Position numbers and translations under genes: made by a program. Source: Modestobacter sp. VKM Ac-2985 (GTDB lineage: Bacteria; Actinomycetota; Actinomycetes; Mycobacteriales; Geodermatophilaceae). From it: 64,000 nucleotides of DNA. The stretch is taken from assembly GCF_026967925.1 (NCBI RefSeq), contig NZ_JAPVBI010000003.1, positions 1,070,826-1,134,825 on the forward strand. Reading direction: 5' to 3'. Below, piece by piece: positions 1-64,000 of the stretch; within the stretch, counting starts at the first letter, position 1; each line of letters starts with the position of its first letter. The notes beneath the pieces were generated by a model. It worked only from the letters and a program-made list of their open reading frames with translations. It was not told the DNA's origin and did not search any database.

Positions 1-120
1 GGCTCCCCCTCGTTGTGGTGCTGGGCATCCGTTCCGGTTGCGTTCCGGTGATCGTGCCATCACGGTGCGCCGTTCCTCTGGCGGCTCACCCCGAGTGGCG
101 AGCGCTTGCGCCGCCGCGTG

Positions 121-3100
121 TCAGGCAGTGGCTGGGGCGACCGGTGCAAGCCACTCATCGTCCAGACGGAGAAACTGCCCCGGCGCGGCCAATGGCAGAG
201 GGCGTCCATCGAGCATCGGCCCTGTGTTGCCGGCCAGCTGAGGGACGAGCACCCACACCGCTTGTCGTCGGGGGGCGGACAGATCCGTCCACCGGCTCAG
301 CATCGACAGCTTGTCGTACCGAGATAGCGGCGACGCCTCAACCAGCAGGAGGGGGCTCTCACCGTCCATTGCCTCGATAGCCCGGTTGATGGCCGGAAGC
401 GCGAACTCGACGAGTCGGGACAGTCCGAGCGCCTCGCGCGTGCCGGCTGGGCGGGCGTCCGCGGCCACGACGTCTGTCCAGCCGATCTTGCCCTCGGACT
501 GGGTCCGCAGCGCGTCGATGAACACCCCGGTCACGTCGAGAACCCGAGCGCCGTGTCGCTCGACAAGCGTCGTGACGGCGCGATCGTGGCGGGGTGCGGA
601 GACGCCCAACGCCAGGAATGACCGGGAGCGCGCGCTCTCAGTCAGCCTGCGGTCCAGTTGACCTCCGGACACGGACAACGGAGCGCCGGGCAGCGCCACC
701 CACGTGTCCATCCGAGATTCAAGGTCGGTCGAGCTGGTGATGGCCAAAGCCCGGAACGCCCGGTGCTGCTCGTCGTAGCGCAGGTTGAGTCCGGCGTCAC
801 TGACCAGTGTGTCCAACCGCGGCCGCTCGGGTAGCGCGGGCAGCTGCGGGAAGCGGGCCCGGACTCGGTCTCGGATCTCCTGCGCGGCGATGGGTTGAGC
901 GCCGGTGACACCAGCGAGTGCCATCCGGAGCGCGGCGACGGCGTCCAGGTCACGGTCGTGGAGCTCGCCCCGGCCGGAGACCGCTGCGGTCTGCGACAAC
1001 GAGGCCGCCAGCTGCACCAACCGGGCATCGGGCAGCGGCGCACGCGCACCAATTCCGGCACCAGCGACCTCACGTAGAGCTGCGCCGGCCCGGCCGGCAG
1101 CGATCACGGGATCTGACGCCGTCCGCGCCTGGCGGATCAGCTCATCCGCACGTCGGGCCAGCGCATCTGCGAGGTCGAGCAGATCGGGCTGGGTCGCCAG
1201 CGCCAGCAGGCGCCCGTTCCGTCGACGCTTGGCCAACGGCTCCCCGCCGGCCTCCGCCCGATCGAGGGCGTCGGTGCGGTCCACCGCCACCCGGAGCAGT
1301 CCCGCGGCCAGCCGCGCCGGGTCCACCTGGTCGGACTCGGCCGGTCCCATGGACGCCAGCACGGCACCGGCCAGCTCGTCGACTGTTGCCACACCGCCGA
1401 AAGCGGCCAGCGCCTCAGTAGCGACGTCCGCTACTTCGGTGAGCAGCTGGCGGCTACCTGCGTCTGCAGCCCAGCCGTCCTGCATCTCGCCGACCAGCTG
1501 AGCCGCTCGTGGTCGGGTGACCTTGAGCGCCTCGCCGAGCTCCCCTTGGGTGACGAAGGCGTCGACGCCGTCCTCGACACCCAGCAGGAGTGCCGCCGCG
1601 TGACGCCTGCTGTCGGCCCGAGCGTTGCCGACGGTCGCGACGAGAAGGTCAGCTGCAGTGGCCGGGGTTGAAAGTGAGCCCCCGGATGGGCGTTCGGGTC
1701 GCTGCGCGCCCCGGCCGATCACGGCGACACCGAACCGGTCGCGCCAACGCTTGGCGCGCTGCTTCACCTCCCGTCGCGTGGGTTCGGAGACGCCGGAGAG
1801 CCGGTTGAGGCGGACCGGGTCGATGGCCACGAGGTCACCGACGGTGCTGACTGCGAGCGGCTCGATGGCTGACAGGGCGCGCGCCGACAGACCTGACTGC
1901 GACAGCGACGTTGACGCATCCGCACTCTCGGCTTGCGCGTCCGCGTCGTCCGGCACTGTGCTGTCGACAGGTGCGAACAACGCCTTCCACTCGGCGAGCA
2001 TCTCCGCCGCTGTGTGCTGGCGATCGGCGACCCGACGCGACAAGCCGCGGTGGAAGAACGGCACCAAGGCGGCGGCGAGCGAGGAGTCGAAGAGAGACGG
2101 GTCGACCGTCGCATCGTCGGGGATCAACGCCGGATCACTCAATCCGTCCCCGTAGACCGGTGGGCGGCCGGTGGCCATCTCGAAAAGGACGACGGCCGCC
2201 GAGTACCGCTCCGCGGCGGAGTCGAAGCGGCCGCGTCCCGGGCTGTCGAGGAACGGATCTAAGTACGGCGGCGTCCCAGCCGTGACTGCCGTGGCTCCGG
2301 CCTGAGTGAGCGAGAAGTCGAAGAGCGTCAGGTGCTTGACCCGGTCCGTGCGGCTTCGTCCTTCGCGGACACCCAAGTTGGCCGGCTTGATGTCGCGGTG
2401 GTCGACACCCGCCTTGTCGAGGACGACGAGCGCCTCCAGGAGGTCGGTGCCCCACCGCTCGAGGAGGTCGAGCGACAGCCGCTGTCGGGCGCTCAGGACA
2501 TCCGCCAGGGTCTGGTCGCCCGCGGGTTCGAGGACGAGGGCCCGTCGGGTGCCGACCTGGATCGGCCCGTCGACGAGCCGGACCACCCGGGGATGGTTCA
2601 GCGATGCCAGCACGGAGGCCTCGGCGTCGAGCCGAGCCGTGGCGGCGTCGTTGATGGCGACCTTGAGTACGCGTCGGGCATCGGGGCCCGTTCCGATGGT
2701 GAGGTCACTGACCAGCAGGCCCACCGCTGTGGATCCGGCGCCCAGCCGGCGCTCCAGCTGCCAGCGGTCGTCGATCACGGCACCGGCGATGGCGTCCAGC
2801 GGGTCGATGACTTCGTCGAGGGCCGTGCCGGCCCGCTCGACGGCAGCAAGGCGTTCGAGGAAAGCCCCGACATCGGCCAACCGGTCGCTCACCGAGGGCC
2901 GGGTGGCCTCCAGCACGAGAGCCCGCATGGCCGAGGAGATCTGCGGCAGGTCCGCCGCGAGATCGAGACCGTGGTCGCGCTGGATACGTTCGCGGAGACC
3001 GGCACGGTCTGCGGCCGGCGGACGGCCGGCGAGCACGAAGTAGGCAACAGCACCAAGGCTGAAGACGTCTAGGCGAACCCGATCAGCCCCGGCGTTCCAC

Positions 3101-4371
3101 ACGCCCTCTGGCGCTTGGAACGCCTCCGCCTGTCGCCGATCGAGGTCGACCGCGGCGGGCTGCAGGACGACGCCAAGGCGGTCGTTGACCAGCTCTGCTG
3201 CGACCAGTGCGGTCACACCAGTGGTCGTGACGCCGGTCAGATTCTCCCCCGTCGCTGACCCGGCGCTCTGCCAATCACCAACGAGCACTCGCAGTCCGCC
3301 ACTGGGTTGTTCCTTGACCCAGATGGCGGAGGGAGTCAGCCCGCGGTGCACCACTCGGTGCCCGTGCGCGTAGCCGACAGCCTCTGCGACCTGGCGGAGG
3401 AGCGAGAGCTGGTCGGTCAGCGGAACGCCCTGCGGCCGGTCCGCCTGCCACAGGTCAAGGCGCTGGAAGCTCTCGTCGTAGGGGTAGACCAGCCCGACGC
3501 CGAGGTCGTCATCCACCAGGTCGCGGGGGCGAAGGACGGCGTCGTGGGTCAGGCGAGACATGACCCGGTACTCATGTTCGACGACCTTGCGAACGCGGGT
3601 GACCTCTTGCGACTCGGCACCCGGCGGCACGACCCGGACGCGGATGCGCGCCCGGTCGCTGCCGATGTGCCGATGGGTGGCTGACCAGTCCTGCCAGCCC
3701 TCCCCTTCACCGAGCGGCTCGTCGTCGATGACCCACGAGCCGACCTCGCGCTGTCGACGTCGAACCAGGCCGATGCGACCCATCAGCATCGCGAGGATCT
3801 CCTCGCGGTTGGCGCCAACGGCGTCCGTGGGGGTGGGCGGCTCCAGCAGCCGGCTCGCGATGCCCGGCAGGCCAGAGCTGCGCTCGTTCCCGTCGAGGCC
3901 GAACAGATCCAGCTGGGACGCCGAAGGAAGCATGGAACGCAGCCCCGGGTGATGCAGGAACACCGACTCCTGGACGAACGGGACGATCCGACGGACGTCG
4001 TCGATCGGTGTACCGGTCTCCTCCGCCCAGCGGACCAACTCGTCGCGCAGCTTGCTGGCGAGACGCTGAGCCTTCCGGCGAGCGAGCTTGAGCGGAGAGT
4101 CCTCAGCCCGGTGTCCGTCGCGGCGCCAGCGGAGATCGTCGCCGCGCAGGGTGCCGCTGTAGTACTTCAGCTCCACCAGGTGCAGGCGTCGCTGGCCCAG
4201 GACGATGAGGTCGACTTCGTGCCACTTGCCCTGGCCATCGCGGAACTCAACGTTCGACCACGCCCGGTAGGGCGAGGTCTGCGGGAGCAGCTCGCGGACC
4301 AGTCGCAGACCCTCTGCCTCATGCGGGAAGGGCGACGGCGTCACCTCAACCCATCGGGGCGTCTGCGGCAC
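121..4371 (-). CDS. pglW: PglW-like NERD/Ser-Thr kinase (BREX type 2 component)
   Basis: The protein of about 1416 residues starts with a NERD nuclease-related domain (roughly residues 20-140, with VELKYY as the E-x-K element) and continues into two kinase-like domains. The first has HRGLTPSAIW where HRD-x-K is expected, so it looks like a pseudokinase. The second has an intact HRDIKPAN loop but DFS instead of DFG. A helix-hairpin-helix-like stretch (AIEPLAVSTVGDLVAIDPVR) and a long helical C-terminus follow. NERD plus two kinase domains at this length matches PglW of Pgl/BREX type 2 phage defence. I chose GTG 4371 because AAGGAG lies 5 bases upstream; an in-frame ATG at 4404 has no ribosome site. 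It is the last gene of a minus-strand run, so any pglX/Y/Z would lie beyond position 1. Confidence 0.85.
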   Translation of the reverse strand: MPQTPRWVEVTPSPFPHEAEGLRLVRELLPQTSPYRAWSNVEFRDGQGKWHEVDLIVLGQRRLHLVELKYYSGTLRGDDLRWRRDGHRAEDSPLKLARRKAQRLASKLRDELVRWAEETGTPIDDVRRIVPFVQESVFLHHPGLRSMLPSASQLDLFGLDGNERSSGLPGIASRLLEPPTPTDAVGANREEILAMLMGRIGLVRRRQREVGSWVIDDEPLGEGEGWQDWSATHRHIGSDRARIRVRVVPPGAESQEVTRVRKVVEHEYRVMSRLTHDAVLRPRDLVDDDLGVGLVYPYDESFQRLDLWQADRPQGVPLTDQLSLLRQVAEAVGYAHGHRVVHRGLTPSAIWVKEQPSGGLRVLVGDWQSAGSATGENLTGVTTTGVTALVAAELVNDRLGVVLQPAAVDLDRRQAEAFQAPEGVWNAGADRVRLDVFSLGAVAYFVLAGRPPAADRAGLRERIQRDHGLDLAADLPQISSAMRALVLEATRPSVSDRLADVGAFLERLAAVERAGTALDEVIDPLDAIAGAVIDDRWQLERRLGAGSTAVGLLVSDLTIGTGPDARRVLKVAINDAATARLDAEASVLASLNHPRVVRLVDGPIQVGTRRALVLEPAGDQTLADVLSARQRLSLDLLERWGTDLLEALVVLDKAGVDHRDIKPANLGVREGRSRTDRVKHLTLFDFSLTQAGATAVTAGTPPYLDPFLDSPGRGRFDSAAERYSAAVVLFEMATGRPPVYGDGLSDPALIPDDATVDPSLFDSSLAAALVPFFHRGLSRRVADRQHTAAEMLAEWKALFAPVDSTVPDDADAQAESADASTSLSQSGLSARALSAIEPLAVSTVGDLVAIDPVRLNRLSGVSEPTRREVKQRAKRWRDRFGVAVIGRGAQRPERPSGGSLSTPATAADLLVATVGNARADSRRHAAALLLGVEDGVDAFVTQGELGEALKVTRPRAAQLVGEMQDGWAADAGSRQLLTEVADVATEALAAFGGVATVDELAGAVLASMGPAESDQVDPARLAAGLLRVAVDRTDALDRAEAGGEPLAKRRRNGRLLALATQPDLLDLADALARRADELIRQARTASDPVIAAGRAGAALREVAGAGIGARAPLPDARLVQLAASLSQTAAVSGRGELHDRDLDAVAALRMALAGVTGAQPIAAQEIRDRVRARFPQLPALPERPRLDTLVSDAGLNLRYDEQHRAFRALAITSSTDLESRMDTWVALPGAPLSVSGGQLDRRLTESARSRSFLALGVSAPRHDRAVTTLVERHGARVLDVTGVFIDALRTQSEGKIGWTDVVAADARPAGTREALGLSRLVEFALPAINRAIEAMDGESPLLLVEASPLSRYDKLSMLSRWTDLSAPRRQAVWVLVPQLAGNTGPMLDGRPLPLAAPGQFLRLDDEWLAPVAPATA

Positions 4372-4442
4372 TCGTTCTCCTTCGCGCTTGCGGCTGATCG
4401 GCATCAGTCTGACAGCCGTGTGCGATCCACCCGACTGTCTGG

Positions 4443-6110
4443 CTACAGGTCCCACTCGTCCGAGAGCGTGGAGAGGAGCTCCTGCTGGCGCTTCTCGAGC
4501 AGCTCCGGCGTCCACGCTGCCTCGGTGACGACGCCCACCGTCAGCGCGAATGGCGCGACACCGGTCTTGCCGGTGAAGTAGCGCGCCTTCTTGGTGTCGA
4601 AGTCGTAGTTCTGCGCCTCGGAGTTCTTGGCACGGTTGAGCAGGACCAGGTTCCCCAAGCGGTGCGTCCACTGCAGGCGCTCGTCGTCCGTGAAGTCCTG
4701 GACCCACTTCGAGGTGGTGGAGGGGTTTTGCGGCAGGACGTGCTCGACGGTGATGATCGCGTGGTCGTACGTGACCCCGGGATTGTTGGCCAGGGCTTCG
4801 TCCAGCCGCAGGAGGACGTACTTGCGCACCTTGGTGACGAGGTAGATGTCGCCGTTCAAGCGGTCGACGGTCTCAGCGCGCTCCTCGGGTGTCAGCTCGA
4901 AGCCCGGCGCGTCAAGGCCGACCCTTTCCAGATCAGCCAACAAGTCCGCGTACCGCTGTGCTCGTGGGGTGGCGTAGACGCGCCGCAAGAGCATGCTGGC
5001 TGCTAGCCGCTCGAGCTTTTGGAAGAACTCGTTTAGCCAAGTGGCGTCGTCCGAGTGGTGGCGCAACGCCCAGAGCGCCGGCGGCCGCCAGTCGTTGTTG
5101 TCCAGCTGGGACAAGCGCGTCAGCCAGCGGTTGACCTTTTCCGCACTCGCGCTGGCTGAGTACGACTGGTCGCGCAGTTGCTCGTACGCGTCGGCGTACG
5201 GCAGCAGCACCTGATCGATGAACGCTGCTGATTTTCCCTTGAACTGAGCCAGCACCTGCTCGGGAAACTCTTTGAGCAGCTCCCTGCGCGCGCGTTCCTT
5301 GGAGAAGATCATGCGCAGGTGCAGGAACAGGTCGGCGAAGTCGTCGCGTCCGAGCGCCTCTTCCGCGTCCTCCCACTTGGTGGCGTACTCGCTGGATGCG
5401 CCGTCGGGCAGCTCGCCGATGATGAGCGACTTGAATATGTCAGCCGGCGACAGATCCAGTCCTCGGGCGTTCATCACACTGAAGATGCGGTGTGCGCTGT
5501 CGAGGTCGGGCGTGCTCACCACGACCAGGAAGGTCCGCTCGCTGAGCATCGCAACCAGCTCGAGACGTCGATCCTCGTTCCAGGTCTTCAGCTTCTCCCG
5601 AAGGGCGATGGCGTTCTCTCGGACTGACCGCTGCGCGTCGGTCTTGAGGCTGTCCTTGTTCACCGCGACCAAGGTGGTGGTCGCGCCAGTGACCTGGATG
5701 TGGTCCTGGAAGAAGCCAGCGTCACGTGCACGAAGCGCCAGACGAGGCTTGGGCGCCAGCTTCCGGATCTTGCTGCCCGGCTCGACGATCAGCGTCTCCA
5801 GGTTCTGACGCAGCTCGTCGTCCTCGGTCAGGTCGCGGAGGACCGCCAGGAGGATGGTGAGCGTCGTCAGCCGCTGCTGGCCATCGATGACCTCAGCCTC
5901 CGACACGCCCTTCCGCTTGACCAGCACGATAGAGCCTAGAAAGTACGGCTCTTCGTCACCGCGGTCTAGCGCATCGACCAGGTCCTCCAGCAGCTGGGTG
6001 GCCTGCTCCCGCTCCCACGCATACGGGCGCTGGTAATCGGGGATGCGAAAGTCGTAGTCACTGCAGAAGATCTTGTGCAGTGGGACCTCGTGGGCTTCCA
6101 GCTGTTGCAT
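4443..6110 (-). CDS. DUF262/DUF1524 (GmrSD-like) nuclease
   Basis: This protein of 555 residues carries the DUF262 signature: IPDYQRPYAW near residues 23-32 and the NTP-binding DGQQR at 76-80. Its C-terminal DUF1524 HNH-like domain has EHVLPQ at about 456 and HRLGNLVLLN at about 484. Single-chain DUF262-DUF1524 proteins of this kind (GmrSD, BrxU) are NTP-dependent type IV restriction enzymes that cut modified phage DNA; that activity is inferred from family. It sits 71 bases upstream of pglW on the same strand, which suggests co-transcription within a defence island. ATG 6110 starts the conserved part; an in-frame extension up to 6326 looks non-coding. Confidence 0.85.
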   Translation of the reverse strand: MQQLEAHEVPLHKIFCSDYDFRIPDYQRPYAWEREQATQLLEDLVDALDRGDEEPYFLGSIVLVKRKGVSEAEVIDGQQRLTTLTILLAVLRDLTEDDELRQNLETLIVEPGSKIRKLAPKPRLALRARDAGFFQDHIQVTGATTTLVAVNKDSLKTDAQRSVRENAIALREKLKTWNEDRRLELVAMLSERTFLVVVSTPDLDSAHRIFSVMNARGLDLSPADIFKSLIIGELPDGASSEYATKWEDAEEALGRDDFADLFLHLRMIFSKERARRELLKEFPEQVLAQFKGKSAAFIDQVLLPYADAYEQLRDQSYSASASAEKVNRWLTRLSQLDNNDWRPPALWALRHHSDDATWLNEFFQKLERLAASMLLRRVYATPRAQRYADLLADLERVGLDAPGFELTPEERAETVDRLNGDIYLVTKVRKYVLLRLDEALANNPGVTYDHAIITVEHVLPQNPSTTSKWVQDFTDDERLQWTHRLGNLVLLNRAKNSEAQNYDFDTKKARYFTGKTGVAPFALTVGVVTEAAWTPELLEKRQQELLSTLSDEWDL

Positions 6111-6234
6111 GCCCGCAGTCTGCGTGATGCCCGCCTCCGCCCGGACGATCCGGCCGACCGCGTGTCGGCTCCCTTCCGTGTCACTCAGCACAGGGCTTCC
6201 ACGGAAATCATGAGGCGCGTGCCCGTCACCGTGG

Positions 6235-8442
6235 CTACGACGGTCGGTCGGCAACCAATCTCGGGGCCGTGGAGTCGAAGCCATCTGGCGTCTGCCAGAT
6301 GACTGCGACATGCTGACTGGCCGCAAGATCCTGCAAGTCAGGTCGGGGCTTCTCGGGCAGGAGAACAGCTCGATGCGTGGCGGCTACGAATCGGCTGTAA
6401 TCGGCGAGCTGCCCCAGTGCCATCCGCACAGCTTCCCGTGACGTGGTTCCCTTCGCCTCCACCAGCGCCTTGACTGTGTCGTCGTAGAGGTCCGTGTACA
6501 TCGGCTTGTGCTCCCCAGGCGGAAGGACTCTCTTACGGGACACAGCTCGTCCCCTCGCCCGTAGGTGGGCTTCGAATGCGATCACCAGCTTCGCCTCTCG
6601 ACGTTCGGCCTCGATCGGTTCGGCTTTCGGGTTGATCCAGGCTCTCTCCGTGTGCTGCTGTTCGATGGGGACGTCAGCAACGATCGGACCAACGGTGACT
6701 GACGCAAGTGGCGAGCGCTCCGCTGGTGCACGTGCCGTGAGCGGGCGAAGCCGGAAGACGATCACCTTGCGAACAGGCCCGTCGCCCGTCTCGGGGGCGT
6801 CTGTCTCGTACGAGGGCTCGCGCTCGTCGAGTTCGAACTGGCCCATGTACCGGATGACGTCCTTCGAGCCCTCGAAGACCTGAAGCGCCCGACCGGCCGC
6901 CCGATGATCCACGATGGCCCGGTTTCCCCGGATCATCTGCTGATCCCCTCGCTGCCCCTCGCCGGTGTAGTGGAACAGGCCATCCGCCTGCCAGCCGTCG
7001 AAGTAGCCGTGCTGCTCCCCGGTTTTCGGGTCCGTGAAGATGAGGATGTTCGGCGACTGCGACGACGGGCTGATGCCACCCTGTCCGCTGCCTCCATACC
7101 GCTCATGCAACGCAGTGCGCTTGATCTGTTCGCCCGGCTTGAGGTGCAGGCCGCCGCTGTCCTGCGCCTTGCCGCCGGCGCCCCTGCTGTCAGCATCGTG
7201 TAGCGAGACGACCGGCGGGGCGCCAGCGACGACGACGTCCTCCCGGCTGGCGAGAACGGCGCCGACGAACGAGCTGCGGTGCCCGAGGGTCGGGACGTCG
7301 ATGGTGACCTGACCGTCCCGACCAAGCAGGTCGAGGGCTGTCTGCACCTCGGCGATGGGGACCAGCTGTCCTTGGGGAGACTTCGACGTTGCGACCAGGA
7401 CGTTCGGGGGTTCGACGGCGAGGACCTCATTGACAGCGCCATTCGTCGTCGTCTCGAGCCTGCGTCCGATGAGCACGGTCAGGAGGTCGACAGCTTCCTG
7501 GTTCTCGTCCCCACCGGCGTAGACCTCCGGCGCTGGAGATTCCGCTGGGAACAGCGAGCCCAGGGCGGTCTGCAGGGCGGGATGCTCCGCGACCGGCGCG
7601 GTGAGCAGCTCGATGGCGCGGCTGCGGAACGCCCGGTCGTCTCGCACGCGGTCGTGAGCCGCCCGGGCCAAGCCCGCGACCGGGTCTTCGGTGCGGACGA
7701 AGTCTCTGCCTCCTCGAGACACGGGACCGTCTGGTGCGCCGAACAGCTGCCACCACGGCGACTTTCGGAGCGCGAACCACGGCAGCTCCGGGTCCGGCTG
7801 GCTGTCGCCGACCGCGAACGGCGTCAGCAGACTGCGAAGCTCATCCCGGACATCGGAGAAGGGCTGCATCCGCTCTCGGCCGTGTATTGCCTTGTTGATC
7901 GCCCACAGGAGGACCAGCTGCTGATAGGGCGCCGGCTTGCCCAGCTGCCGGTCTACCTTCAGCTCGGTCAGCGCCGCGAGCAGCGGCTCGTCCGTGTCGA
8001 CTGGGGAAGGCACCGGCGTCCTGTCCCAGTCGCCGTGGCGCTCGAATTCGTCGGCCAGGAGGACCGTCAGACGCTCGGCTCGCTGGAGGTCGATGCGCGG
8101 GAACTGAGGCAAGCGGACGGTGTCGATGCCGACGGTGCGCTTGAGCTCTGGGCCCGCCATGGGGACCGGCGCGGCAGGCTCGTCGAGGACCTCGACCGGG
8201 ATGAGCGCCTTGTAATGCTGTGGATCCGGCCAAGGGACTTCTTCGATCCCGGCGGGGCGACGTGCATCTTCAGTGACCCGGCAGCGCGCCAGCCACCCCT
8301 GCTTCGAACCCCAGATGAAGAGCTCATCTCCCGCGCGCACGCCCAGCGCGGTGGGGGTGTTCGAGCCGAAGAGCGATTCGCGCTTGCAGATCTGCCAGTT
8401 GTCACGCTGTTCGAAGGAGATCGAGCCGACCCAATACGTCAC
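6235..8442 (-). CDS. Candidate modification-dependent nuclease (EVE-SBD-SRA-PD-(D/E)XK)
   Basis: The 735-residue protein reads as four modules. Residues 1-130 resemble an EVE/PUA modified-base reader (WQICKRE, then VRAGDELFIWGSKQG and WPDPQHY). Residues about 160-240 resemble the sulfur-binding domain of ScoMcrA (YQQLVLLWAINKAIHGRERM, then WFALRKSPWWQLFG). Residues about 435-590 resemble the ScoMcrA-type SRA domain (HYTGEGQRGDQQM, GRALQVFEG, IRYMGQFEL). The last 130 residues form a PD-(D/E)XK-like fold with D651, E662 and K664 (YTDLYDD then LVEAKG) rather than the HNH of ScoMcrA. I infer a type IV enzyme that recognises modified (methylated or phosphorothioated) DNA. It lies upstream of the DUF262 gene in the same run. 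Confidence 0.75.
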   Translation of the reverse strand: MTYWVGSISFEQRDNWQICKRESLFGSNTPTALGVRAGDELFIWGSKQGWLARCRVTEDARRPAGIEEVPWPDPQHYKALIPVEVLDEPAAPVPMAGPELKRTVGIDTVRLPQFPRIDLQRAERLTVLLADEFERHGDWDRTPVPSPVDTDEPLLAALTELKVDRQLGKPAPYQQLVLLWAINKAIHGRERMQPFSDVRDELRSLLTPFAVGDSQPDPELPWFALRKSPWWQLFGAPDGPVSRGGRDFVRTEDPVAGLARAAHDRVRDDRAFRSRAIELLTAPVAEHPALQTALGSLFPAESPAPEVYAGGDENQEAVDLLTVLIGRRLETTTNGAVNEVLAVEPPNVLVATSKSPQGQLVPIAEVQTALDLLGRDGQVTIDVPTLGHRSSFVGAVLASREDVVVAGAPPVVSLHDADSRGAGGKAQDSGGLHLKPGEQIKRTALHERYGGSGQGGISPSSQSPNILIFTDPKTGEQHGYFDGWQADGLFHYTGEGQRGDQQMIRGNRAIVDHRAAGRALQVFEGSKDVIRYMGQFELDEREPSYETDAPETGDGPVRKVIVFRLRPLTARAPAERSPLASVTVGPIVADVPIEQQHTERAWINPKAEPIEAERREAKLVIAFEAHLRARGRAVSRKRVLPPGEHKPMYTDLYDDTVKALVEAKGTTSREAVRMALGQLADYSRFVAATHRAVLLPEKPRPDLQDLAASQHVAVIWQTPDGFDSTAPRLVADRPS

Positions 8443-8593
8443 TCATCCGCGCCGTCCGGTGTTCGCAGCGGGTGAGGGCATGTCCTGAGGGAAGCCCGTT
8501 GGGCCGTGCTCGCTGTGCCGACGCCCATCGCGCCGGCCCGTTGACTATGCGAGGCCGTCGGCAGGAGCGGGGAACGACACTCCGACGTCGGCT

Positions 8594-8959
8594 TCAGTCG
8601 CGGACAGGAGCGACGCCCAGGTTGGTGGTAGCCGGAAAGCGCTGGCTGTTCGCTTCCAACTTGGACCGAGCCGCAGCAGCGAGATCGATACCGGACACGT
8701 CGGCCAGTCGCACCAGGTAGAGCAGGACGTCCGCCAGCTCCTCCCCCAACCGTTCACGCAGGTGACTGCCTTCCGCTGTCCCGCCTGCTTCCTCAGCGGG
8801 CAGCCACTGCACGAGCTCGGCGACCTCCCCCACCTCGCCGACCAGCGCGAGCGTGAGGGACTTGAGGTCGTGGAAGCGACCCCAGTCGCGTACCTCGGTG
8901 AACTCACGCATCTGGGCGGTCAAGTCAGCCAGGTCGCTCACCGCTGGAGTATCGGTCAC
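8594..8959 (-). CDS. MazG-like nucleotide pyrophosphohydrolase
   Basis: This small all-helical protein (121 residues) matches the MazG/RS21-C6 dCTP pyrophosphatase group. It has a DWGRFHDLKSLTLALVGEVG segment followed by two acidic helices, EVGEVAEL and EELADVLLYLVRL, that bind Mg and the NTP phosphates. Members hydrolyse (d)NTPs to NMP and pyrophosphate, cleaning the nucleotide pool or, in phage-defence contexts, depleting it. Start is uncertain: GTG 8959 gives MTDTPAV, but GTG 8938 (VSDLADLTAQ) matches the usual family N-terminus better. It is the first gene of the minus-strand run leading to pglW and is divergent from the DUF2075 gene. Confidence 0.85.
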   Translation of the reverse strand: MTDTPAVSDLADLTAQMREFTEVRDWGRFHDLKSLTLALVGEVGEVAELVQWLPAEEAGGTAEGSHLRERLGEELADVLLYLVRLADVSGIDLAAAARSKLEANSQRFPATTNLGVAPVRD

Positions 8960-9026
8960 CGGGTGTGACCGGCGTCCCGTCTAGGGTGATGACTACGCGG
9001 TTCGACTGGCTTCCGAACTCTTGGAC
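8939..9026. promoter_or_regulatory. Divergent promoter region with palindrome
   Basis: The short gap between the MazG-like gene and the DUF2075 gene must carry promoters in both directions. It contains the inverted repeat GGTCAC-N5-GTGACC at 8954-8970, a plausible operator. No regulator gene is adjacent, so the binding protein is unknown. Confidence 0.4.
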
Positions 9027-10937
9027 ATGCCCCCACCCGCACGTTCATTCGTGCTGCCCGGGGACAGGTCCTTGCCACTTCTTCGTACGTCCGGCCATGG
9101 CCTCAAGACGCTCGCTGACGCCGGCTCGCTGGCGTCCACGCTGGCGACTCAAATGTCGCATCGCATGAACCGCTCGCCCTCCGCGGCCGAGATGCGCTCG
9201 TGGGACGCGAGCCTCACCGCTCTCGCCGCCGACCTCGAGCAAGCCGGTCTGGGCGGCGTCGAGGTGCTGCTCGAGTACCAGCTCCCCCTGTCCAGCAAGC
9301 GGATCGACGTCATCCTGGCCGGCGAGCACCCGCAGCGCGGCGGGCCGTCCTACATCGTCCTCGAACTGAAGCAGTGGACGCAGGCGACCCTGTTCGAGGA
9401 CGAGCCGGAGCTCGTCGTCCAGCCGACCTACGGCAACCGTCCCGTGCTGCACCCGGTCGCCCAAGTGCGCTACTACGGCGAGTACCTGCTCGACTTCCTC
9501 GGTGTCCTGCACGGCACGAACGACGTCCTCGCCGGAGCCGCCTACCTGCACAACGCGACCGATGACCGCGTCAGTGCGCTCCGCGGCTACCCGCAGGACG
9601 AGCTGGGCCGCCTGTTCACCGGACGCGAACGCGGCGACTTCCACGACTTCCTCCGGTACCGCCTCTCCCCCGCCAACGCCTCGATTCACGCCGACCGGTT
9701 GCTGCGGTCCTCTGTCGCCCCGAGCAAGCAGCTGCTCGCCGTCGCGGCGGAGGAAATCCGTACGCGGGAGCAGTTCGTGCTCCTCGACGAGCAGCGGGTC
9801 GCCTTCGATCTGGTGCTCCATGAGGTGGAGAAGGCCCGCGGAGGCGATCACAAGTCGGTCGTCATCGTCTCGGGCGGGCCGGGCAGCGGGAAGAGCGTCA
9901 TCGCGCTTTCTCTGCTCGGTGAACTCAGTCGGCGCGGCGTCCGCGTCGCGCACGCCACCGGCTCTCGGTCGTTCACGCAGACGCTGCGCAAGGTGGCCGG
10001 TCGCCGAGCGCCGCGCACGGCCGCTCTGTTCCGGTACTTCAACCAGTTTATGGACGTCGCCAAGAACAGTCTCGACGTCCTCATCGCCGACGAGGCGCAC
10101 CGACTGCGGGAGACCTCGGCCAACCGTTGGACGAAGGCCGAGCTGCGCAGCGACAAGCGGCAGATCGACGAGCTGATCGACGCAGCCTTCGTGTCGGTGT
10201 TCCTGCTCGACCAGAACCAGGTCGTGCGCCCCGGAGAGATGGGCACGGTCCAGGACATCGAGAAGCACGCCCGCGAACGCGGCATCGACGTCCACGAGAT
10301 CGACCTGTCGACCCAGTACCGCAGCGGTGGCAGCGCCGAGTACGTCGAATGGGTCGAGCGGCTGCTCGGTCTGGCTCCGGGGGGTCCGGAGAAGTGGGGC
10401 GGGGACGAACGCTTCGAGGTCCGGACGGCGCCGTCGCCGTCCGCCATGGAGGCAGCACTCGCGGAGAAGCTGGCCCAGCACCAGAACGCCCGGATGGCCG
10501 CCGGCTACTGCTGGCCCTGGAGCGACCCGAGGTCCGACGGGTCGCTCGTCTCGGACGTGACGATCGGCGACTGGTCCCGCCCGTGGAACCTCAAGCGCGA
10601 GCGCTCAGTGGGTGACGCCCCGCCGGCCGCCCTGTGGGCCAGTGACGACCGCGGCTTTGGCCAGGTCGGCTGCGTCTACACCGCACAGGGCTTCGAGTAC
10701 GAGTGGAACGGCGTCCTGCTCGGCCCCGACCTGGTGTGGCGCACAGATCGCTGGGTCGCCGTGCGCAGTGCCAACCGCGATCCGGACTTCCGCAACAGGC
10801 AGCGGGTCAGTGATGCGGACTTCGACGTGCTCGTGCGCAACGTCTACAAAGTGCTGCTGACGCGCGGTCTGCGTGGCGTCTACCTGCACTCGACCGATCC
10901 GGAGACCCAGCAGCTACTGGACGACCTCGTCAACTGA
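9027..10937 (+). CDS. DUF2075 nuclease-helicase protein
   Basis: The 636-residue protein combines an N-terminal PD-(D/E)XK-like domain (IDVILAGEH with D94, then IVLELKQW with E113 and K115) with a DUF2075/superfamily 1-like ATPase. Walker A is GGPGSGKS near residue 283, a DEAH box (IADEAHRLR) lies near 353, and STQYRSGGS and VYTAQGFEYEWNGV are the later helicase motifs. Family members are found in phage-defence neighbourhoods and are predicted to process DNA or RNA; no precise reaction is established. It is the only plus-strand gene inside the defence island. A decayed fragment of a paralogue survives near 21254. ATG 9027 lacks a clear ribosome site; TTG 9021 is an alternative. Confidence 0.8.
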   Translation: MPPPARSFVLPGDRSLPLLRTSGHGLKTLADAGSLASTLATQMSHRMNRSPSAAEMRSWDASLTALAADLEQAGLGGVEVLLEYQLPLSSKRIDVILAGEHPQRGGPSYIVLELKQWTQATLFEDEPELVVQPTYGNRPVLHPVAQVRYYGEYLLDFLGVLHGTNDVLAGAAYLHNATDDRVSALRGYPQDELGRLFTGRERGDFHDFLRYRLSPANASIHADRLLRSSVAPSKQLLAVAAEEIRTREQFVLLDEQRVAFDLVLHEVEKARGGDHKSVVIVSGGPGSGKSVIALSLLGELSRRGVRVAHATGSRSFTQTLRKVAGRRAPRTAALFRYFNQFMDVAKNSLDVLIADEAHRLRETSANRWTKAELRSDKRQIDELIDAAFVSVFLLDQNQVVRPGEMGTVQDIEKHARERGIDVHEIDLSTQYRSGGSAEYVEWVERLLGLAPGGPEKWGGDERFEVRTAPSPSAMEAALAEKLAQHQNARMAAGYCWPWSDPRSDGSLVSDVTIGDWSRPWNLKRERSVGDAPPAALWASDDRGFGQVGCVYTAQGFEYEWNGVLLGPDLVWRTDRWVAVRSANRDPDFRNRQRVSDADFDVLVRNVYKVLLTRGLRGVYLHSTDPETQQLLDDLVN

Positions 10938-10984
10938 ACTGCTTCGCGTTGACAGCGCTCGGTGGAGCTGCGGCCAGCCGGCAC

Positions 10985-11302
10985 TCAGAGTCGGTCGATC
11001 CAGGTGTCTTCGTCGCGGCCGTCCCACGCCGACGTCGACCCCGTCTGAGCCGCTGGCTCGGGAGTCAGGTGGTTCAAGACGCGCAGCGCTTCCCCGCGGG
11101 TCAGCGAGCGCACGGACTCAACGGGCCGCCCGGCGACGGACTCAATCGTTTCTTGTCGCTCGGCCATGGTCACCAAGCCGCGCGCAGTCAGAGCTTCTCT
11201 GATCGCATCGACCAGCCAGTCGGCGATGGATGCCTCAGCAGGGACTGGCTGAGCCGGCTCATCCGGTGGGTCGTCGCCGAAGAGTGAGAGGTCGCCTGAC
11301 AC
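10985..11302 (-). CDS. Small helical protein of unknown function, intact copy
   Basis: The product has 105 residues and no recognised family. An acidic N-terminus (MSGDLSLFGDDPPDEPAQ) is followed by a compact helical domain (IADWLVDAIREALTARG, then VTMAERQETIESVAGR and SLTRGEALRVLNHL). Short domains of this style occur in actinobacterial and phage proteins, so a small DNA- or protein-binding role is possible but unproven. A second copy at 14719-15035 carries the same domain and part of the same upstream region but is broken by one missing base. The intact reading frame here supports it being a real gene. Confidence 0.65.
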   Translation of the reverse strand: MSGDLSLFGDDPPDEPAQPVPAEASIADWLVDAIREALTARGLVTMAERQETIESVAGRPVESVRSLTRGEALRVLNHLTPEPAAQTGSTSAWDGRDEDTWIDRL

Positions 11303-11506
11303 GGCGCCATGCTAAGAGGTCATGCCAGGGGACACCGGGAGGACGACTACACCGGTAGGGACGCCCAACGGGTCGGTGCGCTACCCCGCGGCCCGCATCA
11401 CCAGAGCGGGAGCCGACTTGAGCCGAATCAGTCCGCGGACATCACGTTCGGCGCGATGAACATGGCTTTCAGGTGCCGCCGCCGCAGCAGCCAGAGGAGG
11501 AGCGCG

Positions 11507-12175
11507 TCAGGACGACGGCGCCCCGGGCTCCACATCGATCACGTAGCAGTCGTGGTCACTGAGACCCACCGCCGTCCGACGCTCGACAGCCACCACTCGG
11601 CATCGATGCGGGACTGCGATGTGGTCGATGCTCAGGTGGCCCTCCAGTCGGTGGGGCAGGCCGGCCGTCGGCACGTACAGGCCGAGCCGCTCAACCGCGG
11701 CGACGACGTGCGCCCGGCCGCCCTTGCTGCCCGCCCACTCTGGGCCGTACAGCGCCTGGTTCCAGTCGCCACCCCACACCAGACCGGTGCGCGGCAGACC
11801 AGCGAGCAACTCCTCCAAGGCGTACCGCATCCGACCGGAGTGCACGTTCCGCGGGGGCTCGGCACCCGGCCACGTGGGCTCTCCACCCGCCCCCTTCCAC
11901 GGCAAGATCGTGGCGCAGTACGTGACCCCGTCGACCACCGCGGCCGCGCTGGCCACGTGCGGGTCTGGCACGGGGGTCATGTGGGATCGGCTGTAAACGC
12001 CTGCCCACCGACAGCCAGGCCTCATCCGCGCATCGCCGAAGTGCTGGTGATAACCGGGGAGCTCGACTCTCTCGTTGACCTCCGTCAGCAACCAGACATC
12101 GCAGTTCGCATCAGCCAGGAGCGCCTCGTGCTCCGGCTTCCACCGACCCTCCAGGTTCCACGTTCCGATCCTCAT
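11507..12175 (-). CDS. Endonuclease/exonuclease/phosphatase (EEP) family protein
   Basis: The 222-residue protein has the EEP metal-hydrolase motifs in order: GTWNLEGRW at the N-terminus, LLTEVNE supplying the Mg-binding Glu, GGDWNQ in the middle, SIDHIAV, and the terminal SDHDCYVID. The fold covers DNase I-like and APE-like nucleases and phosphodiesterases, so it cleaves a phosphodiester, probably in DNA given its neighbours; the substrate is not known. ATG 12175 is chosen because AAGGAG lies 8 bases upstream and the conserved motif begins at residue 3. It is downstream of the nuclease pair and the broken gene on the same strand. Confidence 0.8.
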   Translation of the reverse strand: MRIGTWNLEGRWKPEHEALLADANCDVWLLTEVNERVELPGYHQHFGDARMRPGCRWAGVYSRSHMTPVPDPHVASAAAVVDGVTYCATILPWKGAGGEPTWPGAEPPRNVHSGRMRYALEELLAGLPRTGLVWGGDWNQALYGPEWAGSKGGRAHVVAAVERLGLYVPTAGLPHRLEGHLSIDHIAVPHRCRVVAVERRTAVGLSDHDCYVIDVEPGAPSS

Positions 12176-12317
12176 GCGTCGGCGCTCCTTGCCCGGGGGT
12201 TGTGCGCAGGTCCAACAGTGCCCAGGACCGGACATCGCTCGGCCTCGACAACCACCTCATCGCCCGTCATCTGTCGTGACTCGGGTGCTCCCATGCTGCT
12301 CTGGGCCACCGGTTCAC

Positions 12318-12690
12318 TCATCGCGCGGCACTCCGCTGGCGACGGCGTCTCACTCGCGGCGGCAGCGTATTGGGCAGTCGCCAACAGATGATGTCGAGCA
12401 GCCGAACGTCGGAGATGGCTGCGAGCTGCGCGGCAGGGGCCCCGTGGTCGGCCAGCTCTATCCTGTGGCGGTCGAGGGCAGCCTTGTTCGCGAGGACATG
12501 AGCCGGATGGCGCCCCAGTAGTTCCGAAGTCGGTGGGGACCTGCCGGCCGATCAGCAGGAGCCGTGTCCCGAGGATCCCCGGATCGGCTTCGATCATCGT
12601 CTCCAACTGGGATTCCAGCGGGACGCCCTTGGCTGCGAGCTCCACCGGCTTGTCCCGGTCGACCCGCCACAGCCCTACTTCCTGCGGCAC
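12318..12690 (-). pseudogene. Broken gene, two joined fragments in different frames
   Basis: From GTG 12690 the frame gives a convincing N-terminus (EVGLWRVDRDKPVEL, LLLIGRQVPTDFG) like the start of NucS-type PD-(D/E)XK proteins that read DNA ends. After about 12525 that frame turns to noise, while the neighbouring frame from about 12540 to TGA 12318 reads well (HVLANKAALDRHRIELADHG, then LAAISDVRLLDIICWRL). The second piece does not look like the continuation of the first, so an internal deletion joining two genes, or deletion with frameshift, is likely. I do not recognise the second fragment. It sits between two nuclease genes. Confidence 0.55.
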
Positions 12691-12764
12691 CTGGTCGCTC
12701 CCCTCACGCTGCGGTCCGGACCCGAGCGGTCCGACGGGACTGCGGCCAGTGAACGCTGCTTGCC

Positions 12765-13871
12765 TCAGTCATCGGTGGCCACCTCGACCGGCACCAGGAC
12801 TCGGTCGGGCATCCCGGCTGCTCGCTCGAGTGGGAGGGACGGCCATCCGCTCCACCCGCGGGCACGGACCTGCTCGACCTTGCCGACGAGTTCGTCGATC
12901 CCAGCCACCGCAACGGCAAGACTGTCGATGCGGACGGGGTGCCGGGATGCGTACTCCGGTAGCAGGAAGTAGAGCTGTCCTCTGGTGGACCCGTCTCCGA
13001 CGTTGATGTTCCAGACCGGGGTGTCCTTGCCGTCCACCGAGTACCAGCCGGTCACCCCTGCAGTTCCACCCGACCCCCAGGAGAAGCGCCCACCCCGCGC
13101 CTTCACGTGCGCGATGAGCCGCTCGACCAGCGCTCGCACGATTGGCTCACGCTGCTCCAGTGCGGCGATCAACGTGGCCTCGGTCCACGGAGCCCGTCTC
13201 GAACGTCGTTGCTTGGAGTCCACCGCCGCAGCTGTCCGACCGACGACCCGCGGGACGTAGGCGACCTGATCACCCTCGCCCGTGTACTGCGGGAGCTCCA
13301 CTCCGAGCACCTCGACGTCCCGCATCTGCTCATTGAGAAACTCGATGATCCGTACGAGGCCGGGTGCCAGCCGGTCGGCCAGGAAGATCAAACGAATGCG
13401 GCCAGCACGCAAGTTGTCCTCGACGGTCGACCAGAAGGCCTCCGCATCGCCGACGCCGAGCTGTTGTTCGAGGTACTGGGCAGGATCCAACGTGCCGGCC
13501 GCCTGAGCGACGGCATCGCGGAGGTCGTTCTGCCACGTGGTGATCCCGTTCGCGGCGTAGTCCAGCATCTGTGCGACGACCTCACGACGGGCTCGTGTGT
13601 CGCTGGCGCGCTTGACCTCCACCAGTACTGGTGTCCCCGCCTGGTCGATGAACAGGTGGTCCAGGGAGAGGCCGACGCTGTCCGAGGCGGTGACGGGCAT
13701 CTCCCGCCGTACGAGCAGGAGTCTCGGGCGCTCATCTGACGTGGCAACTCCCGCGATCAGCTCGGGGAATTGGGCCAGTACACGCTGGAGCACGTCCTCG
13801 TTGTCGTAGTCAGTCTGCCGCAAGGCGATGAGCTGCCCTTCGATGGCGAGGAAGATGGCCTGATCAGTCAC
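12765..13871 (-). CDS. PD-(D/E)XK nuclease-like protein
   Basis: This protein of 368 residues has an N-terminal restriction-endonuclease-like core: SLDHLFID (D71), then PVLVEVKRAS (E85, K87), then ARREVVAQMLDYAANG with the Q typical of this fold. The C-terminal half contains a second conserved-looking block (WGSGGTAGVTGWYSVDGKD, then WNINVGDGSTRGQLYFLL) that I cannot name. It is likely a DNA nuclease of the defence island; substrate unknown. GTG 13871 is used because the next gene upstream ends inside the start (8-base overlap), showing translational coupling. Reading further upstream in frame gives low-complexity sequence antisense to the neighbour's coding frame. Confidence 0.7.
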   Translation of the reverse strand: MTDQAIFLAIEGQLIALRQTDYDNEDVLQRVLAQFPELIAGVATSDERPRLLLVRREMPVTASDSVGLSLDHLFIDQAGTPVLVEVKRASDTRARREVVAQMLDYAANGITTWQNDLRDAVAQAAGTLDPAQYLEQQLGVGDAEAFWSTVEDNLRAGRIRLIFLADRLAPGLVRIIEFLNEQMRDVEVLGVELPQYTGEGDQVAYVPRVVGRTAAAVDSKQRRSRRAPWTEATLIAALEQREPIVRALVERLIAHVKARGGRFSWGSGGTAGVTGWYSVDGKDTPVWNINVGDGSTRGQLYFLLPEYASRHPVRIDSLAVAVAGIDELVGKVEQVRARGWSGWPSLPLERAAGMPDRVLVPVEVATDD

Positions 13872-14610
13872 CCGAGGTCTCCGCAGCGATCGTGGTCGGC
13901 AGTGCTGCCCTGCGGCGATGGGCCCAGAGAGCGTGCTCGAGGCGTGTGGAGCTGTCGCCGCGTGCGGCGGCGGCAGCCAGGACCACGTCTCGCGCTTCAT
14001 ACGGGGAGACGGGCCGTGCGACGGCGTCGGCCACCGCGGCGATAACCCACCGATCCGCTTTGACACCAGGCCGGCCGAGGAGCATGCCGAAGTACTCCCA
14101 GGTCACCCAACCGAGTCCAGTGACGCCCGTGTAGGCCCGCCGCTGGTCGTCGTCTTCCAGGTTGAGCTGACAAGAGGACGTGACGCCGCAGCGCACCAGT
14201 CGCTGGGCCGCCTCCACGATGGCCGCCGCCTTGGGCACGCCACTCGTGACCTGGCGACCCACGGCCTTCTCCACCTCGCGCCAGTCGAACGAGGCGAGAG
14301 CCCGGAGGTCGTCGAGAACCTCAGTCGGGGCGCGCAGCTCCCGGTAGGCGGCGACTGCCCGGTGGACCCCCGTCGCCCGCGACCCGTCACGGGCAGCCCG
14401 CCCATAGCGTGCGCGGATCGACAAGACAGCGTCGACCAGCGCCACCTCAATCTCACCGGGCCGGCCGCCAGGCCATTCGGTCCACCCGTCGCCGATCTGG
14501 TCGTCGACGTAGCGCAGCAGCGCGCACACATCCGCTTCCGTAACCGGAGCCGTGTCGTCCGCCTGAAGACTGCACGAGTGCATCGACGTGCTCGCTGGTG
14601 TGGTCGTCAC
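13864..14610 (-). CDS. HhH-like protein of unknown function, coupled to the nuclease
   Basis: The 248-residue product is largely helical. Its best clue is VTGLGWVTWEYFGMLLGRPG near residue 180, which resembles the helix-hairpin-helix of HhH-GPD base-excision glycosylases (VPGVGPKTA-type), preceded by helices and followed by the AVADAVARPVSPYEARDVVL segment. I see no clear catalytic Lys/Asp pair, so DNA binding is more secure than glycosylase activity. GTG 14610 has GGGAG 6 bases upstream. It overlaps the PD-(D/E)XK gene by 8 bases, so the two products are probably made in similar amounts and may work together. Confidence 0.55.
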   Translation of the reverse strand: MTTTPASTSMHSCSLQADDTAPVTEADVCALLRYVDDQIGDGWTEWPGGRPGEIEVALVDAVLSIRARYGRAARDGSRATGVHRAVAAYRELRAPTEVLDDLRALASFDWREVEKAVGRQVTSGVPKAAAIVEAAQRLVRCGVTSSCQLNLEDDDQRRAYTGVTGLGWVTWEYFGMLLGRPGVKADRWVIAAVADAVARPVSPYEARDVVLAAAAARGDSSTRLEHALWAHRRRAALPTTIAAETSGD

Positions 14611-14718
14611 CTGGTACTCCCTTTGCCGTTCGCTGGAACCAACCACGAGGGGAGATGCTCGTGTGGCAGCCACCCGCGATGTCGTGGCCAATGTGGCGTG
14701 AGGGGTCCGTGATCGCCG

Positions 14719-15035
14719 TCAGGCGCCGATCTGCCCTGGGCGCCATGAGGCTGAGGCGTCACCAGGTTCCCGGAGCGCCGAGGTGGGGCTCAATTCCGAC
14801 AGGACATGCAACGCCTCGGCGCGGGTGAGCGACCGCAGCGACTCCACCGACCGCCCAGCGACAGCCTCGATTGCCTGCTGGCGTTCCGCCATGGTCGTCA
14901 GCCCACGGGCGGCCAGTGCGTCCCTGATCGCATCGATCAGCAGTCGGCGATGGGAGTCTCGGTGCGGACTGACTGAACCGGCTCCCCCGGTTCCTCGTCG
15001 CCGAAAAGTGACCGAAATGTGAGACGTCGCCTCAC
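14719..15035 (-). pseudogene. Frameshifted second copy of the small helical gene
   Basis: The sequence parallels the gene at 10985-11302. From GTG 15035 the frame reads LFGDEEPGEPVQSV and TETPIADC and then hits TGA. Where the intact copy has gactggctg, this copy has gactgctg, a one-base loss; after it the original frame resumes as LIDAIRDALAARG, TTMAERQQAIEAVAGR and SLTRAEALHVLSEL. Part of the upstream region is also shared (around 15040-15085 versus 11305-11345), so the duplication included the promoter. A longer open frame that runs to 15261 reads the N-terminal part out of frame and is not the ancestral protein. Confidence 0.75.
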
Positions 15036-15249
15036 ACAGCCGCAACGTCATGAGGTCGTGCCTGGGACGCCCTCCGAAACTGGCCGCGCGCCCCTCGTAC
15101 ACCTGGCGCCAGGGTGATCCGTGATGCGCTGGTGGCTCAGAAGTCGGCGTGCTGAAATCCGGATCGAGTTTCGGCACATGTGCGACTCGGATTCGGGTTC
15201 GGGTGGTCATAGCGTTCCCTCGCCCAGCAACCGCACGTGAGGGATCCCT

Positions 15250-15696
15250 TTGAAGCGTCACACCAGCATCGCGTTCCTCCTGGCCGCCGGCCTACCGCTC
15301 CTCGCCGCCTGCGGCGGAGGGGACGAGGCGGTCGCCAGCCCGGCGACCGTCACCGTCACGAAGGAGGCACCGGCTCCCGCACCTGCACCGGTTCCGACCA
15401 CCGTGTCGCCGACGACGCCTGCGGAGGCACCGGTTGCGCCGGCGACTACCGCAGCAGTGGTCGACTTCCCCATGCCCGACATGACCGGGCAGGTGCTGCA
15501 GGACGCACAGGATGCAATGCAGACCCTCGGCGTCATGTACAGCACGTCGCACGACGCCCTGGGCAGCCGCATGCAGGTCCTGGACCGGGATTGGCTGGTC
15601 TGCGACCAGAACATCCCAGCTGGCCAGCAGGTCACCGGCGAGGTCGAGGGACAGATCGACTTCGGTGTCGTGAAGCTGTCGGAAAGTTGCCCCTGA
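15250..15696 (+). CDS. PASTA-like secreted lipoprotein
   Basis: The 148-residue protein has a lipoprotein signal peptide: a KRH start, a hydrophobic stretch and the lipobox LLAAC, with the lipidated Cys near residue 21. A Pro/Ala/Thr linker follows (about residues 30-75), then a C-terminal PASTA-like domain (MPDMTGQVLQDAQDAM, CDQNIPAGQQV, DFGVVKLSESC). Such proteins sit on the outer face of the membrane and may contact peptidoglycan or other ligands; no catalytic residues are seen. The start is TTG 15250 with GAGGG nearby upstream. It diverges from the broken small gene. Confidence 0.75.
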   Translation: MKRHTSIAFLLAAGLPLLAACGGGDEAVASPATVTVTKEAPAPAPAPVPTTVSPTTPAEAPVAPATTAAVVDFPMPDMTGQVLQDAQDAMQTLGVMYSTSHDALGSRMQVLDRDWLVCDQNIPAGQQVTGEVEGQIDFGVVKLSESCP

Positions 15697-15822
15697 CGTC
15701 CTCCCGTGCCGTCTGACATCCAGACGGCACCGGGTCGCGCACCATGCTCGATGAACACCTCCGTCGAGTGACGTCCTCATTCCGGCCGTCCGGCTCCCCG
15801 AGCACCTGGTCGAAGAAGCAAG

Positions 15823-16641
15823 GTGAGCTGTCTCAGGTATCAACGGCGTCACGGCGCACTCCGCCTGCGGGTGATCCATCGCCGTCATCAACGCGCCTCC
15901 TGGCTCGACAGAGATCTTCGGACCCGGCGAACGGAACTGCTTCGTAACCGCTGGAAGGACTTGACCCTTGTCCTGGTGGCCTTGGTTGTGTCCGCAGCCG
16001 GCGCAAGCTTGGTGGTACGCCACTCCCCGTTGCTGACGGGCCTCGTGATCGGCGTCTACGTCGGCGCGACCGCGGTTGCGGCGATCGTCCTGCTTTCGGT
16101 CGTCGATGGGACTTTCCACCCGCGTCTCGGCCGGCTCGTTGAGCGCAGCGTCGGCACAGACCTCCGGCGGATCCCCGGCATCCACGGCGTGGTCAGCGAC
16201 GTCTCGTTCGAGCACGGGAACGTCGACCACGTCGTCTTGACGCCGCGCGGATGTCTGGCCGTCGAGGTCAAGAGCTCGTTTTCCCGGCGTCGGGACCTGG
16301 CCAAGGTCGCCGACCTCGCCGGCAAAGTCGCGCAGACGCGAGACGGCGCAGTGCGGGTGCAGCGACTGCTGCGCAGTAGGGGCGTCGACGTCCCGGTACG
16401 GCCAGTCCTGCTGTTCACCGGCCCGGGAGCACCGTTCATGCCTCCCGTCGTCCACTACGACGACGTGACCATCACCGGCTCCGCCGACTCGACGACTTGG
16501 GTGGAGGGCGCCGTTCGGGCCAACGACCAGCTCGACTTGGACACCGCCAGGCGTGCAGCTGATGTGCTGCTGGCCTACCGAGAACAGCGCACCGACTACG
16601 AGCAGGTTCGCGCCCAGCTACAGGCCGAAAAGCTACACTGA
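15823..16641 (+). CDS. Membrane-anchored NERD domain protein
   Basis: The product of up to 272 residues has a basic N-terminus, two adjacent transmembrane segments (DLTLVLVALVVSAAGASLVV and LLTGLVIGVYVGATAVAAIV, about residues 46-90) and a cytoplasmic NERD domain. The NERD core is seen in VDHVVLTPRGCLAVEVKSSF, with D, E-x-K and a following Arg-rich helix. NERD domains are nuclease-related and often linked to DNA or RNA processing or defence; cutting activity here is inferred. The start is uncertain: GTG 15823 is the longest and GTG 15871 is possible. It stands alone between the lipoprotein and the nitrile hydratase operon. Confidence 0.7.
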   Translation: MSCLRYQRRHGALRLRVIHRRHQRASWLDRDLRTRRTELLRNRWKDLTLVLVALVVSAAGASLVVRHSPLLTGLVIGVYVGATAVAAIVLLSVVDGTFHPRLGRLVERSVGTDLRRIPGIHGVVSDVSFEHGNVDHVVLTPRGCLAVEVKSSFSRRRDLAKVADLAGKVAQTRDGAVRVQRLLRSRGVDVPVRPVLLFTGPGAPFMPPVVHYDDVTITGSADSTTWVEGAVRANDQLDLDTARRAADVLLAYREQRTDYEQVRAQLQAEKLH

Positions 16642-16996
16642 TCACCTCTTTGACGGATTGGGCTCACGGCGATCCTGCGGCGTGCGGCGTGCGGCGCGCC
16701 AAGTGATGACGCGGCGGGTGGTGTGGACGACGGCGTCGTGGATTAGCTCAACGCACCGCAGATGACGGACCCAGATGGGCCCCGGTCCTGTGTCGCCAGG
16801 TTGCCATCGGCCAGCTGCCCAGCGCCGGCCATTCCGGGCTTTCTCGTCCGTTCCTGATCCCCGCAAGGAACTTCCTACCGGTCCCGTGAACGTGATTCGT
16901 GCGCAACGGCACGGCAACACGGCACCCCCACGATCCACGGCAGAACGTTCCAGCGCGGGCCCGACGAACGGGAGACGACCGGCATGGACACAGATC
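16642..16996. other. Intergenic region before the nitrile hydratase operon
   Basis: About 350 bases without a supported gene. On the minus strand 16642-16760 can be read as a protein-like tail (ELIHDAVVHTTRRVITWRAA), possibly the remnant of a lost gene. The plus strand should hold the promoter of the DUF1097/nitrile hydratase operon, but I see no clear hexamers or operator. Confidence 0.4.
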
Positions 16997-17527
16997 ATGA
17001 GTGAGAAGAACGCGCTCACGGTGAGCATTGGGGTGCTGGGCGCCCTCTCCGTCCTCTTGACCGCCGAGGTCATCGAAGTCCCGGTCTGGGTGGTCTTCAT
17101 CGCCTGGGCGTCGTTCTTCATCCTCGGCGGTGGCGTCAGCGGTCTCGTGCAGTCGATCGCCAGTAACCTGACCGGCGTCGTCATCGCATCGCTGTGCCTG
17201 CTGCTCATCCAGCAGGCCACGCTGGGCGTGCTGCTCACCGCCATCGTCGTGGGTGTCGGCAGTGCCGGGATGGTCGCCGTCTCCCGCGTACCGCTGCTCA
17301 CCGCGATTCCCGCGATCGTCTGGGGCTTCGCCACCACGGTGGGCACGTCCGCGGTCACCGGCCGGGACGTCACCTACGCCGACAGCATCGGGAACCCGGT
17401 CCTGATGGTGGCCACCGCCCTCGTCCTCGGCGGCCTGTTCGGCATCGCATCGGAACGGCTCGCCGGCGTCCTCACCGGCGGGAAGCACCGTGATCCGACC
17501 ATCACCACGGAAGGAGCCTCGACGTGA
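16997..17527 (+). CDS. DUF1097 membrane protein
   Basis: The 176-residue protein has about five transmembrane helices (for example VLGALSVLLTAEVIEV, VWVVFIAWASFFILGGG, VVIASLCLLLIQQATLG) and matches the DUF1097 family of small integral membrane proteins of unknown function. Its stop overlaps the GTG of the nitrile hydratase beta gene by four bases (GTGA), so the two are translationally coupled. This position suggests a role serving the enzyme, such as moving cobalt, a nitrile, an amide or urea-like compound across the membrane, but that is inference. The ATG at 16997 begins just before the first hydrophobic segment. Confidence 0.75.
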   Translation: MSEKNALTVSIGVLGALSVLLTAEVIEVPVWVVFIAWASFFILGGGVSGLVQSIASNLTGVVIASLCLLLIQQATLGVLLTAIVVGVGSAGMVAVSRVPLLTAIPAIVWGFATTVGTSAVTGRDVTYADSIGNPVLMVATALVLGGLFGIASERLAGVLTGGKHRDPTITTEGAST

Positions 17528-18285
17528 AACTGCAGCACGCCCTCGGTGGCCTAGAAGGGCTCGAGACCACACCGGTCAACTTCGAGAAGCGCGTCTTCGT
17601 CGAGGACTGGGAGAAGCGGATCTTCGGGATCCACGCCGCGATGATGGGCCTCAGCGATTCGCTGCGCGACGCCGGCTACGACATGGAAGCGGCAGGCGCG
17701 GCCGTGAACACCACCTGGACGTGGGCGGACCTCCGCAAGGGCGCCGAGGCGATGAACCCCTTCGAGTACTTCCAGTTCCGCTACTACGAGAAGTGGCTCG
17801 GCGGGATCACCGCCTACTTCCTGCAGCACGGGTACCTCACCGCCGACGAGCTGGCCACCACCACCGCCAAGTACGCGCAGACCCCCACCGCCGAGTTGCC
17901 GGTCCGCCCCAGCGACTCGATCGATGACCAGGTCATCCGCTACCTGCGGCAGGGCGACACCCCCTTCCGGGGCCCCGGCGAGCCACGCTTCGCCGCGGGC
18001 GACGCGGTGACCGTCGGGAATCCACCGCACAGCGACCACACCCGGCTGCCCGGCTACCTGCGCGGCCGCGACGGCGTGATCGAGCGCGTCTGGACCGGCA
18101 GCTACGCCTACTTCTGCTCCACCGGGCCCGACGGCCTCGGCGACCAGCCGGTGCCGGTGTACGTCGTCCGCTTCGAGCCGCAGGAGATCTGGGGTGCCGC
18201 CGCCGAGCCGAACGCTGGCCCGATCTACGTCGAGCTCTACGAGACCTACCTCAACCCGCCCGCCAGCACCGAGGACGCCGCCTGA
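17524..18285 (+). CDS. nthB: Nitrile hydratase subunit beta
   Basis: The 253-residue protein carries nitrile hydratase beta features: RVFVEDWEKRIFGIHAAMMG and NPFEYFQFRYYEKWLGGIT in the N-terminal helical part, and a C-terminal SH3-like barrel (GDAVTVGNPPHSDHTRLPGY, then VRFEPQEIWG). With the alpha subunit it hydrates nitriles to amides in the cytoplasm. The gene order beta-alpha-activator is that of cobalt-type enzymes. The GTG start overlaps the DUF1097 stop, and its own stop shares one base with the alpha ATG. Confidence 0.93.
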   Translation: MKLQHALGGLEGLETTPVNFEKRVFVEDWEKRIFGIHAAMMGLSDSLRDAGYDMEAAGAAVNTTWTWADLRKGAEAMNPFEYFQFRYYEKWLGGITAYFLQHGYLTADELATTTAKYAQTPTAELPVRPSDSIDDQVIRYLRQGDTPFRGPGEPRFAAGDAVTVGNPPHSDHTRLPGYLRGRDGVIERVWTGSYAYFCSTGPDGLGDQPVPVYVVRFEPQEIWGAAAEPNAGPIYVELYETYLNPPASTEDAA

Positions 18286-18911
18286 TGAGCACCCCGTTCA
18301 GCTACCCCTCCGACCGAGAAGAGCAGAGCGCCGCCCAGGTCCGGGCGCTCGAGGCGCTGCTGATCGAGAAGGGAGTCATCACCCACACCACGGTCGACAA
18401 GGTGCTGGGCTACTTCGAGTCGGAGATGACCCCGCTGAACGGCCAGAAGATCGTCGCCCGCGCCTGGGTGGACCCGGACTTCGCCGCCCTGCTCGCCACC
18501 GACGCACCCGCGGCGGTCGCACAGCTGGACCTCCCCGACGGCATGGCCGGCGCGGAGGGCGAGCACCTCGCGGCCGTGCTCAACGAGCCCGGCGTGCACA
18601 ACCTGGTCATCTGCACCCTCTGCTCCTGCTTCCCGTGGCCGGTGCTCGGGCTGCCGCCCTACTGGTACAAGGACCCGGTCTTCCGCGCCCGGGCGGCCCG
18701 CGAACCGCGTGCGGTGCTGACCGAGCTCGGCGTGCCGCTGGACGACGACACCGAGGTGCGCGTCTGGGACTCCAGCGGTCACTCCCGCTGGTTCGTCGTC
18801 CCGGAACGCCCGGCCGGCACCGAGGGATGGACCGAGGATCAGCTCGCCGCGCTGGTCACCACCGAGTCGATGATCGGCGTCGCCCTCGCCGACGTCCCCG
18901 CCCCGGTCTGA
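18285..18911 (+). CDS. nthA: Nitrile hydratase subunit alpha, cobalt type
   Basis: The 208-residue catalytic subunit has the metal-binding claw ICTLCSCFPWPVLGLPPYWY. The C-T-L-C-S-C form, with Thr where iron enzymes have Ser, indicates the non-corrin cobalt type; two of these Cys are normally oxidised to sulfinic and sulfenic acids. The protein has the usual alpha length, and the N-terminal AQVRALEALLIEKGVI region is typical. It forms a heterodimer or heterotetramer with the beta product and converts nitriles to amides. The amidase usually found beside such genes is not in this window. Confidence 0.95.
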   Translation: MSTPFSYPSDREEQSAAQVRALEALLIEKGVITHTTVDKVLGYFESEMTPLNGQKIVARAWVDPDFAALLATDAPAAVAQLDLPDGMAGAEGEHLAAVLNEPGVHNLVICTLCSCFPWPVLGLPPYWYKDPVFRARAAREPRAVLTELGVPLDDDTEVRVWDSSGHSRWFVVPERPAGTEGWTEDQLAALVTTESMIGVALADVPAPV

Positions 18912-18925
18912 GTCGAGGAGATCCG

Positions 18926-19321
18926 ATGAGCAGCGACGTCGTCGACTTCACCTACGACGCGGACGGCAAGGCCGTCTTCCACGACTCCTGCGTCACCGAC
19001 CTGGACCAGCCGACCTTCGACGCCGAGTGGCAGCGCCGCGCGTTCGGCCTGGCGGTGGCCCTGTCGGAGTTCCGGCACTACGAGTGGACGGACTTCCAGC
19101 AGGCACTGATCGGCGAGATCGGTGCCTGGGAGAAGGCGCCGGCCGACGCCCGCGGCCGTTGGGAGTACTACGAGCACTGGGTGAGCGCGCTGCACGAGGT
19201 GGTCGCCGGGCACGGGCTCCTGGAGGAGGGCTACGTCAACCCCGAGGACCGCGACGAGCACGACGACCACCAGCCGCCAGCGCCCACCGTCCCCAGCACT
19301 CCGACGCCACGACCTTCGTGA
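18926..19321 (+). CDS. Nitrile hydratase accessory (activator) protein
   Basis: The 131-residue protein resembles the N-terminal half of the beta subunit ([19 protein letters not shown], then [15 protein letters not shown]), which is characteristic of the P14K/NhlE-type activators of nitrile hydratase. These proteins deliver cobalt to the alpha subunit by subunit exchange and allow claw-cysteine oxidation. The acidic, His-containing tail ([10 protein letters not shown]) could bind metal, though that is inference. It follows the alpha gene by 14 bases and closes the operon. Confidence 0.85.
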
Positions 19322-19424
19322 CCCCTGCCTTGCCGGTCGAGGGCCTTCACCCCTCGGCCGGCGACCGGCCCCGCGACGCGCACTCCCGACGCCGCCGCCT
19401 GGGCGCCACGAGTGCGACGCAGGT

Positions 19425-19745
19425 ATGGACGAATCGATTCATACCGACTCTGTGCTGCGCGACGTCACCGTCGAGGTGATCGAACGGCTCACCCGGCTGG
19501 CCGAGCGGGAACACACCTCGGTGAGTGCGGTAGCGGTCGGTGAGTTGGCGGACGTCAGCCGGCGAGCGGACAACCCGACCGATGATCGCCCTCGACGGCG
19601 CGGTCGACGCCCTACTGAACGACGGAGCAGCGCAGAGGCATGGGCCCGGGTGCAGCGTGACGCGCCGCACCTGATCGACGCCGAGGTGCCTCAGGTCTGC
19701 GCCGCCTCGTTGCCGTCGGCCGCCTGCCGGCGTCCTCCGGTCAGC
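19425..19745 (+). pseudogene. Decayed VapBC-type toxin-antitoxin copy
   Basis: The first part reads as the antitoxin DNA-binding half ([33 protein letters not shown]), nearly identical to the intact VapB at 24313. The 3' end of the antitoxin is deleted, so its sequence joins directly to a VapC start ([15 protein letters not shown]) in another frame. That frame soon stops, while another frame continues the toxin (APHLIDAEV) and then loses similarity by about 19745. Deletion plus frameshifts leave neither protein intact. Confidence 0.8.
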
Positions 19746-19885
19746 GGCTGCCCTCGGTGACGACGGCCGGTGCGACCGTGTCCAGATCGTCTCGCGCTGG
19801 GACTTACCCCTGCACACTCTTCCCGGACATCAAAGGATCGCGTGTGATGCTTTAACGGAAGCCGATGTCATGAAAGGTTGTGCTC

Positions 19886-21178
19886 ATGGCGACCTGGCTG
19901 GATGCGGAGTGGGAGCACTCGGACCTCAGCATGGTCCCTCGTTCCGACCGACTGTTCGGCTCCTACCGGCAGTACTCACCCGACATGGTCACCACACGTC
20001 CGCTGGGCATGTCCCGCAGCACGACGCAGCGAGCCACCGTCGCAGAGCGAGCCGTCCGCGAACTGGGCGCCGGACCCGGAGCCCAGGGACTCGAGGGGTT
20101 GTCGCGCTTCCTCCTCCGCTCCGAGGCCATCGCCAGCTCGCTGATCGAAGGGATCGCCCCCTCCCCGCAGCAGGTTGCCCTGGCCGAGCTCGCCCAGGAC
20201 GAGGACGTTCGTGGCTTCAGCGACGAGGCCCGGCTGGTGGCGAACAACATCACCATCCTCCGCCGGGCCGGTGACGACCTCGCGTCCGCCGCGGAGATCA
20301 CGGTGGCCGACATCGAGGCGCTGCACCGGGCACTGCTCCCCGAGGAGAAGCACCACGGCCTCCGCAGAGTGCAGAACTGGGTGGGCGGGTCGAACTGGCA
20401 CCCGCTGTCCGCCGACTTCGTCCCACCGCCACCCGAGCTCGTTCCCGAGCTGATGGCCGACCTCGTCGACTACATGAACGGCTCGGTGCACGCACCACTC
20501 GTCCAGGCCGGCATCGTGCACGCGCAGTTCGAGACCATCCACCCGTTCACCGACGGCAACGGCCGCGTCGGCCGGGCCCTCATCCACACCGTGCTCACCC
20601 GCCGCGGCCTGACTCCCAGCGCCATCCTCCCCGTCAGCCTGGTGCTGGCCACGCTGCGCCGCGGCTACGTCGACGGCTTGACCGCCTACCGGTACTCGAC
20701 ATCACCCGACAGCCCGGAGGCCGCTTCGGCCGTCGCTGCCTGGCTGGACGTCTTCCTCGACGCGACCACGGTCGCCGCGGAACAGGCACGGACCTTCGCC
20801 GGGCAGGTCGCTGAGCTGCAGGCGGAGTGGGAGATGAAGCTGGCCGACCACCGGACTGCGCATGGCCTCCGGGAGACGCCGCGAACCGACTCAGCGACGT
20901 ACAAGCTGCTCCGCACACTTCCCGAGGTCCCCATCCTCACCGCACGCACGGCGCAGCGACGGCTGGGGGTCTCGTTCCCACCCGCCCGCGCCGCCTTGGA
21001 GGAACTGGCGGACGCCGGCATCCTGGCGCGCCGGTCAGTCGAACGCGGGACGACCGGCTACACCGCCACCGACGTCTTCTCACTCGTGACGCACACCGAG
21101 CGCCAACTGGCGAGCACCTGGTGGGACACCAGGTGCTCTGGACCCAACCGGCCCGTCCCAGCTCCACCCGAGGGCTGA
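19886..21178 (+). CDS. Fic family protein (predicted AMPylator)
   Basis: The 430-residue protein contains the full Fic motif HPFTDGNGRVGR near residue 218, with the catalytic His. Upstream, SSLIEG near residues 82-88 matches the inhibitory helix motif of class II Fic proteins, so activity is probably self-restrained. A C-terminal winged-helix-like region (ILTARTAQRRLGVSFPPARA, then ELADAGIL) resembles those found in chromosomal Fic/DOC regulators. Members transfer AMP from ATP to target proteins; the target here is unknown. ATG 19886 has GAAAGG 8 bases upstream; GTG 19880 is too close to that site. Confidence 0.85.
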   Translation: MATWLDAEWEHSDLSMVPRSDRLFGSYRQYSPDMVTTRPLGMSRSTTQRATVAERAVRELGAGPGAQGLEGLSRFLLRSEAIASSLIEGIAPSPQQVALAELAQDEDVRGFSDEARLVANNITILRRAGDDLASAAEITVADIEALHRALLPEEKHHGLRRVQNWVGGSNWHPLSADFVPPPPELVPELMADLVDYMNGSVHAPLVQAGIVHAQFETIHPFTDGNGRVGRALIHTVLTRRGLTPSAILPVSLVLATLRRGYVDGLTAYRYSTSPDSPEAASAVAAWLDVFLDATTVAAEQARTFAGQVAELQAEWEMKLADHRTAHGLRETPRTDSATYKLLRTLPEVPILTARTAQRRLGVSFPPARAALEELADAGILARRSVERGTTGYTATDVFSLVTHTERQLASTWWDTRCSGPNRPVPAPPEG

Positions 21179-21253
21179 CCAGCCGGCCATGACGCATGGG
21201 TCGCGCCGGGCTGCTGCAGGAAGTGGAGCAATCCGCTCGCGGACGGATCGCGG

Positions 21254-21372
21254 GTGGCCGACGTCAAGATCGGTGGTTGGTCGCGACCGTAGGAGCTCAC
21301 CAGCGAACAGGCGGGCTGCGGGGCGTCTGCCTGCACTCGACCCGCGCGGAGACACAGCAGTGCCACACCAAC
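21254..21372 (+). pseudogene. Remnant of a DUF2075 gene
   Basis: Two short pieces match the DUF2075 gene at 9027-10937 in the right order. About 21258-21288 reads DVKIGGWSRP, like DVTIGDWSRP there. About 21304-21360, in another frame, reads GLRGVCLHST then AETQQ, like GLRGVYLHST and ETQQL at that gene's C-terminus. The roughly 300 bases between these blocks in the intact gene are missing here. It is an old deleted copy with no coding capacity. Confidence 0.7.
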
Positions 21373-21396
21373 CGGCCGGTGACCTCAGCTGAACAG

Positions 21397-21630
21397 ATGG
21401 CGGCGGCCTGCCTGCCGTGCGCGTGGCACCTGTGGCGGTCGCCCCCCGGGTCGGTGTGGCGGTTCGCCGCCCTGGTGGACGCCGCGATGCTGGGGCTGCA
21501 CGCGCAGCTGATGGGCGGCTCGGGCCATGTCCACCACGCGGCGGGGCCGGGCGCGCTGATGTGGCTGGGCCTCGGCCTGGTGGCCGCCCAGCTCGCCCTC
21601 GCCGGCGCCGCAGCCCTCCGCCGCCTCTGA
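21397..21630 (+). CDS. Possible small membrane protein
   Basis: An open frame of 77 residues with two hydrophobic segments (VWRFAALVDAAMLGLHAQLM and [20 protein letters not shown]) separated by a His-containing loop (SGHVHHAAG). It ends just before a strong palindromic hairpin that would terminate it, which supports a real gene. There is no clear ribosome site before ATG 21397 and no family I recognise, so it is only a fair candidate. Confidence 0.4.
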   Translation: MAAACLPCAWHLWRSPPGSVWRFAALVDAAMLGLHAQLMGGSGHVHHAAGPGALMWLGLGLVAAQLALAGAAALRRL

Positions 21631-21637
21631 CCGCTCG

Positions 21638-21693
21638 GTGATGTGCGCCGGTGGCGGGTTCTCGGCCCGGAACCCGCCATCGGCGCACATCAC
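21638..21693. terminator. Long palindromic hairpin, family with 40739-40794
   Basis: A 24-base arm starting GTGATGTGC and ending GGCGGGTTC is repeated in inverted form (GAACCCGCC to GCACATCAC) after an 8-base loop, with few mismatches. The same arms occur at 40739-40794. It lies between convergent or closely spaced genes, so a transcription terminator or REP-like extragenic element fits. Confidence 0.7.
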
Positions 21694-21766
21694 TGGACCC
21701 TGAGCCGGTCAGGAGCGGCGCGGCGCCATGCGCAGCGCGGCGCCGAACGCCTTGACCACCTTTGCC

Positions 21767-22312
21767 TCACGCATCACCCCGGGCTCCTGCCCGCCAGCGC
21801 CGTCGCGCCTCCAACACGTACGGGTGGAGCGGATGTGTGGCGTTGTCGGCCTGATTGAGCGGTGGCTCCAGCTCAGCGATCACTGCGGCCTCGACCGTCC
21901 ACGGCTCCGGGTGCTCGGCCCACGTCAGTTGCAGCTTCTCCCCCATCCACTCCGACAGCGCCAACTCGTCCCGGTTGACCAGCACCGGCCGGGTCGTCCA
22001 TCGGCTCTGCCAGCCCTGCTGCTCGCTCAGCAGTGCGGCCAGCGACCGACGCAGCGTCGAGGATGCCGTCGTCCCGCGGATGTGGTCGCCCACCACCCGG
22101 CTGCGCAGCGTCGCCTTCGACGCCGCCCCGTTCGGCGCGATGCCCACGTACAGCAGCTGCAGGTCAGCGGCCTCGTGCCGCGGTCCGGAGATGCCGGGCA
22201 GCGCACCGAACCGCCCCCACCACGCGTAGACCCCCGGTGCGGCAGGCATCCCGGCGCGCGCCTCGTCCAGCGACACGGGGAGCGAGCGCAGCGCGGCGAC
22301 CACGGAGTTCAT
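21767..22312 (-). CDS. GIY-YIG-like protein
   Basis: The 181-residue protein starts with a GIY-YIG-type core: PGVYAWWGRFG stands for the GIY strand and LLYVGIAPNG for YIG, followed by LRSRVVGDHIRGTTASSTLR where the catalytic Arg is expected, and later EPPLNQADN resembling the Glu/Asn end of the domain. GIY-YIG domains are single-strand-cutting nucleases, but this compact cytoplasmic version is uncharacterised. ATG 22312 begins the hydrophobic helix MNSVVAALRSLP. A longer antisense frame through the oxidoreductase gene upstream is not real. Confidence 0.7.
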   Translation of the reverse strand: MNSVVAALRSLPVSLDEARAGMPAAPGVYAWWGRFGALPGISGPRHEAADLQLLYVGIAPNGAASKATLRSRVVGDHIRGTTASSTLRRSLAALLSEQQGWQSRWTTRPVLVNRDELALSEWMGEKLQLTWAEHPEPWTVEAAVIAELEPPLNQADNATHPLHPYVLEARRRWRAGARGDA

Positions 22313-22465
22313 GCCGACAGTCAAACGCCCGCAACACCCCGGACCCAATCCGCACGGCGGCGGCAGAGCACCGTGCGGAGAAGTTGACCGACGTCCCCGG
22401 CGCTCGTAACCGGAGCGGAGCGCGAGCGAGGTGTCGTGAGGGCACCGACTCCGAGAGGACCGCCC

Positions 22466-23686
22466 GTGCCCGACCTGTTCTCCCCCTTCACGCTCAAGGG
22501 CGTGACGCTGCGCAACCGCATCGCCATGTCGCCGATGACCATGTACGGCTCGGTCGACGGCCAGATGGACGACTACCACGTCATGTACCTCGGGGCCCGC
22601 GCCGCCGGCGGCTTCGGGCTGGTCTTCCCCGAGCAGATCGCCATCACCCCCGACGGCCGCACCACCACCTCCTGCGCCGGCATCTGGGACGACGACCAGA
22701 TCGCCGGCCACGCCCGGGTCACCGCGATCATCAAGCGCTTCGGCGCTGTCCCGGGCATCCAGCTGGGCCACACCGGCCGCAAGGGCAGCGAGGTCCCGCC
22801 GCACAAGGAGACCAACGCCCAGGGCTCCTGGAAGGCCCTCCCACCGGACCACCCCGACGGCTGGCAGACCGTCGGCCCCTCGGCCATCCCCGCCGGCGGT
22901 GACCACTCCTACCCGGTGCACGAGCTGACGGTCGACGAGATCAAGGGCCTGCACCGCAGCTACGCCGACGCCGCCCGTCGCGCCGCCGACGCCGGCTACG
23001 AGTGGCTGGAGATGCACTTCGCGCACGGCTACCTCGCCGCCAGCTTCTTCTCCCCGCTCGCCAACCAGCGCACCGATTCCTACGGCGGCAGCAACCGCAA
23101 CCGGGCCCGCTTCCTGCTCGAGGCCCTCGACGCCGTCCGGGAGGTCTGGCCCGAGCACCTGCCGCTGACCATGCGGCTGGGCTCCGACGACTTCCACCCC
23201 GCCGGCACCCAGTTCGAGGACTCCCTCGAGGCGATCGGCTGGATGAAGGAGCACGGCCTCGACCTCGCCGACCTGTCCATGGGCGGCAACACCGACGACA
23301 TGGTCAACCCGTCCTTCTTCAACGAGCCCGCCGGCTTCGTCCCGCGCGCCACCCGGGTCCGCCGCGAGGTCGGCATCCCGGTCGCGACCAGCTGGAACCT
23401 CGGCGTCCCGCAGACCGCCGACTCGGTGATCCGATCCGAGCTCATCGATGTGGCGATGATCGGTCGGCCGGCGCTGTCGAACCCACACTGGCCGGTCTGG
23501 GCCGCCCGCGAGCTCGGTGTCGAGGCCCCCTTCGACCTGCTGCCGGCGGACTGGCGGTGGTGGCTGTCCAACTTCCGCGGCCACGCCCCGAGCATCGGGC
23601 TGCCGCCCACCCCGGCCGAGGTGCGCGCCGCCGCCGAGGCCGACGTTCCGATCGCCGAGTTCGGCGAGGTGCCGGTCAGCGTCTGA
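22466..23686 (+). CDS. Old yellow enzyme (NADH:flavin oxidoreductase)
   Basis: The 406-residue FMN enzyme begins with LFSPFTLKGVTLRNRIAMSP, the standard N-terminus of OYE/YqjM-like TIM barrels. GIQLGHTGRKG carries the substrate-binding His and Arg region, HFAHGYLAASFFSPLANQRT and YGGSNRNRARFLLE are classic, and MIGRPALSNPHW is the FMN phosphate site near the C-terminus. Such enzymes reduce activated C=C bonds using NAD(P)H; the substrate is not known. GTG 22466 has GAGAGGA 6 bases upstream; the GTG at 22436 lacks one. It stands alone, without operon partners. Confidence 0.9.
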   Translation: MPDLFSPFTLKGVTLRNRIAMSPMTMYGSVDGQMDDYHVMYLGARAAGGFGLVFPEQIAITPDGRTTTSCAGIWDDDQIAGHARVTAIIKRFGAVPGIQLGHTGRKGSEVPPHKETNAQGSWKALPPDHPDGWQTVGPSAIPAGGDHSYPVHELTVDEIKGLHRSYADAARRAADAGYEWLEMHFAHGYLAASFFSPLANQRTDSYGGSNRNRARFLLEALDAVREVWPEHLPLTMRLGSDDFHPAGTQFEDSLEAIGWMKEHGLDLADLSMGGNTDDMVNPSFFNEPAGFVPRATRVRREVGIPVATSWNLGVPQTADSVIRSELIDVAMIGRPALSNPHWPVWAARELGVEAPFDLLPADWRWWLSNFRGHAPSIGLPPTPAEVRAAAEADVPIAEFGEVPVSV

Positions 23687-23822
23687 CCCTGCGGGCGGTC
23701 GACGTGACCACGTCGGCCGCCCGCACGGCTCCAGGGCGACCCGGTGCAGGTCACGCACGCCCGCACCCGGCCTGTGGACGACGCGAGCGGCGAGGGGCCG
23801 CTGCGCGGCAGAGTCCCCCGCC

Positions 23823-24262
23823 ATGAGGACCCGGCCGCACCCCGACATCCCCGTGACCAGCGACGCCGAACTGACCGAGCGGTGGCGCGACCTGCTCCAC
23901 CTCGACGGGCCACCGTCCTGCCGCCGACTGTTCCTCGCGTGGCTGCGAACCGACGGCACGATGCTCCACCTGCTCATCCCGGTCGAGGAGCTCCCGCTCG
24001 AGCCCGATCGGGGGGCCATCGGCAACCTCGCCGAGCTGCACACCGTCGTGGCCGATTCCGAGGACGTCGATCCGACCGGCCTGCACCTGGCGATGTGCCT
24101 GGAGCGCCCCGGGCCGGCGACACCCACCCCGGACGACGCGCCTGGTGCAGCGCGATCGAGTCGATCATCCGTGGCCGCGACGGTCTCGACTGCAGCCTGC
24201 ACGTGCACGACGGGCGCACCGCTCTGCCGGTCCTCCCCCGGCCGACGTGGCCGGTGCCGTGA
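23823..24262 (+). pseudogene. Frameshifted hypothetical gene
   Basis: From ATG 23823 the frame reads as a compact globular protein ([20 protein letters not shown], then [12 protein letters not shown] and [14 protein letters not shown]) through about 24130. There it loses sense, and the next frame carries on with [20 protein letters not shown] and [13 protein letters not shown] to the stop at 24262. One base lost (or two gained) around 24130-24140 would restore a protein of about 145 residues. It could be a true mutation or a sequencing error. The family is a small actinobacterial hypothetical of unknown role. Confidence 0.65.
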
Positions 24263-24312
24263 GCGTCGAGCGCCTGCTTGCAGACTGCGACAGCCCGGTG
24301 GACGATCGCGGC

Positions 24313-24534
24313 ATGCCGACCCTGTACCTGCGCAACGTCCCCGTCGACGTGATCGAGCGCCTCACCCGGCTGGCCGAGCGCGAGCGCACCTCGGTCAGCG
24401 CGGTGGCGATCCGCGAGCTGGCCGACGTCAGCCGCCGGGCGGACAACCCGACCCTGCTGGCGGCCCTGCCGGACAGCGTCGTCGGCCTCGACGAGATCGT
24501 GGACGCCGTGGACGCAGGCCGCGCGGAGCGGTGA
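24313..24534 (+). CDS. vapB: VapB/FitA-type antitoxin
   Basis: The 73-residue protein has a ribbon-helix-helix N-terminus ([20 protein letters not shown], then [16 protein letters not shown]) that should bind the operon promoter as a dimer, and a C-terminal tail ([18 protein letters not shown]) likely to plug the toxin active site. Its stop overlaps the toxin's GTG by four bases. The N-terminal half recurs in the decayed copy at 19425, and its last 33 bases recur exactly at 26795-26827. Confidence 0.88.
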
Positions 24535-24914
24535 TCGTCCTCGACGCCTCGGCCGCCGTCGCAGCCCTGCTCCGCGATGGATCGGCCCGGGAGAGCGCGG
24601 CCCGCGAACAGCTGCATGCGCCGCACCTGATCGACGCGGAGGTGGCCCAGACCCTCCGCCGACTCGTCTCAGCCGGCCGTCTCCCGGCGCACGCCGGCAA
24701 ACACCTCCTCCTCGAGTGGTCCGCGCTGGCCCTCGTCCGTCACCCGGCCCATCCACTGCTCCCGCACATCTGGGCACTCCGGGAGAACGTCACGGCCTAC
24801 GACGCGACCTACGTCGCCCTGGCCGAGGCGCTGGGCTGCGCCCTGCTCACCGCCGATACCCGACTGGCGCGCGCACCCGGAACCACCTGCCCGGTCACCG
24901 TCGTAGCCAGCTGA
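24531..24914 (+). CDS. vapC: VapC-type PIN domain toxin
   Basis: The 127-residue PIN-domain ribonuclease shows the four acidic Mg-binding positions: IVLDASAAV (Asp), HLIDAEV (Glu), [12 protein letters not shown] (Asp) and LLTADTRLA (Asp). Freed toxin cleaves RNA, in known cases tRNA or rRNA; the partner at 24313 should neutralise it. GTG 24531 is set by the overlap with the antitoxin stop. Confidence 0.9.
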
Positions 24915-24990
24915 CCGAGGTCGCGGCGGCCGCAGCACAGCCGCCATCGACCGGACGTTCCTGTCAGACGATCGAACTGGTGTTCGAATC

Positions 24991-26100
24991 ATGACGACCG
25001 CGACTGGACCCACCACTGCCCCGAGCGCCGACCAGCTCCGAGCCGAGTTCACCGAGAGCCTGGGTCAGGGACTGCGCGAGGGTCTCGACTCGCCCACGCC
25101 TGGGACGTTGCTGGGCATGGCGTCGTCGATGCTCGACATCTCCAGCCATCCCGACGCCGATCCCGGGAGCACGGCGCAGGTCGTCCGCCACCTCACGACC
25201 TGGGACCGCCCGGAGACGTCGGCCGGCGCACTCGCCATCGCCACACTCGCCGACGAGCCGGGCCTGCGCCGATGGGCCCGCCGGGACATCGCCGATCGTG
25301 GGCACACCGTGCCGCGCTGGCTCGCCGACCTGCACCTCGCCACCCCGGCCGCCCGGACAGTCGAGCTGATCGGCCCTTTCCGCGAGGCGGACGATCTCGT
25401 CCTCGGCGTCACCACCCCGAGCGGGCATGCGCTCACCACCCTCGTCCGCGTCGACAACGAGCTGGGCGCCCGAGCCGTCGACGGCGCCCTGTTCGAGCAC
25501 CCGATCGAGACGGTGCTGCGCTCGCTGAGAACGGATGCCGACCCGGATCTCCGCATCCGCGACATCAGCGCGGCGGACGCCCGCGCCCGGCTCACCGCTG
25601 CGTTCACGGGAGTGAGACTCGACGAGGTGCTGAGAACCAGCACGAAGTGGCGGAACCAGCGCTGCATCGTGCGGTGGATGCTGTCCCGCTTCCCCGACGG
25701 CGGTGACGCCACCGTGCCCGGAAGACTGGACGACGTCGACACCGACGAGCTCACCGCACGGTTCCTGGCCTCACCGTGGGGCCGCCCTTGGACACGAGGT
25801 GCACTCCCGCTGCTGGTCGAGCGAGTCTTCGCCAGCGGCCTGAGCAACGGCGTGGGTGACCCACTCCTGTGGGCCCCGCGCCACGTCGGCCGACTGCTCG
25901 ACCCGCGGCTGCACGACCTCGACCCCGATGAGCTCGACCTCGATCGCGCCCCCGAGCTGCTGCGCGACCTCATCCGGTACGGCCACGACGAGCGCGGTGT
26001 GCGCGTCGGGCTCACCGACGCATCGCTGCACGCGGTCGACCGGTGGGCGCCTGCCTTCCGCACCGCTGTCCGAACGTGGGACGACGAGTTGACCGCATAG
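24991..26100 (+). CDS. Hypothetical protein, 369 residues
   Basis: I do not recognise a family. The protein is soluble, rich in Asp, Arg and Leu, with no signal or membrane segment. The first part (residues 10-110) looks helical. The middle (FREADDLVLGVTTPSGHALT, then LVRVDNELGARAVDGALFE) resembles the strand-rich segment of uncharacterised proteins seen next to SEC-C type genes. The last third (FLASPWGRPW, then WAPRHVGRLLDPRLHDLDPD) again looks helical and contains many Trp. It lies between the VapBC pair and the convergent MazF-type gene, so its association with either is only positional. Confidence 0.7.
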   Translation: MTTATGPTTAPSADQLRAEFTESLGQGLREGLDSPTPGTLLGMASSMLDISSHPDADPGSTAQVVRHLTTWDRPETSAGALAIATLADEPGLRRWARRDIADRGHTVPRWLADLHLATPAARTVELIGPFREADDLVLGVTTPSGHALTTLVRVDNELGARAVDGALFEHPIETVLRSLRTDADPDLRIRDISAADARARLTAAFTGVRLDEVLRTSTKWRNQRCIVRWMLSRFPDGGDATVPGRLDDVDTDELTARFLASPWGRPWTRGALPLLVERVFASGLSNGVGDPLLWAPRHVGRLLDPRLHDLDPDELDLDRAPELLRDLIRYGHDERGVRVGLTDASLHAVDRWAPAFRTAVRTWDDELTA

Positions 26101-26103
26101 CCG

Positions 26104-26457
26104 TTAGTCCGACAGCTGCAGGTGCACTCGCAGTGCGTCGTCGAGCTCGCTCATCAGGTCCAGCGGCACCCGGCCCAGCACCGGCCCGATGCGCTCCACG
26201 GCCACCGCTCGGACCTGCTCGGCCTGGGCTTTCGAGTCCACGGCAAGTCCGGTGCGGTCAGCTGGGAGCAGTGCCTGGAAGGGGAACACCCGGGACACGT
26301 TGCTGGTCACCGGCACCACGGTGACCACGCGCCGCCCGAGCCGGGGGGCCGTGGCGTTGGCACGGTCGTCTCTCACCAGCACAGCAGGCCGCTGGTTGCT
26401 CTCCTCACGGCCACGGACGGGCTCCAGGTCGGCGAGGCACATCTCACCGCGGCGCAT
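26104..26457 (-). CDS. MazF/PemK-type toxin
   Basis: The 117-residue protein has the MazF/PemK SH3-like core: [20 protein letters not shown] at the start (the loop before QRPAVLV), [20 protein letters not shown], and the Ser/Arg-bearing [16 protein letters not shown]. MazF proteins are sequence-specific mRNA interferases. Its start overlaps the 3' end of the antitoxin gene by 14 bases, the usual two-gene arrangement. Confidence 0.88.
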
Positions 26458-26674
26458 CGACCAGGCCGTCCCCCGCGGTCACGTCCCACACCGATTGCTC
26501 GCCGATGCTCTCCCACTCCTCCCACGCCGCTGCGTAGTCCTCCTCGAGTACCGCCTGCCGCAGCAGTCGGAGCGCGTGCTGGATCACTGCGGAACGCCCC
26601 TTGAGGCCGGCGGTGCGGGCGTACTCGTCCAACAGTGCGACGTCGTCATCGGACAGGCTGACGCTCAGCTTCAC
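26444..26674 (-). CDS. Ribbon-helix-helix antitoxin of the MazF-type toxin
   Basis: The 76-residue protein opens with an RHH fold ([20 protein letters not shown], then [13 protein letters not shown]), followed by an acidic, Trp-rich tail ([18 protein letters not shown]) that should bind and block MazF. The GTG at 26674 starts directly at the RHH strand. Reading further upstream in frame reaches only the VapBC-like footprint and is not convincing. Confidence 0.85.
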
Positions 26675-26756
26675 AACGAGATGCTGCTTTCGGTAGCACC
26701 CAGGTAGCAACAACGTTCCGCCTCGATGTCGAAGCGCGTTGCCGGTCGACCGGCCG

Positions 26757-26827
26757 GTGGATGACGCCAGCGGCGAGGGGCCGCCGGCCTCGTCGACGCC
26801 GTGGACGCAGGCCGCGCGGAGCGGTGA
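26757..26827 (+). repeat. Footprint of a VapBC locus
   Basis: Positions 26795-26827 are identical over 33 bases to the end of the vapB gene at 24502-24534, including its stop. The adjoining 26757-26783 matches 23774-23800 at 25 of 27 bases. Both parent segments lie around the intact VapBC locus, so a deleted duplicate is likely. No protein is encoded. Confidence 0.65.
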
Positions 26828-26940
26828 CCCTGCTCGACACATCACGGGCGCGACGACGACCACCTGGTCATCCGGTCCTGGGTACTGGCATCGTCAGGCA
26901 GACATCGAGGAAGACGAACGTCGGCACCGCGACTAACCGA

Positions 26941-27567
26941 TCACGTCGGGTCGTCGATGGCCCCGTCGCCGGCGAGCCAGGCGTCCTCACGCTCGTGGAA
27001 GGCGACCAGCTCCGCCCACCGGTCGTCGCCGAGCAGGTCCGCGTTGAGCTGCACACCCCGCGTGGTCTGCAGGTAGCCGAGATACCGGTACGACGGGCGC
27101 AGCCCGGCCAGCAGCGCGGCGTCCAGCTCGGGCACCTCCCCGGGGACGACCGGCCGCAGCTCGTCCCACTCGAACAGCACGTGGAAGGTCAGCAGCTGCC
27201 AGCGCCCGTCGCGGCGCACGGCACGGGAGAAGAAGCGGCAGTAGGCGTGGACGTCGGCCTGGACGCCGCCGACCTCCTCGCGCAGGAAGATCGTCGCCGG
27301 GCTCTCCACGGTGGCGCGGTCGCCGCCCACCTGAGCGAAGGCGGGGAACACCCAGTGCTTGCCGGAGAACGGCCCCGCCGGGGCGTCGCCCAGCAACGAG
27401 CGCGTCGCCTCGACGTACGCCTGACCGCCGACGCCGTCGTACCAGGTGGTGCGCACCCACGCACCGGGATGGAAGCACTCCGCCATCACGTCGAACCGCC
27501 GCTGATCTCGCGCGAACCGCTCCCGCCGGACCAGGTCGAACAGCTCGTCCTGGTCAGCCGACGGCAC
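26941..27567 (-). CDS. SnoaL-like (NTF2 fold) protein
   Basis: The 208-residue protein resembles the SnoaL-like/NTF2 alpha+beta barrels: an N-terminal helix (DQDELFDLVRRERFARDQRR), DVMAECFHPGAWVRTTWYDG, then strands with GKHWVFPAF, HAYCRFFSRAVRRDGRWQLL and FHVLFEWDELRPV. The family includes dehydratases, isomerases and hydroxylase small subunits, so a small-molecule enzyme is likely. GTG 27567 follows GGGAGG by 8 bases and overlaps the IclR gene end by 14 bases, implying one transcript. Its position suggests a step in the neighbouring catabolic regulon. Confidence 0.7.
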   Translation of the reverse strand: MPSADQDELFDLVRRERFARDQRRFDVMAECFHPGAWVRTTWYDGVGGQAYVEATRSLLGDAPAGPFSGKHWVFPAFAQVGGDRATVESPATIFLREEVGGVQADVHAYCRFFSRAVRRDGRWQLLTFHVLFEWDELRPVVPGEVPELDAALLAGLRPSYRYLGYLQTTRGVQLNADLLGDDRWAELVAFHEREDAWLAGDGAIDDPT

Positions 27568-28306
27568 GGGGCACGCCTCCCCCGAGCTCGGCGCTGAGCG
27601 CATCGGCTGCGGCCAGCAACTGCTCCAGCGTCGACTCCAGGTCCAGCTCCCCCGCGCCCAGCAGCGCGACCGTGGCGGCCAGGCCCTTGGCGTCGAACAC
27701 CGGGGCGGCCACCGCCACGGTGCTGTCGTTCCAGACGACGCTGTAGCCCTGCCGGCGCGCGGAGTAGACGTCGGTCTCCAGCCGGGCCCGCTGCGCCGCC
27801 GGCATCCCGGCGGTCGCGGCCTCCATCTCCCCGGCGTCCCCGTAGGCCAGCATCAGCTGGGACTGCGCCGCCGTCGGGTCGAGCTTCGTGCCCGGGTGCA
27901 CCGTCATCACGACCACCCGGCTGGTGTCCTCCTCGGCCAGCGCCACCACCGGGCCGCTGGCCCCCTTGACGCTGAGGACCGCCGTCATGCGGACGGCGGT
28001 CCTCAGCCGCTTCAGGTGCGGGCCGGCGATCTCCACGATCCGCCGGCGACCCAGTGCCTGGATCCCCAGCTCGAGCATCAGGCCGCCGAGGGCGAACGTG
28101 CCCCGCCGCTCGCCGCGCTCGAGGATGCCGGCCGCCGCCATCGACGCGCAGTACCGGTAGGCCGTCGTCCGGTTGAGGCCGGTGGCGTCCGCGATGTCCG
28201 CCGCCGACAGCTCGACGACCTGCGGGCCGAACAGCGCGCAGATCTGCCCGACGCGGGCGACCGCCCGGATGTCGGCGGTGGACGTCGCATCCTCGGAGTT
28301 CGCCAT
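27554..28306 (-). CDS. IclR family regulator 1
   Basis: The 250-residue protein has the IclR layout: a winged helix-turn-helix (ELSAADIADATGLNRTTAYR, then YCASMAAAGILERGERRGTF) and a C-terminal GAF-like effector domain. ATG 28306 is chosen; a 15-residue extension upstream lacks support. It lies between the SnoaL-like gene and the ABC binding-protein gene on the same strand and probably regulates one or both. Confidence 0.85.
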   Translation of the reverse strand: MANSEDATSTADIRAVARVGQICALFGPQVVELSAADIADATGLNRTTAYRYCASMAAAGILERGERRGTFALGGLMLELGIQALGRRRIVEIAGPHLKRLRTAVRMTAVLSVKGASGPVVALAEEDTSRVVVMTVHPGTKLDPTAAQSQLMLAYGDAGEMEAATAGMPAAQRARLETDVYSARRQGYSVVWNDSTVAVAAPVFDAKGLAATVALLGAGELDLESTLEQLLAAADALSAELGGGVPRAVG

Positions 28307-28368
28307 GCGCGAAGAATAGTTCACCAGGGACACTTTCCGCCGCCCGCACACCCGGAGTGACGACCCGG

Positions 28369-29454
28369 TCAGCCGGCCAGCCAGTTGGTCAGCTGGGCGG
28401 TGACGTCGTTGAAGTTCTCCGCGTACCAGTCGACGTCCTGCATGACGGTCTCGCCCTCGTTGACCGGCCCGTAGACCTCCAGCTTCTGCTGGTTCTCCGA
28501 CAGCTGGGGCTCGGCCGTGGTGTTCACCGGCGCGGTGCCGAGGTCCTCGGAGATCGCGGCGGACGCCGTGGGAGAGGTCAGCGAGGAGGCGAACGCCCCG
28601 GCGGCCGCCGCGTTCGGCGCACCCTTCGGGACGGCGAAGGCGCTCAGCGTGGTGACCGTGGTGTCCCAGACGACGGTGATGTCGACGCCCTGGTCCAGCA
28701 GCGGCACCAGCCGGGAGTCCGACAGGAAGAACATGTCGACCTGCCCGGAGCCGACCGCCTGCTGCAGTGCGCCGACGTTGGGGGCGAAGGTCGTGTCGTC
28801 GCGGATCGTGTCCAGCTTCTCCAGCGCCCGGTCGACGTCCAGCGGGTACAGCTCGTCGGGGGCGACCCCGTCGGCCAGCAGCGGGTACTCGAGGATGCCG
28901 TTCTGCAGGTTGGTCAGGATGCCGCGCTGACCGGGGAACTCCTCGGTGTCGAAGAAGTCCTCAACGGTCGTCGGCGCCGTGCTGGGGTCGGGGAACGCGT
29001 CGGTCCGGTACGCCAGCGGGGTGGAGTTGACGAAGCCGCCGACGTAGCAGTCACCGACCGCGTCGTCGACCAGCTCGGCCTCATCGGTACCGCTGTACTC
29101 GATCTCCTCGAACAGCGTGCCGCAGTTCTGCGTCGCGGCGGCAGGCGCCACGGCCACGACGTCCCAGGAGACGGCGCCGGCCTCGACCTGCGCCTTGACC
29201 TGGGCGACGTCCGGCGGGGAGGTGTTGACGAAGGTGACCCCGGGGTTCTCCGCCGTGTAGGGCTCCTGCCAGTCCGCGATCATCGCGTCCTGCCCGTCGC
29301 CGCCGTAGCCGACGAAGGTCAGCTGCGCGTCGTCCGTCGCGGAGCCGCCGGCGGGGCCCGCCGCGGCGTCGTCCTCACCGCCGCCGCAGGCGGCCAGCGA
29401 GGTGGTCAGGAGGATCGCGCCGAGCGTCCCCAGAGCACGCGTGGATCGTGGCAC
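28369..29454 (-). CDS. ABC transporter substrate-binding lipoprotein, PotD-like
   Basis: The 361-residue precursor has a lipoprotein signal (RSTRALGTLGAILLTTSLAAC, Cys near residue 23), a Gly/Ala/Asp linker and a periplasmic-binding fold of the spermidine/putrescine group (LTFVGYGGDGQDAMIADWQE, then PYTAENPGVTFVN). It should capture a small solute for the permeases encoded at 30867-32671. The substrate could be a polyamine or another compound used by the catabolic operon. GTG 29454 has GGGAAG 8 bases upstream. Confidence 0.8.
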   Translation of the reverse strand: MPRSTRALGTLGAILLTTSLAACGGGEDDAAAGPAGGSATDDAQLTFVGYGGDGQDAMIADWQEPYTAENPGVTFVNTSPPDVAQVKAQVEAGAVSWDVVAVAPAAATQNCGTLFEEIEYSGTDEAELVDDAVGDCYVGGFVNSTPLAYRTDAFPDPSTAPTTVEDFFDTEEFPGQRGILTNLQNGILEYPLLADGVAPDELYPLDVDRALEKLDTIRDDTTFAPNVGALQQAVGSGQVDMFFLSDSRLVPLLDQGVDITVVWDTTVTTLSAFAVPKGAPNAAAAGAFASSLTSPTASAAISEDLGTAPVNTTAEPQLSENQQKLEVYGPVNEGETVMQDVDWYAENFNDVTAQLTNWLAG

Positions 29455-29502
29455 CGTTGTCACTTCCCTTGGACTGACGGGCTCGTGAGGCCCGGTGGTT
29501 TT

Positions 29503-29537
29503 GTTCAGCATGTGATGTACGACATCGCCATGTGAAC
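29503..29537. promoter_or_regulatory. Candidate IclR-type operator before the binding-protein gene
   Basis: GTTCA at 29503-29507 and TGAAC at 29533-29537 face each other, and CATGTGAAC occurs at 29529-29537. Similar half sites (TGAACA, ATGTGAA) occur in the operon promoter at 33572-33662, suggesting one regulator for both. Confidence 0.4.
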
Positions 29538-29675
29538 GCTAGGACGGTCAACCGGTCGGGGCAAGCATGTCGGCCCCTGCATCTGGAAAAGATCGCGAAC
29601 GTGAGACGGGCCGGTCCGCATGGTGAACGCCCAGGTGAGAGCGCCGTCCGACGGGCCGGCTGCGGACATGCCGGA

Positions 29676-29704
29676 GCGCCGCGCGACAGGTGGCCGCGCG
29701 GCGC
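29676..29704 (-). terminator. Hairpin after the ABC ATPase gene
   Basis: GCGCCGCGCG (29676-29685) pairs with CGCGCGGCGC (29695-29704) across a 9-base loop, 21 bases beyond the ATPase stop. It would end the permease-ATPase transcript before the binding-protein gene. Confidence 0.6.
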
Positions 29705-29724
29705 CGGGCATGGTCAGCGAGAGC

Positions 29725-30867
29725 TCAGCGGGACACCACCCGCTGGCGCTCGACCCGCCACCAGGCCTGCACCGACTGGCCGACGGCCAGCTGGGTCTCC
29801 GCGGCGTCCAGCCGGGCCTGGCCGAGCACGGCGCCGTCCCCCGTCCCGAGGGCGAGGGCGACGGAGCGGTAGGAGCCCAGGTAGTGGACGTCGGTGACCG
29901 TGGCCGGCACGACGTTCACACCCGGCGGCACGGCGTCGTCCCGCTGGGCGATGTGCACGTCCTCCGGCCGCACCACCAGCGCCGTGGCCTCGGCCGCGCG
30001 GGCCCGCTCGGACACCGTGTGCGGCGCCACCGCCCAGCGCCGGTCGCCCCAGGTGATCTCGCTGCCCGGCGCCTGGGCCAGCTCGAAGACGGTCGAGTCA
30101 CCCAGGAAGCCGGCGGTGAAGAGCGTCTCCGGCGCCTTGTACAGCGTCTCCGGGGTGCCGACCTGCTCGATCCGCCCGTTGTTGAACAGCGCGATCCGGT
30201 CGGAGAGGCTCATCGCCTCCTCCTGATCGTGGGTGACGAAGACGAACGTGGAGCCGACCTCGCGGTGGATCCGCTGGATCTCCGCCTGCAGCGCGCCGCG
30301 CAGGTTGCGGTCCAGGGCACCCAGCGGCTCGTCGAGCAGCAGCGCCTTGGGGCCGAAGACGATCGCCCGGGCCAGCGCCACCCGCTGCTGCTGACCACCG
30401 GACAGCTGGGAGGGCACGTCGTCGTCGCGGCCGGGGAGCTGCACCAGCTCGAGCACCTCGGCCACCCGGCGCCTGATCTCCGCCTTGGGCACCTTCCGCT
30501 CCCGCAGCGGGTAGGCGACGTTCTGCGCCACCGTCATGTGCGGGAACAGCGCGTAGTTCTGGAACAGCATCCCGAGGTCCCGCTTGTGCGGCGGCAGGGT
30601 GCTGACGTCGTCCCCGTCGAGGGAGATGCGCCCGGAGGTGAGCGTCTCGAAGCCGGCGATCAGGTTGAGCGTCGTCGTCTTGCCCGAGCCCGAGGGCCCG
30701 AGCAGGGTCATGAACTCCCCCGGCTCGATGGTGAGGGAGACCCCGTCGACGGCCGGCACGGCCAGGCCGTAGTCCTTGACGACGTCGGACAGCCGGATCT
30801 GCGTGCCGGCGCGCGAGGCGACGGGTGCCACCGGCGGCACGGCGGTGGAGGTGGAGGTGGCGGACAT
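29725..30867 (-). CDS. ABC transporter ATPase, PotA-like
   Basis: The 380-residue protein shows Walker A (LGPSGSGKTT), Q-loop (FQNYALFPH), signature (LSGGQQQRVALARA), Walker B (LLLDEPLGALD) and the switch His (FVTHDQEE), followed by a C-terminal TOBE-like domain (ALVVRPEDVHIA). This is the PotA/CysA-type importer ATPase that powers uptake through the two permeases. Its ATG overlaps the end of the upstream permease gene (CATCA). Confidence 0.92.
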   Translation of the reverse strand: MSATSTSTAVPPVAPVASRAGTQIRLSDVVKDYGLAVPAVDGVSLTIEPGEFMTLLGPSGSGKTTTLNLIAGFETLTSGRISLDGDDVSTLPPHKRDLGMLFQNYALFPHMTVAQNVAYPLRERKVPKAEIRRRVAEVLELVQLPGRDDDVPSQLSGGQQQRVALARAIVFGPKALLLDEPLGALDRNLRGALQAEIQRIHREVGSTFVFVTHDQEEAMSLSDRIALFNNGRIEQVGTPETLYKAPETLFTAGFLGDSTVFELAQAPGSEITWGDRRWAVAPHTVSERARAAEATALVVRPEDVHIAQRDDAVPPGVNVVPATVTDVHYLGSYRSVALALGTGDGAVLGQARLDAAETQLAVGQSVQAWWRVERQRVVSR

Positions 30868-31748
30868 CAGGGCTCCTGTCGTTTCTTGCCCCGGCTGCCC
30901 AGCAGCAGGGGGAGGAGGCAGACCACGGTCACGACGGTGACCACCAGGCTGGACGTGGCGGCGATGGTGGGGTCGACCTCGAAGGTGACGCTGTTGAACA
31001 TCTGCACGGGCAGCGTCTGGAAGGTCGGGGAGCGCAGGAACAGCGCGATGACCACCTCGTCGAAGGAGGTCACGAACGCGAAGACGGCGCCGGTGACGAT
31101 GCCCCGGCTGATCAGCGGCATGGTCACCCGGGCGAAGGTGCGCAGCGGGGACGCGCCCAGGGACGCCGAGGCCCGCAGCAGCTTCGGGTCGAAGCCGCTG
31201 AGCGCGCTGGTCACCGACACCAGCACGAACGGCGTGCCGAGCGCGGCGTGCGCGAGCACGTAACCGGCGAAGCTGCCGACCAGGTGCCACTTCAGGAAGG
31301 AGATGTAGACGACGACCGCCACCACGATGCCCGGCGTGACGAGCGAGATCATCAGCACCGTGCGGGCCAGCCCGGCCAGCCGGCCCGTGAGGTGGTGCAG
31401 CCCGACCGCCGCCGCCGTGCCGACCACGGTGGCCAGCGTCGCGGCCACCGCGGCCACGAAGACCGAGTTGCGCAACGAGGTCAGCCAGACCGGGTCGGTG
31501 AAGAAGTTGCGGTACAGGTCGAGGGAGAAGCCCTCCGGCGGGAAGCTGAACGTCGTCGAGGAGCTGAAGCTCATCGGGATGACGAACAGGGTCGGCAGCA
31601 CGAAGTAGAGCGCCACCACCGCCACCACCAGGCGCAGCCACCACGGGACGGCGTCCACCCCGCGGTCGCGGCGCCGGCGCCGTGGTGCGGCGGGCCGCGC
31701 CTCCGGGTCGAGCCGGTCGAGCTCGGCCGCGCGGGTCGTGGTGGTCAT
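30867..31748 (-). CDS. ABC permease, PotC-like
   Basis: The 293-residue membrane protein has about six transmembrane helices and the EAA-like loop (LRASASLGASPLRTFARVTM, then PLISRGIVTG) that docks the ATPase. It pairs with the PotB-like permease, whose stop overlaps its start by four bases. Confidence 0.9.
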   Translation of the reverse strand: MTTTTRAAELDRLDPEARPAAPRRRRRDRGVDAVPWWLRLVVAVVALYFVLPTLFVIPMSFSSSTTFSFPPEGFSLDLYRNFFTDPVWLTSLRNSVFVAAVAATLATVVGTAAAVGLHHLTGRLAGLARTVLMISLVTPGIVVAVVVYISFLKWHLVGSFAGYVLAHAALGTPFVLVSVTSALSGFDPKLLRASASLGASPLRTFARVTMPLISRGIVTGAVFAFVTSFDEVVIALFLRSPTFQTLPVQMFNSVTFEVDPTIAATSSLVVTVVTVVCLLPLLLGSRGKKRQEP

Positions 31749-32671
31749 CGCTGCTCCTTGGTGCCGGTGGTGGCGACGACGCCGATCGCGGAGACGGTGC
31801 CGCCGATGCGGTTCGCCCAGACCACCAGCGCCAGGGTGACCGCCAGCACGAGCACCCCGAGCGCGCCGGCGCCCTGGAAGTCCAGGAGCTGGGTGGTGCG
31901 CTGGGCCAGCAGCTGCGCGATCAGCGACTCCTGCGGCGTGCCGAGCAGGGCCGGGGTGACGTAGAAGCCCAGGCTGAGGGTGAAGACGAGGATCAACCCC
32001 GCGGTGACGCCGGCCCGGGACAGCGGCCAGTAGATCTTCCAGAACGCCACCACCGGGGACGAGCCGAGGCCGCGGGCGGCCAGCAGCAGCCGGCGGTCGA
32101 TCCCGGACAGCGCGCTGAACAGCGGCAGCACCATGAACGGCAGGAGCACCTGGCTCATCGCGATCGCGACGCCGGTGACGGTGCCGTAGAGGACGACGTC
32201 CAGGCCGAACAGGCCGAAGAACTGGTCGACCGGCCCACCGCGCTGCAGGATCAGGATCCAGGCGAAGTTGCGGGCCATCACCGAGGTCCAGAACGGCACC
32301 AGCACGATCACCAGCAGGACGGCGCGCATCCGCGGCCCGACCCGGGTCATCACGTAGGCGTAGGGGTAGCCGAGCGCGAAGGCGATCACCGTCACCAGGA
32401 GTGCGGTCTTCGCGGTGCGCAGCAGCACCCGCATCGTCACGCCGTCGGTGAACAGCGACCGGTAGTGCTCGTCGGTCAGGTCGGGGGCGCCGACGCTGCG
32501 CAGGAAGCTCTGCGCCAGCGGGAGCAGCAGCACCACGCCGATGAGCGCGAGGGCCGGGAGGAGCAGCAGCCAGTGCGGGCGCGGCGGCCGGCGACCGGCC
32601 GCACCGGTCCGCCCGGAGGCCGCTCCGCCCGGGTCGGTCCGGGCGGGCCCGGACCGTGCGAGGTCTGTCAT
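31745..32671 (-). CDS. ABC permease, PotB-like
   Basis: The 308-residue membrane protein has a Pro/Arg-rich N-terminus, about six transmembrane helices (first PHWLLLLPALALIGVVLLL) and an EAA loop (LLLAARGLGSSPVVAFWKIY). It is the first gene of the permease-permease-ATPase set and follows IclR regulator 2 by 19 bases, which suggests co-transcription with that regulator. Confidence 0.9.
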   Translation of the reverse strand: MTDLARSGPARTDPGGAASGRTGAAGRRPPRPHWLLLLPALALIGVVLLLPLAQSFLRSVGAPDLTDEHYRSLFTDGVTMRVLLRTAKTALLVTVIAFALGYPYAYVMTRVGPRMRAVLLVIVLVPFWTSVMARNFAWILILQRGGPVDQFFGLFGLDVVLYGTVTGVAIAMSQVLLPFMVLPLFSALSGIDRRLLLAARGLGSSPVVAFWKIYWPLSRAGVTAGLILVFTLSLGFYVTPALLGTPQESLIAQLLAQRTTQLLDFQGAGALGVLVLAVTLALVVWANRIGGTVSAIGVVATTGTKEQR

Positions 32672-32690
32672 GAGGAGCCTTCCTGCCGGT

Positions 32691-33479
32691 TCACCCGGCG
32701 ACCAGGGAGCCGAGCGTGTGCGCCGCCTCCTGGAGTGCGTGGACCCGCTCCGTGGCGCCGGCGGGGTGGAGCATCGTGCTGGTGCCGATCAGCGCCATGG
32801 CGGCCTGCACGTCGTAGGTGGCGAGCACCGGCACGGCAACCGAGGCCAGGCCCACGCGGTCGAGGTCGGCCCAGGCCAGCCGCTGCCGGCGGACGTCGTG
32901 CAGCGCGGTGCGCTCGACCGCGGCCTGGGCGTCGGTGAGCGTGGCGTGCGCCCGGGCCACCGCCCTCGGGTCGGACTGGAAGGCCAGCAGCACCCGGGTC
33001 TGCGCGGCCTTGACCTCGAGCACCGTGCCCACCCGGACGGTGAGCAGGATCGTGGTCTGCTGCGGCTCCTCGACCAGCGTGACGACGGCGCCGGTGCGGC
33101 CCAGGAAGCTGAGCACCGCGGTCAGCCCGGTGCTGTCGGCCAGCTGGCGCATCAGTGCCGGGGCCAGCGTGATGACCTGCTGGCGCACCGAGACCAGCGC
33201 GGAGAGCTGGTCGAGCAGCGGGCCGGGGCCGGAGGTGGCGCTGAGGAAACCGGCCCGCTGGAGCGACTGCAGGTAGCGGTGCGCGGTGGTGCGGTTCAGG
33301 CCCAGCCGCTCGGCGACCAGTGGCGCGGTCAGCCGGGGGGTGTCCTGGTCGAGCAGCGCCAGCACGTTCGCGGCCCGGTCGATCGCCTGGATCAGGGTCC
33401 GTTCGGACTCGGCCGGCACGGGCGCCCGGTTGCCGGGCCGGCCCGCCGGGGCTCGCTCGTCGCGGACGGCGACCGCCAT
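32691..33479 (-). CDS. IclR family regulator 2
   Basis: The 262-residue protein has a winged helix-turn-helix (LTAPLVAERLGLNRTTAHRY, then LQSLQRAGFLS) and an effector domain. It is transcribed away from the seven-gene catabolic operon, and the intergenic region carries repeats that it probably binds. ATG 33479 follows GGGAG closely; an upstream in-frame stretch is less likely to be translated. It likely senses the imported substrate and controls the operon and transporter. Confidence 0.85.
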   Translation of the reverse strand: MAVAVRDERAPAGRPGNRAPVPAESERTLIQAIDRAANVLALLDQDTPRLTAPLVAERLGLNRTTAHRYLQSLQRAGFLSATSGPGPLLDQLSALVSVRQQVITLAPALMRQLADSTGLTAVLSFLGRTGAVVTLVEEPQQTTILLTVRVGTVLEVKAAQTRVLLAFQSDPRAVARAHATLTDAQAAVERTALHDVRRQRLAWADLDRVGLASVAVPVLATYDVQAAMALIGTSTMLHPAGATERVHALQEAAHTLGSLVAG

Positions 33480-33571
33480 CTCCCACCCCCTCGTCGGAGC
33501 GTGGCGCAGCCCACGGCTGCGCTCTGCGTCACAGAGTGAAGCAGCCGCTCGTTCAGGATGCAATCACCGAT

Positions 33572-33662
33572 TTCACATGATGAACATGGCACCGCCCCGG
33601 TGCTGGACACTCGCGGAAGCTTGTGCGTAGCTTGAACACAAGCAACGCATTCTGAACACAAG
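33572..33662. promoter_or_regulatory. Operator cluster before the catabolic operon
   Basis: TGAACACAAG occurs twice as a direct repeat (33633-33642 and 33653-33662), 20 bases apart, two helical turns. GCTTGTG (33619-33625) and CACAAGC (33637-33643) form an inverted repeat around 11 bases. TTTCACATGATGAACATGG at 33572-33590 is a further palindromic site. They lie between the divergent IclR and operon starts and suit IclR-type control. Confidence 0.55.
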
Positions 33663-33674
33663 GAGGTCTTTCGG

Positions 33675-34598
33675 ATGGTCACGGTGGAAGCGGGCGTCGA
33701 CCCGTCGCCGGCATTGCTCACGGTCCTCGACGGCGTCGTCGACCTGCACTGCCACTCCGGCCCGAGCCCGTTCCCGCGGCGCCTGGACCACGTCGAGGCC
33801 TCCTACGAGGGCGCGCGGATCGGCATGCGGGCGGCGCTGGTGAAGTCCCATCACCACAACACCGTGATGGACCTGCTGGCCATGGGCCCGCGGCTGGCGG
33901 AGGCCCCGACGCCGATGTTCGGCGGGGTGGCGCTGAACTCCGAGGTCGGTGGGATGAACCCCTCGGCCGTCGCAGTGGCGATCAACATGGGTGGCAAGTG
34001 CGTCTGGGGGCCGACCGTGTCGGCCGCCCAGCACATCGAGGCGCACCGGCACGACGACGGGTTCCCGCACAACACCGGCAACCTCTACGAGCAGGAGGTG
34101 TCGGTCTTCGACGCCTCCGGTGAGGTCTCCGAGGCCACCGACCTGGTCACCCGGCTGGTCGGTGACGCCGACGTCCTGCTCACCGGCGGCCACCTGGACG
34201 GCGACTCGATGGTCGCCTTCTTCGAGACGGCGCACCGCAACGGCGTCCGGCGGATGCTCATCCACCACCCGGACTACATCATCAACGCCTCCGAGACCGC
34301 GATCGAGAAGATGATCGGCCTCGGCGCCTTCGTGGAGCACGAGCTGTCGATGTACGACCCGCGGGTGAAGGCCCCGGACTGGCCGATCGAGCAGCTCGTC
34401 GAGTGGATCCGCCGGATCGGCCCCGAGCACACGGTCATCGACTCCGACCTCGGCCAGGTGGGCAACCCGCTCCCGGTCGACGCCTACCTGCTGGTCACCC
34501 AGCAGCTGCTCGACCACGGCATCCCGGCCGACGACATCCGGCAGATGATGTGCCGCAACACCGCCTTCCTGCTGGGCCTCGAGGAGACGAACCGGTGA
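33675..34598 (+). CDS. DUF6282 family amidohydrolase-like protein
   Basis: The 307-residue protein resembles metal-dependent amidohydrolases of the DUF6282 family: VVDLHCHSGPSPF gives the HxH strand-1 metal site, VKSHHHNTV supplies further His, and later LIHHPDYI and VIDSDLGQVGN supply the remaining His and Asp. It is predicted to hydrolyse a C-N or lactone bond. A strong ribosome site (AAGGAGG) precedes ATG 33675. It opens a seven-gene operon whose genes overlap end to start, so it probably acts early in the pathway. Confidence 0.8.
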   Translation: MVTVEAGVDPSPALLTVLDGVVDLHCHSGPSPFPRRLDHVEASYEGARIGMRAALVKSHHHNTVMDLLAMGPRLAEAPTPMFGGVALNSEVGGMNPSAVAVAINMGGKCVWGPTVSAAQHIEAHRHDDGFPHNTGNLYEQEVSVFDASGEVSEATDLVTRLVGDADVLLTGGHLDGDSMVAFFETAHRNGVRRMLIHHPDYIINASETAIEKMIGLGAFVEHELSMYDPRVKAPDWPIEQLVEWIRRIGPEHTVIDSDLGQVGNPLPVDAYLLVTQQLLDHGIPADDIRQMMCRNTAFLLGLEETNR

Positions 34599-35539
34599 GG
34601 AAGGCCGAGAAGGTCGTCATCACGACCGCGGTCACCGGGTCGGTCAACGTCCCCTCGCAGAGCCCGTACCTGCCGCTGACCGCCGACCAGGTGGTCGAGG
34701 CCGCGCTCGGCGCGATCGGCGCCGGGTCCGCCGTCGTCCACCTGCACGCCCGGCACCCGGACGGCCGGCCGGCGTGGGAGCCGGAGGTGTTCGCCCAGAT
34801 CGTCCCGCGGATCACCGAGGCCACCGACGCGGTCATCAACATCACCACCGGCGGCTCGTCGGCGATGACGATGGAGCAGCGGCTGGCCGGCGCGACGGCG
34901 TTCGAGCCCGAGCTCGCCTCGATGAACATGGGCTCGATGAACTTCGTGTACTCGGGGATCGCCGACCGGGTCACGCACTGGGAGCACGACTGGGAGCGCC
35001 CGTACGTGCTCAACACCTGGTCGCAGCCCTTCGTCAACACCTTCGACCGGATCGAGCACACTCTGCGCACGCTGGGCGCGACCGGCACGAGGTTCGAGTT
35101 CGAGTGCTACGACATCGGCCACCTGTACTCCCTGGCCCACTTCGTGGACAAGGGCCTGGTGCAGGCACCGCTGCTCATCCAGGGGGTGTTCGGCATCCTC
35201 GGCGGCATCGGGGCCGACCACGAGAACCTCGAGCACATGGTCCGGATCGCCGACAAGCTCTTCGGCGACGACTACTCCTTCTCCGCCTTCGCCGCCGGCC
35301 GCGACCAGATGCAGTTCGCCACCCACAGCGCCTGGCTCGGCGGGCACGTCCGGGTCGGCCTGGAGGACAGCCTCTGGCTCGGCAAGGGCCGGCTCGCGGA
35401 GAGCAACGCCCAGCAGGTCACCAAGATCCGCGCCGTCGTCGAGGACCTCGGCAAGCAGATCGCCACCCCGGACGACGCCCGTGCCCTCCTCGGGCTGCGC
35501 GGCCGCACCACCTCATCGAAGGGCAGTGCTCTCGCATGA
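34595..35539 (+). CDS. BKACE family (3-keto-5-aminohexanoate cleavage-like) enzyme
   Basis: The 314-residue protein is a BKACE/DUF849 member: KVVITTAVTGSVNVPSQSPY at the start, the zinc-site VVHLHARHPDGRP, and INITTGGSSAMTMEQRL, FEFECYDIGHLYSL, IQGVFGILGGIGAD and VRVGLEDSLWLGKG as further family motifs. BKACE enzymes condense a beta-keto acid with acetyl-CoA and release acetoacetate plus a CoA thioester. The keto acid here is not known. GTG start overlaps the previous stop by four bases. Confidence 0.85.
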   Translation: MRKAEKVVITTAVTGSVNVPSQSPYLPLTADQVVEAALGAIGAGSAVVHLHARHPDGRPAWEPEVFAQIVPRITEATDAVINITTGGSSAMTMEQRLAGATAFEPELASMNMGSMNFVYSGIADRVTHWEHDWERPYVLNTWSQPFVNTFDRIEHTLRTLGATGTRFEFECYDIGHLYSLAHFVDKGLVQAPLLIQGVFGILGGIGADHENLEHMVRIADKLFGDDYSFSAFAAGRDQMQFATHSAWLGGHVRVGLEDSLWLGKGRLAESNAQQVTKIRAVVEDLGKQIATPDDARALLGLRGRTTSSKGSALA

Positions 35540-36447
35540 CCACCTACGCCGCCGACGACATCCGGTCGAACCTGGCCACCGCCGCACCGACCCGGACGGT
35601 CGACCCCAGCACGCCGATCCGGCCCTCGCAGTGGATCGAGTTCCTGTCCCTCCCGCCGGCCGAGACCACACCGAACGGCAGCCGCACCTGGATCGCCCGG
35701 GCGGCGAACCTGGTGATCGCCTACACCGAGGCCAGGGCCGGCGACGTCTTCCCCCGCACCGGCCAGCCCGACGAGTACGCCGTCCTGCTGTACTCCGACA
35801 GCGCACCGGTGACGGTGACCGCCGACGGCGCCACCGAGTCGGTCGCCGAGGAGGCGCTCGTCGTCGTCCCGCCCGGGGACAGCGAGGTCCGGGTCGACGC
35901 CGACGGTGTGCTGATCCGGCTGTTCTCCACGGTCGCCGACGACCTGACCGCGAGCTCGGTGAACGCTGCGGTGTACACCGAGCCCGACCCGCGGGCCGCG
36001 CCGATGGTGCCCGGGCCCGACCCGGTCGGCGGCTTCCGGCTCCGGGTCTACCGGCTCGCCGAGACGCCGATCGCCGAGGGGCGGTTCGGGCGGATCTTCC
36101 GCACCACCAACCTGATGGTGAACTTCCTCGCCGAGGAGCCCGCCCCGCGGAACGCGCAGAAGCTGTCGCCGCACACCCACGAGGACTTCGAGCAGATCTC
36201 GCTGGCCGTCAAGGGCCGGTTCGTGCACCACATCCGCTACCCGTGGGGCCCGGACTCGGCCCAGTGGCGCCCGGACGAGAACCGCGAGATCGCCACGCCG
36301 TCGATCTGCGTCATCCCGCCGCCCACGGTGCACACCACCCAGGGCGTCGGGCCGCACCAGCAGCTGATCGACCTCTTCTCCCCGCCGCGTGCGGACTTCG
36401 CGGCCTCCGGGTGGGTGCTGAACGCCGACGACTACCCGGCCCGGTGA
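35536..36447 (+). CDS. Cupin-like protein of unknown function
   Basis: The 303-residue protein looks like a bicupin: a first beta-barrel with EYAVLLYSDSAPVTVTADGA and VVVPPGDSEVRVDADG, and a second with SPHTHEDFEQISLAVKGRFV and VIPPPTVHTTQGVG. The second barrel holds His/Glu positions suited to binding a metal (HTHEDFEQ, then HTTQG). It could be an isomerase or dioxygenase-like enzyme in the pathway; I cannot assign the reaction. Overlaps by four bases on both sides show it is a core operon member. Confidence 0.65.
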   Translation: MTTYAADDIRSNLATAAPTRTVDPSTPIRPSQWIEFLSLPPAETTPNGSRTWIARAANLVIAYTEARAGDVFPRTGQPDEYAVLLYSDSAPVTVTADGATESVAEEALVVVPPGDSEVRVDADGVLIRLFSTVADDLTASSVNAAVYTEPDPRAAPMVPGPDPVGGFRLRVYRLAETPIAEGRFGRIFRTTNLMVNFLAEEPAPRNAQKLSPHTHEDFEQISLAVKGRFVHHIRYPWGPDSAQWRPDENREIATPSICVIPPPTVHTTQGVGPHQQLIDLFSPPRADFAASGWVLNADDYPAR

Positions 36448-37241
36448 GGACCAGCCTCTTCCGCGCCGCCCTCGCCGACGAGCGGGGACCCGCGCTCGGC
36501 ACCTGGGTGAAGATCCCGGCGACGGAGACCATGGAGCTGATCGCCCTCGCCGGCCTGGACTTCGTCGTCATCGACCTGGAGCACTCCCCGCTCGACCTGG
36601 AGTCCGCCTTCCGGCTGATCGGGACGGCGCTGCACACCGGCGTCTCCCCCGTCGTCCGGGTGCCCGACCTGCACCCCGGACTCGTGCAGCGGGTGCTCGA
36701 CGCCGGGGCCGAGGGCGTGATGGTGCCGCACGTCGACACCGTCGAACAGGCCCGGGCGGCGGCCGCCGCGGTCCGCTTCCCGCCGCTGGGCACCCGGGGC
36801 GTGGGGTCCACCAGCCGGGCCGGCGCCTGGGGCGCGACCCCGCTCGCGGAGTACCTGCGCTACGGCCAGCAGGAGGTGGTGCTCATCGCGCAGATCGAGA
36901 GCGCGCTGGGCGTCCGGAACGCCGGGGCCATCGCGGCCGTCGAGGGCGTGGACGCGCTGCTGGTCGGTGCGGTCGACCTCGCGGTGAGCGAGGGGAAGAC
37001 GCCGGCGGACCCGGACGTCGTCGCGCTGATCGCCTCCGTGGTCGAGCAGGGCCGGACGGCGGGGGTGCCGGTCGGCAACGCCGGCGGCGCCACTGCTGCG
37101 TCGGTGCGCGCCTCTGTCGACGCCGGCTTCACCTTCACGCTGCTCAGCAACGACGCCACCCTCTTCGGCACCGCGGTGCAGGCGGCCGTCGACGCGGGCC
37201 GCACCGTGACCTTCGAACGACCTCGACAGGAGACACCATGA
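36444..37241 (+). CDS. HpcH/HpaI family aldolase
   Basis: The 265-residue protein matches the class II HpcH/HpaI aldolases that cleave hydroxy-keto acids to pyruvate and an aldehyde: GTWVKIPATETMELIALAGL, DFVVIDLEHSPLD with the general-base region, GAEGVMVPHVDTVEQAR, IAQIESALGVRN with the metal-ligand Glu, and VGAVDLAVSEG. It follows the cupin-like gene with a four-base overlap. An aldehyde product would fit the dehydrogenases at the operon end. Confidence 0.88.
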   Translation: MRTSLFRAALADERGPALGTWVKIPATETMELIALAGLDFVVIDLEHSPLDLESAFRLIGTALHTGVSPVVRVPDLHPGLVQRVLDAGAEGVMVPHVDTVEQARAAAAAVRFPPLGTRGVGSTSRAGAWGATPLAEYLRYGQQEVVLIAQIESALGVRNAGAIAAVEGVDALLVGAVDLAVSEGKTPADPDVVALIASVVEQGRTAGVPVGNAGGATAASVRASVDAGFTFTLLSNDATLFGTAVQAAVDAGRTVTFERPRQETP

Positions 37242-38002
37242 GTGAGCCCCGACCACCGCTGGCGGGCACGGTCGTGCTCGTCGTCGGCGCGAGCGCCGGG
37301 ATCGGCGCGGACACCGCACGGGTGCTGGCCGCCGACGGCGCCAGCCTGATGCTCGTCGCCCGCAACGCGGGCCCGCTGGAGCTGCTGACCAAGGAGCTCG
37401 TGGCCGACGGGCACGACGTCGCCTGCACCACCGGTGACGTCTCCTCGGCCGGGGACGTCGCCCGGTTCGTCGACGCGACGGTCGAGCGGTTCGGCCGGCT
37501 CGACGGGGCCTTCAACAACGCCGCGATGACCCAGGCCGGCCGGCTGGACCAGGTCGCCGAGGCCGACTTCGACCAGCTCATGGCGGTGAACGTGAAAGGC
37601 ACCTGGCTGTGCCTCCGCGAGGAGATCCGGGTGATGGAGCCGCAGGGATCGGGCTCGATCGTCAACGTGAGCAGCATCGGCGGTCTGCGCGGCAGCTCCG
37701 GGATGGGCGCCTACCAGGCCAGCAAGCACGCCGTCATCGGCCTCACCCGCACCGCGGCGCACGACGTCGGGCCACTCGGCATCCGGGTGAACGTGATCGC
37801 GCCCGGCCCCACCGAGACGCCGATGCTGGCCCAGACCCGGGAGGCGATCCCGGGCGGTGTCGAGGCCCGGATCGCCGCCACCCCGCTGCGCAAGGTCGGC
37901 ACCGGCCCCGAGGTCGGCAACGTGGTGTCCTTCCTGGTCAGCGACCGGGCCAGCCACCTCTCCGGGGTCGTCCTGCCGGTGGACGGTGGGTTCATTGCCT
38001 GA
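37238..38002 (+). CDS. Short-chain dehydrogenase/reductase
   Basis: The 254-residue enzyme has the SDR cofactor loop (VVGASAGIGADTARVLA), NNAAM, the catalytic Ser in VNVSSIGGLRGSSG, YQASK as the Tyr-x3-Lys pair, and LPVDGGFIA at the end. It would oxidise or reduce a hydroxy/keto intermediate with NAD(P). The ATG overlaps the aldolase stop, and its own end overlaps the next gene. Confidence 0.9.
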   Translation: MSEPRPPLAGTVVLVVGASAGIGADTARVLAADGASLMLVARNAGPLELLTKELVADGHDVACTTGDVSSAGDVARFVDATVERFGRLDGAFNNAAMTQAGRLDQVAEADFDQLMAVNVKGTWLCLREEIRVMEPQGSGSIVNVSSIGGLRGSSGMGAYQASKHAVIGLTRTAAHDVGPLGIRVNVIAPGPTETPMLAQTREAIPGGVEARIAATPLRKVGTGPEVGNVVSFLVSDRASHLSGVVLPVDGGFIA

Positions 38003-39296
38003 CCGCAGCGCAGGGCAGAAGGACCCCGTCCTCCTCGACCCTCGCGAGCTCGGGGCGAGCCTCGGGACGGGGCCGGAACAGATCGGGACGCTGCGGCTGC
38101 CTGCGCGGGTGCACGTCGGCTGGGGGGCGCGTGCCCAGCTGCCGGAGGTCGTCGGTCTGCACGGCCGGCGGGTGCTCGCCGTCGTCGACCCGTTCCTGGT
38201 CGGCACCGAGGTGCTCACCGGGATCGTCGACCAGCTGGCCCGTACCGGGATGGAGGTGCAGGTCTACGCCGACATCACCCCCGAGCTGCCGGTCGACACC
38301 CTGACCGCGGCCGCCGAGGTGGCCCGGGACTTCGGCGCGGACGTCGTCCTCGCGATCGGTGGCGGCAGCGCGCTGGACGCGGCCAAGGTGGTGGCGCTGC
38401 TGTCCCGCTACGGCGGGCCGCTGTCCCGCTACTACGGCGAGAACCTGGTGCCCGGCCCGGTGGTGCCGATCGTGGCGGTGCCGACGACGGCCGGCACCGG
38501 CTCCGAGGTCACCCCGGTCGCGGTCGTCTCCGACCCGGACCGGGAGCTCAAGGTGGGCATCTCCAGCCCGTTCCTGGTGCCGGCCGCCGCCGTCGTCGAC
38601 CCCGAGCTGACCCTCGGCGCCCCCGCGTCGGTGACCGCCTTCTCCGGGATCGACGCCCTGGTGCACGCGGTGGAGTCCTACACCGCCCGGGAGTTGGACG
38701 TCGACTGGAGCGCTCCACAGCCGGTGTTCACCGGGCGCAACGCCCTGATCGAGCCGATCGCGCTGCAGGCCGCCGGGCACCTGGGGCCGTGGCTGCCGGT
38801 CGCCGTCCGGGAGCCCGGCAACCGGCGCGCCCGCTCCGAGGTCGCCCGCGGGGCGCTGCTCGGCGGGATCGCGTTCGGGTCGACCGGCACCCACCTGTGC
38901 CACGCGCTGCAGTACCCGATCGGCGCGCTGACCAAGACCCCGCACGGCCTGGGCACCGGGCTGATGCTGCCGTACGTCCTCGACGTGCTGCGGCGGGACG
39001 CCGACGTCGCCGCGCGGATCGCCACCCTCGGTGCGGCGCTGGAGGGCATCCCCGCCGCCGACGCCTCGGCCGAGCGCACCGTCGCCCGGGTCGTGGCGCT
39101 GAACGCGGAGATCGGGGTCCCCGCCGACCTGGCCGCCATCGGCCTGGACCGCGACCAGCTGCCGCACATCGCCGACCTCGCGCTGCGGTCCGCGCGGCTG
39201 CTGGCGATCGCGCCGATCGACCCCACCCGGGATCTGCTGCTGGAGGTCCTGGAGCACGCCCTCACCGGAACCCGCACCGATCGGAGCGACGCATGA
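37995..39296 (+). CDS. Iron-containing alcohol dehydrogenase
   Basis: The 433-residue protein belongs to the type III Fe-dependent alcohol dehydrogenases: VLAIGGGSALDAAKVVALL and PTTAGTGSEVTPVAV bind the nucleotide, while FSGIDALVHAVESY and THLCHALQYP then KTPHGLGTGLMLPYV supply the Asp/His metal ligands. The TTG start lies inside the previous gene (8-base overlap). It likely interconverts an alcohol and aldehyde in the pathway, upstream of the aldehyde dehydrogenase. Confidence 0.88.
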   Translation: MPDRSAGQKDPVLLDPRELGASLGTGPEQIGTLRLPARVHVGWGARAQLPEVVGLHGRRVLAVVDPFLVGTEVLTGIVDQLARTGMEVQVYADITPELPVDTLTAAAEVARDFGADVVLAIGGGSALDAAKVVALLSRYGGPLSRYYGENLVPGPVVPIVAVPTTAGTGSEVTPVAVVSDPDRELKVGISSPFLVPAAAVVDPELTLGAPASVTAFSGIDALVHAVESYTARELDVDWSAPQPVFTGRNALIEPIALQAAGHLGPWLPVAVREPGNRRARSEVARGALLGGIAFGSTGTHLCHALQYPIGALTKTPHGLGTGLMLPYVLDVLRRDADVAARIATLGAALEGIPAADASAERTVARVVALNAEIGVPADLAAIGLDRDQLPHIADLALRSARLLAIAPIDPTRDLLLEVLEHALTGTRTDRSDA

Positions 39297-40720
39297 ACCT
39301 GCAGACCGACCTCTTCATCGACGGGCAGTGGCGGCCCGGTTCCGACGGCCGCCGGTTCGACGTCGTCGACCCCGCCGACTCCACGGTCATCGCGGGCTTC
39401 GCGGTCGCCACCGAGGCCGACTGCATGGCCGCCGTGGACGCCGCGGCCGCCGCGCAGGAGGGGTGGGCGGCGACCGCCCCGCGCCGGCGCAGCGAGCTGC
39501 TGCGGGCGGCCTACGACGTGCTGACCGAGGAGGTCGAGCACTTCGCCGAGCTGATGGTGCGGGAGAACGGCAAGAGCTGGTCCGACGCCATGGGCGAGGC
39601 CGGCTACGCCAAGGAGTTCTTCCGCTGGTTCGCCGAGGAGGCCGTGCGGGTGCCGGGTGACTACCGGCTCTCCCCCGCCGGTGACAAGCGGATCGTGGTC
39701 GACCGTCAGCCGATCGGCGTCTCGCTGATGATCACCCCGTGGAACTTCCCGGCCGCGATGGCGACCCGCAAGCTCGCCCCGGCACTCGCGGCCGGCTGTA
39801 CGACCATCCTCAAGCCCGCCCGCGAGACCCCGCTGACCGCCGCCTACGTCGTCGACGTGCTGCACCGCGTCGGGGTCCCGCGCGGCGTGGTCAACCTGGT
39901 GACGCCGATGCCCACCGGCCCGCTGGTGAAGGCGATGCTCGACCGCCCGGAGGTGCGGAAGCTGTCGTTCACCGGGTCGACCGAGGTCGGCCGCGAGCTG
40001 CTGCACGCCTGCGCCGACCGGGTGGTCAGCGCCTCGATGGAGCTGGGCGGCAACGCGCCGCTGATCGTGCTGCCCGGCGCCGACCTCGACGTGACCGTGG
40101 AGGGCGCGCTGTTGGCGAAGATGCGCAACGGCGGCTCGGCCTGCACCGCGGCCAACCGCTTCTACGTGCACAGCTCGCTGCACGACGAGTTCGTCGCCCG
40201 GATGGACACCGCGCTGGGGAAGGTCGCCGTCGGGCCGGGGCTGGACCGGGCCAACGACCTCGGCGCCCTGGTCTCGGTGCACGAGCGGGACAAGGTGGCG
40301 AGCCTGGTCGACGGCGCCGTGGCCGACGGGGCGACCGTCGTCCGCGGGGGCACGTCCTCCGCCGAGGGCGCGTTCTACGACGCGACGCTGCTCACCGACG
40401 TGGTGCACGGCTCGGCGATCACGACGACGGAGATCTTCGGCCCGGTGACCGCGGTGGTCCGCTTCGACGACGTGGACGACGCCGTCCGGATGGCCAACGA
40501 CACGATCTACGGACTGATGGCCTACGTGTTCGGCGAGGAGCGGGAGGCGATGGCCGTGGCCCGTCGGCTGGAGGCCGGGATGGTCGCGGTGAACCGCGGC
40601 GTGGTCAGCGACCCGGCGGCCCCGTTCGGCGGCGTCAAGCAGAGCGGACTGGGCCGCGAGGGAAGCTCCGAGGGCATCCTGGAGTTCCTCGAGGAGAAGT
40701 ACATCGCCCTGACGGCCTGA
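39293..40720 (+). CDS. Aldehyde dehydrogenase, succinate-semialdehyde type
   Basis: The 475-residue NAD(P)-dependent enzyme has the ALDH cofactor and active-site elements: TPWNFPAAMATRKLAPALAA, LSFTGSTEVGREL, the Glu in MELGGNAPLIV and the catalytic Cys in NGGSACTAANRFYV. It resembles succinate-semialdehyde dehydrogenases. As the last operon gene, before a strong hairpin, it probably oxidises the terminal aldehyde to an acid for central metabolism. Confidence 0.9.
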   Translation: MNLQTDLFIDGQWRPGSDGRRFDVVDPADSTVIAGFAVATEADCMAAVDAAAAAQEGWAATAPRRRSELLRAAYDVLTEEVEHFAELMVRENGKSWSDAMGEAGYAKEFFRWFAEEAVRVPGDYRLSPAGDKRIVVDRQPIGVSLMITPWNFPAAMATRKLAPALAAGCTTILKPARETPLTAAYVVDVLHRVGVPRGVVNLVTPMPTGPLVKAMLDRPEVRKLSFTGSTEVGRELLHACADRVVSASMELGGNAPLIVLPGADLDVTVEGALLAKMRNGGSACTAANRFYVHSSLHDEFVARMDTALGKVAVGPGLDRANDLGALVSVHERDKVASLVDGAVADGATVVRGGTSSAEGAFYDATLLTDVVHGSAITTTEIFGPVTAVVRFDDVDDAVRMANDTIYGLMAYVFGEEREAMAVARRLEAGMVAVNRGVVSDPAAPFGGVKQSGLGREGSSEGILEFLEEKYIALTA

Positions 40721-40738
40721 GCTCCCCGCCGTGGTGCG

Positions 40739-40794
40739 GTGATGTGCACGGAGGGCGGGTTCCCGACCGGGAACCCGCCCTCTCCGCACATCAC
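40739..40794. terminator. Long palindromic hairpin, second family copy
   Basis: The arms run from GTGATGTGC through GGCGGGTTCCC and back from GGGAACCCGCC to GCACATCAC, with only a few bases unpaired. It starts 18 bases past the aldehyde dehydrogenase stop and matches the element at 21638-21693. It should terminate the catabolic operon. Confidence 0.75.
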
Positions 40795-40954
40795 CACCCG
40801 GACACCCCTCGCCTGGGTGGGCTCCCCGACAGGTGCCGAGCCACGGGGACGGCGTCGGTTATCGTCGGTGCAGACTTTGAAATCCGTGTGTAACAACCTG
40901 CGGCCGGCGTTCCCGGTGTGAGCAAGGCGGCACGCCCTACCCGCAGCAGAGGTC

Positions 40955-42205
40955 ATGTTCCACACGCGCTCTCCCCGCACCGAGCTCATCCGGCACGCCG
41001 GGTTCTCCTACTTCCCGCTCGCCTTCATCGCACGGCTCCCGTTCGCGATGATGGTGGTCGGCGTCCTGACCCTCGTCGTCGCCGAGCGCGGCTCGGTGAC
41101 CCTCGGTGGGCTCAACTCCGCCGCCGCCGGCATCGGCACCGCCCTCGCCGGCCCGCTGCTCGGCGCGGCCGCCGACCGGCTCGGCCAGCGTCGGGTGCTC
41201 GTCCCGGTCGGGCTGGTCAACGCCACCCTGCTCGGCGCCTTCCCGTTCGTCGTCGCCAGCAGCACCCCGGCCCTCGCCCTGCTCGCGATGTCGGTGCTGA
41301 TCGGCGCCTCGGCGCCGCAGATCGCCCCGATGTCGCGGACCCGGCTGGTCGCCATCATCAAGCGGTCGGTCCAGCGCAACCAGCGTGCGCGGGTGCTGAA
41401 CGGGACGATGGCCTACGAGTCCGCCGCCGACGAGACCGTCTTCATCGTCGGCCCCTTCCTCGTCGGTCTGCTCGCCACCGCCGTCGCCCCCTGGCTGGCG
41501 ATCGCCGGGGCGTCGGCGCTGACGTTCGTCTTCGTCACCTGGTTCGCGCTGCACCCCACCGGGCGGCTGCACCCCGGGGCGCAGGACGCCCGCCACGAGC
41601 AGGCGCCGGCCCGGGAGCTCGCCCGCTTCCCGCTGGTCACCGTGGTGACCGGCACGCTCGGCATCGGCCTCTTCTTCGGCGCCACGCTCACCTCGCTCAC
41701 CGGCTACCTCGCCGCCGACGGCAGCGGCGACCGGGCCGGACTGCTCTACGGCGTCATGGGCATCGGGTCGGCTGCGCTGGCGCTGGGGTCGGCGGCCTTC
41801 CCGGAGCGGTTCAGCCTGCGGGCGCGGTGGCTGGTGTTCGGGTCGCTGATGCTCGCCGCCGCGATCCTCTACGCCACCGCCCGGTCGGAGCTCACGCTGG
41901 TCGTGGCCCTCGCCGTCCTCGGCTGTGGCATCGGGCCGACGCTGGTCAGCCAGTACAGCCTCGCCGCGAAGTTCAGCCCGCTCGGCCGTTCGGCGACCAC
42001 GATGACGCTGCTCGGGTCCGCCGTCGTCGTCGGCCAGGCGGTCTCCTCGGCCGTCACCGGCGTCGTCGTCGACCAGCTCGGCGCCGACACCGCGCTCGTG
42101 CTCCCCGCCGTCGCCGCCGCGATCGTGGTCGCCGCCGGCCTCGCCCACACCACCTCGACCCCGGACGTCGTCCACCAGCCGGAGCGTGAGCTCGTCCCCG
42201 CCTGA
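40955..42205 (+). CDS. MFS transporter
   Basis: The 416-residue protein has about 12 transmembrane helices and the MFS loop 2-3 motif (GAAADRLGQRRVLV, a G-x3-D-R-x-G-x-R-R form). A long cytoplasmic loop with basic and His residues (HPGAQDARHEQAPARELARF) separates the two halves. It probably exports a small molecule; the substrate is unknown. It is followed by two hairpins. Confidence 0.88.
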   Translation: MFHTRSPRTELIRHAGFSYFPLAFIARLPFAMMVVGVLTLVVAERGSVTLGGLNSAAAGIGTALAGPLLGAAADRLGQRRVLVPVGLVNATLLGAFPFVVASSTPALALLAMSVLIGASAPQIAPMSRTRLVAIIKRSVQRNQRARVLNGTMAYESAADETVFIVGPFLVGLLATAVAPWLAIAGASALTFVFVTWFALHPTGRLHPGAQDARHEQAPARELARFPLVTVVTGTLGIGLFFGATLTSLTGYLAADGSGDRAGLLYGVMGIGSAALALGSAAFPERFSLRARWLVFGSLMLAAAILYATARSELTLVVALAVLGCGIGPTLVSQYSLAAKFSPLGRSATTMTLLGSAVVVGQAVSSAVTGVVVDQLGADTALVLPAVAAAIVVAAGLAHTTSTPDVVHQPERELVPA

Positions 42206-42217
42206 TCCCCGCTCGTT

Positions 42218-42241
42218 CCACCAAAATGGCCATTTTGGTGG
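42218..42241. terminator. Perfect palindrome after the MFS gene
   Basis: The arm CCACCAAAATGG is followed immediately by its complement, 13 bases past the stop. The AT-rich centre in such GC-rich DNA stands out. It probably terminates the MFS transcript. Confidence 0.6.
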
Positions 42242-42270
42242 TTGGGGAACGGAGCGCCGATGCCCGCCTG

Positions 42271-42298
42271 AGGGGCCAAGACCGCGATCTTGGCCCCT
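42271..42298. terminator. Hairpin with CGCGA centre
   Basis: AGGGGCCAAGA and TCTTGGCCCCT pair around a short CCGCGA centre. Similar cores occur at 52967-53004 and 53892-53923. It lies just before the thioesterase start at 42314. Confidence 0.55.
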
Positions 42299-42313
42299 GG
42301 GAGACTGCCGGGC

Positions 42314-43087
42314 GTGGACCTCGAGGCCTTCTACCTGCCGCTCGGTGACAACCGCTTCTCCCCCACCCGGGCCACCGAGAGCCCCTGGGAGACCAGCGCC
42401 CAGCACGGCGGGCCGCCGTCTGCGCTGCTGGCGCACCTGGCGACCGCCGCCGCGGGTGAGCACCTGCGCGCCGCGCGGGTCAGCGTCGACTTCTTCGGCG
42501 CCATCCCCCGCCGGGAGCTGACCGTCGAGGTCTCCCCCGTCCGCCCGGGCCGGCGGATCGACCTCACGGAGGCCGCGATGACCGTCGAGGGTCGCACCGT
42601 CGCCGTCGCCCGGGTCTGGTCGATCGCCACCGGGCCGACGCCGCCGGTGGTCACCGAGCTGACCCCGCCGCCCGCCGTCCCCGAGGTCTCCAGCCACTTC
42701 CTGCCGCACCTGCCCGACTGGGGCTTCGGACAGGCCCTCGACTGGCGCTACACCGCCGGCTCACCGGACGAGGCAGGCCCGGCCGACGTCTGGACCCGGG
42801 TCCTGGTCCCGCTCATCGCCGGCCAGCAGCTCACCGGGCTGGACCGCATGCTGGTCGCCGCCGATGCCGCCAACGGCATCTCCGCCGAGCTGCCGATCAG
42901 CAGCTGGCTGTCCATCCCGCCGGGCATGACCACCCACCTGACCCGCGAGCCGGACGGCGAGTGGGTACACCTCTCCGCCCGCAGCTCGATCGCGGCCGAC
43001 GGCATCGGGCTGTGCCTCGGCACGCTGTCCGACGCCGCCGGCGAGATCGGCCAGGTCGCCCAGCCACTGCTCGTACGCGAACGCTGA
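42314..43087 (+). CDS. Acyl-CoA thioesterase-like (double hotdog) protein
   Basis: The 257-residue protein looks like a TesB-type double hotdog thioesterase: TRATESPWETSAQHGGPPSA with a conserved HGGP helix, LRAARVSVDFFGAIPRRELT, then a second repeat with DAANGISAELPISSWLSIPP and THLTREPDGEWVHLSARSSI. It probably hydrolyses acyl-CoA esters. GTG 42314 is taken because the preceding palindrome overlaps any longer start. Confidence 0.75.
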   Translation: MDLEAFYLPLGDNRFSPTRATESPWETSAQHGGPPSALLAHLATAAAGEHLRAARVSVDFFGAIPRRELTVEVSPVRPGRRIDLTEAAMTVEGRTVAVARVWSIATGPTPPVVTELTPPPAVPEVSSHFLPHLPDWGFGQALDWRYTAGSPDEAGPADVWTRVLVPLIAGQQLTGLDRMLVAADAANGISAELPISSWLSIPPGMTTHLTREPDGEWVHLSARSSIAADGIGLCLGTLSDAAGEIGQVAQPLLVRER

Positions 43088-43105
43088 CCTGAGGAGTGCG
43101 CGCCG

Positions 43106-43141
43106 CCTTATTCTCACTTCGCCCCAGAAGTGAGAACAAGG
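43106..43141. terminator. Bidirectional hairpin between convergent genes
   Basis: TTCTCACTTC (43111-43120) and GAAGTGAGAA (43127-43136) pair over a 6-base loop, and the flanking CCTT/AAGG extends the stem. It sits between the thioesterase stop at 43087 and the NUDIX stop at 43144, and serves both strands. Confidence 0.75.
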
Positions 43142-43143
43142 AA

Positions 43144-43677
43144 CTAGACGCCGAGGTGCGCCAGGGCCTGCAGCAGCAGGTGGCTCTGCCCGTTCGCCAG
43201 CTCGGCCAGCAGCGTGGGCTCCCGGACCTCGGCAGGGGTGAACCAGGTCAGCTCCAGCGCGTCTTGCTGCGGCGCGCAGTCACCCTCGACCGGGACGACG
43301 TAGGCCAGCGACACCGCGTGCTGCCGCGGGTCGTGGAACGGCGTCACCCCCGGCGTCGGGAAGTACTCGGCGATGGTGAACGGCTGCGGCGCGGGCGGCA
43401 CCCGGGGCAGCGCCAGCGGGCCGAGGTCCTTCTCCAGGTGCCGGAGCAGCGCCGACCGCACCCGCTCGTGGTAGAGCACCCGACCCGACACCAACGCCCG
43501 CTTGACCAGCCCGTCGCTGCCGGCCCGCAGCAGCAGACCGACCGAGGTCACCACTCCCTGGTCGTCGACCCGCACCGGCACCGCATCGACGTAGAGGATG
43601 GGCAGCCGCTCGCGCGCGGCGTCCATCTCCTCCCCGGAGAGCCAGCCAGCGTCGTTCCTCGTCGTCGCCTCCGTCAT
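43144..43677 (-). CDS. DUF4916/NUDIX-like hydrolase
   Basis: The 177-residue protein fits the DUF4916 branch of NUDIX proteins: WLSGEEMDAARERLPILYVD, VGLLLRAGSDGLVKRALVSG and RVLYHERVRSALLRHLEKDL in the NUDIX-box position, then FTIAEYFPTPG and ELTWFTPAEV. The box diverges from the classic GX5EX7REUXEEXGU form, so the substrate and activity are uncertain. Confidence 0.75.
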   Translation of the reverse strand: MTEATTRNDAGWLSGEEMDAARERLPILYVDAVPVRVDDQGVVTSVGLLLRAGSDGLVKRALVSGRVLYHERVRSALLRHLEKDLGPLALPRVPPAPQPFTIAEYFPTPGVTPFHDPRQHAVSLAYVVPVEGDCAPQQDALELTWFTPAEVREPTLLAELANGQSHLLLQALAHLGV

Positions 43678-43778
43678 GGGTCACTGTCTAACCGATGCGG
43701 GTCCGGCAGCGTCGCGGCGGGTTCCCGTGGCGCGTCGCACGGTCACGGCCGGAGCCCGGACTGCCGAGTACCGATTGC

Positions 43779-43970
43779 ATGAGCACCCGGACCGACGCGC
43801 TCGACAGCTGGCTCGCCGACCTGACCGGCGGCGAGACGTCGATGCGCCGGCTGCGCAAGCGGCTGACCGAGGAGGGCACCCTGACCACCGAGCCGTGCCC
43901 CACCTGCCAGCACCCGGCCACCGCAGACGTCCCGCACACCGGCCATGAGGTCGCCGAGCCCGTCAGCTGA
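43779..43970 (+). CDS. Small protein with CxxC motif
   Basis: The 63-residue product has one helical segment (DALDSWLADLTGGETSMRRL) and a CPTCQHPATADVPHTGH segment whose Cys and His could bind zinc. I recognise no family. It stands between the NUDIX gene and the convergent TetR gene. Confidence 0.5.
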   Translation: MSTRTDALDSWLADLTGGETSMRRLRKRLTEEGTLTTEPCPTCQHPATADVPHTGHEVAEPVS

Positions 43971-43976
43971 GCCAGC

Positions 43977-44606
43977 TCAGCGCCCCCGGCTGACGACCTC
44001 CTCGAACTGGGCCGGCGTCAGCGGCGGCCCGGGCAGCTCGCCGTCGGTCGGGCGCAGGCCGTCCAGCGCCATCGTCACCACCCGCCGCCAGATCCCCGGG
44101 GCGACGTCCCGCGACCGCGCGGTGACCTCGCCGACCATCACCGGGATCAGCGCGACGTCCAGCGCGGTCACCTCCGGCCGCACCTGCCCGCGCTCCTTCG
44201 CCCGGTCGAGCAGCGCCCCGACCACCGGTGCGATCCGGGACGTCGCCGCCCCGGCCCGGGCCCGCGCCTGCGGCCCCAGCATGAACTCCTGCAGCCCCCG
44301 GTCGGCGGCCTGCATCTCGACCACCTGCACCAGGAACCGCCGCAGCCCCTGCTCCGGGTCCTCGGCCGCGAGCGCCTCGTCGGCGAGCCGGCCGACGAGG
44401 GCGAGCTGGTCCTCGAACAGGGCCAGCATCAGGTCCTCGCGGGTCGGGAAGCGCCGGTAGACCGTGCCCACCCCGACGTCGGCAGCGCGGGCCACCTCGT
44501 TGTGCGTGACGGCCCGGCCGGTCTCGGCGAACAGCCGCCGCGCCGCGGCGAGGACGCGCTCGCGGTTGCGCGCGGCGTCCCGGCGCAGCGGCGTCGACCC
44601 GGTCAT
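43977..44606 (-). CDS. TetR family regulator
   Basis: The 209-residue protein has a TetR N-terminal helix-turn-helix (AVTHNEVARAADVGVGTVYR, then RFPTREDLMLALF) and a helical ligand domain. It is the second gene after the NmrA-like reductase, with a four-base overlap, and likely represses the pair through the palindrome at 45511-45534. Confidence 0.88.
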   Translation of the reverse strand: MTGSTPLRRDAARNRERVLAAARRLFAETGRAVTHNEVARAADVGVGTVYRRFPTREDLMLALFEDQLALVGRLADEALAAEDPEQGLRRFLVQVVEMQAADRGLQEFMLGPQARARAGAATSRIAPVVGALLDRAKERGQVRPEVTALDVALIPVMVGEVTARSRDVAPGIWRRVVTMALDGLRPTDGELPGPPLTPAQFEEVVSRGR

Positions 44607-45490
44607 CGCGCGGCGAGCACCTCCCGTGCCGTCGTCCAGTCCCGCGGACCGTAGCGGTCGTTGTCCAGCGGGCCCAGCTCGGCGTCCCCGCTGAACATGC
44701 TGTGCAGGTACTGCATCCCCTGCCACACCGGGAACGGCGCCTCGTCGTCCCGGGAGACCGCGCGACCCACCTTGGCCATCCCGGCCACCAGGGCGGGCGG
44801 GCCGGCCCAGGTCGGCCGGAACCGCCGGCCGGTCAGCTCGGTCATCGTCGTGGCCAGCTGCCGGGCGGTGACGGTGTCGCCGGCGATCTCCAGGTACCGC
44901 GGGGAGGCGTCGTCCAGGGCGGCGTCGGCGGTGAACGCGGCGGTGTCGTCCTTGGTGGTGAAGTCCAGCGGCTGGTCGGCGTCGCCCCAGTACAGGACCC
45001 GATCCCGGCCGGACAGCACGATCGGCGCCTGGCCGGTGAGCAGGTCGGCGAAGGCGCCGTTGAGCACCGACGTCGCCCGGATCGGTGCGCGGTCGAGCAC
45101 CCGGGCGAAGTCGCGGCGGAGCTCGAAGTTCCGGTTGGACCCGGGCGCCACCCGCCGGTAGTCGGCGGAGAAGTCCGAGGGGACGAACCGGGGGACGCCG
45201 GCGGCCACCGCGGCCTCCAGCAGCCGGGTCTGCAGCCCGACCATCACGTCCCGCAGCCCGTTGAGGGTGGAGACGACGACGTCGGCCCCCTCGCTGGCCC
45301 GCTGCAGGTCGGCCGGGTCGTCGTGGTCGGCCTCGACGACGGTGGCGCCGAGCCCGGCCAGCCGGGCGGTCTTCTCCGGACCGGCGCCGGCCCGGACGAG
45401 TGCCCGGACGTCGGCTCCTCTCGCGACCAGGGCCCGGATCGTGCGGGCACCGAGGTCACCACTGGCGCCGGCGAGCAGGACTGTGGTCAT
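44603..45490 (-). CDS. NmrA-like NAD(P)-binding protein
   Basis: The 295-residue protein is an atypical SDR of the NmrA/NAD(P)H-binding type: TTVLLAGASGDLGARTIRAL binds the nucleotide, VVVSTLNGLRDVMVG and VPRFVPSDFSADYR follow, and no Tyr-x3-Lys active site is evident. Such proteins are redox sensors or isoflavone-reductase-like enzymes. Encoded with the TetR repressor, it is probably induced by a toxic or electrophilic compound. Confidence 0.82.
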   Translation of the reverse strand: MTTVLLAGASGDLGARTIRALVARGADVRALVRAGAGPEKTARLAGLGATVVEADHDDPADLQRASEGADVVVSTLNGLRDVMVGLQTRLLEAAVAAGVPRFVPSDFSADYRRVAPGSNRNFELRRDFARVLDRAPIRATSVLNGAFADLLTGQAPIVLSGRDRVLYWGDADQPLDFTTKDDTAAFTADAALDDASPRYLEIAGDTVTARQLATTMTELTGRRFRPTWAGPPALVAGMAKVGRAVSRDDEAPFPVWQGMQYLHSMFSGDAELGPLDNDRYGPRDWTTAREVLAAR

Positions 45491-45510
45491 GCGGGTCTCC
45501 TCGAACCAAG

Positions 45511-45534
45511 GAAACGGATCAGGTTGTCCGTTTC
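45511..45534. promoter_or_regulatory. TetR operator palindrome
   Basis: GAAACGGA (45511-45518) and TCCGTTTC (45527-45534) form a perfect inverted repeat with an 8-base spacer, 20 bases upstream of the NmrA-like start. Its spacing and place suit autoregulation by the TetR protein of the operon. Confidence 0.75.
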
Positions 45535-45568
45535 GTGGTCGACAGTAGACTCCGCCTCTCCCAGCCCG

Positions 45569-47320
45569 TCAGGCCGCGACCGGGCGCAGCGCCGCGATCA
45601 GCTCCGCCACCGGCTGCGGCCGGCCGAACAGCCAGCCCTGGGCCAGCGGGCAGCCCAGCTCGGTGAGGGTCTGGGCCTGCTCGGCCGTCTCGACGCCCTC
45701 GGCGATCAGCAGCAGCTCCAACGCGTCGGCCAGCGCCATCACGCTGCGCAGCAGCCGGCCCCGCCGGCTGGACGTGGTGATCGTGGAGACGAAGGAGTTG
45801 TCCAGCTTGAGGTAGTCGGTGGGCAGCGTGTCCAGCCGGGACAGCGCCGACCAGCCGGTGCCGAAGTCGTCGATCGCCACCTGCAGCCCGTGCTCCCGGA
45901 GCACGTGCAGCGCGCGCACCGAGCGGGTCGACTCCGCCTCGACCAGGCTCTCGGTCACCTCCACCACGGTCTGCTCGGCCGGCCAACCCGTCTCGGCAAG
46001 CGTGGCGAGCACCCGTGCCGGGAACGCCTCGTCGTCCAGCTCCAGACCGGACACGTTGACCGTCAGGAACAGCCGGCGGCCGGTCGCCGCGCACAGTGCC
46101 TGCGCGTCGCGGCACGCCGCCGCCCAGACGACCGCACCCAGCTCCCCGATCAGCCCCTCCCGCTCGGCGACCGGGACGAACTCCGCCGGCGTCACCGGCC
46201 CCCGCTCGGCGTGGTCCCAGCGCACCAGCGCCTCGACTCCCGCCATCTCCCCGTCGGCCAGGGACACGATCGGCTGGAAGTGCACGTGCAGCGCACCGGA
46301 GGCGCGGTCGGCCAGCGCGGCCGCCAGGTCGCGGCCCAGCGGGCTCCGGCCGCCGGCGTCCAACTCGCTGCGCCCGCGGCCCAGCGACTTGACCCGGTAC
46401 AGCGCCGAGTCCGCCCGCCGCATCAGCGCGGCCGGCGAGTCCTCCGGCTCCATCCCCGCCACCCCGACGGACGTGCCGATCCGGGGCAGCGCGGCACGCA
46501 GCCGCTCCGCGACCCCCAGCGCCGCCTCGCCGTCCAGCCCGGGCAGCAGCAGCGAGAACTCATCGCCGCCGTGCCGGGCGAGGACGGCGCCCGACGGCAG
46601 CATCGGCGTCCAGGTGGCCGCCACCGTGCGGAGCAGCTCGTCGCCGGCCGCGTGCCCGCGCGAGTCGTTGACCGCCTTGAAGTGGTCCAGGTCGAACAGC
46701 GCCGCCGACAGCGGCTCGCCGCTGCGCAGCGCCCCGCGCACGGCGACCTCAAGGGCCTCGTCGAAGCCCCGCCGGTTCACCAGCCCGGTCAGTGCGTCCT
46801 CGTGCGCGCTGGCGGCCCGGCGCGCCAGGACGGCGATCGCCCCGGCCGAGCCGAGCACGAGCAGGCCGAGGACGGCGGCCGCACCGGCCGGCACGTCACC
46901 CCGCAGCACGACGACGACCGTGCCGATGACCAGCAGCTCGCCCAGGAAACCGACGGCCCAGGCCAGCGCGAAGAAGAGGAAGGCGTTCATCGACGCGAAC
47001 GCCATCAGCGCAAGCACGGCCACCGCACCGGTCGCCGAAGGCGAGGCCAGCGCGAACACCCCGATGCCGACGGAGCCCACGGCGAGCAGCCACCGGTAGG
47101 CGGCCATCGGCACCCGGCTGCCCCAGCGCATGACCACCAGGCCCAGCACCGCGGTGGCCGGCCCAAGGGTGATGGCCGCGGGATGGAAACCGGTCAACCC
47201 ACCCGGCGTGCCCAGCACCAGGGCGACCGCCGCCAGTCCGCCGACCGCGGTCAGCAGCCCGGCGATCCGGGCAACCACGCGTGGCGTGGCCAGCTCCGGC
47301 GCCATTCCGCTGATCTGCAT
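45569..47320 (-). CDS. Membrane GGDEF-EAL cyclic di-GMP protein
   Basis: The 583-residue protein has about five or six N-terminal transmembrane helices (to residue about 165), a GGDEF domain with intact HGGDEFSLL, and an EAL domain with VEALVRWDH and later IDDFGTGWSALSRL and AEGVETAEQA. Key residues of both catalytic sites are present, so it may make and degrade cyclic di-GMP; no separate sensor domain is seen apart from the membrane part. Confidence 0.9.
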   Translation of the reverse strand: MQISGMAPELATPRVVARIAGLLTAVGGLAAVALVLGTPGGLTGFHPAAITLGPATAVLGLVVMRWGSRVPMAAYRWLLAVGSVGIGVFALASPSATGAVAVLALMAFASMNAFLFFALAWAVGFLGELLVIGTVVVVLRGDVPAGAAAVLGLLVLGSAGAIAVLARRAASAHEDALTGLVNRRGFDEALEVAVRGALRSGEPLSAALFDLDHFKAVNDSRGHAAGDELLRTVAATWTPMLPSGAVLARHGGDEFSLLLPGLDGEAALGVAERLRAALPRIGTSVGVAGMEPEDSPAALMRRADSALYRVKSLGRGRSELDAGGRSPLGRDLAAALADRASGALHVHFQPIVSLADGEMAGVEALVRWDHAERGPVTPAEFVPVAEREGLIGELGAVVWAAACRDAQALCAATGRRLFLTVNVSGLELDDEAFPARVLATLAETGWPAEQTVVEVTESLVEAESTRSVRALHVLREHGLQVAIDDFGTGWSALSRLDTLPTDYLKLDNSFVSTITTSSRRGRLLRSVMALADALELLLIAEGVETAEQAQTLTELGCPLAQGWLFGRPQPVAELIAALRPVAA

Positions 47321-47357
47321 GACGCACCATCGAACACCTGGTTCCGGAACTGGACGG

Positions 47358-48404
47358 TCAGCCGGTCGAGAACGGCCCGGATTCCCTCCCGGGGGTGACC
47401 GGCGACCAGCCCAGCGCCGGGCCGAGGTGCTGGGCCATGTCGGTGAGGATCTGCACGTAGTCGTCGTGCTCGAAGCTGAACGGCAGCGCGATGACCACCT
47501 CGGTCACCTCGCGGAACCCGGCGTGGGCGTAGAGCTGCTCGGCGATCTGCTCCGACGTCCCGACCAGGTCCGGGGCGAACATCAGCCGGGCCGGGCCCTG
47601 CGGGGTCGCCGTCCGCGGCAGCCGGGCCTCGACGTAGGCGGCGTACCTCTCCCGCTGCTCCGCCGACGCCGAGTCGGTCGGGATGACCACCAGCCCCTGC
47701 GACGCCCGCCCGGCCGGGTTGGCGGCCCGGAACGCCTGCAGCTGGGCGGCCTGCTCGGTGGCGAAGTCCTCGGACGACTCCGCCTTCACCACCGACGAGC
47801 TCAGGAAGTGCAGCCCGTTCTCCCCGGCCCAGACCGCCGACCGCAGCGACGCGCCGCCGTACCAGAGCCGCGACCGCAGCCCCGGCGAGTGCGGCTGCAC
47901 CCGGTCCGACCACTCCTCCACCACGCCCTCCCGACCGGCGAACGTCGACGCCGGCGCACCCTCGACGAAGCGCAGCAGCCGGGCCACCCGCTCGTAGGAG
48001 AAGTCCTCGACGTCGGCGGTGTCCGGGTAGAGCGCGGCACGGACGTCGTCCCAGTGCATCGGCGGGCCGACGGAGAACCCGGGGTTCAGCCGGCCACCGC
48101 TGAGCACGTCGACCGTGGCGAGGTCCTCGGCCAGCCGGAGCGGGTTCTCCCACGCCAGCGGGATCACCGCCGTCCCCAGCTCGATCCGGGACGTGCGCTG
48201 GGTGGCCGCCGCCAGCACCGCGACCGGGGAGGAGATGCCGTACTGCAGGTGCCGGTTGCGCAACCAGGCGCTGTCGAACCCCAGCTGCTCCCCCAGCTCG
48301 ATCACCCGCAGCGTCGACTCGTGCCCGCCGCGCGGATCGGCCTCGTCGAACAGGCCGATGGTCAGGAAACCCAGCTTCTCCAACGGCACCCCGGGCGATG
48401 GCAT
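47358..48404 (-). CDS. LLM-class flavin oxidoreductase
   Basis: The 348-residue protein is a luciferase-like monooxygenase fold: KLGFLTIGLFDEADPRGGHE, DSAWLRNRHLQYGISSPVAV, RTSRIELGTAVIPLAWENPL, VDVLSGGRLNPGFSVGPPMH and LVGTSEQIAEQLYAHAGFRE are typical. It uses FMN (or possibly F420) from a reductase; the substrate is unknown. Confidence 0.87.
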   Translation of the reverse strand: MPSPGVPLEKLGFLTIGLFDEADPRGGHESTLRVIELGEQLGFDSAWLRNRHLQYGISSPVAVLAAATQRTSRIELGTAVIPLAWENPLRLAEDLATVDVLSGGRLNPGFSVGPPMHWDDVRAALYPDTADVEDFSYERVARLLRFVEGAPASTFAGREGVVEEWSDRVQPHSPGLRSRLWYGGASLRSAVWAGENGLHFLSSSVVKAESSEDFATEQAAQLQAFRAANPAGRASQGLVVIPTDSASAEQRERYAAYVEARLPRTATPQGPARLMFAPDLVGTSEQIAEQLYAHAGFREVTEVVIALPFSFEHDDYVQILTDMAQHLGPALGWSPVTPGRESGPFSTG

Positions 48405-48433
48405 GCACCGATCAGATCAGACCCGGGAACGCA

Positions 48434-48467
48434 GACCGCCGACCCGGGCGGACCCGGATCGGCGGTC
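48434..48467 (-). terminator. Hairpin after the DUF4407 gene
   Basis: GACCGCCGA (48434-48442) and TCGGCGGTC (48459-48467) pair, with an inner CCGGG/CCCGG stem. It lies 16 bases beyond the DUF4407 stop and would separate that gene from the LLM-type gene. Confidence 0.6.
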
Positions 48468-48482
48468 AGGTGGAGCAGCGGG

Positions 48483-50012
48483 TCAGCGGTCCTCGGCCAG
48501 TGGCTGGAGCAGCTCGGCGGCCGGCCGGGGCGCCGGCACCGACGACGTCCCGTAGAGGCTGACGCCGGACGGCGCAGCCATCATCGCCTCGAGCTCGCCG
48601 GTGTCCAGCGTCGGCTCGATCGTCTCCAGCGTCGGCTCGATGAGCTCCGGCTCCGCCACGGCGGGACGGCGACCGGCGATCCGCCGGGCCAGGCCGCGCA
48701 GCGAGCGGGCCTCCTTGCGCCGGGCCTTGCGCTCGGCCGCCCGGGCGGCCTCCTCGCGGGCGGCGAGCTCGCGGTCCAGGATCTCCCGCGCCATCCGGTC
48801 GGTCTCCGCGGCCACGATCAGGTCGGCCCGCGCCTGCTGGGCCCGCTGCCGGCCGTCGCGGCGGATCTCCTCGGCCCCGACCTCCTCGTCGTCGCGCACC
48901 TTCACCAGCCGGTCGTAGGCGGTCGGCGGGGCGAAGTTGAGCAGCGCCTTCATCAGCACCGGCAGGATCTCCACGCTCAGGAAGAGCAGGAACAGCATCA
49001 CGTGGGCGATGTGGGCCATCGGCCGCTCCTCCGACAGCCGGTCGATCGCCTCCAGCCGGGCCAGGATGCCGTCGCTCTGGCTGTTCTCCGCGTCGAACGC
49101 CGCCTGCTCGGCCAGCCGCGCGTCGCTCAGCCGGTTCAGTTCGGCCTGGTCGGTCACCAGCGCGGCCTTGGCCAGCGCCACGCCGCGGGCGGCGGCACCG
49201 ACGGCGTCCTTCTCGGCGGTGGTGCGGGTCTGCTGCAGCGCCGCCTCGGCGGCGTCGAGCTCGGCCTTCGCCGTCTCCCGCACCGCCGCCTGCTGACCGG
49301 CCGCCGCCGCGGCGGCGAAGTACGCCGCGCCCTGGCCCTCGTCGCCGGAGCCACAGGTGCCGTCGAGCTCGCACTGCGCCTTGGCCTGGAGTTCGTCGAA
49401 CCGGCCCGACGCCGCGTCGTACACGGTCTTCTTGCTGTCCCGCTCCGCCTCCGCCGCCGCCACCCGCGGGTCGGCGTTCGGATCGGTCGCGCCGCCACTG
49501 GCGACGACGGCCTGGTCCTCGGCGATCGACTGGGTGAGCACCGGGATCTGCGCGTAGCGGGCGTCGGCGTCCAGCTCGTCGGTGAACTCCTCGGCCGCCT
49601 CCGCCTGCAATGTCACGATCGTGGCGTCGACCTCCTTGCTGAACACCTGCAGCGTCAGCGGCGTGGAGATCACCGTGCCGAGGACGACGGCCAGCGCCAG
49701 CCGCGGCAGGGCCAGCCCGAGGTTGCGGCGCCAGGAGGAGTCGTGCGCCATCCCGACCAGCAGCATCCGGTCCAGGTTGAGGATCACCAGCCCCCAGCCG
49801 AGGCCGATCAGGACGGCGATCCCCCACCAGGCGCCCAGCGCCATGTGCACGGCGAACGCCATCGACAGCGCGGCCAGTGCACCGGTGCTGACCAGCACGC
49901 CACCGAGGGCGACGTACTTGCTGCGCGCGCCGGGGGCGACCCGGAGCAGATCGAGCCGGGCGCCGGCCAGCACGGCCAACCGATCGCCGGCAGAACGGGG
50001 GCGGGACCTCAT
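48483..50012 (-). CDS. DUF4407 membrane protein
   Basis: The 509-residue protein has three N-terminal transmembrane helices (for example VALGGVLVSTGALAALSMAF, then WGIAVLIGLGWGLVILNLDR and LALPRLALAVVLGTVISTPL), a long coiled-coil-rich loop (about residues 125-330, many Ala, Glu and Asp) with CELDGTCGSG, a fourth helix (MAHIAHVMLFLLFLSVEILP) and a charged helical tail. This matches DUF4407. Its function is unknown; it may be a membrane scaffold. Confidence 0.82.
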   Translation of the reverse strand: MRSRPRSAGDRLAVLAGARLDLLRVAPGARSKYVALGGVLVSTGALAALSMAFAVHMALGAWWGIAVLIGLGWGLVILNLDRMLLVGMAHDSSWRRNLGLALPRLALAVVLGTVISTPLTLQVFSKEVDATIVTLQAEAAEEFTDELDADARYAQIPVLTQSIAEDQAVVASGGATDPNADPRVAAAEAERDSKKTVYDAASGRFDELQAKAQCELDGTCGSGDEGQGAAYFAAAAAAGQQAAVRETAKAELDAAEAALQQTRTTAEKDAVGAAARGVALAKAALVTDQAELNRLSDARLAEQAAFDAENSQSDGILARLEAIDRLSEERPMAHIAHVMLFLLFLSVEILPVLMKALLNFAPPTAYDRLVKVRDDEEVGAEEIRRDGRQRAQQARADLIVAAETDRMAREILDRELAAREEAARAAERKARRKEARSLRGLARRIAGRRPAVAEPELIEPTLETIEPTLDTGELEAMMAAPSGVSLYGTSSVPAPRPAAELLQPLAEDR

Positions 50013-50247
50013 CCGTGGATTCCTCTCGCAGAACGACCAAGAGAGGTATCGGTCGCCCACGACCGAGCCGGTACCGGTCAGCGACTGTGAGTCATCTCCG
50101 GCAGCCGGGACACCACGTAACGGCACCGTCACGTCTCGGACACCGCTGCCGCACACGCAGAGGGTGAGGTCTCCCTCGAGGACGCACAGCGCGCTCTCCG
50201 TCCGCCCGCCGCCCCGCGGCCGGCCACGTCGGCCTCGAAGGAGATCC

Positions 50248-51219
50248 ATGAGCCCCCAGCTCGTCCGGCGCGCGATCGCCGGCACCGTCGCAGCCACCAC
50301 CCTGATGGGCCTGGCTGCCTGTTCGTCCGACTCCGCCGGGGCCGGCGGCAGCGACGACGGGGGCACCGAGACCGTCACGATCGGGACGCTGCGCGGCCAG
50401 CCGCACTTCTACGCCCCGTTCCTCTACGAGGAGTACGCGCCCGAGGGGGTGGAGTTCGAGGTCGTCGTCCTGGACACCGCCCCGTCACTGACCGACGCCG
50501 TCATCTCCGGCGCCGTGGACTTCGCGATCACCGGTGTCGTCGCGACGGTCGCCTCGGTCGCGCAGGACCGCGACATCACCGTGGTCGCCTCCGCGGCCGA
50601 CGGCGGTTTCGGCTTCATCGGCGGCGAGGGCATCGATACCGTGGCCGACCTGACCGGCACGACGGTCGGCTACATCCAGGGCAGCGCCCCGGAGATCGCG
50701 ATGCGGCTGATCCTGGAGGAGAACGGCATCGACCCGAGCAGCCTGGAGCTGATCGCCGTCCCGCCGCCGGAGATGGCCTCGGCCCTGGGCAGCGGCTCGA
50801 TCGACGCCTTCTTCGGCACCGAGATCGCCGTCTCGCTCGCCACCGCCGCCGGCGCCAACGAGCTCACCGACCCCTACGCCACCCCGATCGGCCGGGTGAA
50901 CCTCGGCCTCACCACCACCGGTGCGCTGATCGAGGAGAACCCGGAACTGGTGCAGCAGGTCGTCGACACCCACGCGGAGACCACCGAGTACATGGCCGAC
51001 AACGTCGACGAGTGGCTGCCGGAGATGGTCGCCGAGTTCGGTGGCGACCAGGGCGTCTTCGAGTCGGCGCTGGACAACTTCTGGCTGCGCGCCGACCTGA
51101 GCGAGGAGTACCAGACCCAGGTCGAGGCGCTGGCCGAGGCGATGGTCGGGCTCGGGGTCATCGACACCGCCCCGACCGCCGCCGACCTCGTCGACACCTC
51201 CTTCGCCCCGTCCGCCTGA
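50248..51219 (+). CDS. ABC substrate-binding lipoprotein, TauA/SsuA-like
   Basis: The 323-residue precursor has a lipobox (LMGLAAC, Cys near residue 25) and an NMT1/TauA-type fold (TVTIGTLRGQPHFYAPFLYE, ISGAVDFAITGVVATVASVA, VGYIQGSAPEIAMRL, GSGSIDAFFGTEIAVSLATA). Members bind taurine, sulfonates, nitrate, thiamin precursors or other small solutes. GAAGGAGATCC precedes ATG 50248. The substrate cannot be told from sequence. Confidence 0.85.
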   Translation: MSPQLVRRAIAGTVAATTLMGLAACSSDSAGAGGSDDGGTETVTIGTLRGQPHFYAPFLYEEYAPEGVEFEVVVLDTAPSLTDAVISGAVDFAITGVVATVASVAQDRDITVVASAADGGFGFIGGEGIDTVADLTGTTVGYIQGSAPEIAMRLILEENGIDPSSLELIAVPPPEMASALGSGSIDAFFGTEIAVSLATAAGANELTDPYATPIGRVNLGLTTTGALIEENPELVQQVVDTHAETTEYMADNVDEWLPEMVAEFGGDQGVFESALDNFWLRADLSEEYQTQVEALAEAMVGLGVIDTAPTAADLVDTSFAPSA

Positions 51220-51225
51220 GCACCC

Positions 51226-51271
51226 GGGGCGCCGGCGCACCCGCGCCGGCGCCCCTCCCGCCCTGCGGGAG
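51226..51271 (+). terminator. Intercistronic hairpins between binding protein and permease
   Basis: GGGGCGCCGGCGC (51226-51238) pairs with its complement at 51243-51255 over a 4-base loop. A second small stem, CTCCCGC with GCGGGAG, follows and touches the permease ribosome site. Partial termination or mRNA protection would give more binding protein than permease. Confidence 0.55.
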
Positions 51272-51283
51272 GAGAGGACACCC

Positions 51284-52153
51284 ATGACCACCACCGACGC
51301 CGGCACCGTCCCCGTCGCGGCCGCCGCCCCCACGGTGCCCGACGCCCCGCCCCGGCGCGGGCGGTTGCGCACCGTGCTGCTCGGCCTGCCCGTGCCGCTG
51401 CTGTTCCTGGTGCTCTGGCACCTCGGCCGGGCGCAGGAGTGGGAGCTGCCGCTGGGCATCCGGATGGGCTTCCTGCCCTACCCCGCCGACGTCGCCGCCG
51501 GGCTGGTGAACTACGTCGCCGGCACCCGGGACGACGCGTTCAGCAGCCTGCTGTGGGAGGACCTGCCGGCCAGCGCGCTGCGCGTCGTCTCCGGCTTCGT
51601 CCTGGCCACGCTGATCGCCGTGCCGCTCGGCGTGCTGATGGGCCGGTTCTCGACGGCCAACTCGCTGTTCGACCCGATGATCAACCTGTTCCGGCCGATC
51701 CCGGCGACCGCCTGGGTGCCGCTGGTCGCGCTGCTCATCGGCTACGGCGACCAGGCCTCGATCTTCCTGATCACGCTGTCCGCCTTCTTCCCGATCGTGC
51801 TGGGCACCATCAGCGGCGCCCGGCAGGTGCCCGAACGGCTGCTGGAGGCCGCCCGGATGCTGGGCACCTCCGGCGTCGGCACGTTGCTGCGGGTGGTGCT
51901 GCCGGCCGCCGCGCCCGCGATCGTCAACGGCATGCGGGTCGGTCTCGGGCTGGCCTGGGTGATCCTCGTGCTCAGCGAGACCACCGGCGTCCCGACCGGT
52001 CTGGGTTCGACGATCTTCCTGGCCCGCGACGTGGTGCAGACCGACCAGATCGTCGTCGGGATGATCTGCATCGCCGTCGCCGGCTTCCTCTCCGACCGGT
52101 TGCTGACGCTCTTCTTCCGCGTCCTGTTCCGCGACCGCCCGCTGATCAAGTAG
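51284..52153 (+). CDS. ABC permease, TauC/SsuC-like
   Basis: The 289-residue protein has about six transmembrane helices and the EAA loop (LLEAARMLGTSGVGTLLRVV, then LPAAAPAIVNGMRVGLGLAW) of the SsuC/TauC permeases. It homodimerises as the channel of the importer. ATG 51284 has GGAGAGGA upstream. Confidence 0.92.
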   Translation: MTTTDAGTVPVAAAAPTVPDAPPRRGRLRTVLLGLPVPLLFLVLWHLGRAQEWELPLGIRMGFLPYPADVAAGLVNYVAGTRDDAFSSLLWEDLPASALRVVSGFVLATLIAVPLGVLMGRFSTANSLFDPMINLFRPIPATAWVPLVALLIGYGDQASIFLITLSAFFPIVLGTISGARQVPERLLEAARMLGTSGVGTLLRVVLPAAAPAIVNGMRVGLGLAWVILVLSETTGVPTGLGSTIFLARDVVQTDQIVVGMICIAVAGFLSDRLLTLFFRVLFRDRPLIK

Positions 52154-52162
52154 GAGCCGACC

Positions 52163-52963
52163 ATGGACCTCGAAGACGTGGAGCACCTGACCGCCGGCCG
52201 CACCGCCGACGTCCGGATCGCGGGGCTGAGCAAGGTCTACGCCGGCGGGGTCGCCGCGATGGCGGACGTCGACCTGACCATCGCCTCCGGTGAGTTCGTC
52301 GCCGTCGTCGGCGCCAGCGGCTGCGGCAAGAGCACGCTGCTGCGCATCCTGGCCGGCTTCGAGCGGCCCAGCGCCGGCGTCGTCGAGGTCGGCGGGACGG
52401 CGGTCACCGGCCCCGGCCCCGACCGCGGCGTCGTCTTCCAGGACTACGGCCTGTTCCCGTGGCTGTCGGTGCGGGAGAACGTCGCCTACGGCCCGTCCCG
52501 CAAGAAGCTGCCCAAGGCCGAGGTCGCCGCCGTCACCGACCGGTTCATCGCCGCCGTCGGGCTCACCCGGTTCGCCGGGAGGTACCCGGCGCAGCTGTCC
52601 GGCGGCATGCAGCAGCGGGTGGCGATCGCCCGGGTGCTCGCCAACGACCCGTCGCTGCTGCTGATGGACGAGCCGTTCGGCGCGCTGGACGCGCTCACCC
52701 GCGCCGACCTGCAGGCCGAGCTCAAGCGCATCCACGTCGACACGAGGACGACGGTGGTCTTCGTGACCCACTCGATCGAGGAGGCTGTCTACCTCGCCGA
52801 CCGGGTCGTGGTGATGACCGGCGGCGCCTCGCACGGCGTGCCCGGCTCCATCCGGCGGATCGTCCCGGTCGACCTCGCCGACCGCGACGTCACCAGCCCG
52901 GCCTTCAACGCGGTGAAGCGCGAGATCGCCGAACTGGTGCACACCGCCCCCGCCCCCGTCTGA
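52163..52963 (+). CDS. ABC ATPase, TauB/SsuB-like
   Basis: The 266-residue ATPase has Walker A (VGASGCGKST), Q-loop (FQDYGLFPW), signature (LSGGMQQRVAIARV), Walker B (LLLMDEPFGALD) and the switch His (FVTHSIEEAV). It energises the TauC-like permease and follows it by 9 bases. Confidence 0.93.
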   Translation: MDLEDVEHLTAGRTADVRIAGLSKVYAGGVAAMADVDLTIASGEFVAVVGASGCGKSTLLRILAGFERPSAGVVEVGGTAVTGPGPDRGVVFQDYGLFPWLSVRENVAYGPSRKKLPKAEVAAVTDRFIAAVGLTRFAGRYPAQLSGGMQQRVAIARVLANDPSLLLMDEPFGALDALTRADLQAELKRIHVDTRTTVVFVTHSIEEAVYLADRVVVMTGGASHGVPGSIRRIVPVDLADRDVTSPAFNAVKREIAELVHTAPAPV

Positions 52964-52966
52964 GGC

Positions 52967-53004
52967 GCCGGTGGGGCCGAAGTCGCGACTTCGGCCCCAC
53001 CGGC
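52967..53004. terminator. Perfect 38-base palindrome with TCGCGA centre
   Basis: Starting GCCGGTGGGGCCGAAG and centred on TCGCGA, the sequence is fully self-complementary. It begins just after the ATPase stop and should terminate the transporter operon. Confidence 0.7.
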
Positions 53005-53127
53005 GGCGACCGACCCGTTGGGGTGAGGTCTGCTGGGACGGCTGCGGCTCCTGCCTCGGGAAGCCGATCTCACCCGCACGAGCAGTGCACCTGCGCTGCC
53101 GGATCGGCGAACAGAGGGAAGACACAC

Positions 53128-53880
53128 GTGGCCAAGGTGCTGGTGGTGGAGGACGAGGACGTCACTCGTCTGATGCTGGAATCACGTCTGCACCTGGCCG
53201 GCCACCGCGTCCGCGGCGCCGGCTCGATGGACGAGGCCCGGGCCCTGCTCGAGCACGTCTTCACCCCCGACGTCGTCATCACCGACATGTTCATGCCCGG
53301 CGGCAGCGGGCTGTCCCTGGCCTCGGCCCTGCGCCAGGACCCCATGTGGGCCGACCTCCCGCTGATCTTCCTCAGCGGCCGGGCGCTGCCCGGGGACGTC
53401 GCAGCCGGGGCCGCACTGAACGCCGCCTACCTCGCCAAGCCGGTGTCGATGACCGCCCTCACCACGGCCATCGACACCGCCCTGGTGGACACCGCCGCCG
53501 CGCGCGACGAGGCCGTGCGCGACCAGGTCGAGGGCCTCTGGGACCTGGACGACGAGGCCGAGCGCCAGCTGCACGCGAGGCTGCTCGGCACCTTCGTCGA
53601 CACCGCGCCCGAGGGGCTGTCCGCCGTCGAGGACGCCCTCCACGCCGGAGATGCCGTCGCCGTCGAGGAGACCGCCCACAAGCTGCGCGGCAGTGCCTCG
53701 ACCCTCGGCGCCGGCCCGCTGGCCGAGCTCTGCGCCACCCTGGAGGAGGCCGCCCGCGCCGGCCGGCTCCCCACCCCCGGCCCGGTGATCGGCGCGCTGC
53801 GCCGCGAGCTGGAGGTCACCTGCCGGGTCTTCACCGAACTCGCCGCCGAGCTGGCGGAACCGCTCAGCCCCGCCGCCTGA
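53128..53880 (+). CDS. Response regulator with HPt domain
   Basis: The 250-residue protein fuses a REC domain (VLVVEDEDVTRLMLESRLHL, phospho-Asp in DVVITDMFMPGG, LAKPVS with the conserved Lys) to a C-terminal HPt domain (ETAHKLRGSASTLGAGPLAE with the phospho-His). No DNA-binding output domain is present, so it acts as a relay within a phosphorelay. No histidine kinase gene is beside it. GTG 53128 is used. Confidence 0.85.
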   Translation: MAKVLVVEDEDVTRLMLESRLHLAGHRVRGAGSMDEARALLEHVFTPDVVITDMFMPGGSGLSLASALRQDPMWADLPLIFLSGRALPGDVAAGAALNAAYLAKPVSMTALTTAIDTALVDTAAARDEAVRDQVEGLWDLDDEAERQLHARLLGTFVDTAPEGLSAVEDALHAGDAVAVEETAHKLRGSASTLGAGPLAELCATLEEAARAGRLPTPGPVIGALRRELEVTCRVFTELAAELAEPLSPAA

Positions 53881-53891
53881 GAGGCCGAGTC

Positions 53892-53923
53892 CTGAGGGCC
53901 AGAGTCGCGATCTCGGCCCTCAG
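53892..53923. terminator. Hairpin with CGCGA centre after REC-HPt gene
   Basis: CTGAGGGCC pairs with GGCCCTCAG, and an inner GAG/CTC stem encloses TCGCGAT, with one bulged A. It lies between two convergent genes and suits both. Confidence 0.6.
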
Positions 53924-53950
53924 CAGGGACGAAGGCGCGACGGCGGCCCC

Positions 53951-55075
53951 TCAGGCGAGGCGCTGCCGGACCCAGTCGTGGAAGGTGCCCAGGTGGTGCT
54001 CGGCCGGCACCAGCACCCCTCCGGCCGCGTACGCCCGGGACGCCATCCCCGGCTGCGTCCGCTCGCAGGCGTCGAAGTCCTGCAGGTTCACCCGGTGGAA
54101 CAGCTCCACCGACCGGGACACGTCCTCCCCCGACTCGACCACCTCGGGCGCGTAGAGCCAGTCGCACTCCACCGTGGTGCGGTCGACGGCCAGCGGGGTC
54201 ATCCGCAGCACGATCACGTGGTCGGGCACCAGGTTCAGGAAGACGGTCGGCTTGATCGTGGCGGCGTAGTAGCGCCGGTCCTGCTCGGCGTCGATGCCCG
54301 GCAGCGCGGCGAACCCGGCGCTGCCGTCGACGGTGAAGCCCTCGGCCCCGGCGGCGAACTCCGCCCCGTGCCCGACGAAGCTCTGCGCGGCGTAGCCGCG
54401 GGCGAACTCCGGCAGCACGTCGGTGAGCTCGGGGTGGATCGTCGCGCAGTGGTAGCACTCCATGAAGTTCTCGACGATGAGCTTCCAGTTGGCCGCGACG
54501 TCGTAGCGGATCCGCCGGCCCAGCCGCAGCCCGCCGACGTCGTAGCCCTCGATCGCGGCCGGGTCGCCGAGCCGCTCGGTGACGGCGCCGCGCACGTCCT
54601 CGGCGAAGGACGGCGGGTCGTCGGCCAGGCACACCCACGCGTAGCCCAGCCACTCCTGCAGGTGCACCGGGACCAGCCCGTTGGCGACCCGGTCGACGTC
54701 GGGCATCCGGGCCAGGTTCGGGGCGGCGACCAGCGCACCGTCCAGCCCGAAGGACCAGGCGTGGTACGGGCAGCGCAGCGTCGTCCGCACCTGCCCCGAC
54801 TCCTCGGTGCACAGCTGCGCACCCCGGTGGCGGCAGACGTTGAGGAACGCCCGCAGCGCGCCGTCCCGGCCGCGCACCACCAGCACGCTCTCCCTCCCCA
54901 CCTGCACCCGGCGGAAGCTCCCGGGCGTGGGCAGCTCGTCACTGCGGACGGCGCAGGTCCACATCGCCTCGAACACCCGTTCCTGCTCCCGGGCGAACAC
55001 CGCCGGGTCGGTGTACCAGTGCCCGCCCAGCGTCGAGATCAGGCTGCTGCCGGTGGACTGCTCGAGGATCGTCAT
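53951..55075 (-). CDS. Rieske oxygenase alpha subunit, GbcA-like
   Basis: The 374-residue protein has the Rieske [2Fe-2S] ligands ([11 protein letters not shown], then RCPYHAW) and the mononuclear iron site ([16 protein letters not shown]). The length and layout match glycine betaine monooxygenase-like (GbcA/stachydrine demethylase) enzymes, which remove a methyl group as formaldehyde. Its reductase partner is not in this run. The ATG overlaps the stop of the oxidase gene upstream (four bases). Confidence 0.85.
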
Positions 55076-56223
55076 CGGGTGCCCTCCAGGGCGGGCCGGC
55101 GGGGGTCGAACAGGGCGATCGGGTGCTCCGTCGCGCCCGTGGTGGCGAGGTCGGCGAGGATCTCGCCGACCACCGGGACGAACTTGAAGCCGTGCCCGGA
55201 GAAGCCGCAGGCGACGGTCACCTGCGGGTGCTGCGGATGGGGTGCGATCACGAAGTGCTCGTCGGGCGTCGTGGTGTACATGCAGGTCGCCGCGGTGAGC
55301 AGCCGGCCGGGCAGCGTGGGCAACGGGCCGGCCAGGTGCTCGGCGATCGTCGCGACCTCGGCCGGGTGCACCTCGCGGTCGATGGTCTCCGGGGTGCAGA
55401 GCGAGCCGCGCCGGAAGAACGCCACCTTCGCCCCGCCGTCGGGGCCGTCGATCGCCGGGAAGCCGTAGACCTGGGTGCCGTCGGTGGCCTCGTGGATGTA
55501 GATGGGGTGCCGGTCCGGCGTCCAGCCGGCCACCCCGCCCTCGGGCTGGAACCAGTACATGACCTGCCGCTCCACCCGGAACGGGATCTCCAGCTCGGCG
55601 AGCAGCTGCGGCGCCCAGGCCCCGGGGCAGATCACCAGCGCCCCGGCGGTGTGCTCGCCCGCCGCCGTCCGCACCCGGACGCCGCCGTCCGCGGTGGCCG
55701 ACCACTCCAGCGCCGGCTCGTCGAAGTGCAGTTCGGCGCCGCGCTTCTCCGCCAGCGCCAGCTGCGCGGCGACGGTGGCCTCGGGCCGGGCGAAGCCGGC
55801 GGCGGCCTCGAACAGCCCCACCTCGTCCTCGGCCGGGCTCAGCATCGGGAACCGACTCCGGACCTCCGCCGCGTCCAGCAGCTCGTGCGCCAGCCCCCAC
55901 TCCTGCGCCGCGCGCAGGCTGCCGGCCACCGTCCGGCTGTCCGGCCGGCCGAGGAACACCCCGCCGGTGCGCACCAGCACGTCGGAGCCGGAGTCGGCGC
56001 AGAGCTCGTCCCACAGCTCGTAGGCGCGCAGCAGCAGCGGCACGTAGGCGGGGTCCTCGAAGTAGGCCTGCCGGGTGATCCGGGAACCACCGTGGCTGGA
56101 GCCCTGGTCGTGCGCGGGGCCGAACCGCTCCAGCCCGAGCACCCGCTGCCCGCGGGCGGCCAGCTGTGCGGCCGCGGCGCTGCCCATGCCGCCCAGGCCG
56201 AGGACGATCACGTCGTGGGTCAT
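55072..56223 (-). CDS. Monomeric sarcosine oxidase/N-methyltryptophan oxidase-like
   Basis: The 383-residue FAD enzyme has the GxGxxG cofactor site ([20 protein letters not shown]), the [13 protein letters not shown] loop, and the covalent-flavin Cys region [16 protein letters not shown] followed by [15 protein letters not shown]. These are hallmarks of monomeric sarcosine oxidase and SolA. It oxidises N-methyl groups of amino acids, releasing formaldehyde and H2O2. It is transcribed just after the dimethylglycine oxidase-like gene (1-base gap). Confidence 0.88.
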
Positions 56224-56224
56224 G

Positions 56225-58789
<2,565 letters not shown>

Positions 58790-58845
58790 TCACAGCGCTG
58801 GAACAAGCGACCGCGGAGCGTGCACGCGAATGGAACGTGCGCCCC

Positions 58846-59610
58846 TCAGCCGAGCCGGGAGGCGATCTCCGCCGCCGCACCGCACACCTGCTCGGCGACC
58901 GCGGCGAACCGTGCGGGCGGCAGCCGGTAGGCCGGGCCGGAGACGCTGAGCGCGGCCACGAGCTGCCCGTCGGCACCGCAGACCGGCGCGGCGACCGCGT
59001 TGAGCCCGGCCTCCAGCTCCCCCTCGGTGGCCGCCCAGCCCCGCTCGTGCACCTCGGCCAGCGCGGCGGCGAGCGCCTCGGCGTCGGTGATCGTCGCCTC
59101 GGTGAACCGGTCCATCGGCCCGGTGAGGACCGTGCGGGACAGCCCCGAGGGCCCGAAGGCGAGCAGCACCTTGCCGCTGGAGGTGGCGTGCAGCGGCGTC
59201 CGCCGGCCCACCCAGTTCAGCACCCCGACCGAGGCACTGCCGCGCACCTGGCTGACGTTCACCACGCTCTCCCCGTCGCGCACCGCGAGGTTGACCGCCT
59301 CGCCGAGCTCGGCGGACAGCCGCTCGCAGATCTCCCGCCCGAGCTGGGTCAGCTCCAGCTGCGCCGCGCTCGCCCCCGCCAGCCGGACGAGCGCGAAGCC
59401 CAGCCGGTAGACGCCGCGCTCACCGTCCTGCGCCACGAAGCCACGGCTCTCCAGGGTGCCGAGCAGGCGGGACGCCGTGGACTTGTGCACCCCGAGCTCC
59501 CCGGCCACCTCGGTCACGCCGGCCGTCCCCCGGCGGGCGAGCACGTCCAGGATCTCCAGCGCCCGGTCGACCGACTGGACCGGTCCGGCGGCGGTCGACT
59601 CGTTGCGCAT
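58846..59610 (-). CDS. IclR family regulator 3
   Basis: The 254-residue protein has a clear winged helix-turn-helix (VTEVAGELGVHKSTASRLLG, then TLESRGFVAQDGE) and an effector domain with LLAFGPSGLSR and ERGWAATEGELEAGLNAVAA, typical of IclR. It precedes the demethylation operon on the same strand and probably controls it through the GTTGCG repeats. The start is ATG 59610. Confidence 0.9.
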   Translation of the reverse strand: MRNESTAAGPVQSVDRALEILDVLARRGTAGVTEVAGELGVHKSTASRLLGTLESRGFVAQDGERGVYRLGFALVRLAGASAAQLELTQLGREICERLSAELGEAVNLAVRDGESVVNVSQVRGSASVGVLNWVGRRTPLHATSSGKVLLAFGPSGLSRTVLTGPMDRFTEATITDAEALAAALAEVHERGWAATEGELEAGLNAVAAPVCGADGQLVAALSVSGPAYRLPPARFAAVAEQVCGAAAEIASRLG

Positions 59611-59740
59611 GAGGCGACCCTAGGGGCGGGGTCACCCCCGCCCCGGACCGCGTGAGCGGTGCCCGGGATCGCCACCACGGGCCTGGCCTGGTGGGATGGG
59701 GCGTCCCGGACCCGCCGGGCAGGGCACCAGGAGGAGACGC

Positions 59741-61336
59741 ATGCACCCGGACGGTCAGCTCCTGGGCGGGCGCTACGAGCTCACCTCGCTGATCGCCACC
59801 GGCGGCATGGGCCAGGTCTGGCAGGCCCGCGACACGGTCCTCGAGCGGGACGTCGCGGTGAAGGTGCTGCGCAGCGAGTACACCGGCGACCCGACGTTCC
59901 TGGCCCGCTTCCGGGCCGAGGCCCAGCTCGCCGCCCGCCTGGTGCACCCGAACATCGCCACCCTGTTCGACTACGGCGAGATCCCACCCGCCGGCCCGCG
60001 CGACGAGCACCTCGCCTACCTGGTGATGGAGCTGGTGCGCGGCGAGTCGCTGCCGACCCTGCTGCGCCGCGACGGCCGACTCAGCCCCGAACGGACCCTG
60101 GACGTGCTGCGGCAGAGCGCCGCCGGCCTGGCCGCCGCGCACGCCACCGGCGTCGTGCACCGCGACGTCAAGCCCGGCAACGTGCTCATCGGCGCCGACG
60201 GCACCGTCAAGATCACCGACTTCGGGGTCGCCGTCTCCGGCTCCACCGTGCCGCTCACCCAGACCGGCCAGGTCATCGGCACCCCGCACTACCTCTCTCC
60301 CGAGCAGGCCCAGGGCGAGCGGGCCACCGCGGCCAGCGACGTCTACGCCCTCGGCATCGTCGGCTACGAGTGCCTGGCCGGCCATCACGCGTTCGACGCC
60401 GAGAGCTCGCTGCAGGTCGCGCTCATGCAGATCCGGGACGACGCAGCTCCCCTGCCGGACGACGTCCCGGCGCCGGTGCGCCAGCTCGTTGCCGCGGCGA
60501 TGGTCAAGGACCCGGCCCAGCGCTTCCCCGACGCCGCCGCCTTCGGCGCCGCGATCGACGACGTGCGCGCCGGCCGACCGCTGCAGCCGACCGACCGCAC
60601 GACCGTGCTCCCCGCAGCCGGTGGCGGAGCACCGTCGCCGAGCACGCGGGTCATGCCCGCGGTCGGCGGGGCCGCGACGGCCGTCGGGGTGGGTGCTGCC
60701 GGCGTCGGTGCCGGCGCAGCCGGACCGGGTCCCGAACGGGCGCGGGAGGGCAGGCGCCGACGACTGCTGTTGCCACTGCTCGGTGCGCTCATCGCGGCCG
60801 CCCTCGTCGTCGCCGGGTTCCAGCTGCTCGGCGACGACGCGACGGACACCTCCACCACGACACCGACGACGAGCGCCGAGCAGACCGCCCCGACCACGTC
60901 CACCGCCGAGGAGACCACCGCCCCCAGTGCGGTGCTGGTCGAGGTGGACCCCGACGACTACCTGGGCCGGCGGATCGGCGACGTCGAGGCCGACCTGATC
61001 GGGCTCGGCCTGTCCGTCCGCGCCGTCCCGCAGCAGACGGCCGACGCCGACGAGGGCGCGGTGCTCGCCGTCTCCCCGGCCGGCGAGCTGGCCGAGGGGG
61101 CCGTCGTCACCGTCACCTACGCCACCGCGCCGCCCACCCCGACCCCCACCTCCAGCCCCACCGACGACGGCGACGAGGACGAGCCCGACGAGGGCGGTGG
61201 GAACGGCACCGGAGGTGGCGGGAGCGGAACCGAGGGCGGCGGGAACGGCGACCAGGGGAACCAGGGCAACGGCGACCAGGGCAACGGTGACCAGGGCAAC
61301 GGGAACGACGACGGGCAGGGCGACGGCGACGGCTGA
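59741..61336 (+). CDS. PASTA Ser/Thr protein kinase, copy 1
   Basis: The 531-residue protein has an N-terminal kinase: [13 protein letters not shown] (Gly loop), [10 protein letters not shown] (Lys), [13 protein letters not shown] (catalytic loop), ITDFGVAVS and SPEQAQGE. A linker leads to one transmembrane helix (LLLPLLGALIAAALVVAGFQ), then an extracellular single PASTA-like domain (YLGRRIGDVEADLIGLGLSV) and a Gly/Asn/Asp/Gln-rich tail with tandem repeats. The layout is PknB-like but with one PASTA. A strong GGAGGAG precedes ATG 59741. Confidence 0.92.
   Translation: MHPDGQLLGGRYELTSLIATGGMGQVWQARDTVLERDVAVKVLRSEYTGDPTFLARFRAEAQLAARLVHPNIATLFDYGEIPPAGPRDEHLAYLVMELVRGESLPTLLRRDGRLSPERTLDVLRQSAAGLAAAHATGVVHRDVKPGNVLIGADGTVKITDFGVAVSGSTVPLTQTGQVIGTPHYLSPEQAQGERATAASDVYALGIVGYECLAGHHAFDAESSLQVALMQIRDDAAPLPDDVPAPVRQLVAAAMVKDPAQRFPDAAAFGAAIDDVRAGRPLQPTDRTTVLPAAGGGAPSPSTRVMPAVGGAATAVGVGAAGVGAGAAGPGPERAREGRRRRLLLPLLGALIAAALVVAGFQLLGDDATDTSTTTPTTSAEQTAPTTSTAEETTAPSAVLVEVDPDDYLGRRIGDVEADLIGLGLSVRAVPQQTADADEGAVLAVSPAGELAEGAVVTVTYATAPPTPTPTSSPTDDGDEDEPDEGGGNGTGGGGSGTEGGGNGDQGNQGNGDQGNGDQGNGNDDGQGDGDG
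61245..61317 (+). repeat. Tandem repeat in the kinase 1 tail
   Basis: Imperfect 15-base units coding GNGDQ are repeated in the last 30 residues of the first kinase. Unit number may vary between strains by slippage; no function is evident. Confidence 0.7.
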
Positions 61337-61447
61337 GCCGCAGACCACTGCACCAGCACCCAGTTCTGCCAGCACCCGGTTCTGCAGAGCGCGCACTCCC
61401 GCCCCAGGAGTCCCACACCGCAGCGGGCGAACGGGCAGGATGTGCCG

Positions 61448-62995
61448 GTGCACCCGAACGGTCAGCTCCTCGGCGGGCGCTACGAGTTGCAGACGCTGAT
61501 CGCCTCCGGCGGCATGGGCCAGGTGTGGCAGGCCCGCGACACGGTGCTCGGCCGGGACGTCGCGGTGAAGGTGCTGCGCAGCGAGTACACCGCCAACGCC
61601 ACCTTCCTCGCCCGGTTCCGCGCCGAGGCCCAGCACTCCGCCGGGCTGGTGCACCCGCACATCGCCACGCTGTTCGACTACGGCGAGGTGCTGCCCGACG
61701 CCTCCCCCCGCGGCGAGCACCTCGCCTACCTGGTGATGGAGCTGGTCCGTGGCGAGTCGCTGGCGACGCTGCTGCGCCGTGAGCGGCGACTGTCCCCGGA
61801 CCGCACGCTGCGGGTGCTCCGGCAGTGCGCCGCCGGGCTGGCCGCCGCGCACGCCGCCGCCGTCGTCCACCGGGACGTGAAGCCGGGCAACGTCCTGCTC
61901 GCCGACGACGGCGGGGTCAAGCTCACCGACTTCGGGGTGGCCGTCTCCGCCACCAGTGTGCCGCTGACCGTCACCGGCGAGGTCGTCGGCACGGCCCACT
62001 ACCTCTCCCCCGAGCAGGCCAGCGGCACCCGCGCCACCCCGGCCAGCGACGTCTACGCCCTCGGGCTGGTGGGCTACGAGTGCTTGGCCGGGTACCGAGG
62101 CTTCGACGGTGGGGACGCGGTGGAGGTCGCGCTCCGACGGATCCGCGAGGTTCCGCCGCCGCTGCCCGACGACGTCCCGGCGCCGGTGCGCGCGCTGATC
62201 GACCGGGCCATCGCCAAGGACCCCGCCGACCGGTTCGCCGACGGCGCCGCCCTCCGCGCCGCCATCGACGACGTCCTGGCCGGCCGGCCGGTCGGCGGGC
62301 CGGACCCCGAGCCGCGCACGGCGGTGATGCCCGCGATCCGGACGGCGGAGTTCCCGGCGGTGCGGACGCCGGCCCCGCTGCCGCCCTTCCCGGCGACCCA
62401 GGGCTACGCGCTCCCCCCGGCCGAGGACGAGGACGACCTCGACGCCGAGCCCGGACGCCGCCGTCGCTGGCCGTTCCTGGTCGCCACCCTGCTCGCCTTC
62501 CTGGTCGCGATGGGGAGCACCTTCGGCCTGCTCCAGCTCGCCACCGACCGCGCGGACCCGCAGCCCGTCGCCCAGCCGGCCCCCACCGCCGCACCGGCGC
62601 CCCCGAGCGAGCCGGTGGTGCAGCTGGTCTCGCTGTCGACGGTGGACTACGTGGGCCGACCCGTGGCCGAGGTGCAGGCCGAGCTGGTCGAGCGGGGGCT
62701 CGTCCCGACGCTGCGACCCCTGCAGACCGGCGACGTCGCCGACGGGTCGGTGATCGCGCTGGACCCGGTCGGCCAGGTGCTGCCGGGGGCCGCGGTGACC
62801 CTCACCCACGCGGTCGCCCCGCCACCGCCACCGCCACCACCACCACCACCCGCCCCCGAGCCGGCACCCGCCCCGGCACCCGCGCCGACGCCGGCGGCCG
62901 AGCCCGCGCCGACCGAGGACGCCGAGCTGGACCGGGAGGCCATCGAGGAGGCCGTCGAGCGCTGGCGGGAGCGGCGCCGGGACCGGGACGACTGA
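61448..62995 (+). CDS. PASTA Ser/Thr protein kinase, copy 2
   Basis: The 515-residue protein is a paralogue of the preceding kinase, nearly identical across the kinase core ([35 protein letters not shown]). One transmembrane helix ([20 protein letters not shown]) is followed by a PASTA-like domain ([20 protein letters not shown]), a poly-Pro stretch, a Pro/Ala-rich linker and a charged coiled end ([18 protein letters not shown]), unlike the Gly/Asn tail of copy 1. GTG 61448 aligns with the ATG of copy 1; GTG 61442 is two codons upstream. Confidence 0.9.
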
Positions 62996-63047
62996 CCACC
63001 CGACCCGACGTGTGTGGTGCGCGGTCGGATCGGGCACGCCGGATGCC

Positions 63048-63941
63048 ATGGCCGACCAGTTCACGTTCACCGACCCGACCACCCGGTACCGCACCGACGG
63101 GTTCCCCGAGCAGTCCCAGGACGCCCCGGGCCTGACCACGGACCTGCAGCCCGGTGCCGACCACGGCGAGCAGAGCTACCGCGGCACCGGCCGGCTGACC
63201 GGCCGCAAGGCACTGGTCACCGGCGCCGACTCCGGGATCGGCCGCGCCGCCGCGATCGCCTTCGCGCGGGAGGGCGCCGACGTCGTCCTCAACTACCTGC
63301 CCAGCGAGCAGACCGACGCCGAGCAGGTCGCCGAGCTGATCGAGGAGGCCGGCCAGAAGGCCGTGCTCGCCCCTGCCGACGTCTCCGACGAGGACGCCGC
63401 GCGAGCGCTGGTGCACACCGCGCTCGACCAGCTCGGCGGGCTGGACCTCATCGCCAACATCGCCGGCAAGCAGACCTACGTCGACGACCTCGCCGACGTC
63501 ACCACCGAGCAGTTCGACCGGACGTTCAAGACCAACGTCTACGCGCTGTTCTGGATCGTGCAGGAGGCGCTGCCGCACCTCCCCGCAGGTTCGACGATCA
63601 TCAACACCAGCTCCATCCAGGCGTACCAGCCCTCCCCCGGCCTGGTGGACTACGCCACCACCAAGGCCGCGATCAACACGATGAGCAAGGCGCTGGCCCA
63701 GCAGCTGGCGCCGAAGGGGATCCGGGTCAACGTGGTGGCCCCGGGCCCGTTCTGGACGCCGCTGCAGGCCTCCGGCGGCCAGCCGCCGTCGGCGTTGCCG
63801 GAGTTCGGTCAGGAGACTCCGATCGGGCGCGCCGGGCAGCCGGCCGAGCTCGGCCCGGTCTACGTCTTCCTCGCCTCCCCCGAGTCCAGCTACGTCTCCG
63901 GCGAGACCCTCAACGTCAACGGCGGGATGCCGACGCCCTGA
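63048..63941 (+). CDS. Short-chain dehydrogenase, YghA/YhdF-like
   Basis: The 297-residue SDR has an extended N-terminus ([20 protein letters not shown]) before the cofactor site ([20 protein letters not shown]), then [21 protein letters not shown] (Ser), YATTK (Tyr-x3-Lys), and [13 protein letters not shown] at the end. This extended subfamily is often stress-linked; its substrate is uncertain. Confidence 0.9.
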
Positions 63942-64000
63942 TCCGGCACCCGACGTCTCCGACCCCGACCTCAGCAGCGCGGCGTGCCGGGCGGGGTGCG

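Follow-up and report, generated by a model that had tools for sequence, protein, structure and literature searches.

The window analysed here, namely the whole stretch of 64,000 nt, comes from Modestobacter sp. VKM Ac-2985 of the Geodermatophilaceae (assembly GCF_026967925.1, contig NZ_JAPVBI010000003.1, positions 1,070,826-1,134,825). It holds a gene for a predicted multi-domain nuclease, flanked on one side by a MazG-like gene and a divergent helicase gene, and on the other side by genes of a GmrSD-like type IV enzyme and of a BREX type 2 system (Table 1).

Table 1. Features of the nuclease gene and its neighbours (positions in the window; residues of the 735-aa protein)
Feature	Residues	Position	Strand	Basis or remark
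Whole nuclease gene	1-735	6235..8442	-	ORF analysis; GTG start
EVE-like domain	1-125	8068..8442	-	Profile match to PH1033; common to EVE-HNH_2 proteins (L017, L018, L020, L025, L036)
Sulfur-binding-like domain (SBD)	148-290	7573..8001	-	Matches to the SBDs of SprMcrA and ScoMcrA
Unnamed middle module, possible coupling part	313-420	7183..7506	-	Sits before the HNH ends of other proteins
Hinge	414-433	7144..7203	-	Geodermatophilus homology stops, stand-alone SRA-nuclease homology starts
SRA domain	434-590	6673..7143	-	ScoMcrA match, SRA profile, PADLOC mREase_IV
Predicted PD-(D/E)XK nuclease domain	605-735	6238..6630	-	Conserved E616, D651, E662, K664, Q678, Y682
MazG-like gene		8594..8959	-	151 bp upstream, same strand; Pfam MazG 2.3e-8
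Schlafen-group-3 helicase		9021..10937	+	Divergent; Pfam 3.1e-84
GmrSD-like type IV enzyme		4443..6110	-	124 bp downstream, start by eye; GmrSD_N 1.7e-38, GmrSD_C 8.3e-28
ORF with PglW kinase, BREX type 2		121..4707	-	PADLOC PglW E=0

The gene and the adjoining BREX cluster

The reading frame proposed by the initial annotation, made earlier from the sequence alone, is confirmed in its extent, strand and GTG start, and GTG occurs at the same start point in all three homologues known from Geodermatophilus. The frame is free of internal stops and has a coding-type composition, and the gene is the single match of its protein within the host genome (4.7 Mb in 9 contigs, completeness 100%). A chance ORF is ruled out by the 735 stop-free codons, by the homologues and by a conserved nuclease motif.

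Downstream, the GmrSD-like gene heads the BREX-2 cluster, in the same orientation as the nuclease gene (window 121-6110). After PglW the cluster continues beyond the left edge of the window with BrxC/PglY, PglZ, BrxD and BrxHI (L021, L022), and a methyltransferase-like ORF in it was assigned to PglX by eye. Of 112 genomes of the family, 2 have a full-length PglW (best E=0), the host and G198, the remaining 110 giving weaker, partial matches; hence adjacency to BREX is no rule for this nuclease. The three genomes that carry the same N-terminal half (G413, G213 and G085) are among those with partial best matches (3.5e-28, 2.4e-27 and 7.6e-30, respectively). On the other side of the gene, two ORFs of the window (12765-14066 and 15823-16641) show an ExK-like stretch, VEVK, by eye, and the second of them resembles a NERD protein.

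Reader and middle modules of the N-terminal half

A Pfam scan of the whole window protein returned no hit even at E<=10. With a profile of nine sequences covering residues 1-145, PH1033 (EVE/UPF0310) was matched at E=0.001 over the first 46 positions only; the single query sequence reached this match at E=2.5, and the Pfam EVE model gave no hit at E<=1 in the nine profile members. For the next domain, a search of solved-structure sequences aligned the SBD of SprMcrA with residues 148-280 at E=6.8e-11, and the ScoMcrA SBD aligns to residues 165-269. In addition, the NCBIfam model PT-DNA_restrict was found at residues 154-233 with E=1e-6, which is far below the curated cut-off of that model.

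The initial annotation had counted four modules; a fifth one at residues ~313-420 had been overlooked. This middle module of about 105 residues matches a domain that directly precedes the HNH part in actinobacterial proteins such as L043, L044, L047 and L050, in the first of which HNH_2 was detected by a Pfam scan. Twelve relatives of the domain are known besides the window protein. It belongs to no Pfam family, and its best match among PDB sequences (E 0.72) was judged to be chance. Because it is placed between readers and nuclease, its position suggests that it may act as a coupling part.

SRA and predicted nuclease modules of the C-terminal half

In the solved-structure search with the single sequence, the SRA of ScoMcrA aligns to residues 437-523, and a profile of 15 sequences of the SRA part matched ScoMcrA at 3.7e-9; the plant SRA of SUVH5 scored 0.095 against the same profile, which is not significant. 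PADLOC assigned its type IV enzyme model mREase_IV to the same residues at 8.9e-11. Pfam SAD_SRA hit 3 of the 22 members of the nuclease alignment, 14 of which hold an SRA. Thus the EVE-like, sulfur-binding-like and SRA-like readers claimed by the initial annotation are each supported at the level of sequence homology, and its interpretation as a whole is supported in part.

The C-terminus contains the motif D-x10-E-x-K followed by QxxxY, the order in which RecB-type PD-(D/E)XK nucleases carry their motifs. E616, E662 and K664 are invariant in all 22 aligned homologue rows and D651 in 21 of them, L010 being the one that differs; Q678 and Y682 are invariant in the 21 rows left when L010, the row without the aspartate, is taken out. 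The loss of D651, E662 and K664 among homologues, which the initial annotation had named as one observation that would speak against it, was looked for and did not appear. From the motif and its conservation, a PD-(D/E)XK nuclease fold is predicted for residues 605-735. Among named families, Tox-REase-9, which has the restriction-endonuclease fold, gave weak hits in 7 of the 22 members (best E=0.012), and the best match of the module to PDB sequences (E 0.82) was judged to be chance. Local hhalign comparison gave probabilities of 1.6% for Mrr_cat and 1.3% for PDDEXK_1, in a test that is powerless, as these two control families do not recover one another (0.2-0.3%) and a higher value, 3.7%, was obtained for the SRA profile. 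The best of these alignments, at probabilities below 2%, place EAK on the xxK of Mrr_cat and PDDEXK_1, and QLADY on the QLxxY of PDDEXK_1.

A shared N-terminal half with different ends

Relatives were sought in 112 genomes of the family, in 397 genomes of the order and by a pattern scan of genome contigs, which yielded three relatives. Two candidates were scored for each genome in the order scan, nine in the family scan and three in the helicase scan, so that matches may be missed, and the contig scan used two N-terminal patterns, which fusions with another N-terminus would escape.

Residues 1 to ~414-429 are common to three Geodermatophilus proteins at 62-67% identity. The protein of Geodermatophilus chilensis (L002/L034, 573 aa) ends in HNH_2 (7.9e-13), and that of G. 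sp. LHW52908 (L003/L033, 576 aa) aligns with it throughout, including the HNH_2 end. The third one, from G. ruber (L023/L032, 741 aa, present in two collections), ends in a canonical SRA (3.6e-47) followed by HNH_2 (6.9e-11). An HNH end is ruled out for the window protein, which has no Pfam hit where its relatives give these HNH_2 scores, and the suggestion of the initial annotation that a D/ExK motif stands in place of the HNH of ScoMcrA is borne out by the conserved motif and the lack of an HNH hit. One N-terminal half therefore occurs with three kinds of C-terminal end, i.e. HNH_2, SRA plus HNH_2, and SRA plus the D/ExK domain.

The boundary is also seen in DNA. Identity to the three relatives is 73-74% from the helicase gene (window 10909-10946) down to window 7202-7248, which corresponds to residue ~399-414, and beyond this point no DNA match to any of the three was found in a comparison of 16 kb of the window with 10-13 kb of each relative. 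The part that follows, the SRA-nuclease module, exists in other genomes as a separate protein of ~300-370 aa (L004-L015), which matches residues 434-725 over nearly its whole own length at ~34-52% identity. It is also present on viral contigs, at eight loci (those named are L158-L164), seven of which match both SRA and nuclease, with 51-52% identity for L158 and L159. A tree built from 21 sequences places the module of the window protein with L158, L159, L004, L005 and L010 (97/96 support), and not with L024 of its own family.

In L158 (4986-5894) and L159 (4341-5894), the SRA-nuclease genes lie on the strand opposite to packaging-type genes (terminase and portal by eye), and the viral-contig version is possibly a prophage-carried defence gene. 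A search of the viral contigs for the N-terminal half gave 37 pattern matches and no relative. Among plasmids, 23 records match part of the window protein and none covers 80% of it. The whole order of five modules was found in no other protein of the 397 order genomes, the 112 family genomes, the contig pattern scan and the plasmids. Other arrangements of the parts were seen: in L019 (592-2025) they are permuted as SRA-SBD-nuclease, and in L053 (1044-2618) an SBD is joined to a NOV_C end with an EVE-like stretch between them by eye.

The simplest reading of these comparisons is that C-terminal effectors have been exchanged at the hinge, and any direction or date given to such an exchange would be conjectural. 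The differing cutting domains of the relatives suggest a mix-and-match antivirus nuclease.

A probable modification-dependent restriction enzyme formed by fusion

We consider it probable that the window protein is a modification-dependent (type IV) restriction endonuclease of fusion origin. EVE, SBD-like domain and middle module would form a backbone, HNH-ended in the relatives, which in place of that end has received a complete second modification-dependent enzyme composed of SRA and a D/ExK nuclease. The initial annotation had also suggested that three readers in one chain may make a broad or conditional sensor of phage DNA modification. In incoming phage DNA, EVE and SRA would flip modified bases out of the helix and hold them, the SBD-like domain would grip the backbone, whether phosphorothioated or not, and the C-terminal domain would cut nearby, probably once dimerised. 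Together with the neighbouring GmrSD, the nuclease may serve as a second line behind the adjacent BREX-2 when phages evade BREX by means of modified DNA. The reader homologies, the PADLOC mREase_IV assignment, the conserved motif, the relatives, the end of DNA identity near the hinge, the stand-alone modules and their tree, the neighbouring genes, the restriction of T4gt by ScoMcrA and the lack of a DndC match in the host and three relatives all argue for this fusion reading. The homologies, the N-terminal half shared by three ends and the gene neighbourhood are observed, whereas nuclease activity, reader ligands and a link with BREX are proposed. Counted against it are that the protein is nameless in Pfam, that the EVE match covers 46 positions, that pocket, phosphate and base contacts are altered, that no nuclease profile is matched significantly, that the host has a C5-methyltransferase homologue and that full-length PglW is rare in the family.

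In another reading, which we regard as somewhat unlikely, only SRA, perhaps with EVE, senses modification and the SBD-like domain is a general DNA-binding winged helix, which would make the protein in effect a cytosine-modification-dependent nuclease with passengers. In SprMcrA, the sulfur pocket is formed by Y31, Q32, Y78, P79 and A82 (PMC7470945, excerpts), whose counterparts in the window protein are Y173, Q174, L220, P221 and A224, i.e. four of five are identical and Y78 is replaced by L220. R29, R73 and R85 of SprMcrA correspond to A171, Q215 and K227, and its base-contacting HGD to RGG. Since Tyr78 is Leu220 here, phosphorothioate binding by the SBD-like domain is doubtful as judged from its residues. 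In ScoMcrA, the mutation Y164I lowered binding by 89% (PMC6224610, excerpts), which together with the changes at Tyr78, R29, R73 and HGD speaks for passengers. So does the existence of the SRA-nuclease module alone elsewhere, as a module that stands alone would not need the other readers. However, Y173, Q174, P221 and A224 are invariant in the SBDs of the window protein and of the two HNH_2-ended relatives, and are found in that of G. ruber too, and residues 1-428 have stayed 62-67% identical among the relatives, both of which speak against passengers.

No match to DndC was found in the host and the three relatives' genomes, with a model that rang only below its cut-off in control genomes, a result in line with phosphorothioation being foreign. 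All four genomes have PAPS-reductase-family genes, the host having two of them. The host has one C5-methyltransferase homologue (L146, on contig C1 of G000), the sites of which would have to be unrecognised, or the enzyme silent, and which fits badly with a nuclease triggered by 5mC in general. By eye, L146 has PEC where the motif of C5-methyltransferases is usually PCQ, and a close counterpart is present in G213.

The recurrent MazG-helicase neighbourhood

We think it unlikely that the nuclease works mainly within a unit of three genes, alongside MazG and the Schlafen-type helicase (e.g. on DNA that is damaged or being replicated, or by harming the infected cell), and less as a stand-alone restriction enzyme. 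An EVE-bearing match lies beside helicase and MazG in 9 of 10 genomes (nine from the scan of 397 order genomes and one from the family scan; G136 is the exception), and DNA similarity to the three relatives forms a single block that takes in helicase, MazG and the N-terminal half, both of which are in keeping with a unit. Yet among 60 helicase loci, a selection, mostly best-scoring, from the 96 of 397 genomes with a helicase match, MazG is within 1 kb upstream in 27 and an EVE protein within 3 kb in 5, not counting a weak EVE-like match (21%, 3e-5) that in L104 lies across the helicase from MazG's usual slot. What is more, the slot beside MazG and helicase is held elsewhere by a C5 methyltransferase (L085, 4412-5458) or an Mrr protein (L093, 4625-5509), and a defence hot spot fits equally well.

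In L100 the slot (4326-5513) encodes a protein with no Pfam hit. The recurrent MazG-helicase pair (L085-L144) has divergent genes in some lineages and genes on one strand in others, and the N-terminal part of the helicase has a nuclease-like D...ELK motif by eye. A literature search on MazG and defense gave none with DUF2075 among the matches listed.

An artefactual origin of the gene, either by a false join in the assembly or as a fusion decaying without function, as its five-module order found in no other protein searched might be taken to mean, is very improbable in view of the 735 stop-free codons of coding-type composition with the nuclease motif intact, the 100% complete assembly in 9 contigs, and G. 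ruber, which in two collections (L023, L032) has a different SRA and nuclease on the same backbone.

A bolder reading, to which we give little credence, goes beyond the fusion enzyme. EVE-SBD may serve as a transferable detector, recombining at a constant hinge with entire modification-dependent enzymes, of which some are prophage-borne; the present protein may then be a coincidence (AND-gated) nuclease that requires two or three different marks to occur together on one DNA and spares singly marked host DNA, and the nuclease may be the swappable third gene of an undescribed MazG-Schlafen-helicase defence unit.

Significance and comparison with known systems

If the fusion reading is true, three chemically different modification sensors are combined in one chain, and a single detector backbone next to the same pair of genes has given rise to three kinds of enzyme. 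The most useful part would be this set of different effectors on a single reader backbone: the EVE-SBD half with HNH, SRA-HNH or SRA-D/ExK would allow a direct comparison, as a natural experiment in the gating of nucleases by readers and in whether these work as OR or AND switches. It would also supply candidates for the enzymatic detection of DNA marks in combination, and an instance in which the joining of prophage-type enzymes to chromosomal defence genes can be tested.

Type IV enzymes that combine SBD, SRA or EVE readers with nucleases are already known, such as ScoMcrA, SprMcrA and VcaM4I. What is new is that three Geodermatophilus relatives share the first half of the protein and end in HNH_2 or in SRA plus HNH_2. 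EVE, SBD and SRA together in one protein were not found in the excerpts of PMC7641849, PMC6224610, PMC7470945, PMC7897488, PMC10853773, PMC12707154, PMC12839542, PMC13092281 and PMC7461809, supplements and most subscription journals being outside this scope.

One of the nearest architectures is that of ScoMcrA (SBD-SRA-HNH; PMC6224610 and PMC7461809, excerpts), in which an SRA of this type likewise follows the SBD and whose SRA is the closest solved one. The window protein adds EVE in front and the middle module between SBD and SRA, and has the D/ExK motif where ScoMcrA has HNH. ScoMcrA prefers 5hmC DNA, and it restricted the T4gt phage 1.6x10^3-fold in E. coli (PMC7461809, excerpts). SprMcrA (SBD-HNH; PMC7470945, excerpts) has the closest solved SBD, of which the Tyr-Gln pair is retained, but it is without EVE or SRA, ends in HNH and has Tyr78 in place of the Leu.

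As to the N-terminal reader, VcaM4I and other EVE-HNH enzymes (PMC7897488 and PMC7641849, excerpts) are alike in using an N-terminal EVE, and EVE-HNH_2 relatives, e.g. L017, occupy the same kind of locus as the window gene; the window protein differs from this type in having no HNH and two more readers. The EVE-PD(D/E)XK type IV enzymes of the EVE survey resemble it in joining EVE to a PD-(D/E)XK-type nuclease, and no SBD or SRA is mentioned for them in the excerpts of that survey (PMC7641849).

For the C-terminal half, the two-domain enzymes of the MspJI type (PMC12707154, excerpts) are likened by domain order, as a PD-(D/E)XK-type domain comes after the SRA in their C-terminal half, though their site is PD-QxK and that of the window protein ExK. 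The stand-alone SRA-nucleases (L004-L015 and the viral L158-L164) match residues 434-725, and unlike the window protein they are without EVE, SBD and middle module.

At the level of the locus, the comparison is with GmrSD/BrxU as a type IV companion of BREX (PMC12839542, excerpts), according to which a GmrSD enzyme accompanies BREX in a system of type 1. In the present locus a GmrSD gene adjoins the nuclease gene, whose own product is not a GmrSD enzyme, and the BREX system is of type 2.
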